Part shown: in pieces, positions 1 to 37,836 of the stretch
Layout: each line of letters opens with the position of its first letter
Numbering within the stretch: the first letter of the stretch is position 1
Source of the DNA: Candidatus Methylacidiphilales bacterium
Lineage (GTDB): Bacteria > Verrucomicrobiota > Verrucomicrobiia > Methylacidiphilales > JAAUTS01
DNA length: 37,836 bases
Assembly: GCA_028713655.1 (NCBI GenBank)
Contig: JAQTNW010000034.1
Span: 1 to 37,836, forward strand
Direction of reading: 5' to 3'
Program-made: the position numbers and the translations under genes
Notes under the pieces: generated by a model
Database searches by the model: none
What the model saw: only the letters and a program-made list of their open reading frames with translations
Told to the model about the DNA's origin: nothing

Positions 1-2
1 TC

Positions 3-1469
3 GAACATTTCGCTGTCCGTTCAGTTTTGACGGCTGCCTATGCCAGCACGGTGGCCACGCCGGACACAACGGTCGGACTGCAGGTGAGCATGACCGGGCT
101 GGACGCGGCCACCATCGACACCATTTCAAGCCAGGATCAGGCCAATGACACATTGCTCGCTTTCGTCAACGGCGAGATCATGTCCATCGGCACCGTGACG
201 CCTCTGGGCGGCGGCGTTTACAAACTTTTCCCGTTGCGCGCCAGGTTCAACACCAGCCAGCAGAATCATGCCATCGGTGATGAGGTCTGGTTGATCCGCC
301 GCGATCAATTGAAAGCGCTGACCAATACCAGCTTTGTTGCCGCTCTGACGCGCTACTTCAAACTGCAGCCCAAGACCCTACGCGCGACGGTTGATTTGTC
401 TCTCTGCTCGGCGATCAATTATTCCTTCACTGGCAATGGCCTGGGAGCTGTCGCTGGCCTGGCTCTGACCACTGCAGCATCCCTGCAGACGGATGGATCG
501 ATCCTTGCCAAGGTGTTTGCTTCATGGACCGCGTTCACCGATCCCGAAGTCGCGCTCTATGAGGTAGGCATCCAGCCTGCGGGCGGAACGTGGGACAATA
601 AGACGGTTTCGAGCAATACGGCGGATTGGGTTGTACTGCCCAATGTCGTGTACTCTGTCCGCGTGCGCGCCATCTCGATTTATGGTGAGCGGTTCCCGTG
701 GAGCACCACAGCTACGATCACCAGCGCCAAGGACACCACGGCCCCCGGCGTCTGCACCGGCCTGGCTGCGGTCGGAGCACTCCGCGTGATTCAGGTTTCG
801 TGGACAAACCCAACCGACACGGATTTGAATTATATCGAGGTGTGGGAATCCTCCACCAATAACATCAGCGCCGCCGCATTGATAGCCAAAGTTTACACAA
901 CCAGCTTCGCTCGCGCCGGTCTCTCGCCTGGCGTCACGCGGTACTATTGGGTGCGTGCTGTCGATACCAGCGGGAACATCGGGACTTATTCTTCCGGAAC
1001 CACGGCAGGCGTTGCGGGGACAACGCAGTTGACCGGTACCAGCGATCTCGACACCTATGCAGTGCAAAGCCAGAATATCGCGCCTGGAGCCATCACAGGG
1101 ATCGCCTCCGCTGGGGCGAATGATACAGGTGGCGGTCAACTGAAAACCATCTCCGTTGCTTTAACAACATCTGGCGGTACTGTCCTATTATGGGGTAATC
1201 TGAGTGGTAAAGTTCAAGGCTGCTCCTCCGGAGTATCGTTTTCAATAAATTGGAAAGTGAAAGAAACCGGTTCCGGAACCACCATTTACAGTCAGTCAGT
1301 TGATTATTGGCCCACTGCGAGCACTCACTTTCCGAATCGCTGCATCGCCCTTGCCTTGGGCAACTTCACCGGCACAAAAACATTTGAGTTCTCTGCCCAG
1401 TGCAGTCTTAACTGGGTAACAAGCCCTGCCGTCAGGTTGGATGTCTTTGTGATGGAGATGAAAAAATGA
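3..1469 (+). CDS. Phage tail tip / host-specificity-like protein, 5' truncated
   Basis: The reading frame is open to the left edge of the window, so this is the C-terminal part (about 488 residues visible) of a larger protein. The first ~110 residues have the flavour of the C-terminal region of gpJ/GTA-type tail proteins: a segment like 'AFVNGEIMSIGTVTPLGGG' followed by a basic 'GDEVWLIRRD' stretch. Two fibronectin type III-like repeats follow, roughly residues 160-330 (aromatic motifs such as YSVRVRAIS and YYWVRAVD), and then a Gly/Ser/Thr-rich beta segment. In phages such proteins sit at the tail tip and contact the host surface. The last four bases overlap the next gene (ATGA), which is typical of a tail operon. 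The assignment rests on domain style, not on a strong catalytic motif. Confidence 0.7.
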   Translation, partial: EHFAVRSVLTAAYASTVATPDTTVGLQVSMTGLDAATIDTISSQDQANDTLLAFVNGEIMSIGTVTPLGGGVYKLFPLRARFNTSQQNHAIGDEVWLIRRDQLKALTNTSFVAALTRYFKLQPKTLRATVDLSLCSAINYSFTGNGLGAVAGLALTTAASLQTDGSILAKVFASWTAFTDPEVALYEVGIQPAGGTWDNKTVSSNTADWVVLPNVVYSVRVRAISIYGERFPWSTTATITSAKDTTAPGVCTGLAAVGALRVIQVSWTNPTDTDLNYIEVWESSTNNISAAALIAKVYTTSFARAGLSPGVTRYYWVRAVDTSGNIGTYSSGTTAGVAGTTQLTGTSDLDTYAVQSQNIAPGAITGIASAGANDTGGGQLKTISVALTTSGGTVLLWGNLSGKVQGCSSGVSFSINWKVKETGSGTTIYSQSVDYWPTASTHFPNRCIALALGNFTGTKTFEFSAQCSLNWVTSPAVRLDVFVMEMKK

Positions 1470-1993
1470 ACTACGTGGTGGTTGATTCTCAGGGAAACGT
1501 TCTCCGCTCTGGAACTTGCCAAGCCATCGATTTTCAGGCCCAGGCAGGTACAGGCGAGACAGTCATGGAAGGCACGCAAGATCAATACCAGTCCAGTGAT
1601 GCACAGGGCGACCTGGCTACCATTAAAACCATGCTCAAAGCCCAGGTGGATGCCATCATTGAAACCCGCCGCCAGGCTTTGGTGACACCAGGCACTGTGA
1701 TGCAGCTCGTTTATGGGATGAAGAAACTCGAAGCCTACGTCCTGAGCACCTTGCCCACCATTCCTGACCAGTCCACAGCCGAGGTCGCATTCCCGTTGCT
1801 GGCGAAGGAAGCCGCAGCCAGAGGCATCGCCCTTCAAGACATGGCCGCGCTGGTGGATTCAGCCAATGAAGCTTTCCGAACCGCGATGGCCGATCTGGAG
1901 GTTTTGCGCTTCGAAACCAAAGCCGCCATCGACGCTGCAGCCGATGAGGCTGCTGCCCGGACGGCTCTTTCTGCGCTTTTAGGGCCCACTTAA
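1466..1993 (+). CDS. Small phage tail-associated protein (tail-fibre assembly-like)
   Basis: This 175-residue protein is translationally coupled to the tail-tip gene by a 4-bp ATGA overlap. The N-terminus (MNYVVVDSQGNVLRSG) reads as a short beta-rich domain. The remainder is Ala/Glu-rich and helical, with repeated patterns such as AQVDAIIETRRQAL and AKEAAARGIAL. This layout resembles small accessory proteins encoded after tail fibre or tail-tip genes (tail-fibre assembly or DUF4376-like), but no diagnostic motif is present. No signal peptide or membrane segment is seen. A strong hairpin lies directly after the stop codon, suggesting this is the last gene of the phage transcript. Function is inferred from position and style only. 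Confidence 0.5.
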   Translation: MNYVVVDSQGNVLRSGTCQAIDFQAQAGTGETVMEGTQDQYQSSDAQGDLATIKTMLKAQVDAIIETRRQALVTPGTVMQLVYGMKKLEAYVLSTLPTIPDQSTAEVAFPLLAKEAAARGIALQDMAALVDSANEAFRTAMADLEVLRFETKAAIDAAADEAAARTALSALLGPT

Positions 1994-1997
1994 AGCG

Positions 1998-2040
1998 GCC
2001 CTGCGCTTGCCGTGCAGAGACTCTGCAGGGCACGTTCTTT
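1998..2040 (+). terminator. Probable transcription terminator of the phage tail operon
   Basis: Five bases after the stop codon two alternative stems overlap. One is the near-perfect hairpin TGCAGAG-A-CTCTGCA (2013-2027). The other is an outer pairing of GCCCTGC (1998-2004) with GCAGGGC (2025-2031). A short T-rich stretch (TTCTTT) follows. The two pairings share bases and cannot both form fully. Placement at the end of the tail genes and before nuoI fits termination. Confidence 0.45.
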
Positions 2041-2058
2041 GACAGCTTAGACGGGGTG

Positions 2059-2092
2059 AAAAGTATCAAACCTCTGTCAAAAAGTACCAAAC
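2059..2092. repeat. Two 13-bp direct repeats in the phage/nuo junction
   Basis: AAAAGTATCAAAC (2059-2071) and AAAAGTACCAAAC (2080-2092) differ at one position and are spaced by 21 bp, two helical turns. They lie in the non-coding strip between the phage module and nuoI. Repeated blocks of this style occur at the ends of IS21-family elements and at phage operators; no transposase gene is present here, so the origin is undecided. Confidence 0.5.
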
Positions 2093-2152
2093 TCGCCGTC
2101 GCGCTACAAATGGCGTTGCAACGGGGCATAACTTCAGTAGTTTTCATGCGGT

Positions 2153-2725
2153 ATGATTGTACGCCGTCCGACATTAACATGGTTCGAATCCCTGTATTTT
2201 CCGTCCCTGATTGCGGGACTGGCCATTACATTCAAGCATTGGAGGAAAACGGTGCGGCAGCTTGCTTTTCCAGGAAAAGGCGACAAGCCCCGGACCTTGA
2301 TGGATTTTTCGGCCACGGGCATGGTGACGATGGAATACCCCGACGAAAAGTGGCCGATGCCCGCAGGCTACCGCGGCGCACCCACGCTCGTGAAAGACGA
2401 GGAAGGCCGGGAAAAATGCGTCAGTTGCCAGCTTTGTGAATTTGTTTGTCCGCCGCGGGCGATTAAAATCACACCGGGCGACATCCCGTCCTACAGCCCA
2501 TTTGCGAAGGTGGAAAAGGCGCCCAAGGAATTTCAAATTGACATGCTCCGCTGCATTTACTGCGGGTTGTGCGAGGAAGTCTGTCCCGAGGAGGCCATTT
2601 TTTTGAAGGCGGAATTTCCGATTTTGACGGGATACAACCGGGGCAGCATGGTGAATAACAAGCAAAAGCTTTACGAAATGGGGGGCATCACGCCGCTTCC
2701 AATCAAGAAATGGGCTGATAAGTGA
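2153..2725 (+). CDS. nuoI: NADH-quinone oxidoreductase subunit I
   Basis: NuoI carries the two [4Fe-4S] clusters (N6a/N6b) that pass electrons from the peripheral arm of complex I toward the quinone site. The 190-residue protein shows both ferredoxin motifs: Cys89, 92, 95, 99 (CVSCQLCEFVCP) and Cys134, 137, 140, 144 (CIYCGLCEEVCP). The amphipathic N-terminus typical of the family (RRPTLTW, then LYFPSLIAGLAITFKHW) is intact. The ATG at 2153 is the first possible start because a TAG stands in frame 15 bases upstream; no clear Shine-Dalgarno sequence precedes it. It begins the nuoI-J-K-L-M-N series. Unusually, phage DNA instead of nuoH lies upstream, so the gene either has its own promoter or has been separated from the rest of its operon. 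Confidence 0.97.
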   Translation: MIVRRPTLTWFESLYFPSLIAGLAITFKHWRKTVRQLAFPGKGDKPRTLMDFSATGMVTMEYPDEKWPMPAGYRGAPTLVKDEEGREKCVSCQLCEFVCPPRAIKITPGDIPSYSPFAKVEKAPKEFQIDMLRCIYCGLCEEVCPEEAIFLKAEFPILTGYNRGSMVNNKQKLYEMGGITPLPIKKWADK

Positions 2726-2759
2726 GAGCCTGACCGGGCCAGCCGTTTCAACAATTAGA

Positions 2760-2787
2760 TTGACCCGGCTTTCCCACTCCATAATTT
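2760..2787 (+). promoter_or_regulatory. Weak promoter candidate upstream of nuoJ
   Basis: In the 83-bp gap between nuoI and nuoJ there is TTGACC (2760-2765), a 16-bp spacer and TAATTT (2782-2787), 21 bp before the nuoJ start. All other nuo junctions here overlap or nearly touch, so this unusually wide gap may hold a secondary promoter. The match is modest. Confidence 0.25.
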
Positions 2788-2808
2788 TCATCGTTTAAAT
2801 TTAACGCA

Positions 2809-3312
2809 ATGGAAGCTTTGTTTTTTTGGATATTTGCAGCGGGGCTGATCGTTTCGGCCTGCGCTGTGGTTCTGAACCGGAACCCGGTTGCCTCCGCGCT
2901 TTCGCTGGTGGTGGCCTTTGGGTTTCTGGCGGCGCTATTCCTCACATTGGAAGCATTCTTCCTGGCTGTGGTGCAAATCATCGTGTACGCGGGCGCGGTC
3001 ATGGTGCTGTTTTTGTTCATCATCATGCTGCTGGATATTCAGGCGGCGGCTCGGCGCCCGTTTCCTTATCTGCAACTGGTTTTTGTGGCGGTGGTTTCCG
3101 GGGCCTTTGGCTTTATTTTTCTCCGGGTTCTTTCCGGCATGCCCCACACCCAGGAGCCGCTGCATTGGGGCCGGCAACAGGTCGCGTTCGGCGCCAAGGA
3201 AGTGGGCAATCTGCTTTTTTCAAAATACATCCTGCCGTTTGAAATCACGGCCGTACTGCTGCTGGTGGCGACCCTGGGTGTCATCCTTCTGAGCAAACGG
3301 GAGGTGAAATGA
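2809..3312 (+). CDS. nuoJ: NADH-quinone oxidoreductase subunit J
   Basis: This 167-residue membrane protein has the five-helix layout of NuoJ: hydrophobic segments near residues 3-22, 28-48, 53-76, 85-107 and 138-162. The highly conserved third helix ([20 protein letters not shown]) contains the Tyr-Ala-Gly that forms the pi-bulge involved in coupling in complex I. It is part of the proton-translocating membrane arm. The gene follows nuoI by 83 bp and its stop overlaps the nuoK start by ATGA, indicating translational coupling. The start ATG has no obvious ribosome-binding site. Confidence 0.95.
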
Positions 3313-3632
3313 ACGCGCTGGCTGAAGTCACCCTGAACCATTACCTGGTTTTGAGCGGCATCCTTTTCACCATCGGCATGGCCGGGGTGATGTTGCGCCG
3401 CAGCATTCTGGTGATCTACATGTGCCTGGAACTCATGTTGAATGCGGCCAACCTGGCGCTGGTCGCCTTCAGCCGCTTTGCCGAACATCCCAATCTCAAC
3501 GGCCACATGATGGTTTTTTTCATCATCACAGTCGCGGCGGCTGAAGTGGCGGTGGGCCTGGCGCTGATCGTCGCATTGTTCCGCCTCCGCCAAACCACCA
3601 GCATCAGCGACCTGACCACCCTGAAATTTTAA
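3309..3632 (+). CDS. nuoK: NADH-quinone oxidoreductase subunit K
   Basis: NuoK is a small three-helix subunit (107 residues here, usual about 100) with the two buried glutamates needed for proton translocation. Both are visible: Glu41 in [13 protein letters not shown] and Glu79 in [14 protein letters not shown]. The order nuoJ-nuoK-nuoL is the canonical one. The start overlaps the nuoJ stop by four bases, and nuoL begins three bases after the stop. Confidence 0.96.
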
Positions 3633-3635
3633 GCC

Positions 3636-5435
3636 ATGAACTGGATTGTCTTACTTCCCCCCCTGCTGGCCGCCGTTGCCATCACGCTTCTCCTGCACCC
3701 GCTCAAAAAAGTGTCCGTCCTGGTTTCCATTCTGGCCTGCGCGGTTTCTTTTGCGGCGGCCCTGAAAATATTTTTTTCCGGGGACGCGGCGCTGATGTCT
3801 TCGGTCACCTGGGTCGATCTGCCCGGCCTGCGGGTCGAGATCGGCGGTTCGAGCGACCGGCTTGCCAGCCTCATGCTGTTGGTGGTTTCGGGAGTCGGGC
3901 TGTGCATCCACATTTTCGCCTACGGCTACATGGCGGAAGATCCGGGGCTGTCCCGCTTTTTTGCCAAGCTCAGTTTTTTCATGTTTTCCATGCTGGGCAT
4001 CGTTCTGGCGAACAATCTCATCATGATGTACATTTTCTGGGAACTGGTGGGATTGAGCTCCTATTTCCTGATCGGGTTCTGGTTCCAGCGCCCCAGCGCC
4101 GCAGAGGCCGCCAAGAAGGCCTTTATTGTCAACCGCATCGGGGACTTTGGCTTTCTGCTCGGCATCCTCGGAGTCTGGGCGGCATGGCACTCGCTGGATT
4201 TTGCCGAGCTTCAAAGCCGCGCATTGCCGGGCAGTGTGGCCGGCTGGAGCGCCACGCTGATTGCGCTGGGATTGTTCATGGGCTGCGTGGGCAAATCCGC
4301 CCAGTTGCCGCTGCATGTCTGGCTGCCTGACGCGATGGAAGGCCCGACGCCCGTGTCGGCCTTGATCCACGCAGCCACGATGGTTGCCGCCGGCGTTTAT
4401 ATGCTTTGCCGCGTGTTTTTCATCCTCCAACTGAGCACCCACGCTTTGGCTGTTATTTCGGTGGTAGGTGTTTCAACGGCGGTTTTTGCGGCCGTCATTG
4501 CCACGCAGCAGAACGACATCAAGCGCATCCTGGCCTATTCCACGCTGTCCCAGCTTGGGTACATGGTCATGGCCGTCGGGCTTTCGGCGACCACGGCCGC
4601 CATGTTTCATCTGACGACGCACGCCTTTTTCAAGGCCCTGCTGTTCCTTGCCGCCGGTTCTCTGATCCACTCGTTGCATCATGAGCAGGACATCTGGAAA
4701 ATGGGCGGGTTGCGAAAAAAGATGCCGGTGACATTTTGGACGTTTTTAATCGGCACGCTTGCGTTGACGGGTTTTCCGCTGTTGGCTGGATTTTGGAGCA
4801 AGGACGCGATTTTGACGGCGGCCTTTCATCAGAACATCGTGATTTTTTCAATGGCGGTTTTTACGGCGGGATTGACGGCCTATTATATGTTCCGCCTCTT
4901 CACGGTCGCGTTTTTGGGGTCGCCCCGTTCGGATGTTGTTTCCCATGCCCACGAATCCCCGGCAGTGATGACGATTCCGCTGCTGGTTCTTGCGGTGCTT
5001 TCCATTGCGGGCGGCTATCTGGGAATCGAGGAATATCTCAGGCACGGTTCCTTGCCCGGCCATGAAGAGGGGGCGGGGGCGGTGATGGGTCTTTCGGTTG
5101 CCGTCTTTACCATCGGAGCGCTGGCCGCGTGGTTGCTGTTCAGGCGTTCCACTGGGGAACCTTTTATAATCACGCTGCTTGCCCGGAAATTTTATATCGA
5201 CGAGATTTATGATGCGGTTTTTGTCGAGGGGCAGCAGTTGTTGGCCCGTCTTTTCAACTGGTTTGACAAGTGGGTGATCGGCGGGATGCTGGTCCGGGGC
5301 ACGGCCGTGGCTGGAACCATCACGGGCGAGGTGCTCCGGCTCTTCCAGGGCGGCAGTTTGCAGGCGTATGCCGTCCTTTTCATCCTCGGTGTTATTTTTG
5401 TCTGTTACTGGATTTTAATCCGTCCCTTTGTATGA
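3636..5435 (+). CDS. nuoL: NADH-quinone oxidoreductase subunit L
   Basis: NuoL is the distal antiporter-like proton pump of complex I with a long lateral helix. The 599-residue length is normal. The key charged residues of the antiporter fold are present: Glu136 (FWELVGLSSYF), Lys220 (GCVGKSAQLPLHVWLPDAM), His245 (SALIHAATMVAAGVYM), and His330/Lys333 (TTHAFFKALLFL). About 14-16 hydrophobic segments run through the protein and the C-terminal ~100 residues contain the lateral helix and final anchor. The start lies three bases after nuoK. The end overlaps nuoM by ATGA. Confidence 0.97.
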   Translation: MNWIVLLPPLLAAVAITLLLHPLKKVSVLVSILACAVSFAAALKIFFSGDAALMSSVTWVDLPGLRVEIGGSSDRLASLMLLVVSGVGLCIHIFAYGYMAEDPGLSRFFAKLSFFMFSMLGIVLANNLIMMYIFWELVGLSSYFLIGFWFQRPSAAEAAKKAFIVNRIGDFGFLLGILGVWAAWHSLDFAELQSRALPGSVAGWSATLIALGLFMGCVGKSAQLPLHVWLPDAMEGPTPVSALIHAATMVAAGVYMLCRVFFILQLSTHALAVISVVGVSTAVFAAVIATQQNDIKRILAYSTLSQLGYMVMAVGLSATTAAMFHLTTHAFFKALLFLAAGSLIHSLHHEQDIWKMGGLRKKMPVTFWTFLIGTLALTGFPLLAGFWSKDAILTAAFHQNIVIFSMAVFTAGLTAYYMFRLFTVAFLGSPRSDVVSHAHESPAVMTIPLLVLAVLSIAGGYLGIEEYLRHGSLPGHEEGAGAVMGLSVAVFTIGALAAWLLFRRSTGEPFIITLLARKFYIDEIYDAVFVEGQQLLARLFNWFDKWVIGGMLVRGTAVAGTITGEVLRLFQGGSLQAYAVLFILGVIFVCYWILIRPFV

Positions 5436-6898
5436 GCCATTTGATCCTTTTCATGTTGTTGTCGCCCTTGGTCGCTTGCGTGGGCATTGTTTGCGGCCTG
5501 CCGGAAAAACGCACGGCGATGGCCTCTGTCCTGGCCAATCTCGTTGCGGTGCTGATTCTGGCGTTTGGCTTTCAAACGGGCGCCGGTGGATACCAGTTTG
5601 TCAGTTCATTTCCCGCGATCCAACTGCCGGGCTTTTTCAACATCACGTTCAAGGTCGGGGTGGATGGGCTGGCTTTGCCGATGGTTTTGTTGACGTCCCT
5701 GGTCTCGACCGCGGCCGTGGCGCTGGCGCCCGAAAACATCCGCCGCCGCCGCGAGTTTTACATCTGCATTTTGCTGGTTGTTTTCGGCGCGCTGGGCGCG
5801 TTTTTCTCAATCGACCTGTTCTTCCTTTATGTCTTCCACGAGGTGGCGCTGATTCCGACCTTCCTGCTGATCGGAATCTGGGGCGGTGTGGACCGCAAAT
5901 TTGCCGCCACCCAGTTGACATTGTATCTGGCTGCGGGGAGCCTCGTGTTGCTGGCGGGGTTGCTGGCCTTTTATTTTGCCCTGCCGGCCGATGCGCGCAG
6001 TTTTGACCTGGAGGCGATCCGCCAGACCCTGGCGGCACGGCCATTTTCAAATTCGGCGCAAAGCGTCATTTATCCGCTGCTTCTGGCCGGTTTTGGCATC
6101 TTGGTGTCGCTCTTTCCCTTCCACACCTGGGCGCCGGCCGGATATGCGGCGGCCCCGACTCCGGCGGCCATGCTGCATGCGGGCGTGTTGAAAAAATTCG
6201 GGCTCTACGGCCTGCTGCGGCTTGCGGTGCCGTTTTTGCCGTTTGGAATGCAGCAATACATGAATGTGCTGCTGTTGTTGTTGCTGGCCAATGTGATTTA
6301 TGTCGGGCTGGTGACGATCAACCAAAAGGAACTGAATTACATGCTGGGTTATTCCAGCGTCATGCACATGGGCTTTTTGTTTCTCGGGTTGGCGGCCTTG
6401 AATGAGATTGGATTGACAGGCCTTGTGCTATTGATGGTGGCCCACGGATTGAGCGTGGCGCTTTTATTCGGACTTTCCGGCGAGATTCGCGCGCGGACCG
6501 GTTCGACGCGTTTCAGCGAGTTGGGCGGGTTGGCCCAAAAAACTCCGATCCTGGCATTTTTGTTTATTTTTGCGGGGCTGGCCTCGCTGGGAATGCCCGG
6601 CTTGGGCAATTTTTCCGGCGAGATTCTGATTTTTTTCGGAGCCTGGGCGAAATATCCCTATGTGGCGATTCTGGCCGTCTGGGGTGTTGTGATCTCGGCG
6701 GTCTATGTGTTGCGGGCTGTTGGCAGCATTTTCTTCGGTGACCTGCTCCCGTCCCTGCACGAGGCCGGGGATGTACTGAAATGGGCGCAACGCTGGCCGT
6801 TTGTGCTTTTGTCCGTATCGCTTCTTGTGGTTGGTGTTTATCCGAAATCTCTCATGGTATTTATCAAACCGGCTGTGCAGGCCTTGCTTGGATTATGA
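5432..6898 (+). CDS. nuoM: NADH-quinone oxidoreductase subunit M (atypical channel residues)
   Basis: NuoM is the second antiporter-like pump of the membrane arm. The 488-residue start was set at the ATG that overlaps the nuoL stop; an upstream GTG in frame lies inside nuoL and is unlikely. Glu137 (YVFHEVALIPTF), Lys255 (GVLKKFGLYG) and Glu397 (NFSGEILIF) match the functional residues of the family. The normally invariant segment 'VKxPxxPFHTWLPDAH' reads 'ILVSLFPFHTWAPAGY' here (residues 223-238). The central helix-7 lysine is Leu224, the proline is Ser226, and the Pro-Asp-Ala-His is changed. The later 'K/R-R-L-I-A-Y-S-S' motif reads ELNYMLGYSS. It may be a lineage-specific NuoM variant. The gene ends with an ATGA overlap to nuoN. 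Confidence 0.94.
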   Translation: MSHLILFMLLSPLVACVGIVCGLPEKRTAMASVLANLVAVLILAFGFQTGAGGYQFVSSFPAIQLPGFFNITFKVGVDGLALPMVLLTSLVSTAAVALAPENIRRRREFYICILLVVFGALGAFFSIDLFFLYVFHEVALIPTFLLIGIWGGVDRKFAATQLTLYLAAGSLVLLAGLLAFYFALPADARSFDLEAIRQTLAARPFSNSAQSVIYPLLLAGFGILVSLFPFHTWAPAGYAAAPTPAAMLHAGVLKKFGLYGLLRLAVPFLPFGMQQYMNVLLLLLLANVIYVGLVTINQKELNYMLGYSSVMHMGFLFLGLAALNEIGLTGLVLLMVAHGLSVALLFGLSGEIRARTGSTRFSELGGLAQKTPILAFLFIFAGLASLGMPGLGNFSGEILIFFGAWAKYPYVAILAVWGVVISAVYVLRAVGSIFFGDLLPSLHEAGDVLKWAQRWPFVLLSVSLLVVGVYPKSLMVFIKPAVQALLGL

Positions 6899-8343
6899 AA
6901 CTGTTACTGATGCCCGAATTTCAACTGCTGCTCTGGGCGGTTTTGCTGCTGATTTTTGAGGCGTACCGCCCGCAGACATCGGCAAAGGTGATTGCGCGAC
7001 TTGCGATTTTTGGGGCCGCGCTGGTTTTTGCGGGGCTGTTTTGCCCGAAGCTCAATCTCGATGCCGGCTATAGTTGGGAGGGGCTTTACAAGCTCGATTC
7101 GCTGGCGGTGTTTTTCAAGGGATTTTTCCTGCTCACCCTGATTGTGGTGTTGTGGATGTCCGGTGAGTTTGTGGAAGAGCTGCCGCTGGCGCGCAACGAA
7201 TTTCTGATTTTGCCCCTGTTTCCGACGGTGGGCATGATGCTGCTGGCGTCGGCGGTCGATTTCATGACCGTGTTTGTCGCCATCGAACTGGTGACGATCT
7301 CGTTCTATATTCTGGTGGCCTATCAAAGGAATAACGCGGCCTCACTCGAGGCCGGCGCGAAATATCTGGTGATCGGCGCCCTGTCCACGGGGTTTCTTGT
7401 CTATGGGATCGCCTTTTTGTATGGCAGCGTGGGGAGTACGGCTTTCAGCGATATCCTGGGCGCGCTGGCCGTTTCCGGAAAGAGCATCAATCCGGGGCTT
7501 TTATTCGCGATGGTCCTGATTGTGACGGGCCTTGCGTTCAAGGTCTCGGCGGTTCCCTTCCATGTTTGGGCGCCGGATGTGTATCAGGGCGCCCCGACGC
7601 CGGTCACGGCGTTTCTGGCGGTGGGGAGCAAGGCTGCTGGCTTTGCGGTGTTGCTGAGGATTTTGGATCTGGACGGATTCAGTCATGCGGCGCTGGTTCC
7701 ATACTCCAGCTCCCTGCTGGTGGTGCTTGCTGGCGCTACTGTAGTGCTGGGTAATTTTGCCGCCTTGCCGCAGCGCAATATCAAGAGATTGCTGGCTTAT
7801 TCGAGCATCGGCCATGCGGGGTTTATGTTGATGGCCTTGAGCTGCCATACCGTTCGCGGAGTTGAAGCAGTGTTGATTTATCTGGTGATTTACATGCTGG
7901 CGGCCCTGCTGGCGTTTTTCGTCATTACGCTGGTTTCACGGCAGGTGGGGGGAGACGAGCTGTCGAACTATTCCGGATTGTCGCAACGCTCACCGCTGGC
8001 GGCTTTTGCCCTGCTTGTGGCTTTTGTTTCCATGGCCGGCATTCCGCCCCTGGCAGGATTTTTGGGGAAATTGGCGGTCTTTGCGGCAGTCTGGGAGACC
8101 AGGCGCTATTTCCTGCTGGCCCTGGGTATTATTTCCGCCGCTGCGGGTTTGTATTACTATCTGGGCGTGGTTCGTTCGATGTATTGGAATGAGCCGACCC
8201 GCGAGGCGCCGGCTGTTGAACTTTCATTCAGCTCCCAGATCCTGGTATGGTTTCTCACCCTGGCGCTGATCATCCTGGGTTTCTCCCAGATACCTTTGGT
8301 GGTAATCATTCGTCAGGCCTTGGGCGGCTTGAGGCACGGGTGA
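6895..8343 (+). CDS. nuoN: NADH-quinone oxidoreductase subunit N
   Basis: NuoN is the third antiporter-like pump. The start at the ATGA overlap with nuoM gives 482 residues, the usual length. Conserved features are Glu131 (VAIELVTISFYIL), Lys216 (LAFKVSAVPFHVWAPDVYQGAPTP), Lys246 (VGSKAAGFAVL) and the AYSSIGHAGFML segment near residue 302. In contrast to NuoM, the helix-7 lysine is retained. It ends the nuo series; no clear terminator follows, and the next rightward gene is more than 3.7 kb away. Confidence 0.96.
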   Translation: MKLLLMPEFQLLLWAVLLLIFEAYRPQTSAKVIARLAIFGAALVFAGLFCPKLNLDAGYSWEGLYKLDSLAVFFKGFFLLTLIVVLWMSGEFVEELPLARNEFLILPLFPTVGMMLLASAVDFMTVFVAIELVTISFYILVAYQRNNAASLEAGAKYLVIGALSTGFLVYGIAFLYGSVGSTAFSDILGALAVSGKSINPGLLFAMVLIVTGLAFKVSAVPFHVWAPDVYQGAPTPVTAFLAVGSKAAGFAVLLRILDLDGFSHAALVPYSSSLLVVLAGATVVLGNFAALPQRNIKRLLAYSSIGHAGFMLMALSCHTVRGVEAVLIYLVIYMLAALLAFFVITLVSRQVGGDELSNYSGLSQRSPLAAFALLVAFVSMAGIPPLAGFLGKLAVFAAVWETRRYFLLALGIISAAAGLYYYLGVVRSMYWNEPTREAPAVELSFSSQILVWFLTLALIILGFSQIPLVVIIRQALGGLRHG

Positions 8344-8480
8344 GGGTTCTGGGTTCTTTTGCAAAAAATCAAGCAGTGTCATCCGTTGCCAGAGCATCTT
8401 GTATTTACTCCGTCTCACGCCCATGCGTTCCGCCGCGTCGGACGAGAACCCAAACCTTTCAAAAAAAACTGTTTTGAGCG
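8344..8480. other. Intergenic strip after nuoN with no supported gene
   Basis: Between nuoN and the palindromic repeat cluster I see no convincing terminator or gene. The minus strand can be read as an uninterrupted peptide with a helix-turn-helix-like look (FSSDAAERMGVRRSKYK, around 8380-8450), but it has no proper start and runs on through the antisense of nuoN, so it is at most a gene relic. Confidence 0.3.
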
Positions 8481-8720
8481 GGAATGAACGGGAGGCCTAC
8501 CGCAACGCGGTAGCGTCGTTCAGCCCAGGGTTGGCGCGAGTCTGCGAGGGCCTGCCCTGGGTATTTATCAAAATGAGTTTCAACCCGCAACGCGGGTTGC
8601 GTCTGTTTTATCAAATCGCCGGAACCGCTTTCAGGGTTCGGGATGATTTTTGATTTTACCCAGGGTAGCTCGTTCTTCGCAACCCTGGGCTGAAAGACGG
8701 AACGCCGTTGGCGTTTTAAT
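8481..8720. repeat. Palindromic repeat cluster with two inverted arms
   Basis: The cluster contains three short hairpins with AAC (or complementary GTT) loops: CTACCGC-AAC-GCGGTAG (8497-8513), CAACCCGC-AAC-GCGGGTTG (8581-8599) and AACGCC-GTT-GGCGTT (8701-8715). It also has two longer stems bounded by CCCAGGG and CCCTGGG (8524-8561 and 8659-8689). The second long stem is an inverted copy of the first: both read TTCAGCCCAGGGTT on their own strand and end in CCCTGGGTA. The whole block therefore looks like a head-to-head pair of REP-like units. Short peptides of the QPWAERRNAVGV type that can be read from it are by-products of the repeat and not genes. Confidence 0.7.
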
Positions 8721-8726
8721 AAGACG

Positions 8727-9587
8727 TCATTTGGCGTCGAATGTACCCAGGTGTTTGAGAACATCCGAGCGGAAGGCGTCGATGTGTTTTGTGACGAAAT
8801 CGGCAACGGACAGCGAGGGCTCGGCGGTCAGAGGTGACAAATCCATGGCCCAGGTGAGGGCTTGCGCCTGATCAGGTAGGTGCGGCTCGGAAAAGGTGGC
8901 GTTGGCCATGCGGCGCCCGAGCGCAGCCTGTTCGTAACGTTTGCCGCCGACAATCTGGGATTGGAATACGCGGATGAGCTGGCGGGCGAGGATATCGTTC
9001 TGGTCGGCGCGCAACGCAATTTTGAATTTGTCAGGAAGCCAGTCGAGATTGCGCCAGACTTCGCAGCCCAGAACTTGTTTGGGCCGATGCTCCGGCTTAA
9101 GTGTTCGCAAGGCGTTGATGCTGCGGATGGCCAGGGCGACATGGGTGTCGTGCTTGTCGGCGGGGTTGTGAAGATAAACCACATCGGGCCTGCAGTGTTG
9201 TAGAATGGAAGCCAGATCGCCTGTCGCTTCGCTGAAAGCGGGATCTTTTACCTTTGTGCTGGGATACCCCAGTTGGATGAGCAGGCCGTATTGGCCGATC
9301 TCGGCGGCATGGCGCTGCTCGCTCTTTCTGGTCTCCCGCATTTCTTCGTTGCTGCAATTGGTGTAGGGGCCGCTGCGCGGGCTTCCGGCCCCGTCGGTGG
9401 CAATAATGGCCGTGAACCAGTTGTCAGGTTTTTCATGGCACTCGGCAATGCCGTGGAAGGCCATGATTTCGGCGTCGTCCTGATGCGCCGCGATGCACAG
9501 ATGGGTGGTCCGCTCCAATGCTTCTTCCAGCGGGCTTCCGTCCGGGACGTAGATGTCGGCCTTGGCTTGAAGGTTCATCGCGCTCAT
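8727..9587 (-). CDS. PIG-L/LmbE family deacetylase-like protein
   Basis: This 286-residue protein has the zinc-binding signature of the PIG-L/LmbE superfamily, which removes N-acetyl groups from sugar-linked substrates. The AHxDD(A)E motif is at residues 34-40 (AHQDDAE) and the second metal and catalytic block is at 140-149 (HNPADKHDTH). No signal peptide is seen, so it probably acts in the cytoplasm. The substrate cannot be told from the sequence; GlcNAc-type conjugates are typical. Its start codon overlaps the stop of the adenylate cyclase gene by ATGA, so the two are co-transcribed and translationally coupled. A second ATG at codon 4 is possible. The 3' end abuts the palindromic repeat cluster. 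Confidence 0.85.
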   Translation of the reverse strand: MSAMNLQAKADIYVPDGSPLEEALERTTHLCIAAHQDDAEIMAFHGIAECHEKPDNWFTAIIATDGAGSPRSGPYTNCSNEEMRETRKSEQRHAAEIGQYGLLIQLGYPSTKVKDPAFSEATGDLASILQHCRPDVVYLHNPADKHDTHVALAIRSINALRTLKPEHRPKQVLGCEVWRNLDWLPDKFKIALRADQNDILARQLIRVFQSQIVGGKRYEQAALGRRMANATFSEPHLPDQAQALTWAMDLSPLTAEPSLSVADFVTKHIDAFRSDVLKHLGTFDAK

Positions 9588-11689
9588 TTTGTTTCCATGA
9601 TGTAAACACCGTCCCAGTCCTTGCCGGGAGGATGCCGACTCAATTCATTACAGCGCCTGGCAAACAGGCGGGCGAGCGTATTTTCCGCATCCTGGGAAGA
9701 TGCGGACTCGAAAAGCTGCAGGGCTTCCTCGAATTTTCCGGTGCGGTAGGCGATCACGCCCTGTTCGTACTGTTCCAACGAGCTTTGTTGTTGAGAGGTG
9801 AGGGGTGTTTCGATCCGTCCGAGCACATAAAACGTGTCCACGGGTCTGGATCTGCCCATTGCGCGGATGAGATCGACGGTTTGGAGGTGGAACTTGTTCT
9901 TAACCAATGTAGCGACATTTTCTCCGAGGATCAGCGGGATTTTATACTGTTTGGTGACGCCTTCCAGGCGGGAGGCCAGGTTCACGGCGTCGCCGATCAC
10001 CGTGATGTCCTTGCGCCGGGGGGAGCCCATTTCTCCGGCGAGGACTTCGCCGTGGTTGATGCCGATGCCGATCTCCAAGGGAGGACGTCCTGTTTGGCTC
10101 CAGTGGTTATTTAAAGTTTTCAGGGAGTCCAGCATGTCGAGCGCGCAGGAAACGGCATGGGCGGCGTCCTGTTCCGGGCTCAGGCTCCGCACATTGCCCC
10201 AGACGGCCATGACGGCATCGCCGATGAATTTGTCGAGGGTGCCCTCGTAGCGAAAGACACATTCCACCATTTCGGTAAAATATTCGTTGAGCTGGGCGAC
10301 GAGGGCGTGGGAATCGTCGAATTCGCTCATGCGCGTGAAGCTGCGGATGTCGGAAAACAGCATGGTGCAGGGCTTGCGGATTCCGCCGAGGGACTCGGCG
10401 AAATCGCCGGAGCCGTCCAGGATTTCTCTTACAACATTGTGTGAGACATATTTTTCAAGGGCGCTGCGGGTTTTGGCTTTTTCCAGCAGGGTGCCCACAA
10501 ATTCATGCAGCAGGCAGAGCGTCCCGCCGGTGGTGAGTGAAAGCAAGGGGGCTACGACGGGCAACATGCAACTGAATTGGTTATAAATGATCTGGCAAAG
10601 GCCGATATAGGCGAGGGAAGAAAACAGCAACAAAAGGAAGCGGGTTACGGGATGTTGGAAATGGAGCAGAATGAGCCAGGCCAGCGCGCCGCCTGCGAGG
10701 ATCAGAAGTATATCCTGCCAGGGATCTGGTTCCCGGATAAATGCATCTGACAAGGCTGCACCGAGGGTATTCAAGTGCAATTGCGGACCGTACATGAGTC
10801 CTGGCATTGGTGTTGTTTTAAGGTCCTGTGACCAGTTGCCTGCGGGGCCGACCATGACAATCTTGTTCCTGAACAAACGCCCGTTTTCATAGTTGGCTGC
10901 CCAAAGTTTTGGAACAAAAATTTCATAGATAGGTCTGGGTAGATAGGCGTCGCCGCTGGAACCGGCAAACCGGAAACGGTGTTGCAGCGTATCGGAAGGA
11001 ATTTTGTCGCCCTTTCCGATTTTGGTTAGAGCTTGGGTAGCCAAAATGGGGAGCGGCTCATCGATGATATCCGTTGAGGCTTGAAACCGTGCGGAGCGGA
11101 TGACCCCATCGGGTTCGGGCCAGAAATTGGCCAGGCCGACATCGTGCATGGATCGGGATCTGGAACCCGCGATGCTCTCGGAGGGCCAGACCAGATTTTT
11201 TTTAATGGTTCCGGTTTCTTCAAGCTCGGAAATGTTGGCTGCCAGGACAGTTTTGCCGGGGTGCCGTTTGAGGGCCTGAGACAGATAATCGTCGCCGGTC
11301 CCCGGATCGTGAAAAAGCAGGTCCAAAATAATCACACGGGCGCCGGCATCGGAAAGCTGATCGATCAAGCGGCCCCACACCTCGCGGGACCAGGGCCACC
11401 GGGTTGTAATCAGTTGAAGGGAGGGTGAGGCTTTCATTTCCTCTTCGCTGAAATCCCCATCATAGTTGGTTTTGTCAATGCCCAGGAAGACCAGGTTTGG
11501 ATTTTCCGGTGCCATCGGTCCAATGCGGACCCGCTGGTCATAGGCGTAATATTCGAGTTGTATGAGCGGCAAAAATTTTAGAGGCAAGTTGTGGTCGATC
11601 AGCCACTCGCTGGAGACCCACAGGAGCGACCAGAAGACTGCGGAGCCCAGGCAGATTGCCGGCAGAACATATTGGGTGCGCAGCTTCAT
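9584..11689 (-). CDS. CHASE2-domain adenylate cyclase
   Basis: A membrane sensor cyclase of 701 residues if started at the ATG at 11689; an upstream TTG would add 13 residues. After an N-terminal membrane helix (about 8-28) comes an extracytoplasmic CHASE2 domain (about 45-320). Three closely spaced helices follow (about 325-345, 350-370, 377-400), then a short coiled linker and a class III cyclase domain (about 435-625). Metal-binding Asp447 (FSDIRSFT) and Asp491 (IGDAVMAVWG) are present, with purine-selecting Lys487 and Asp561 (KDITVIGD), and Asn570 and Arg574 (NLASR) for transition-state binding. The Lys/Asp pair points to ATP, hence cAMP. The tail (about 636-690) is TPR-like. It is coupled to the deacetylase downstream and divergent from the FecR gene, a frequent genomic partner of CHASE2 cyclases. 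Confidence 0.93.
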   Translation of the reverse strand: MKLRTQYVLPAICLGSAVFWSLLWVSSEWLIDHNLPLKFLPLIQLEYYAYDQRVRIGPMAPENPNLVFLGIDKTNYDGDFSEEEMKASPSLQLITTRWPWSREVWGRLIDQLSDAGARVIILDLLFHDPGTGDDYLSQALKRHPGKTVLAANISELEETGTIKKNLVWPSESIAGSRSRSMHDVGLANFWPEPDGVIRSARFQASTDIIDEPLPILATQALTKIGKGDKIPSDTLQHRFRFAGSSGDAYLPRPIYEIFVPKLWAANYENGRLFRNKIVMVGPAGNWSQDLKTTPMPGLMYGPQLHLNTLGAALSDAFIREPDPWQDILLILAGGALAWLILLHFQHPVTRFLLLLFSSLAYIGLCQIIYNQFSCMLPVVAPLLSLTTGGTLCLLHEFVGTLLEKAKTRSALEKYVSHNVVREILDGSGDFAESLGGIRKPCTMLFSDIRSFTRMSEFDDSHALVAQLNEYFTEMVECVFRYEGTLDKFIGDAVMAVWGNVRSLSPEQDAAHAVSCALDMLDSLKTLNNHWSQTGRPPLEIGIGINHGEVLAGEMGSPRRKDITVIGDAVNLASRLEGVTKQYKIPLILGENVATLVKNKFHLQTVDLIRAMGRSRPVDTFYVLGRIETPLTSQQQSSLEQYEQGVIAYRTGKFEEALQLFESASSQDAENTLARLFARRCNELSRHPPGKDWDGVYIMETK

Positions 11690-11698
11690 GAGGCCGGA

Positions 11699-11728
11699 AT
11701 CGTAGCGGAAAGAAGCGGCTGGAGACAA
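11699..11728 (-). promoter_or_regulatory. Promoter candidate for the adenylate cyclase gene
   Basis: On the minus strand TTGTCT (11723-11728) and TACGAT (11699-11704) are separated by 18 bp. The -10 box ends only nine bases before the ATG at 11689, so transcription would begin at or next to the start codon. No Shine-Dalgarno sequence precedes the start, consistent with a leaderless message. The box matches are moderate. Confidence 0.35.
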
Positions 11729-12032
11729 GATTTAGCGGAATTTACCGGAGACGCAGGAAAAATTTTAACGCAACTCCGACATCCGTCGCGAGCGGGAGCC
11801 GCAATGCGCCTGCGGCGCACGCGAAGGCGCAAGAACATATTTTTTAACACGAAGGAACGAAGGCTAAAACCTTAATTCATTCCCCGCCAATCCTGTTTTC
11901 CTTGGCGTTCGTGGCGTGCTTTGCGCGAAACATTGTTTCGCATTCATTTTTTGTGCTCTTTTGCGGGCAAACCTCTGCATTTTCTCTGCCTCTGCGGTCA
12001 ATTTCCCTTGGGAAAATACTTCCGGGTTGTCA
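11729..12032. other. Divergent intergenic region with repeat fragments
   Basis: This is the space between the divergent cyclase and FecR genes. It contains a copy of the short dispersed repeat ACTCCGACATCCGTCGCG (11773-11790) and a perfect hairpin GCGAAAC-ATT-GTTTCGC (11925-11941) followed by a T-rich run. It also holds decayed 'CACGAAGG', 'TTCGTGGCG' and 'CTCTGCCTCTGCGG' fragments of the kind seen in other gaps of this window. I see no gene. Confidence 0.5.
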
Positions 12033-12061
12033 TTGACTCGGTAAATAATTTTACCTAATAA
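12033..12061 (+). promoter_or_regulatory. Promoter of the FecR gene with an inverted repeat in its spacer
   Basis: TTGACT (12033-12038), a 17-bp spacer and TAATAA (12056-12061) lie 22 bp before the FecR start. The spacer holds the inverted repeat GGTAAA-TAAT-TTTACC (12040-12055), which occupies it almost exactly, as expected for a repressor operator or an activator site that twists the promoter. A GGGG stretch nine bases before the ATG is a likely ribosome-binding site. Confidence 0.55.
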
Positions 12062-12083
12062 TCTGTATTAACTTGGGGCTATA

Positions 12084-13886
12084 ATGGGTTTCTTTCTATT
12101 TAGAAGGCAGGGGCAGACCGGTCTGGTTTCCGGTTTTTTCATGCTTTTATGCTTCACTTCCGCGCTTGCCGCGGAAGGCATACCGCTTAATCGCGCCACT
12201 TTTACCGATGTGGTGAATGATGTGGCGGTTTTGAAGGCCTCCAGCAATGCCCGGATCCCGGTCAAAAAGGATGACCAGGTGTCGGCGCCCGACCTCGTAC
12301 GCACCGGTGATAAATCGCGCGCGGAGCTGAAGGCGCCTGACAATACGCTTACGCGCATTGGCGCCAATACGGTTCTTTCCTTCAAGCAGGATGGCCGCGG
12401 GATCAACCTGGAACAGGGCAGTGTCTTGTTTCATTCCCCCACGGGCAAGGGCGGCGGCACGATCCAGACCGCGGCGGTGACGGCGGCCGTGACGGGCACG
12501 ACCATTATTGTGGTATGCACGAAAAACGGCGGATTCAAGCTCCTGGTTTTGGAGGGCAAGGGGAAGGCGACCTCAGGAGGTCATTCCGTGACGGTTGGGG
12601 CTGGCCAGTTGGTTTTTGTCCTGCCGGGAGCAAAGGGGTTTTCACCCGTATTCAATTACCAACTGATGAACCAAACGCAAAAGTCCGGGCTGGTACACGG
12701 ATTCAACGGCAAGCTGGCCTCGCAGGATAAAATTGACCATGCCATTGACCAGCAGAACGACCAAATCCTCAACGGGAAAATGGTCGTTACCGATTTGCTG
12801 GTGTCGGATGGGGATGCAAGCAACAGTGGCGTGCCGGTTGTGTCGCAGACCACTTTGGAAAACCAGATCGGCGATTCGGCATTTCTTGCGGCGCTGTTTG
12901 CGGCTTTCAGCAAGGATATCATGGTGTCCTCCAGCACGCCTTTCCCCCAGGACCAGATTTTCGGGATCAAATTTTTTGCCGGGGCCGAGGTATTTTTAGG
13001 TGTCCATGACTCAGGCGGTGGGAATGACAATGATCCCAGCAACCTAGCTCTTGTCGGCCGTAACATTACAGTGCAATCCCCGCTGAATCTGTCCCCGTAT
13101 GCTGGAGTGGCGAATTTTGTTATCGCATCCAATGGAACGCTGATCCTTCCGGTGTCTCTCTCGATTATTCCGGGACCGAATAATCTAACATTCTTTGGCA
13201 AGACGGCCGTGAACGGTGGCTCGATGAACTATCCTGGTGGCATTGATCTGGAGGGCGGCCAGGTCAACATGCCGTCAGGATCCACACTTCAAGGCAATTC
13301 GCCAAATGGGAACCACGGCGTGGGAATTCGCTCCTACAGCGACCTGAATTTGAACAATGTGAATCTGATCAATTCGAACCCAACCGGTTTTGTCGAAGCC
13401 GAAACCGAAGGGAACCTGACAATGAACGGAGGTTCCATGGTTGGGGCCACCTCGAGCATGAGCGGAGGAATTCAAGCGCGCTCAGGACTGGATATGAACA
13501 TTGTCGGCACCACGTTTTCCTCCAATTACACGGAATTTGATTCCGGTGGAAGCGCAACCCTGAGCAGTCCGACTTTTACGGGGCCTACGGGTTACACCAC
13601 GCAATTTTACGCTGGTGGATCCCTGACCGTGACCAGCCCGAACTTTTCGGGGAGTGCGGGTTATATCCGCATGGACGCCACGAAAATCATCCTCAACAAC
13701 GTAAATTTTCCGACCAGTGCGAACGTGGATCTTTTTACACAGACTGGCAATTGGAGTACGATCAGTGCGGTGCCGGGCGGAGTTTATTTAAACAATTGCA
13801 CGTATGGCACTCTCATCACCGGCAGTGGAACCGCAGGGGTGGTGGCCACAGCGGGTGGCAATCAGCTTCAAAGCTTGCATCACTAG
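12084..13886 (+). CDS. Secreted FecR-domain protein with beta-helix-like C-terminus
   Basis: A 600-residue exported protein. The signal peptide covers about residues 1-30 (hydrophobic core GFFMLLCFTSALAA). A FecR domain spans roughly 40-185, with the core strand pattern VTAAVTGTTIIVV and LLVLEGKGKA at 132-162. After a helical linker (190-270), residues about 330-600 are rich in Asn, Gly, Ser and Thr with short repeats such as LNLNNVNLINSNP and GSATLSSPTFTGP, suggesting a right-handed beta-helix or passenger-like fold. In verrucomicrobia and other groups such FecR proteins are stand-alone periplasmic or surface proteins and not anti-sigma factors, and no sigma factor gene is nearby. The gene starts 13 bp before the outer-membrane barrel gene ends the operon, and it is divergent from a CHASE2 cyclase. 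Role unknown. Confidence 0.85.
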   Translation: MGFFLFRRQGQTGLVSGFFMLLCFTSALAAEGIPLNRATFTDVVNDVAVLKASSNARIPVKKDDQVSAPDLVRTGDKSRAELKAPDNTLTRIGANTVLSFKQDGRGINLEQGSVLFHSPTGKGGGTIQTAAVTAAVTGTTIIVVCTKNGGFKLLVLEGKGKATSGGHSVTVGAGQLVFVLPGAKGFSPVFNYQLMNQTQKSGLVHGFNGKLASQDKIDHAIDQQNDQILNGKMVVTDLLVSDGDASNSGVPVVSQTTLENQIGDSAFLAALFAAFSKDIMVSSSTPFPQDQIFGIKFFAGAEVFLGVHDSGGGNDNDPSNLALVGRNITVQSPLNLSPYAGVANFVIASNGTLILPVSLSIIPGPNNLTFFGKTAVNGGSMNYPGGIDLEGGQVNMPSGSTLQGNSPNGNHGVGIRSYSDLNLNNVNLINSNPTGFVEAETEGNLTMNGGSMVGATSSMSGGIQARSGLDMNIVGTTFSSNYTEFDSGGSATLSSPTFTGPTGYTTQFYAGGSLTVTSPNFSGSAGYIRMDATKIILNNVNFPTSANVDLFTQTGNWSTISAVPGGVYLNNCTYGTLITGSGTAGVVATAGGNQLQSLHH

Positions 13887-13899
13887 AAAAACCAAGGGC

Positions 13900-14958
13900 A
13901 TGAAACATTCTTTTTTGGGATTGGTTTTCTTCTGTGCAGCGGCAGGCCTGCTCCAGGCGCAGAACCAGTCTGCCATTCAGCAGTATCAAAACACCCAACA
14001 GCAGCAGGAGCAGTTTAACAAAATCGACGCCACGCAGAAGGGCGAAAAGGATAAGGAAGCCGCCCCCGAGTTGTATCCCGGCGAAAACAAGGATGTGGGC
14101 CCGCAACTGCTGGTTCGGGCCGTGCCCCGGCGCCAATGGATTGAGGCCACGGCGGATTCCCAGTATTACTACACCTCCAACGTGTTTTTGGCCAAAGAGA
14201 CTGCGCCGGGTTCCCGTAGTGACACCGGCGTGATGGTCAGTACGGCCCAGGTGGCGCTTGCGCCCGATCCCTTTGATCTCTGGGGCGGGAAGGTTTCACC
14301 GCGGATCGGCTTCCGTTACCAATGGTATAACTACGGAATGGACAGGAACGACAACCAGGATTTGCCCAACGGATTGAATTCCCTGGATTTTGACGCCCAG
14401 ACCGCTTTTGCCGACGTGCGCTACCAGTTTTTGAAGGATTGGATTTTCACCATGGGCGCTGATTTTACGCGTCTGGTCAGCCATGAACCGCCCTTGAAGG
14501 ATTACCATGAGTTCTACAAGGAAGCGGTGCCGCATTTCGGATTGGAACGTTTGTTTACGGTGAGCGACAACTCGGCGGTGTCGCTGGCTTATACCAATTA
14601 CATTCATATCACCGATTCCACCCCCGCCGCTCCCTCCTCCTACAGCAACAACCGGATGGAGAATGCCGTCACCCTGTCCTACACGCAGCAGGTGATTGAA
14701 CACTTGATTCTCCAGCCTTATTTCCGTTTTCAATACGATAATTATATCAGCAGCAGCGGCCCCGGCAGCAATGGTTCCCGCATGGATCTGGGTTATAGCA
14801 CGGGATTGACTGCGGCCTATTATTTCAACAACTGGGCCTCCATTCGCAGCTTTTTCACATACGACACCCGCGCCACCCATGGGCTTACCAACAGCTCGAT
14901 CTACGACTATGAGGTCTATAACGGCGGCGTCGGAGCTGATATGACGTTCCGATTCTAA
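13900..14958 (+). CDS. Outer-membrane beta-barrel protein
   Basis: A 352-residue protein starting at the ATG 13 bp after the FecR gene. Residues 1-20 form a signal peptide (LGLVFFCAAAGLLQA). A Gln- and charge-rich, probably flexible stretch follows (about 21-75), and then a barrel region of alternating amphipathic strands with many aromatic residues (for example RIGFRYQWYNYGMD, SVSLAYTNYIHI type strands, LQPYFRFQYDNY). The last residues MTFRF end in the C-terminal Phe recognised by the BAM machinery. The length suggests about 12-14 strands. Its neighbour is the FecR protein, with which it probably forms one transcription unit and perhaps one envelope assembly. The substrate or function cannot be read from the sequence. 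Confidence 0.82.
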   Translation: MKHSFLGLVFFCAAAGLLQAQNQSAIQQYQNTQQQQEQFNKIDATQKGEKDKEAAPELYPGENKDVGPQLLVRAVPRRQWIEATADSQYYYTSNVFLAKETAPGSRSDTGVMVSTAQVALAPDPFDLWGGKVSPRIGFRYQWYNYGMDRNDNQDLPNGLNSLDFDAQTAFADVRYQFLKDWIFTMGADFTRLVSHEPPLKDYHEFYKEAVPHFGLERLFTVSDNSAVSLAYTNYIHITDSTPAAPSSYSNNRMENAVTLSYTQQVIEHLILQPYFRFQYDNYISSSGPGSNGSRMDLGYSTGLTAAYYFNNWASIRSFFTYDTRATHGLTNSSIYDYEVYNGGVGADMTFRF

Positions 14959-15294
14959 AAGGTAAGATTGTAGGAAGTAAGAGGTAAGAAGTCGGGGGAA
15001 AATGGGATCTGCAGGCATTTGCGCTATCTGCGGTTCAATTCAAGTTCTAAGCGTTTTTTGCACAGTTTGTGTTTTCACGCTTGCGATTTATATCGCGAGT
15101 TCGCGGCAAAAATCCGTGTTTATCCGTGTCCATCCGTGGTTCAAATGTTTTGGTTTTAAGAGTTGGAGTTAGAGTGTGAGTTCGAGTTTCGTACTTAAAC
15201 CTTCGTGCCTTCGTGTGAGATACTCCGTTTTCTCATCGCCGCGAAATGTGTTTTCAGTGTTGTGCCCTGACACGCGCTGTTCTAGCTTTTCGTG
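14959..15294. repeat. Repeat-filled gap upstream of recN
   Basis: No gene is seen in these 336 bp. The gap holds a 47-bp block at 15100-15146 containing ATCCGTGTTTATCCGTGTCC that recurs with one mismatch at 19969-20015. It also holds a 33-bp block at 15150-15182 (TTGGTTTTAAGAGTT start) that recurs inverted at 17046-17078, and a CCTTCGTGCCTTCGTGTGAG fragment at 15200-15219. The first 40 bases are purine-rich. Confidence 0.75.
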
Positions 15295-16956
15295 ATGCTG
15301 CGGTCCCTGCGGATCAAAAACCTGGCCCTGATTGACGACCTGACCTGGGAGCTGGAATCCGGATTGAACATCCTTTCCGGCGAAACCGGCGCCGGTAAAT
15401 CCATCCTCATCGACGCCTTCAATCTGCTCCTTGGCGAGCGTGCGGACAAAAGTCTCGTCCGTGACGGCGCCGAGGAATGCATGGTCGAGGGCCGGATCGA
15501 AAATGCGGGCCACCTCGATCCCATCCTGGAAGATAGCGGATTGGAACTTGGTCAGGATGGTGAGCTTTACCTGAAGCGCACGTTCAGCGCGTCGAAGCCG
15601 GGGCGGCAGTTCATCAACGGCAGCCCGGCGCCGCTTCAGGTCTTGAAAAAAATCGGCGATGTCCTGGCTGATATGCACGGCCCGCACGACCATCAATCCC
15701 TCCTCTCCAACGACAGCCAGCTCGAAGCGCTGGATGCGTACGGCGGGTTGAGTAATGTGCGGACCGAGTATTCCAAGCGTTACCGTGAATATCAAAAACT
15801 GCGCGCCGAATTGCAGGAGCTGAACAACACCCCGGCAGGTGACTTGCAGCAACAACTGGATTTTCTCGACCAGCAAATCAGCGAAATTCGCGATGCCAAA
15901 CTCAGCGCATCGGAGGAGGAGGAACTCGAGCGGGATTATCGTGTGGGCAGCAACAGCCGAAGGATTTTGGAACTGGCCGGTTCGGCGCAGGGAATTTTAA
16001 ATGAAGGTGAAAGCAATGTGGTTTCGCTGCTCGCGCAGGTGCAGAAATATCTGGTCGAGTGGGAAAACTTGGACCCCAAAGTGGCGGCCCTGGCCGAGTT
16101 GAACGCGGGAGTCTCGGCGCAGCTTCAGGATCTGGCGCGGGAGTTGCAGGAACTCGCCGAAGCGACGGAACTGGATGCCGAACGCCTGCGTCAAATCGAG
16201 GAGCGGTTGAATCTGGTTCAAAGTTTGAAGCGCAAGTATGGGCCGAATGTGCCTGCCATTTTGGAGAAGCTGGAGGCGCTGGAGCAGAAGCGGGAATCCC
16301 TGTCGAATCGCGAGGAGTATGCGCGCAAGTTGAAAGAGCGGATTGCGGCGGAGGACAAGGCGTTGTTGAAAATGGCCGGAGAATTGAGCAAGCAGCGCAA
16401 TGAAGCGGCCCCCAAGCTTGCGCGGGAAATTTCAAAGCAACTCAAGGAACTCGGTTTCAAACAAGCGGGGCTCAGCATTGTGCTGCAAGCTTTGGAGGTA
16501 TTGGGGAAGGACGGCCTCGACCGGGTTGAATTTTCCTTTGCGCCCAACCCGGGCGAATCCGCCAAACCGCTGAAAGCCATCGCGTCCAGCGGCGAAATGG
16601 CGCGTGTCATGCTGGCGATCAAGAGCGTGTTGGCCGAGCGGGACTCGATTCCGATTCTGATTTTCGATGAAGTGGATGCAAATGTCGGCGGCGAAACGGC
16701 CCTGGCGGTTGGGAAACGGTTGCGCGAGCTGTCGAAAGCCCATCAAGTGCTTTGCATCACGCATTTGCCGCAGGTGGCGGCGGCCGGGCACAGCCATTTC
16801 CGGGTGCAGAAGGACATTGTCAAGGGGCGGACCATTACGCTGCTGGAAACGTTGAATGGAAAACAACGGATCGAGGAGCTGGCCCGGATGCTGGGGGACA
16901 AAGGCGCCACGGCGCAAAGCCTGGCGGAGTCGCTGCTGAAACAGTTTCAGGCATAG
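15295..16956 (+). CDS. recN: DNA repair protein RecN
   Basis: RecN is an SMC-like ATPase that acts early in double-strand break repair. The 553-residue length is standard. The Walker A motif GETGAGKS is at residues 29-36, directly after the typical N-terminus MLRSLRIKNLALID. Long heptad-rich coiled-coil arms occupy about 150-370. The ABC signature region ASSGEMARV is near residue 430 and Walker B is LIFDEVDANVGG at about 455-466, followed by the His-containing switch CITHLPQVA. A GTG one codon upstream is an alternative start. The gene stands alone between two repeat-filled gaps, with no strong Shine-Dalgarno sequence. Confidence 0.97.
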   Translation: MLRSLRIKNLALIDDLTWELESGLNILSGETGAGKSILIDAFNLLLGERADKSLVRDGAEECMVEGRIENAGHLDPILEDSGLELGQDGELYLKRTFSASKPGRQFINGSPAPLQVLKKIGDVLADMHGPHDHQSLLSNDSQLEALDAYGGLSNVRTEYSKRYREYQKLRAELQELNNTPAGDLQQQLDFLDQQISEIRDAKLSASEEEELERDYRVGSNSRRILELAGSAQGILNEGESNVVSLLAQVQKYLVEWENLDPKVAALAELNAGVSAQLQDLARELQELAEATELDAERLRQIEERLNLVQSLKRKYGPNVPAILEKLEALEQKRESLSNREEYARKLKERIAAEDKALLKMAGELSKQRNEAAPKLAREISKQLKELGFKQAGLSIVLQALEVLGKDGLDRVEFSFAPNPGESAKPLKAIASSGEMARVMLAIKSVLAERDSIPILIFDEVDANVGGETALAVGKRLRELSKAHQVLCITHLPQVAAAGHSHFRVQKDIVKGRTITLLETLNGKQRIEELARMLGDKGATAQSLAESLLKQFQA

Positions 16957-17340
16957 CCACGATCCAGAATTCACCGTAGAGAAGCCGAGAACGCAGAGTG
17001 GGAATTCTCGCGCAAAGACGCCAAGTTTTAACGGCACAAAATTCCAACTCACACTCCAACTTTAACTCTTAAAACCAATACATTTTAAATCACTCCGACA
17101 TACGTTAGTGGGCCCCTTCAGGACTTGAGGTTTTACACTATTCGTATTCCTGGGGTGTCTACTCGCGACGGATGTCGGAGTTGCCCCAGGCTGGTATAGG
17201 TCGCACCTTCGGCGCTTCTCCGCGAGTGAAGGTGGTTTGTCACCGCATTCCACATCCGTGTGTGCCTGTTCGCGACGCATGCCGGAGACCGGTTTCTGAA
17301 TTCTTAATTCTGACTTCTGAATTCAGAATTTTACCCGGTG
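16957..17340. repeat. Repeat-filled gap between recN and the glycosyltransferase gene
   Basis: No gene is seen in 384 bp. In order it holds the inverted copy (17046-17078) of the 33-bp block found before recN and then a ~100-bp palindromic repeat unit (17092-17205) related to the one at 35302-35405. The hairpin loop of that unit is interrupted by a 22-23 bp copy of a second repeat (ACTCGCGACGGATGTCGGAG, 17161-17180). A degenerate second copy follows (17269-17287), and then the perfect AT-rich palindrome TTCTGAATTCAGAA (17315-17328), which could end leftward transcription of the glycosyltransferase gene. Confidence 0.75.
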
Positions 17341-18054
17341 TCACGCCTCATGATGTTTTGAAAAAAGAAAGCGCCGGGCCATCAGGCGGCAGTTCAGCCG
17401 GACGACGAGTGCTGAATCCCGGACATAACGGAAATGCGAGGGGCTTTTGGTATGATAGAGCACTTCAATCGGGACGTGAATGACGGGAATGCCCTTCCAG
17501 CAGAGCTTGATCAGCGCCTCGGATTCGAAATCGTATTTCATCGCCCCCAGCGAAAGAATGGAAACGGCATGGAGTGGATAGGCCCGGAAGCCGCTTTGGG
17601 AATCCTGGATCCAGCGTCCAGTTATCACCCAGGTCCAGAAATTGGAGTTGAAACGGAGCAGCCGGCTTTTGAACTGCGGCCCGGCGCCCCTGAGATTCCG
17701 GTTCCCGATGACCAATGCGTCCGGTGATGCCTGGAGGGCCTCGATGAATTTGGATAAATCCTCGGGGCGATGCTGCCCGTCGCTGTCGAGGCTGATCGCA
17801 TGGGTGTACCCGAGTTTGACGGCCAGTTTCAGGCCGGCTCGGAGGGCGGCGCCTTTTCCGTAATTGGCCGTGTGGCGCAACTGGGTGATCGCCGGAAAGC
17901 GGTCCAGAATGCCCTGGGTTCCATCCGTGGAGCCGTCATTGACCACGATGATGTCTGAAGTTTGCTTCAGGACGCCGCGCAGGACGCCGTCCAGTGTCGG
18001 GGCATTGTTGTAGGTCGGTGCCAGGACGCAATACCTGGCCTTTTGAGGAGTCAT
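17341..18054 (-). CDS. Family 2 glycosyltransferase (DPM1/polyprenyl-phosphate sugar synthase-like)
   Basis: This 237-residue GT-A fold enzyme probably transfers a sugar from a nucleotide donor to polyprenyl phosphate or a glycan. Visible family motifs are the N-terminal strand VLAPTYNNA, the nucleotide-binding VNDGSTDGT (38-46), GKGAALRAG (66-74), the metal-binding DSD (90-92, in SLDSDGQHRPED) and DSQSGFRAYP near residue 150, a hallmark of dolichol-phosphate-mannose synthase relatives. No C-terminal membrane helices are present, so it is soluble or peripherally attached. It lies 42 bp after pfkA on the same strand and is probably co-transcribed with it. Confidence 0.88.
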   Translation of the reverse strand: MTPQKARYCVLAPTYNNAPTLDGVLRGVLKQTSDIIVVNDGSTDGTQGILDRFPAITQLRHTANYGKGAALRAGLKLAVKLGYTHAISLDSDGQHRPEDLSKFIEALQASPDALVIGNRNLRGAGPQFKSRLLRFNSNFWTWVITGRWIQDSQSGFRAYPLHAVSILSLGAMKYDFESEALIKLCWKGIPVIHVPIEVLYHTKSPSHFRYVRDSALVVRLNCRLMARRFLFSKHHEA

Positions 18055-18096
18055 GGGAAGCTTGGAGCAGAAATCATACCGGAATACCCAACAGGG

Positions 18097-19095
18097 TCAG
18101 GTTTCCATGACATCGCCCAGTTCGATCCCGAGATTTTTTGCGAGGCGCATGGCGTCCGCCGGCAGATTTTTCTTTCTTCCCAGGATCTCGTCGAAGTCGC
18201 GCAGGTTCATCTTGCCATTGACCAGCGAGACCATGGAGCCGGTTTCCCCGTGCATGAGCGCCAGCACGCCAAATTCACCCATGCGGGTGCCGAGCAGGCG
18301 GTCGAAGTGTGTGGGCGCTCCGCCGCGCTGCACATGGCCGAGGACCGTGAGCCGTATTTCCTGGTTCAGTTTTTTTTCGCCCTCGGTCTTGAGTTTGTTC
18401 AGCAGTTCCTGGCCCGAGCAGGCGCCTTCCGCCACGACGATCGTGCTGTTGTTGTGGCGGCGCTCCCTGCGGCGTGTCAGGGCTTCGACAACGGAGTTCA
18501 TGTTGTAACGATACTCCGGAATGATCGCCACTTGGGAGCCTGTGGAGATGGTGCTCATGAGCGCAAGATAACCCGAGCCGCGTCCCATGACTTCGATGAT
18601 AAAACAGCGGCGATGCGAGGCGGCTGTGGCCTTGATCATGTCGATCATCGTGATGATGGTGTTCAGAGCGGTATCGACGCCCAGCGAAATATCCGTGCCG
18701 TGCAAATCGTTGTCGATGGTGCCGGGGATGCCGAGGACGGGGTAGCCGAGTTTGTGGATGATGTGGGCGCCGCTGAGCGATCCGTCCCCGCCGCAGACAA
18801 TGAGTCCGTCGATCTTGTTTTCGCGCAGAATCTGGATGGCTTCCTGGGGTCCGTTATGTTCCATCATGCGCTGGCAGCGGCTGGTGGCCAGAAACGTGCC
18901 AGCATCCCGGATTTTGCCGCTGACTTCGAGGACGCCCAGAGGAACAAATTCATGGTCAAAGATGCCCTGATACCCGTTTTCGATGCCGACGACTTCCATG
19001 CCGTTGTTCAGGCCGGTCCGGGTCACCGACCGGATCACGGGGTTCATTCCGGGCGAGTCGCCGCCCGAAGTCAAAATGGCAAGACGTTTGATCAT
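18097..19095 (-). CDS. pfkA: ATP-dependent 6-phosphofructokinase
   Basis: PfkA phosphorylates fructose 6-phosphate to fructose 1,6-bisphosphate. The ATG at 19095 gives 332 residues and places the family N-terminus MIKRLAILTSGGDSPGMN correctly; an upstream in-frame ATG would add 23 residues unlike the family. GGDGS at 102-106 and PGTIDND at 124-130 (catalytic Asp128) have Gly at both positions that separate ATP- from PPi-dependent enzymes, so ATP is the predicted donor. The substrate motif EVMGRGSG and the C-terminal LGHVQRGG are present. The start lacks a Shine-Dalgarno sequence and sits eight bases after a good -10 box. The glycosyltransferase gene follows 42 bp downstream. Confidence 0.96.
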   Translation of the reverse strand: MIKRLAILTSGGDSPGMNPVIRSVTRTGLNNGMEVVGIENGYQGIFDHEFVPLGVLEVSGKIRDAGTFLATSRCQRMMEHNGPQEAIQILRENKIDGLIVCGGDGSLSGAHIIHKLGYPVLGIPGTIDNDLHGTDISLGVDTALNTIITMIDMIKATAASHRRCFIIEVMGRGSGYLALMSTISTGSQVAIIPEYRYNMNSVVEALTRRRERRHNNSTIVVAEGACSGQELLNKLKTEGEKKLNQEIRLTVLGHVQRGGAPTHFDRLLGTRMGEFGVLALMHGETGSMVSLVNGKMNLRDFDEILGRKKNLPADAMRLAKNLGIELGDVMET

Positions 19096-19103
19096 GGCAC
19101 ACG

Positions 19104-19133
19104 TTAATATAAAGAGTTGCATGTGTTTGCAAC
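19104..19133 (-). promoter_or_regulatory. pfkA promoter with overlapping inverted repeat
   Basis: On the minus strand TTGCAA (19127-19132) and TATTAA (19104-19109) are 17 bp apart, and the -10 box ends eight bases before the pfkA ATG, predicting a leaderless transcript. The -35 box is embedded in the inverted repeat GTTGCA-N6-TGCAAC (19116-19133), a plausible operator. Confidence 0.45.
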
Positions 19134-19216
19134 CTGTTTTGTTCAGGGAAATGCCTTGTCTCACACGAAGCCACGAAGGGGAAGAAAAGGGGTTTCCGGA
19201 TTCTAAAACTTTTTAA

Positions 19217-19805
19217 GTGTCCAAACTCAACTTGCTTCCAAGCGAGTTCACAGTTAATAGGCAGGTGTTCTGGGTGATCTTCAAAAGTGAAAGACCGGTT
19301 TCGGTGAGTTTAAAATATATAATCCTGCTCTCATTTTTTGCAATTGTAGGACTGCTTTTCATTGCATTGGGGATTCATGACATCTTGTTGGGTCGGAATT
19401 CAACCCAATCGCCTTTTGTTGATGGCGTTATAACAGATTCTCGCATTGTTCGGGAGCCTACTGGTCGGAATAGGATCATCTTATGTTCCGATCATTGTGT
19501 ATTTATATCAGGTTGATTCCATTCAATACAAAGGCTCTAAGATCGATTTTTGGGCAGGATATTCTTCACAGTCAGATTGGCTGCCAGGAATAATAACCAA
19601 AAAATATCCCGCTCATTCAAAAGTCAAAGTTTTCCATGATCCAAAAAATCCGAAAACTTCTGTTTTGGAGCCAGGACTTAAAAGTGTTAGTTTTACCCGG
19701 ATATGGATAGGCGTGTCTCTGATGGTTTTTGGATTTTTATGGTTTTATCTGTTGCCTCCCATCATGCATAAGGTGCTCCAGCGATTGGGAATTTCACGTT
19801 ATTGA
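19217..19805 (+). pseudogene. DUF3592-like small membrane protein, frameshifted
   Basis: Two overlapping frames together look like one protein. The first (GTG at 19217, ends 19516) has a membrane helix (YIILLSFFAIVGLLFIALGI) and then VDGVITDSRIVREPTG. The second (open through 19446-19805) continues with SYVPIIVYLYQVDSIQYKGSKI, a basic loop, HDPKNPKTSVLEPG and a second membrane helix (IGVSLMVFGFLWFYLLP). This order is that of DUF3592 membrane proteins, split by a +1 shift at about 19465-19485. The stretch is clearly AT-richer than its neighbours, suggesting transfer from elsewhere. It is either a recent pseudogene or a sequencing error; no slippery motif typical of programmed shifting is seen. 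Confidence 0.55.
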
Positions 19806-19847
19806 GAAGGCAACAGCCATCTGCAATATATTTCCTCTAACCTTGAT

Positions 19848-19885
19848 CCCTGGATTGCCGCGTCGCTCCGCTCCTCGCAATGACG
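19848..19885. repeat. Widespread 'CEERSDAAIQ' palindromic repeat
   Basis: On the minus strand the segment reads as CGTCATTGCGAGGAGCGGAG and onward to a CAATCCAGG end, translating as CEERSDAAIQ. This intergenic repeat is known from many unrelated bacteria and is mobile-element-like. Only one copy is seen in this window. Confidence 0.65.
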
Positions 19886-19968
19886 AAAAATCTCCCGCCT
19901 TCCTCCAGCAAGCAGTGGGACTATGACAGACAGATAAGTTTTAGCCCCTTTTGCGCATTTTGTGTTCT

Positions 19969-20015
19969 TTCGCGGCAAAAATCCGTGTTTATCCGTGTCC
20001 ATCTGTGGTTCAAAT
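19969..20015. repeat. Second copy of the 47-bp ATCCGTGTTTATCC repeat
   Basis: Identical to 15100-15146 except for one C/T difference, in the same orientation, 4.9 kb away. It lies in the gap after the frameshifted membrane protein gene and before the uvrA 3' end. The flanks (TTGTGTTCTTTCGCGG before, CTCTGCGTTCCTTCGCGC after) also resemble fragments in other gaps of the window. No gene is seen in 19806-20082. Confidence 0.8.
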
Positions 20016-20082
20016 ATTTCCTCTGCGTTCCTTCGCGCACTTCCTGTAAAAAATGCGCCCTGTGATGCTGCGGTACTTGATT

Positions 20083-23000
20083 TTACTGTTTGCGGGAAAC
20101 CCGCGCCAAAACCGGGCGCAGGTATCTTGCCGTGTGGCTGGAGGGATGCCGGGCCACTTCCTCGGGCGTGCCCTGCGCGATGATGCGCCCTCCCGCATCG
20201 CCGCTTTCCGGCCCGAGATCGATCAGATAATCCGCCTCGGCCAGAACATCGAGATGATGTTCGATGACAACGACGGTATTTCCCGAATCCACAAGTTTGT
20301 GGATGACTTCGAGCAGGCGTTGGACGTCGGCGAGATGCAGGCCCACAGTGGGTTCTTCCAGCAGATAAAGCGTTTTGCCTGCCAGCAAATCGCGGGTTCG
20401 CAGCCTTTGGCGCTGTTCCTGCATCCGGACACCGGCCAGCTCCGAGACCAGCTTGATGCGCTGGGCTTCGCCGCCCGAGAGGGTTGGACTGGTCTGGCCG
20501 AGCGTGAGGTAGCCGAGGCCGGTTTCCTGCAGCAGCCGGAGCGGCACCTGGAGGGAGGGCTGGCCTTCGAAAAAGTCAGCCGCTTCATCGACGCTAAGTT
20601 GAAGAATCTGGTAAATATTTTTGTCACGGTAGGTCACTTCCAAAACGGAATCCGTCCAGCGTTTGCCGTTGCATTTGTCGCAGGGCACGAAGGTGGAGGG
20701 CAGGAAATTCATATCGACCTTGATGGATCCCTGGCCGAGGCAGGCGGGGCAGCGCCCGCTTCCCGAGTTGTAGGAAAAATGGCCGGCGGTGAATCCGCGC
20801 GCCCGTGCGAGCTGTGTCTGGGCCAAAAGTTTCCGGAAATGATCCATCAAGCCGATATAAGTGCAAACGGTGGAACGTGATGTTTTCCCGATGGGCGACT
20901 GATCCACTTCCACAATTTTTCCAAAAACATCCGCGCCCGTGAGGGACGCGCAGGGCAGGGCGGTTTTGTTTTTTCGGGAAGCCGTGGGCAAGGCCTGGCT
21001 GACTGCGGGGATGATGACCCGGTGCATGAGGGAACTTTTTCCGGAACCGCTGACGCCGGAAATGCAGGTGAAGCGACCGATGGGGATTTTGACATCGATA
21101 TTTTTTAAATTATTGGCGTGCGCGCCTTTCATTTGGAGCCATGGATTCTTCGAGCCGATGGGGCGGCGCGACCCGCGGGACGGGTGGAGGATCGGATTGC
21201 CCAATAGCAATCCGGTGGCGGACTTCGTGTGGCGCGAAATTTCCTTCCAGGAACCGCAGGCGACGACCTCTCCGCCATGAACGCCGGCGCCGGGACCGAG
21301 ATCGATGATGTAATCCGAGTGGCGCATGGTGTCCTCGTCGTGTTCGACGATGACCAGGGAATTGCCGCGCTGCTGGAGTTCGCGCAGGGTGCGGATGAGT
21401 TCGTCGTTGTCGCGGGGGTGCAATCCGATGGTGGGTTCATCGAGCACATAGAGCACGCCCTGAAGGTTTGACCCGAGTTGGGCTGCAAGCCGGATGCGCT
21501 GGGATTCGCCCCCCGAGAGCGTGGGAGCCGCACGGTCGAGGTTGAGGTAATCGAGCCCGACATGACGCAGGAATTTGACGCGCTGCTCAATTTCAGGCCG
21601 GATATCGCGGGCGATGATGGCCTCGCGGCCTTTCCATTTCAGGCGTGAAAAGAATCCGGCAAAATCGCGCACGGTCATGGCGTTGATGTCCGTGATGGGC
21701 TTTCCCGAAAAGCGCACCGCACGCGCGACCGGGTTCAGGCGCGCGCCGTGGCAGGTCGGGCAGGGGGCGGTTTCTTCGGGTTCGAGATTTTCGCGCGCCA
21801 GGTCGAGTTGCTGTTCCCGTTCCACTTCTGAAAGGTCGGGGTCCAGAGTGATTTTCGCGACAGTGCCGTAGCCCTGGCATTCCGGGCACCAGCCGTGCGG
21901 GCTGTTGTAGGAAAAGAGCCGCGGATCGAGAGGATCGAATGAGCGCCCGGTACCGGGGCAATACAGCGCTGTGCTCAGCACCTGTTCGCGCTTGTGGTTG
22001 TCGAGCAGGTAAATGGTGCCCTGCCCGTAGGCCAGGGCCTGGTTGACCAAAACGGGAAGGTTGGAGGTTTTACGGTCCAGGTTGCCGAGAATGAGGTCGA
22101 TTGTGTGCTCGCGGTAACGGTCAAGGGCTTTGAATTTGGCCGGCTCGATCCATTTGCCATCGACGCGCAAAACGGGATATCCCTTGCGCTGGGCCCAGTT
22201 GGCCAGTTCCGTGTACAGCCCTTTGCGCCCGCGGATCATGGGCGCGATGAGGGTCAGTTCGGATTGCGAGGCCTGTTTTTGCGCCTCCTGCACAATATCC
22301 GCCGCCGACTGGCGGATGCAGGGTTCACCGCTCTCCGGGTCGTGCTGTACGCCCAATTTGGCATAGAGGAGCCGCAGGAAATGATAGAGTTCCGTAACGG
22401 TGGCGACGGTGCTTTTGCCGCCGCCGCGGGTCGTGCGCTGTTCAATGGCGACGGACGGCGGAATGCCGCTGATGGAATCCACGCGGGGTTTTTCGAGCTG
22501 CTCGATGAACTGCCGCGCGTAGGTGTTCAGGCAGTCGAGATAGCGCCGCTGCCCCTCGGCGAAGAGAAGGTCGAAGGCCAGGGTGCTTTTTCCCGAGCCT
22601 GACAAACCGGTAATAATTACCATTTTATCCCGAGGAATGTCCAATGAGATGTTCTTCAGGTTGTGATGCCGGGCGCCCCGGACTTGAATGCAGGTCGATT
22701 GGCGCGCGGAAACGGCAGGAGCGGACTTGCGACTTTTGAGCGGTTTCAAAATTTGTTTTTTGGATTTCGAGCGGCTCAACAGCGGCGCCAGGTATTGGGC
22801 TGTCCGGCTTTGCGGATGGGCGGCGATTTCCTCCGGTGTGCCGCAGGCGACGAGCCGTCCGCCGAGTTCGCCGGCCTCGGGACCGAGGTCGAGGATGTAG
22901 TCCGCGCATTTGACGACTTCCATGTTATGCTCGATCACAAGCAGCGTTTGGCCGGAATCGACCAGCGCCTGCAGCACCTCGAGCAGGACGCGGATGTCGT

Positions 23001-25695
23001 CGAAATGCAGGCCTGTTGTCGGCTCATCCAGAATGAGCAGTTTGCTGCCAGACCCCGTTTTAGCTGATTCATTGCGATTTGACAGGCTTTTGGCGAGGTG
23101 GCTGATGAGTTTCAGGCGCTGGGCTTCGCCGCCGGAGAGCTGGTTGATCGGCTGGCCGAGCCTCAGATAGCCGAGCCCGACCCGGTCCAGCAGGCCAAGG
23201 GCTTCCGCAACGGTTTTGCGCTGGGAAAGCTCGCGGGGTGTGGCATCGGGCGCTGGAGTGGAAAAAAGGGCGAGTCCCTGGCTGACGGTCAGGTCGAGCA
23301 GTTCCGAAATGGAAGTCCCGCGGTACTGGACTTTCAGGACATGGGGTTGGAAGCGTTTTCCTTCGCAGACCGGACATTGGACAAAAATGTCCGAAAGGAA
23401 CTGCATCTGGATTTGTTCATGGCCCGTGCCATTGCAGCGCTGGCAACGGCCGGTGCCGGCGTTGAAAGAAAATCCCGAGGCGTTCAGGCCGGCCTGTTGG
23501 GCGGATTCGGTCATCGCAAACAATTCGCGCACGGAATCATAAACGCCGAGGTAGAGCAGAGGCGTGGAGCGGGGTGTCTTGGTGAGCGGGCTTTGATCCA
23601 CGATGACGACATCCGAAACGGCGCTGCCATTGACCAGTTTTTTCAGCTCTCCCGGCTCGCTGGCCGGACGGTTGAGCTGGAGCGAAAGATGTTTGAAAAT
23701 GATTTCATCCACCAGCGTGCTTTTGCCCGATCCGCTGACGCCGGTGATGGCGGTGAAGCGGCAGGTGGGGAAGCGGAAGGACAAGTCCCGCAGGTTATGC
23801 TTGGAAGCGCCTTCGAAGCTGATCCAGGTCGCCTGCTCCAGGCTGCGGCGGCGTTCCGGAACGGGGATTGATTTTGCGCCGGAAAGATAACTGCCTGTCA
23901 GGCTTTTCGGGTGGCGGACGAGTTCGGACGGCGCTCCCTCAAAAACGAGCCCGCCTCCGGTTTCACCGCGGCCGGGTCCCAGCTCAAGGATGTGGTCGGC
24001 GGCCTGAATGACGGAGGAGTCGTGTTCGACAACCATCACGGTGTTCCCCTGGTCGCGCAATTGCCGGAGGATGCGGATCAGGCGCTCGGTATCGCGCGGG
24101 TGGAGGCCGATGCTGGGCTCGTCCAGTACAAACAGCGTGCCGACCAGGGAAGTGCCGAGGCAGGTCGTGAGATTGACTCGTTGGATTTCGCCGCCTGACA
24201 AGGTGCGGCTGGCGCGATTGAGGGTCAGATAACCGAGCCCGACCTCGTCGAGATAGCGGATTCGGAACAGAATTTGTTCCAGAAGGATGAGCGTGGACTC
24301 GTCCTTGGAAGTGATTTTTTCAAACCATGCAACAAGATCATGAACCGGGGAGCCGTTCACTTCCGCAAGTGATTTGCCATTCAGCCGCCAGAGTCCGGTC
24401 TCGGGTTGGAAGCGTCCCCCGTCGCAGGCCGTGCAGGTTTTATAGGCGCGGTAGCGCGCGAGCAGCACGCGGATGTGCATTTTGTACGTCCGGGTTTCGA
24501 GCCATTCAAAAAAACCCTTGACCCCGTACCATTTCCCGGATTCCCACACTTGTTCTGCGGTTTTGCCCCGGGTGGGTTCACCCTGGATGACGAACTGCTG
24601 CTGCTCCGGCTTGAGGGAGGCGAAGGGTTGGTGGAGGGGGATGCCTTTTTTTCGGCAGGCCTTTACGAGGTCCTCCTGGCATTCGGCATTGGCCTCGGTC
24701 TGGAAGGGTTTGACCACGCCGTCCCGGATGCTGAGGTTGCGGTCGGGCAGGGCCAGGTTGTAATCGATTTCAACACTGCGTCCGAAGCCCCGGCACGCGG
24801 GACAGGCGCCTACCGGATTGTTGTAGCTGAAAAGCGAGGGCGAGGGCGGCGTGTATTCGATGCCGCTGTCCGGATCCACCCAGCGCGTGGCGAAACGCAG
24901 GCGGTTGCCGCTCTCCGCGCTGGTCCCATCGAAAACGACCGTGATCAGGCCTTTTCCAAATTCAAACGCGGTTTGCAAAGCCTCGGTCAGGCGTGATTTA
25001 GCCGCCGTTTCCAGCGTGATGCGGTCGGCAATCACCGAGACAATGATGTCTGGTTTTGATTTTTTCCCAGGAGATTTTTTTGCCGGCGCCGCATCCAGAA
25101 CGCTGAGGTTCGGACTTTCCGCAGAATCCAGCCGGTGGATTTTTCCGTTGCAGTAGATCCGCAGGAATCCACGGGCCTGGATGAATTTCCGGATGGAGTC
25201 CCAGGCGGTGCCATGTGGGAAGGGGATCTCAAACAGGATCAGGGCGGCTTTTCCGGCGTTGTTTTTCAGAAGTTCATTTGTCACGTGTTGGGGAGTCCAC
25301 GGTTGAATCCGTCGTCCGCTGAGCGGGCTGTAAAGCTCGGCCATTTCAGCAAAGAGCAGTTTGAGATAATCGGCCGCCTCGGTCATGGTTCCGACCGTAC
25401 TGCGCGAGCTGCGGACCGAATTGACCTGGCTCAGGGCGATGGCGGGTGGGACGCCCTCGATCCGGTCGGCTTGCGGCCTGTCCATGCGTTCAAGAAATTG
25501 CCGGGTATAGGGGGAAAAGGTCTCGGTGTAACGGCGCTGGCCCTCGGCATAGAGCGTGTCGAAGGCGAGCGACGATTTGCCGGAGCCGCTCAGTCCCGTG
25601 ACCACAATGAGCCGGTTGAGTGGGATCTCAAGATTGAGATTTTTCAGGTTGTTTTGGCGCGCGCCGAATATCTGGATTGAGCTGTGGGAGGGCAT
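20083..25695 (-). CDS. uvrA: UvrA excinuclease subunit, tandem duplicated form
   Basis: A giant UvrA of 1870 residues (ATG at 25695; further in-frame ATGs upstream would add up to 13) made of two complete UvrA halves in tandem, hence four ABC ATPase domains. Walker A motifs occur near residues 34 (GLSGSGKSS), 651 (GVSGSGKST), 1030 (GLSGSGKST) and 1547 (GVSGSGKSS). LSGGE signatures lie near 497, 852, 1390 and 1736. Both halves keep the Cys-pair zinc modules ([23 protein letters not shown] with [32 protein letters not shown] with CDKCNGKRW). The fourth Walker B reads [10 protein letters not shown], with Glu where Asp is standard. Double-length UvrA is known from Chlamydiae and other PVC bacteria. 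It works in nucleotide excision repair, scanning DNA and loading UvrB. A normal UvrA is about 940 residues. Confidence 0.96.
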
Positions 25696-25834
25696 TGCAG
25701 GGGGTAAACCTAGATGCATCGGAGGTGGATGCAAGCCCCGGAGCGCTGTCTCAGGACATTAACCACGAACACAATTTTACAGGAAGATCGCTGAGAACGG
25801 AAAGATAAAGCTGAGAGCCTCCCAGAACCTGGGA

Positions 25835-26926
25835 TTAAAGCAGCTCTTTGCCAAAGTGTTCGCCGACTTGTTTATGCAATTCCTTGATGGTTTCCGCATG
25901 TTCCTTCCGGCAGACCAGCGTGGCTTCCGGAGTGTGGATGATAATCAGGTCGTCGCATCCGATGGTGGCGATGAGATGCTGGGGATCGCTGGAAGCGGCA
26001 AGGGTTCCCCGCGTATCGAGCAGGAGGGTGCGTGCGGAGACGGCGTTACCCAGCACATCCCGTTCGCAGGTTTCCGCAAACGCAGGCCATGAGCCGACAT
26101 CGAGCCATTTCAGAGGCATGGGCACTGCGGCGACGCGCAGGAGCGGGTCGCGCGAGGCGGGTTCCATGACGGCAAAATCCACGCTGATTTTTTTCAGGGT
26201 GGGGAAGATTTCGGCCAGGACGGCTTCCCGTTTCGGAGTCGGCCAGGCAGCCGCGATTTTTGAAATGCCCTGAAAGTTGGAAGGTTCATAGCGCTTGATG
26301 CAATCCAAGAGGGTGGAAGCGCGCCAGACAAACATGCCGCTGTTCCAGAGGTAGTGTTGCGGGCCTTCCTGGAGGTAACGGGTGGCGGTTGCGGCGTCCG
26401 GCTTTTCCTTGAACTGTTCGACTTTTCGGGCGGATTCGTCAAGAGTTTCGCCCAATTGCAGGTACCCGTAGCCGGTGGCGGCGTGGGTCGGTTCTATTCC
26501 GAAAGTAACCAGGGTGTTAGGCTCTTGTTCAGCCAGGCGGAATCCATGCTCGACGATTTTTTGGAACCGGTCCACAGGCTCGATGATGTGGTCGGCGGTA
26601 AATACGGCAATGACGGCGTCCGGATCGCTTTCGGCGATGACAGCAGCGCTGTAGCCGACGGCGTTCAAGGTGTCGCGCCCGACGGGTTCGCCGAGGAATT
26701 GCGCTTTTTGGAATTTTTTCAACGACGACGCGATGAGGCCTGCATGTTGTTGCCCGGCGCAAATATAACGGTTCTGTTCCGGTACAAGGCCGTCGAGGCG
26801 GTCAAAGGCGAGCTGGAGCAGGCTTTTGCCGTTGATGAAGGGAATGAGCTGTTTGGGCAGGACGGAGCGGCTCATCGGCCAGAGCCGGGTGCCGGAGCCG
26901 CCCGCGATGATGACGGCGTATCTCAT
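25835..26926 (-). CDS. manC: Mannose-1-phosphate guanylyltransferase
   Basis: This enzyme makes GDP-mannose from mannose 1-phosphate and GTP, the donor for polysaccharide and glycan synthesis. The 363-residue protein starts with the nucleotidyltransferase signature GGSGTRLWPMSR (9-20) and PKQ (24-26). It has FTADHIIEP near 110 and the conserved NSGMFVWRAS near 195 and WLDVGSW near 275. It is the single-domain type, without the C-terminal phosphomannose isomerase cupin. It lies 139 bp upstream of uvrA on the same strand; that gap holds only repeat-like fragments (CCACGAACAC and similar). The start has no Shine-Dalgarno sequence. Confidence 0.93.
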   Translation of the reverse strand: MRYAVIIAGGSGTRLWPMSRSVLPKQLIPFINGKSLLQLAFDRLDGLVPEQNRYICAGQQHAGLIASSLKKFQKAQFLGEPVGRDTLNAVGYSAAVIAESDPDAVIAVFTADHIIEPVDRFQKIVEHGFRLAEQEPNTLVTFGIEPTHAATGYGYLQLGETLDESARKVEQFKEKPDAATATRYLQEGPQHYLWNSGMFVWRASTLLDCIKRYEPSNFQGISKIAAAWPTPKREAVLAEIFPTLKKISVDFAVMEPASRDPLLRVAAVPMPLKWLDVGSWPAFAETCERDVLGNAVSARTLLLDTRGTLAASSDPQHLIATIGCDDLIIIHTPEATLVCRKEHAETIKELHKQVGEHFGKELL

Positions 26927-27271
26927 GACGAGGTCATTTATTCAGGGTTCCAATACAGACCGGGCAGCGGACTGTGGTTTCCTGGTTACAAGCGGTTTTT
27001 TCCTTCATTTTTAGTGCCCCCAGTGTGTTTGTGTAACGAAACCATGTCAAACATCTCTTGATCAAGTGTTGGAAGCTGGTTTTCATCTTGTGATTGTAAT
27101 CCAACATAGCCTTAGCTGGGTAAAAATTACAATAGCTCTTCTTTTACGGAAAAAAATGTTAATTCGTCTTTTATTTGTAACACGATAGAGCTATCCTTGT
27201 TAATTCATGCAAAAGATTGGATGCGCAGTTAAAGCGAGTTTCGAGAGCAGGGCAGTTAAGAGGATGCGGGA
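26927..27271. other. AT-rich divergent intergenic region
   Basis: This 345-bp gap lies between the leftward guanylyltransferase gene and the rightward uncharacterised gene. It is AT-rich compared with its surroundings and has an 8-bp inverted repeat ATAGCTCT (27132-27139) / AGAGCTAT (27187-27194) around an A/T-rich core. No reading frame, RNA gene or strong promoter is recognisable. Confidence 0.4.
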
Positions 27272-28735
27272 ATGAAAAATAGTATTTTCGCATTTTGTGT
27301 TTGGGTCATTCTTTCCGGGACGCCGCAGGCCCAGGAGGCCGCACCTCCGCCGGCACAATCTGATGCCGTTTCAGCCACAAAGGAGCAATTGGTTTTTCTC
27401 CGGATGCCAAACGGCCAGACGCGCGAGATCCGCGCAGTGTCGGTGGAAACGAAAGGAGTGTTCCTGACGGTTGTTGGCGAGGACGGGAAGACGGAGCTTT
27501 TCCAGGCGAACTTTTTAGTTTGCAAGGCGCCGGCGTACACGGAGTCGGTGTCCCAACTCAAGGATGAGGAAATCCAGGCCGTGCTTGCGAGCTACGACAA
27601 GATGATTTTATCCAAACCGGCCCTCAAGAGGGAACTTGCGCAGGAGCGGAGCAAGTTTCAAGCCGTGGTCCAAAAGCGCAAGGAGGATGCGGCGGCCGGT
27701 TTGGAAAAGGTGAAAAAAGCCGTGGAGGATTTTACAGCCGAGGCCTTCAAGCCCGAACTGGATTACAAAGCGGACGTGTTGCAGGCCCGGATTGAAGCGG
27801 GCGCGAAACTGAAAGGCCGGTATCCGTCTGAGGCGGGTGCCATAGATGCGTATCTGCAACCCTGGATTGAACGCAGGCAGGTGTTGTCCGAGGGAAGGAT
27901 GCGGTTTGAAGGAGGATGGAAAACGCAGGATGAAATCAAGGCGATTACCACCGCCCGGAAGCAGGAGCAGATTCGGTCGTTTTTGGACACGGACCCCAAG
28001 ATCATGATGCAAGCCGCGGCGATTCCCCAGAGTTCGGTCATTATGCTTGCTGGCTTTTTGGCGCTGGGCCTTGTTTCCGCCCTTTACCTGCTGTTTCATA
28101 TTGTGCTGGCGCAACGAGACGGGCTTGGAATGTCCGGATTTCTGGCGTTGTTCATGGGAATCGGGCTTCTGATCGTTTACGGCTATTACGGTTATCGGAT
28201 TTATCAAGGACCGGACTCCATTGCGGAATTTGCGGGACTGCAGGCGTTGAAAACGGATGGGCAGACGAGCATGGATGTGGCAAATCGGATTTTGTTTCTC
28301 GCAGCCGATGGGAATACCAAGTATTTGAACCGTGATGACCTGCAGGTGACGCTCAACGCCGGGGAATTGAATGCCTGGCTGAAAGCGCGGGTTCGTCTCG
28401 AGCAGGCCGAGACGCCGGAGAAATACGGGATCCGGAGGACCGGGATGGGGGTTTCCATTTTGCAGGATCGGATTGAATTTTTGGACGAAGTCGAGTTTCT
28501 GGGCTATCCGAAGCTTTTCCGCTATGTCCTTCATTTCAGCTCCGGCAACAATTCCATTGCATTTTACCAATGCGATTTGACAATTGGGAGTGCGCGGCTT
28601 CCACAGCAGCTTTCAAACTATTTCTGGCGCATGTACCAGCAGCAGCTTTGGCAAGCCTTGAAAAAGAGCGGCGTGCCGCGGATTTACCAGATTGAAAAAA
28701 TTGAAAAAGGCAAACTGGTTCTGGCCCATATATGA
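27272..28735 (+). CDS. Uncharacterised exported two-helix membrane protein
   Basis: I do not recognise this 487-residue protein. It has a signal peptide (1-20, cleavage after PQA) and a small beta-rich domain (about 36-90: FLRMPNGQTREIRAVSVE). A charged coiled-coil region spans about 95-240, two membrane helices lie at about 255-279 and 289-310, and a C-terminal domain (320-487) contains LNAGELNAWLKARVRL and FLDEVEFLGYP and ends QIEKIEKGKLVLAHI. The C-terminal part vaguely recalls YpmS/DUF2993-type lipid-binding folds; this is only an impression. A good ribosome-binding site (AGAGGA) precedes the ATG. It lies 56 bp upstream of the diadenylate cyclase gene on the same strand, suggesting a joint envelope role. 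Confidence 0.8.
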   Translation: MKNSIFAFCVWVILSGTPQAQEAAPPPAQSDAVSATKEQLVFLRMPNGQTREIRAVSVETKGVFLTVVGEDGKTELFQANFLVCKAPAYTESVSQLKDEEIQAVLASYDKMILSKPALKRELAQERSKFQAVVQKRKEDAAAGLEKVKKAVEDFTAEAFKPELDYKADVLQARIEAGAKLKGRYPSEAGAIDAYLQPWIERRQVLSEGRMRFEGGWKTQDEIKAITTARKQEQIRSFLDTDPKIMMQAAAIPQSSVIMLAGFLALGLVSALYLLFHIVLAQRDGLGMSGFLALFMGIGLLIVYGYYGYRIYQGPDSIAEFAGLQALKTDGQTSMDVANRILFLAADGNTKYLNRDDLQVTLNAGELNAWLKARVRLEQAETPEKYGIRRTGMGVSILQDRIEFLDEVEFLGYPKLFRYVLHFSSGNNSIAFYQCDLTIGSARLPQQLSNYFWRMYQQQLWQALKKSGVPRIYQIEKIEKGKLVLAHI

Positions 28736-28791
28736 GCGGTTCAGACCGCCGCTTGACGTTCTGCCCTGAATCGATACGGTGAAATCCTGCC

Positions 28792-30237
28792 ATGTTCGGA
28801 TTGGGAGACATTTTGTTGAGGCGCATTCTGGACATCACGCTTTGTGCTGTCGGGCTGCGCATTATCATGGGCTGGCTGCTGGCCTACCCGCGTTTGTTGC
28901 GCCTGATTTTCACCGTCTTGCTGATTCTTCTGTTCGCCGCGGCCATTTATGCCCTTAACCTGCCCTTTGCCATGCTGCTGACGTTTATCGTGGCGCTGCC
29001 GGTTTCCGTGCTTGTGTTTTTGTCTTTTCTTCCCGAATTGAGCCGTATTTACCAGGCGGCCAGCCGCGGAAACCTTTTCCGCCCGAAGGTGTTTCAATCC
29101 GAGGAAACCCTGGCCGAATTGTCGCTGGCCTTGGTCGATCTCGTGAAGCAGCGTACAGGCGCGCTGTTTGTTTTTTGCAATCGCCTGGATGCTGAAAGCC
29201 TGATCAGCGGCGGCGAGGAGGTTTCGAGCACGGTCAACCGTTCCCTGATTCTTTCCATATTCAATCCGCATTGCCCGCGGCACGACGGCGCGGCGGTGAT
29301 CCGCTCGAATCGCATCACGCGCGTGGGCGGTGTGTTGCCGCTGGCCACTGCGGAAGGGGTGGACGCCGAATTGGGTACGCGCCATCTCGCGGCAATCGGA
29401 CTCACACAGCGCAGTGACGCGCATGTGATTGTCGTTTCGGAAGAGCGCGGAATCATTTCGCATGTGCATGACGGGGTGCTGAAGCTGGTGACCGGTGAAA
29501 CGCCGGAAGAACTGGAGCGTGAGTTGCTGCTGCTGCTGGGCGTCAAATCCCAGGATCGCACGCGCAAACGGCATCGCCTGATGTCGATCGGGCTCTGGAT
29601 TCTGGCGTTGGCGATAGCGGCTTTGGGATCGGTTGAGACGGATATTTACAAAAAGAAGTATTTTGAGACGCCTTCCGTGGCCACCACCGCAGACGCCAAG
29701 ATTGAATTCAGCAACATCCCGCCCAGCCTGTTTATCTCCGAGCAGAGTGAGACGGCGCTCAAATTATTCATGCGGGTGCCGCCGACCTTGAACATTGTCG
29801 GAAAGGATTTTACCATCTTACTGGACATGAAAAACGCCAAGGCGGGCAAGAACCGGATCAATCTGACTTCGGACATGATCCGGACGTTGCCGAAGGAGGC
29901 GCAGGTGGATCGTTTTGACCCTGCGGTGCTCGCTTATACGCTTTCGGAATTACGGACCATGATGCTCGATGTGCAGATGCCGGAAGTGACGGGGCTCAAG
30001 CGTGGGTTGAGAGTCCATGAGAAAAAGCTGGATACCGTCCGGGTCAAGGTGCTGGTGCGGGATCCGCTGTGGAAACCGGCGGACAAGACCAAGGCATTGC
30101 CGGTGGACCTTTCATCCATCACGGCTCCCGGGACTTATACAATGAGCGTAACCCTGAATGTGCCGCAATCCGTCCAGATTGTGAATGGAGGCAATCCGGG
30201 CGGCATCCACCTCTTATTGAATATTGTCGCCAGATGA
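28792..30237 (+). CDS. cdaA: Diadenylate cyclase (CdaA-type) fused to a YbbR-like domain
   Basis: The first part matches CdaA, which makes cyclic di-AMP from two ATP: three membrane helices (about 15-30, 36-56, 59-80), the family PELSRI turn, and a DAC domain (about 100-250). The DAC motif DGA is at 165-167 (PRHDGAAVI). The second motif, normally RHR, reads RHL at 197-199 in [13 protein letters not shown], and [10 protein letters not shown] follows. A further membrane helix (about 264-280) leads to an extracytoplasmic region (290-481) with YbbR-like repeats ([12 protein letters not shown], then [10 protein letters not shown] near 455). Elsewhere CdaA and its YbbR-domain regulator CdaR are separate neighbouring genes; here they form one 481-residue chain. 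The altered RHR motif leaves activity uncertain. Confidence 0.88.
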
Positions 30238-30419
30238 GGATGCCGCTGCATGGCAGTACGACGTTGTTCAACCCGGCTGTCATGTTGCGGATTATTTGCT
30301 TATTGGCAGACTTCAGCCGCACAGATGCCGGAGCTGGGGGCGATGTTTTTTATCGTTCGGCGGATACGGGCTTGCATCCCGTCGGCACACGCGGGGAGAT
30401 GTCCTGGGCGTTCGCATAA
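30234..30419 (+). CDS. Possible small protein between cdaA and glgP
   Basis: A 61-codon frame begins with an ATG that overlaps the cdaA stop (ATGA) and ends two bases before the glgP start, filling the gap exactly. The peptide ([19 protein letters not shown]...) has one weakly hydrophobic stretch ([12 protein letters not shown]) and no recognisable domain. The fit to both neighbours is suggestive, but the other two frames are also open over much of this GC-rich stretch, so it may be non-coding leader sequence. Confidence 0.25.
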
Positions 30420-30421
30420 CC

Positions 30422-32902
30422 ATGAAAGCGGGAACTGATATCAACCACGATGTTCCGCCGATTTCCCAATCGGAGGACGTCAAGCATTCGATTTTACGCA
30501 ATCTCAAATACAGCCTGGCGCGCGATCCCGGGACCGCCACGTTGCGCGACTGGTGGTATTCCCTCTCCAAGGCGGCGCAGGAACGCATCATCGAGCGGAT
30601 GATTGCCACACAGGGCGCTCACGCTAAGGAAAAGCCCCGCCGCCTCTACTATTTGTCGCTGGAATATCTCATGGGCCGCCTTTTGGGCAACAACCTGCTC
30701 AATATCGGCATCTTTGAACAGTCCGAGCATGCCTTGAACGAGCTTGGCCTGGAACTTGAGGAGATACGGGACCAGGAATATGACATGGCCCTCGGCAACG
30801 GCGGTTTGGGCCGCCTCGCCGCCTGTTTTCTCGACTCGCTGGCGACATTGGATTTCCCGGCCATCGGCTACGGCATCCATTATGAATTCGGGCTGTTCAA
30901 GCAGGAGTTTGTGAACGGCTACCAGGTGGAGCGTCCGGACGAATGGTTGCGATACGGGGATGCATGGGAACTGGTACGCCCCGAGTACACGCAGAAAATC
31001 CAAATCGGCGGGCGTGTGGAGAATGTGTTTGACGACCTGGGCAATTACACAGCCCGTTGGGTTGATTTCCAAACCATCGTTGGAGTGCCCTATGACATTC
31101 CCATCTGCGGCTATGGCGGGAAGACTGTCAATTTCCTGCGCCTTTGGGAGTCGCACGCCCAGGAGGAATTTGATTTCAAGGCGTTCAACGCCGGGGGCTA
31201 CAGCGAGGCGCTCCAGCGCAAAAATCTCGGTGAAACCATCACCAAGGTTCTTTATCCCAATGACCAGACGGAAAACGGCAAGGAACTGCGGCTGTTGCAG
31301 CAATACTTTTTTGTGACCTGCTCCCTGAGGGATATCTTGCGCCGCTTCGAGCGCGAAAACGGGCCGGACTGGAAACGCCTCTCGGACAAGGTGAAAATCC
31401 AGTTGAACGACACGCACCCCGCGGTGGCCATTGCCGAATTGATGCGCATTTTGCACGATGAGCATCGGATTTCATGGGAGGAGGCCTGGGGCCTGACAAC
31501 CCAGACCTTTGCCTACACCAATCACACGATCATGCCGGAGGCCCTGGAACGCTGGAGTGTGCCGTTGTTTTCAAAGGTGTTGCCCCGCCATCTCCAGATT
31601 ATCTTTGAGATCAACGGGCGTTTCCTCAAGGAAGTGGAGGCCAAGTGGCCGGGTGACCTCCAGAAAAAACGGGATTTATCCCTGGTGGAGGAGGGGCCGG
31701 TACAGATGTTGCGCATGGCCCACCTCGCGGTCGTGGGCAGTTTTTCAATCAACGGGGTGGCTGAATTGCATACCCGGCTGATTCGCGAAAAATTATTCAA
31801 GGATTTTAACACGCTTTATCCCGCCAGGATTAATAACAAAACAAACGGCATCACGCCGCGCCGGTGGCTGCTCTCCGTCAACCGGGAGTTGAGCGAGTTG
31901 ATCGATGAAAAAGTCGGGAAAGGGTGGGTCACCGACCTCGACAAACTCCGCGGCCTGGAATCATTTGCCGGGGATGAGGGCGTTCTGGGGCGGATTCTTG
32001 AGATCAAACGCGGGAACAAACAGCGCCTGGTGGAGACGATCCGGCAGGATTGCGGTGTGGAAGTGAGCCCGGACGCGCTGTTCGACGTCCAGGTCAAACG
32101 CCTTCATGAGTACAAACGGCAGCATCTGAACCTCCTGCATATCCTGACACTATACAGGCGCCTGCTTCAGAACCCCGATTACGACATGCATCCCCGGGTG
32201 TTTGTCTTTGGGGCCAAGGCCGCCCCCGGCTACGTGGTTGCCAAATGCATCATCAAGGCCATTAATTCCGTGGCCGAAAAAATCAACAACGACCCCCACA
32301 TCAACGGCAAGCTCAAGGTGGTGTTCCTGCCCAATTACAGGGTTTCCCTGGCCTCCATGATCATGCCCGCCGCGGACCTTTCCGAGCAGATTTCAACCGC
32401 GGGCATGGAAGCTTCAGGTACCGGAAACATGAAGCTTGGCCTTAACGGGGCCGTCACCATCGGGACTCTCGATGGCGCCAACATCGAGATTCTTGAGGAA
32501 GTCGGCGCGGAAAACATTTTCATATTTGGGATGACGGTACAGGAAGTGGAGGCGCTGCGGGCCAGGGGCTACAAGCCCCAGGACATCTACAAGCGCGACG
32601 AAGAACTAAAAGCCGTGATGGACTGGCTGGGGTCGCGCCATTTTATTCCCAACGACCCGCATGACACGCTCGCCCCGCTTTTGCACAGCCTGTTGGAGGG
32701 CGGAGATCCCTTCATGGTACTGGCCGATTACCACGCGTATTGCGACGCTCAGCAAAAGGCGGACCGGGCGTACAAGGACCGGATGGGCTGGGCCAGGATG
32801 TCGCTGTTGAACACCGCGCGCCTGGGAAAATTTTCCAGTGACAGGACCATCCGCGAATACGCGCATGACATCTGGAACCTGCAGCCCGTGGTTGTTCCTT
32901 AG
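30422..32902 (+). CDS. glgP: Glycogen/starch phosphorylase
   Basis: GlgP splits terminal alpha-1,4-linked glucose from glycogen with phosphate, giving glucose 1-phosphate. The ATG at 30422 gives 826 residues, the family size; longer in-frame starts run back into cdaA and lack similarity. Diagnostic segments are [17 protein letters not shown] near residue 80, [21 protein letters not shown] near 120, LNDTHPA near 330, and the pyridoxal phosphate lysine Lys671 in [25 protein letters not shown] near 560 is also typical. It follows the c-di-AMP synthase gene on the same strand and is followed by two strong GC hairpins that may end the transcript. Confidence 0.97.
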
Positions 32903-32919
32903 CATGTGTTCACCGGAGC

Positions 32920-32958
32920 GCGGGCGTCCCGCCCGCACAGCCGGGCATCCTGCCCGGC
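32920..32958. repeat. Pair of GC-rich hairpins (REP-like, possible glgP terminator)
   Basis: GCGGGC-GTCCC-GCCCGC (32920-32936) and GCCGGGCA-TCC-TGCCCGGC (32940-32958) stand side by side 17 bp after the glgP stop. There is no T tract, so intrinsic termination is uncertain. 'GGGCGTCCCGCCC' and 'GGGCATCCTGCCC' modules are familiar palindromic repeats in verrucomicrobial and planctomycete gaps. Confidence 0.6.
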
Positions 32959-33026
32959 GATGCTTTCCCAAAAGTAATTGAAAATTGAGCGCTTGCTCGC
33001 GACGCATGTCGGAGTTAAACAGAACC

Positions 33027-33118
33027 TAACCCGGATGTTTCACACGCTTCTGAAAACCTCAGCAAAGTGTCCTGCTCCAAAGTGTGGCAGGAACTGGGGT
33101 GCAGGAACATCCGGGTTA
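33027..33118. mobile_element. 92-bp palindromic, MITE-like element
   Basis: The ends are 15-bp inverted repeats with one mismatch: TAACCCGGATGTTTC (33027-33041) and GGAACATCCGGGTTA (33104-33118). An inner stem TCCTGC/GCAGGA (33070-33075 with 33087-33092) lies between them. No coding capacity. A short cousin of the dispersed 22-bp repeat (32995-33016) sits just before it. No target-site duplication is evident. Confidence 0.45.
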
Positions 33119-33177
33119 CAAGCAAAACCGCCTGAATTGGTATTTTGTTTTGATTTTTGAATTGGATGCCGCGTTAA

Positions 33178-33315
33178 AGGGCAGCCAATGTACGCATGAT
33201 CGTTTACAGCCCCTATCTGATTTTCTACAGGCTCAACACGATTGAAAATCGAATGGACATTCTGCGGTTTTGGCACGGCGCACGAGATCGAAAAGGACTG
33301 CAGTTTGGCCCCTGA
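33178..33315 (+). pseudogene. Remnant of a ParE/RelE-family toxin gene
   Basis: The frame encodes NVRMIVYSPYLIFYRL followed by an acidic/basic stretch and MDILRFWHGARDRKG, which is the C-terminal half of ParE-type toxins (motifs 'PYLIFYR' and 'ILRxxHGARD'). A stop codon lies in frame just upstream, so only about 45 of the usual ~95 residues remain and no antitoxin gene is present. A toxin-antitoxin locus therefore once stood here and has decayed, next to a MITE-like element. Confidence 0.7.
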
Positions 33316-33399
33316 AATTCAAACACCTTGCTCGTCATCCTGCACGACGGCTATTGCTCTTTAGCCCCGAGAGTCTCCGGGATGAACCGTGCATCGTTG

Positions 33400-33428
33400 A
33401 ACTCCGACATGCGTCGCGTGTGCGACGC
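33400..33428. repeat. Dispersed repeat copy with hairpin after the TPR gene
   Basis: A copy of the AACTCCGACATGCGTCGCG repeat (33400-33418) overlaps the hairpin GCGTCGC-GTGT-GCGACGC (33411-33428). It lies 36 bp beyond the 3' end of the leftward TPR gene and might slow or end its transcription, though no T tract follows on that strand. Confidence 0.6.
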
Positions 33429-33463
33429 GAGTGGACAATCCATAGCAGAATTGGCGCAAGGGA

Positions 33464-35212
33464 TCAGGGCTTGGCGGCGGATTGTTCTCGCGCCTGCTGG
33501 ATCTTGGCCTGGAGCGGCTTGGGGTCTTTTGCGAGGGAGGAGGCTTTCGACCAGGTTTCAATGGCTTTGCTGGCCTGGCCGATCTTGTAATACGCGTCGG
33601 CCAAATGTTCAAGCACAGCAGGATCGTCCGGGGCGCCCTGGATGGCTTTCTCGAGGTAGGGCAGGGCCTTTTGGTAATTGCCTTTCTGGAAACAGACCCA
33701 GCCCATGCTGTCGAGATAGGCTTCGTTCCCGGGATCGAGTTTCAAGGCGCGGCTGATGAGTTTTTCCGCTTGATCCAGATTTTCCCCGTGTTCCGCCCAC
33801 AGGTAGCCGAGGTAATTGAGTGTTTGATGGTTGTCGGGGTTTAGTTTGAGCGATTTATTGAGGAGTTCGGCTGCTTTTTCGCGTCCGCCGCTCTGTTCGC
33901 AGGCCACGCCGTATTGGAAATAGAAATTGGAATCGCAAAACCCCGGTTTGTCGCGCCCGAGTTCCTCCGCCCTGGAAAAGCAGGCCAGCGATTCGTCCCC
34001 GCGATTCAGGGAGCGCAGAACCAGCGCCTTCAGGAACGGGATCTCCGGCACGTTGGAATAGTCCTTGGCCGCCAATTCAAGGCTGGCGAGGGCTTTTTCG
34101 GGCTTATGCGCCCGGATTTGAGCGTCAGCGAGTTGCAAGTAATCCCTGGCGTCCGGCGAGCCGAGCTGCACATAAAGCTGGTAATATTCGGCGGCCCGGT
34201 CCCATTGGTTGTTTCGACCGTACAACTCGGCGATCATGGGGTACAGACTTTTGCGTTCGGGAAAATCTTCCAGCAGGCTTTCCAGCACCTGGATGGCTTT
34301 TGCCTCCTGGTGGAGGGACAGCAGTGAGATGGCCAGGCGTTCGCGCAGGGCCGGGATGTGGCGGTTTTTTTCGTAGGCCTTGGTGTAATAATCGGCTGCA
34401 ACGTCAAACTTGTCCATATCGAACGACAATTGGCCCAGTTGAAAGAGCAGGTGCGGATTTTCGGGATCCAGACTGACCGCCTTTTCATAAAAGGGCCGCA
34501 CCAGTTCCTGAAGTTTGGCGCCCGAGGCGGCGCCGCTTTCGTAGAGGAGTCTGCTCCAGATATCACCCATACGCACATAGTAGGAAGCATCGTCCGATTC
34601 ATATTTCCCGGACTGGGTCAGCAGCTCCAGGACCGAATTTTTTTTGCCTTTGGAGGGAAGGCATTTCACCAAAATGCTATAATTGCTTGCCAGGGTGAAA
34701 TCCTGTGAAAGGGCCTGCCGGGCCTGCCGAACTGCTTCCACCGGCTTGTTGGATTCCTGGTAGCAATAGGCGAGCAGGGAATGGAGCCTTGCGGCATTGG
34801 GGTGTGTCTTGATCTTTGCTTCAAGATATTGCGTGGCTGTTTGTATTTGATCTGTTTTGAGATAAATGAGGGCGATTCGGCTGTACGTCGGCAGATAATC
34901 CGGGTCGACTTCCGCAGACTGTTGATAGCGTTCGAGAGCCTGCTGGAAGCGCTGCTCATTCTCGAGTTTTTGCCCGAGGGCAAATGCGGCGGCGGCCTGC
35001 GCCCGTTTGAGGCGGTTGGCGGGTTCGGTGGATTTTTGGGGTTCTGGTTGTTTGAAATCCTCATCGAGAAGGTCAACCGCTTGCGGGGGTGAGATGGCAG
35101 GGGCCGGATTCAGCGCGTCATTGGATCTGACACAGGCAGTCCCGGCCCATAACAGCACGCCAAGCAGCATCAGACTGGCTTTTGACAGGCGGGCTGGGGT
35201 TGCTGGGTTCAC
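33464..35212 (-). CDS. TPR-repeat lipoprotein
   Basis: A 582-residue protein starting with GTG. Residues 1-27 look like a lipoprotein signal (basic MNPATPARLSK, hydrophobic LMLLGVLLWAG, then Cys27 in GTAC). A Pro/Gln-rich spacer (30-65) is followed by a near-continuous array of tetratricopeptide repeats, from about 70 to 570 (for example ALERYQQSAEVDPDYLPTY, AAEYYQLYVQLG, AEKLISRALKLDPGNEAYL, ALPYLEKAIQGAPDDPAVL). TPR lipoproteins act as scaffolds for envelope or secretion complexes; the partner here is unknown. The start codon is eight bases after a consensus -10 box, so the message is probably leaderless. Divergent from prfB. Confidence 0.88.
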   Translation of the reverse strand: MNPATPARLSKASLMLLGVLLWAGTACVRSNDALNPAPAISPPQAVDLLDEDFKQPEPQKSTEPANRLKRAQAAAAFALGQKLENEQRFQQALERYQQSAEVDPDYLPTYSRIALIYLKTDQIQTATQYLEAKIKTHPNAARLHSLLAYCYQESNKPVEAVRQARQALSQDFTLASNYSILVKCLPSKGKKNSVLELLTQSGKYESDDASYYVRMGDIWSRLLYESGAASGAKLQELVRPFYEKAVSLDPENPHLLFQLGQLSFDMDKFDVAADYYTKAYEKNRHIPALRERLAISLLSLHQEAKAIQVLESLLEDFPERKSLYPMIAELYGRNNQWDRAAEYYQLYVQLGSPDARDYLQLADAQIRAHKPEKALASLELAAKDYSNVPEIPFLKALVLRSLNRGDESLACFSRAEELGRDKPGFCDSNFYFQYGVACEQSGGREKAAELLNKSLKLNPDNHQTLNYLGYLWAEHGENLDQAEKLISRALKLDPGNEAYLDSMGWVCFQKGNYQKALPYLEKAIQGAPDDPAVLEHLADAYYKIGQASKAIETWSKASSLAKDPKPLQAKIQQAREQSAAKP

Positions 35213-35220
35213 AACGTCGG

Positions 35221-35249
35221 ATTATAGACTGACTTCGCCAACTTGTCCA
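35221..35249 (-). promoter_or_regulatory. Strong promoter of the TPR lipoprotein gene (leaderless)
   Basis: On the minus strand TGGACA (35244-35249), a 17-bp spacer and a perfect TATAAT (35221-35226) end eight bases before the GTG start codon at 35212. Transcription should start at or within a base or so of the GTG, leaving no room for a Shine-Dalgarno sequence. Confidence 0.7.
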
Positions 35250-35301
35250 CCAAAGGGGATTCGTCCTAGTGTGATTTGATACAATTTACCAAGCTTTGAA
35301 G

Positions 35302-35405
35302 CAACTCGACACACGTTAGAGCGCCCCTTCAGCGCTTGAGGTTTGCATAATTCGGATTCCTAGGGCGTTGCCCCAGGCTGGTATAAAATCGCACCGTTGC
35401 TGCTG
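35302..35405. repeat. ~100-bp palindromic repeat unit (uninterrupted copy)
   Basis: Closely similar to 17092-17205: both share GCCCCTTCAG, CTTGAGGTTT, ATTCxxATTCCT, TTGCCCCAGGCTGGTATA and TCGCACC in the same order. Here the hairpin CCTAGGGC-GTT-GCCCCAGG (35359-35377) is intact, while the other copy carries a foreign repeat in the loop. It lies between the TPR gene promoter and prfB. Confidence 0.75.
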
Positions 35406-35422
35406 AGCATACCAGTTCTTTA

Positions 35423-35474
35423 ACATCCGTGTTTATCAGCGTTCATCCGTCTTCCTTCGTGGCTTCGTGTGAGA
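35423..35474. repeat. Degenerate ATCCGTGTTTATC / CCTTCGTGGCTTCGTG repeat
   Basis: ACATCCGTGTTTATCAGCGT followed by TTCATCCGTC is a diverged relative of the 47-bp repeat at 15100 and 19969. Its last part (35454-35474, CCTTCGTGGCTTCGTGTGAG start) is an exact inverted match of 19159-19179. It ends about 65 bp before prfB. Confidence 0.6.
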
Positions 35475-35538
35475 AGTTTGTGCCAAAGTATCCCTTGGCG
35501 TTCTGCGGTTTTTCCGCTACGTTTTTCCACTTCATTTT

Positions 35539-36664
35539 ATGAGTACGCACATCCAAATCGATTTGCCCGATCTTCAGAGCCGGCTGCGCCAGCTCGGGAG
35601 GTTTCTTTGACCCGGCGAGCCTGAAAACCCGGCTGGCGGAGCTGGAATCCAAAATGGCCGAGCCCGGTTTCTGGGACCGCCGTGAAGAAGCCCAGAAAAT
35701 CATGGAGGAAGCCAACCAGCTCCGTGACAAAACCAACCGCTTTACCGCCATCGAAAAACGGATCGGAGACCTGGCTGTTTTGCAGGAAATGGCGGCCGAG
35801 GAAGGTACTGACACCGCCGAGCACGAGTTCGAACAGGAATACGCCGCGACGGCGAGAGAGTTCGACGAGCTGGAAGTGCAATTCCTGTTGTCGGGCCCCC
35901 ATGACGCGGCCAATGCCATCTTGAGCCTCCACGCCGGCGCGGGCGGGACCGAGGCCTGCGACTGGTCGAACATGCTGCTGCGGATGTTCCAGCGCTTCGG
36001 CGAGCGGAAAAAATTCAAGGTCAGCATTCTCGACATTCTGGCCGGTGAAGAAGCCGGGGTGAAGAGCGTGACCCTGATGATCGAGGGCCATAACGCCTAC
36101 GGCTATCTGAAGGCCGAGACTGGTGTGCATAGACTTGTTAGAATATCGCCCTTCAACGCCGCGGGGAAGCGCCAGACTTCGTTTGCGTCGGTGGATGTGG
36201 TTGCGGAAATCGATGACGAGATCGAGATCGAGGTGGCCGACAAGGACATTCGCGTGGATGTGTATCGCGCCGGCGGGCATGGCGGGCAGGGGGTCAACAC
36301 CACCGACTCGGCGGTTCGGATCACCCATATGCCGTCTGGCCTCGTGGTGACCTGCCAGAACGAGCGGTCGCAAATCAAAAACAAGGCGTCTGCGATGAAG
36401 GTTTTGAAATCGCGCCTGTATGAAATCGAGATGGATAAGAAACGGGCCGAGTTGGAAAAACATTATAGTGAAAAAGGCGAGATCGGCTGGGGCCGGCAGA
36501 TCCGTTCCTATGTGCTGCAACCGTACCAGATGGTGAAGGATTTGAGGACCGGCGAGCAGACCAGCGATGTGCAGGACGTGCTGGATGGCGGGCTGGATGC
36601 GTTTATCAGCGCGTTTTTGAAGGGTAAAAAGCGTACGGACATTGACGATGACGACGTTGAATAA
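35539..36664 (+). CDS. prfB: Peptide chain release factor 2 (requires programmed +1 frameshift)
   Basis: RF2 ends translation at UAA and UGA. The gene starts at ATG 35539, reads 23 codons and meets an in-frame TGA (35608-35610). The rest continues in the +1 frame from 35609 (DPASLKTRLAELESKMAEPG), giving 374 residues in total. The codon-recognition motif SPF is in VRISPFNAAGKR, and the catalytic GGQ is in YRAGGHGGQGVNTTDSA, so this is RF2 and not RF1. A coiled N-terminal domain occupies the first ~110 residues. The 3' end overlaps trpC by 17 bp, suggesting an operon prfB-trpC-trpF. Confidence 0.97.
35596..35611 (+). promoter_or_regulatory. Programmed +1 frameshift site of prfB
   Basis: GGGAGG (35596-35601, Shine-Dalgarno-like), three bases, then CTT-TGA-C (35605-35611). 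This is the classic RF2 autoregulatory site. When RF2 is scarce the ribosome pauses at UGA, slips from CUU to UUU and continues in the +1 frame. The spacing equals that of the Escherichia coli site. Confidence 0.93.
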
Positions 36665-37433
36665 CAAATTATTGGAAATTATCGAGCACAAGAAGACCGA
36701 GGTGGAAAAGCTCGTCCCGCATGCGGACGAGTTGCGCCGGCTGGCTTTTATGCGTGATGATTTCCGCGGTTTCCGCCGGGCGCTGTTCCAGCCCGGGGAG
36801 GCCACGTTGATTGCCGAGGTGAAAAAGGCCTCGCCCTCCGCGGGTGTGATTGCCCCGAATTTCAACCCGGTCGATGTGGCGCGCGAATATGAGGCAGCAG
36901 GGGCGCACGCGTTATCGGTCCTGACCGACGAGAAATTTTTCCAGGGTTCCCTTGAGCATTTGCGGGACATTCGCGAGCAGGTGGATTTGCCGTTGTTGCG
37001 GAAGGATTTCATCATCTCCGAACTGCAGATTTACGAAGCCGCCGTGTCCGGGGCTGACGCGATCCTGTTGATCGTGGCGGCGCTGGAACCCGACGCGCTC
37101 GTCCGGTTGTACAACCAGGCGAAGGATCTGCAGTTGGACGTTTTGGTGGAAGTGCATAACATGGCCGAAATGGATCGCGCGGCCGATTTGGATGCCGATA
37201 TCATCGGGATCAACAACCGGAACCTGAAGACGTTCGAAGTGAGCCTGGGCACGACCGAGGAATTGGCGCCTGAAATCCCGGCAGATTGCCTGGCGGTGAC
37301 GGAAAGCGGCATCAAGACGCCCGAAGATGTCCGCTATTGCCGGAAGCAGGGTGTGGATTGTTTTTTGATCGGAGAAACGCTGATGCGAAGCGGGAATGTG
37401 AAGCAGACGGTTTTGGAATTGTTGAATGCGTGA
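36648..37433 (+). CDS. trpC: Indole-3-glycerol phosphate synthase
   Basis: TrpC closes the indole ring in tryptophan synthesis, turning CdRP into indole-3-glycerol phosphate. The ATG at 36648 gives 261 residues and overlaps the prfB end by 17 bp; a TTG two codons earlier is less likely. Barrel motifs are EVKKASPSAG (57-66), LRKDFI with the catalytic Lys119, LVEVH (166-170), GINNRNL (187-193) and VTESGI (217-222). It is the stand-alone form, not fused to TrpF, whose gene follows 42 bp downstream. Confidence 0.97.
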   Translation: MTTLNNKLLEIIEHKKTEVEKLVPHADELRRLAFMRDDFRGFRRALFQPGEATLIAEVKKASPSAGVIAPNFNPVDVAREYEAAGAHALSVLTDEKFFQGSLEHLRDIREQVDLPLLRKDFIISELQIYEAAVSGADAILLIVAALEPDALVRLYNQAKDLQLDVLVEVHNMAEMDRAADLDADIIGINNRNLKTFEVSLGTTEELAPEIPADCLAVTESGIKTPEDVRYCRKQGVDCFLIGETLMRSGNVKQTVLELLNA

Positions 37434-37475
37434 GGGGGCAAAAAAGAAGACAGAATTCAGTAGTCAGGAGAAAGA

Positions 37476-37836
37476 ATGAAAATCAAAATCTGCGGCATTA
37501 CGAACAAGCTGGACGCTTTCGCGGCGGTGGATTTGGGCGCGGATGCGCTGGGCTTTATTATTTATGAAAAGAGCAAACGCTATATCGAGCCTGACAAAGC
37601 GATTGAACTGGCGAGGCAACTGCCGCCGTTTGTCCAGCGTGTGGCGGTGACGGTCGATATGGCGCCGCGCACCATATTGGATCTGGATGCGGAGCGCGCG
37701 TTTGACGCCTGGCAACTGCATGGGGCCGAAAAACCCCAGTACTGCGAAAAACTGAAGCCGCTTCGTTTGATCAAGGCGTTGGGATTCCCGTTGATACCGG
37801 GCGTGAAGCCGGATGCCTACGATGTGGATGCTTTTC
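37476..37836 (+). CDS. trpF: Phosphoribosylanthranilate isomerase, 3' truncated by window edge
   Basis: TrpF converts N-(5-phosphoribosyl)anthranilate to CdRP, the step before TrpC. About 120 residues are visible, starting with the family signature MKIKICGIT and followed by ADALGFIIYEKSKRYI and the QLHG strand. The ATG has a good ribosome-binding site (AGGAG, six bases away). The general acid/base Cys (in KICGIT) is present. The gene runs off the right edge. Its position after trpC fits a partial trp operon. Confidence 0.95.
   Translation, partial: MKIKICGITNKLDAFAAVDLGADALGFIIYEKSKRYIEPDKAIELARQLPPFVQRVAVTVDMAPRTILDLDAERAFDAWQLHGAEKPQYCEKLKPLRLIKALGFPLIPGVKPDAYDVDAF

Follow-up and report, generated by a model that had tools for sequence, protein, structure and literature searches.

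A probable split-gene relative of the NsrA–CyaK signalling system in Verrucomicrobiota: outer-membrane barrel, FecR-domain protein and CHASE2 adenylate cyclase

The closest known system to the gene trio described here is the NsrA–CyaK pair, which allows Sinorhizobium to perceive its host plant. In S. meliloti NsrA is required for signal-dependent cAMP production via CyaK and CyaD1/CyaD2, a ribosomal protein is the candidate signal, and residues 600–1200 of NsrA are described as its barrel portion (PMC7529298, PMC13001267). The S. meliloti pSymB DNA encodes a 1,219-aa protein that combines a FecR domain (E 2e-15) with TPRs and a long C-terminus, and the gene of this FecR–TPR–barrel protein overlaps that of a CHASE2 cyclase; the record carries no annotation, and the two genes are taken to be those of NsrA and CyaK on the basis of their content, size and order together with the published description. 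The FecR–TPR fusion architecture also occurs ahead of a CHASE2 cyclase in Methylocystis.

Clustering of CHASE2 and FecR genes as such is already published for other phyla. In Campylobacterota a CHASE2 adenylate cyclase is clustered with genes for a FecR-domain outer-membrane protein, a phosphodiesterase and TPR proteins (PMC9239204), Burkholderia species have an operon for a LysM-FecR protein and a CHASE2 histidine kinase (PMC5192318), and in magnetotactic bacteria a CHASE2 adenylate cyclase gene follows mtxA, no barrel gene being described (PMC4439547). MtxA (4z29) is weakly matched by the FecR profile. The literature searched, in which most subscription journals are absent, yielded no paper describing a module of this type from Verrucomicrobiota.

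The locus lies in a 37,836-nucleotide stretch of DNA (hereafter the window) from a Candidatus Methylacidiphilales genome and has four genes positioned as the initial annotation placed them, in two head-to-head units separated by 394 bp (11690–12083). The minus-strand unit encodes a CHASE2 receptor adenylate cyclase (9584–11689; 701 aa from the ATG at 11689) and a PIG-L/LmbE-type deacetylase (8727–9587; 286 aa), whose genes overlap as ATGA. The plus-strand unit encodes a secreted FecR-domain protein (12084–13886; 600 aa) and a predicted outer-membrane beta-barrel protein (13900–14958; 352 aa from the ATG at 13900). According to a Pfam scan of the neighbours, the genes adjoining the module are nuoN and recN.

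Like NsrA–CyaK, the window encodes a FecR domain, an outer-membrane barrel and a CHASE2 adenylate cyclase together. NsrA, however, is one FecR–TPR–barrel polypeptide whereas FecR and barrel are separate genes in the window, and the window FecR protein, unlike NsrA, has no TPRs and carries a beta-solenoid. Since the FecR–TPR–barrel fusion gene overlaps a CHASE2 cyclase gene on pSymB, the window module can be viewed as a split-gene variant of the same kind, and we consider it probable that barrel, FecR protein and cyclase form one trans-envelope signalling unit related to NsrA–CyaK. The trio probably carries a surface signal across both membranes in Verrucomicrobiota. The barrel, as a receptor or co-receptor in the outer membrane, would sense at the cell surface; the secreted FecR protein, located in the periplasm and with its solenoid perhaps displayed, would relay the state of the barrel to the periplasmic CHASE2 domain, and CHASE2 would switch the cytoplasmic cyclase and with it the cAMP level. 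The physical contacts, the direction of the signal, the ligand and the cAMP output of the trio are what we infer here. Such a unit would extend the cAMP route of the rhizobial symbiont to Verrucomicrobiota.

A membrane cyclase with a CHASE2 domain was expected from the initial annotation, and Pfam agrees, placing CHASE2 at residues 38–336 (E 3e-32; 10682–11578 on the minus strand, PF05226 with 115 bits in the whole-genome search) and Guanylate_cyc at residues 440–622 (E 1e-23). Hydropathy peaks at residues 8–26, 326–344, 347–365 and 376–394 place one transmembrane segment before and three after CHASE2, which is the architecture of a CHASE2 receptor adenylate cyclase (transmembrane segment, CHASE2, three transmembrane segments and class III cyclase domain); the C-terminus is weakly TPR-like. 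The metal-binding Asp447 and Asp491, the adenine-type Lys487 and Asp567 and the transition-state Asn570 and Arg574 are all present in the alignment, and the enzyme is predicted from its sequence to make cAMP. Its nearest named relatives belong to Verrucomicrobiota. Among the PDB sequence matches listed for the cyclase profile, the cyclase end is covered and the CHASE2 domain is in none.

The source genome (G000; 3.3 Mb, 90 contigs) contains four CHASE2 and four FecR genes, and two of its CHASE2 cyclases have FecR as a neighbour. It also encodes ten cNMP-binding domains, which could be targets of cAMP. A second CHASE2 cyclase, found in this genome (L009, G000:C6, 3759–8177) and in G001 (L225, G001:C119), is followed by a FecR gene in the same direction and then by a gene for a 207–256-aa protein that carries an LDACFA motif, looks caspase-like by eye and has no Pfam match. 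Relatives have, in addition, about one CHASE2-only protein per genome, of about 400–520 aa and devoid of a cyclase domain; in G000 the corresponding gene (L011, G000:C26, 5564–6829) lies beside an atpB-like gene.

The FecR protein (PF04773, E 1e-11, residues 71–159) starts with a signal-peptide-like hydrophobic stretch at residues 12–30 and gave no TPR match in the Pfam scan. Its AlphaFold2 model consists of a confident FecR fold at about residues 36–180, a disordered linker (193–380) and a beta-solenoid at residues 381–555 (13224–13748 on the plus strand; pLDDT about 60–83). A Gly/Asn-rich C-terminus had been noted from the translation, and the composition of residues 381–560 (15% Gly, 12% Asn, 13% Ser and 12% Thr) agrees with it. 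Foldseek relates the FecR fold to the anti-sigma factor 4m0n (E 1.7e-6) and to the cell-surface signalling domain of PupR (6ovk_R, E 5e-5), a protein that passes on the state of an outer-membrane transporter; for the beta-solenoid alone Foldseek gave no significant match in the PDB.

The last gene is predicted to encode an outer-membrane barrel. Its product ends in Phe, as had been observed, and the AlphaFold2 model, built on an alignment of only three sequences, shows 12 long strands in antiparallel order, the majority at a pLDDT of about 90, and an N-terminal tail of about 77 residues of low confidence. With E values of about 1e-8 to 1e-7, Foldseek matched the model to the barrels of CymA, OmpG and autotransporters. 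The window barrel protein had no Pfam match, including none to a TonB or plug domain, and its homologue in G001 matches PF10082 (BBP2_2).

These structures bear on the main rival to the relay model, in which the FecR beta-solenoid protein is a cell-surface structure, an adhesin on display, that the barrel exports or anchors, and CHASE2 reports its display or surface contact and not a soluble ligand. Besides the solenoid itself and the 12 strands, as in the autotransporters found among the Foldseek matches, this reading can draw on weak matches of the barrel homologues in G015 and G020 to Autotransporter PF03797, on a weak match of the G081 FecR protein to a filamentous-haemagglutinin family and on the resemblance of the FecR fold to the cell-surface anchoring domain 5ix9. 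The autotransporter matches fall below the curated cut-off, however, and the solenoid is optional, the FecR partners in G001, G036, G045 and L121 being about 270–300 aa long; we regard the adhesin reading as unlikely. Classical autotransporters have passenger and barrel in one polypeptide; the window has separate genes.

Taken as a signalling unit, the trio can be set beside the other systems outlined above. With the Campylobacterota clusters it shares the CHASE2 adenylate cyclase and FecR; unlike them, it has no phosphodiesterase or TPR gene beside it and has a barrel gene of its own. The Burkholderia operon also couples a FecR protein to a CHASE2 receptor, but there the output is a kinase, the FecR protein carries LysM and no barrel is described; a kinase version with a barrel occurs in G220. 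A FecR-type periplasmic domain is common to the window and the FecIRA and Pup systems, and the window model resembles the PupR signalling domain. Those systems, however, have ECF sigma factors, whereas no sigma factor gene lies beside the module; the window FecR protein is without the FecIRA-type cytoplasmic anti-sigma part, its fold starting soon after the signal-like stretch; and the window barrel is a small 12-stranded protein, not a TonB-dependent receptor. Membership of the FecIRA class was rejected for want of a neighbouring sigma factor and a TonB receptor.

Besides the window, 10 more Verrucomicrobiota genomes have the genes for the barrel, the FecR protein and a CHASE2 cyclase of the window clade next to one another; the layouts at these loci number five. 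The cyclase gene is divergent from FecR-barrel in the window and in G001, where the cyclase frame is interrupted in its assembly, and divergent from barrel-FecR in G122 and in the MAGs L120 (Chthoniobacterales) and L121 (Verrucomicrobiaceae). FecR-barrel is convergent with the cyclase gene in G036 and G045, and barrel-FecR in G081; in G145, G223 and G235 the order is cyclase-FecR-barrel, all in one direction. At least four changes of the trio label are needed on the cyclase tree. In G102 the CHASE2 cyclase of the trio is a more distant one, and G220 has a FecR-barrel pair of the same kind head-to-head with a CHASE2 histidine kinase, the CHASE2 domain of which scores 302 bits against a profile made from the cyclases of the window clade.

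The statement that CHASE2 cyclases and FecR proteins lie together held up in numbers. Among 31 genomes, FecR was found within 5 kb of 12 of the 50 CHASE2-cyclase loci (genes not of CHASE2-only size, either cyclase-sized or fragments) against 0.59 expected, and within 5 kb of none of the 30 CHASE2-only genes; FecR lies within 3 kb of the barrel in 20 of 24 loci. Cyclase and barrel also occur in the same genomes. In an order sample of 60 genomes, some of which contributed to the barrel profile, 24 had both, 4 the cyclase only, 1 the barrel only and 31 neither (p 1e-11), and without two over-sampled families the corresponding figures were 10, 1, 1 and 16 (p 9e-6). A phylum draw of 195 genomes, sharing only G000 with the barrel profile, gave 7 with both, none with the cyclase only, 2 with the barrel only and 185 with neither when that genome was left out (Fisher p 2e-11); the omission of those families and the use of a separate phylum draw are the only corrections for kinship in these comparisons. 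Given the linkage excess of FecR and the cyclase–barrel co-occurrence, a chance neighbourhood was rejected. Co-evolution of FecR and CHASE2, proposed at the outset as a check, was seen as a correlation of distances over 25 linked pairs (r 0.70), which persisted when the cyclase domain was regressed out (partial r 0.59, p 0.0002), although the test does not free the values entirely from shared ancestry.

A different explanation would make the FecR–barrel pair a surface system in its own right, independent of CHASE2 and simply often encoded next to CHASE2 genes. FecR-barrel pairs for which no linked cyclase was seen do occur (G007, G010, G015, G020, G071 and G194). They count against the relay model too, as do the genomes in which the cyclase is unlinked from FecR-barrel (G007, G010, G014, G024 and family f3), those with the barrel and no window-clade cyclase (G015, G102 and G194), and G027, in which the cyclase is present and the barrel absent. 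Pairs or barrels of this sort, lacking a linked or window-clade cyclase, indicate that the pair may have other roles. An independent system is nevertheless improbable, in our judgement, given that the adjacency is repeated in five layouts across distant families, that barrel and cyclase co-occur near-perfectly even if unlinked and that FecR and CHASE2 co-vary. Several FecR proteins are clustered around one barrel gene in L278 (G071:C9) and L221 (G010:C14); among these clusters a barrel also adjoins a protein of 1,477 aa in which the FecR domain occurs twice.

The chain from barrel through FecR to CHASE2 that the initial annotation had envisaged therefore finds support in the conserved neighbourhood, the co-occurrence, the FecR–CHASE2 co-variation, the output swap and the precedent of NsrA–CyaK. 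The output joined to FecR–barrel is a cyclase in most genomes and a histidine kinase in G220, which suggests CHASE2, and not the output domain, as the reader of the pair. A wider proposal, against which we lean slightly at present, is that CHASE2 in the window clade, and perhaps widely, acts as a periplasmic docking relay that reads the FecR–barrel pair and not as a small-molecule sensor. The pair would then serve as a portable input cassette, open to combination with different outputs. The input of CHASE2 domains has been called unknown (PMC5192318), and a CHASE2 that reads FecR–barrel would answer this question. As the conserved module is split, so that the barrel gene and the FecR gene can each be deleted, and as nature provides one output swap, the idea that CHASE2 reads an outer-membrane receptor through FecR is directly testable.

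The deacetylase stands apart from this unit. Its identity as PIG-L is well founded (PF02585, E 5e-17, 63 bits against a cut-off of 28; HQDD zinc motif at residue 35), it scores far under the BshB1 and BshB2 cut-offs, and a sequence search of the PDB gave no relative at E 0.001. In the initial annotation it was the fourth component of the system, modifying a glycan that the barrel–FecR pair would sense or display, and its ATGA overlap with the cyclase gene does suggest co-transcription, and hence co-expression, in this genome. Yet no other trio neighbourhood examined contains PIG-L; 33 of 60 genomes across the order have orthologues with 41–60% identity, nearly all of them full-length, located apart from the window-type cyclase, and these include genomes without such a cyclase; and after removal of the two over-sampled families PIG-L and cyclase show no significant co-occurrence (p 0.43). 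Of the four-gene order, the trio recurs and the deacetylase does not. PIG-L was rejected as a module member on these grounds and is judged from the sequence comparisons to be a lineage-specific neighbour, a four-gene system being very improbable. In several genomes of family f3 a PIG-L orthologue lies about 4–5 kb from a CHASE2-only gene.

The best promoter-like match in the divergent intergenic region is TTGACT-18-AATAAT at 12033–12062 on the plus strand; promoter-like matches are no commoner there than in shuffled sequence, so this promoter is only a suggestion. An inverted repeat, GGTAAATAATTTTACC, is located at 12040–12055 upstream of fecR, and was rejected as a conserved operator because it was not found at the other trio loci compared. 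Elsewhere in the window, a 1,883-aa ORF (20083–25734, minus strand) in which UvrA domains are matched more than once is probably a tandem-fused double UvrA. Further along (28792–32902, plus strand), the ORF of a 481-aa protein with a DAC domain of the c-di-AMP synthase type overlaps that of a carbohydrate (glycogen-type) phosphorylase.
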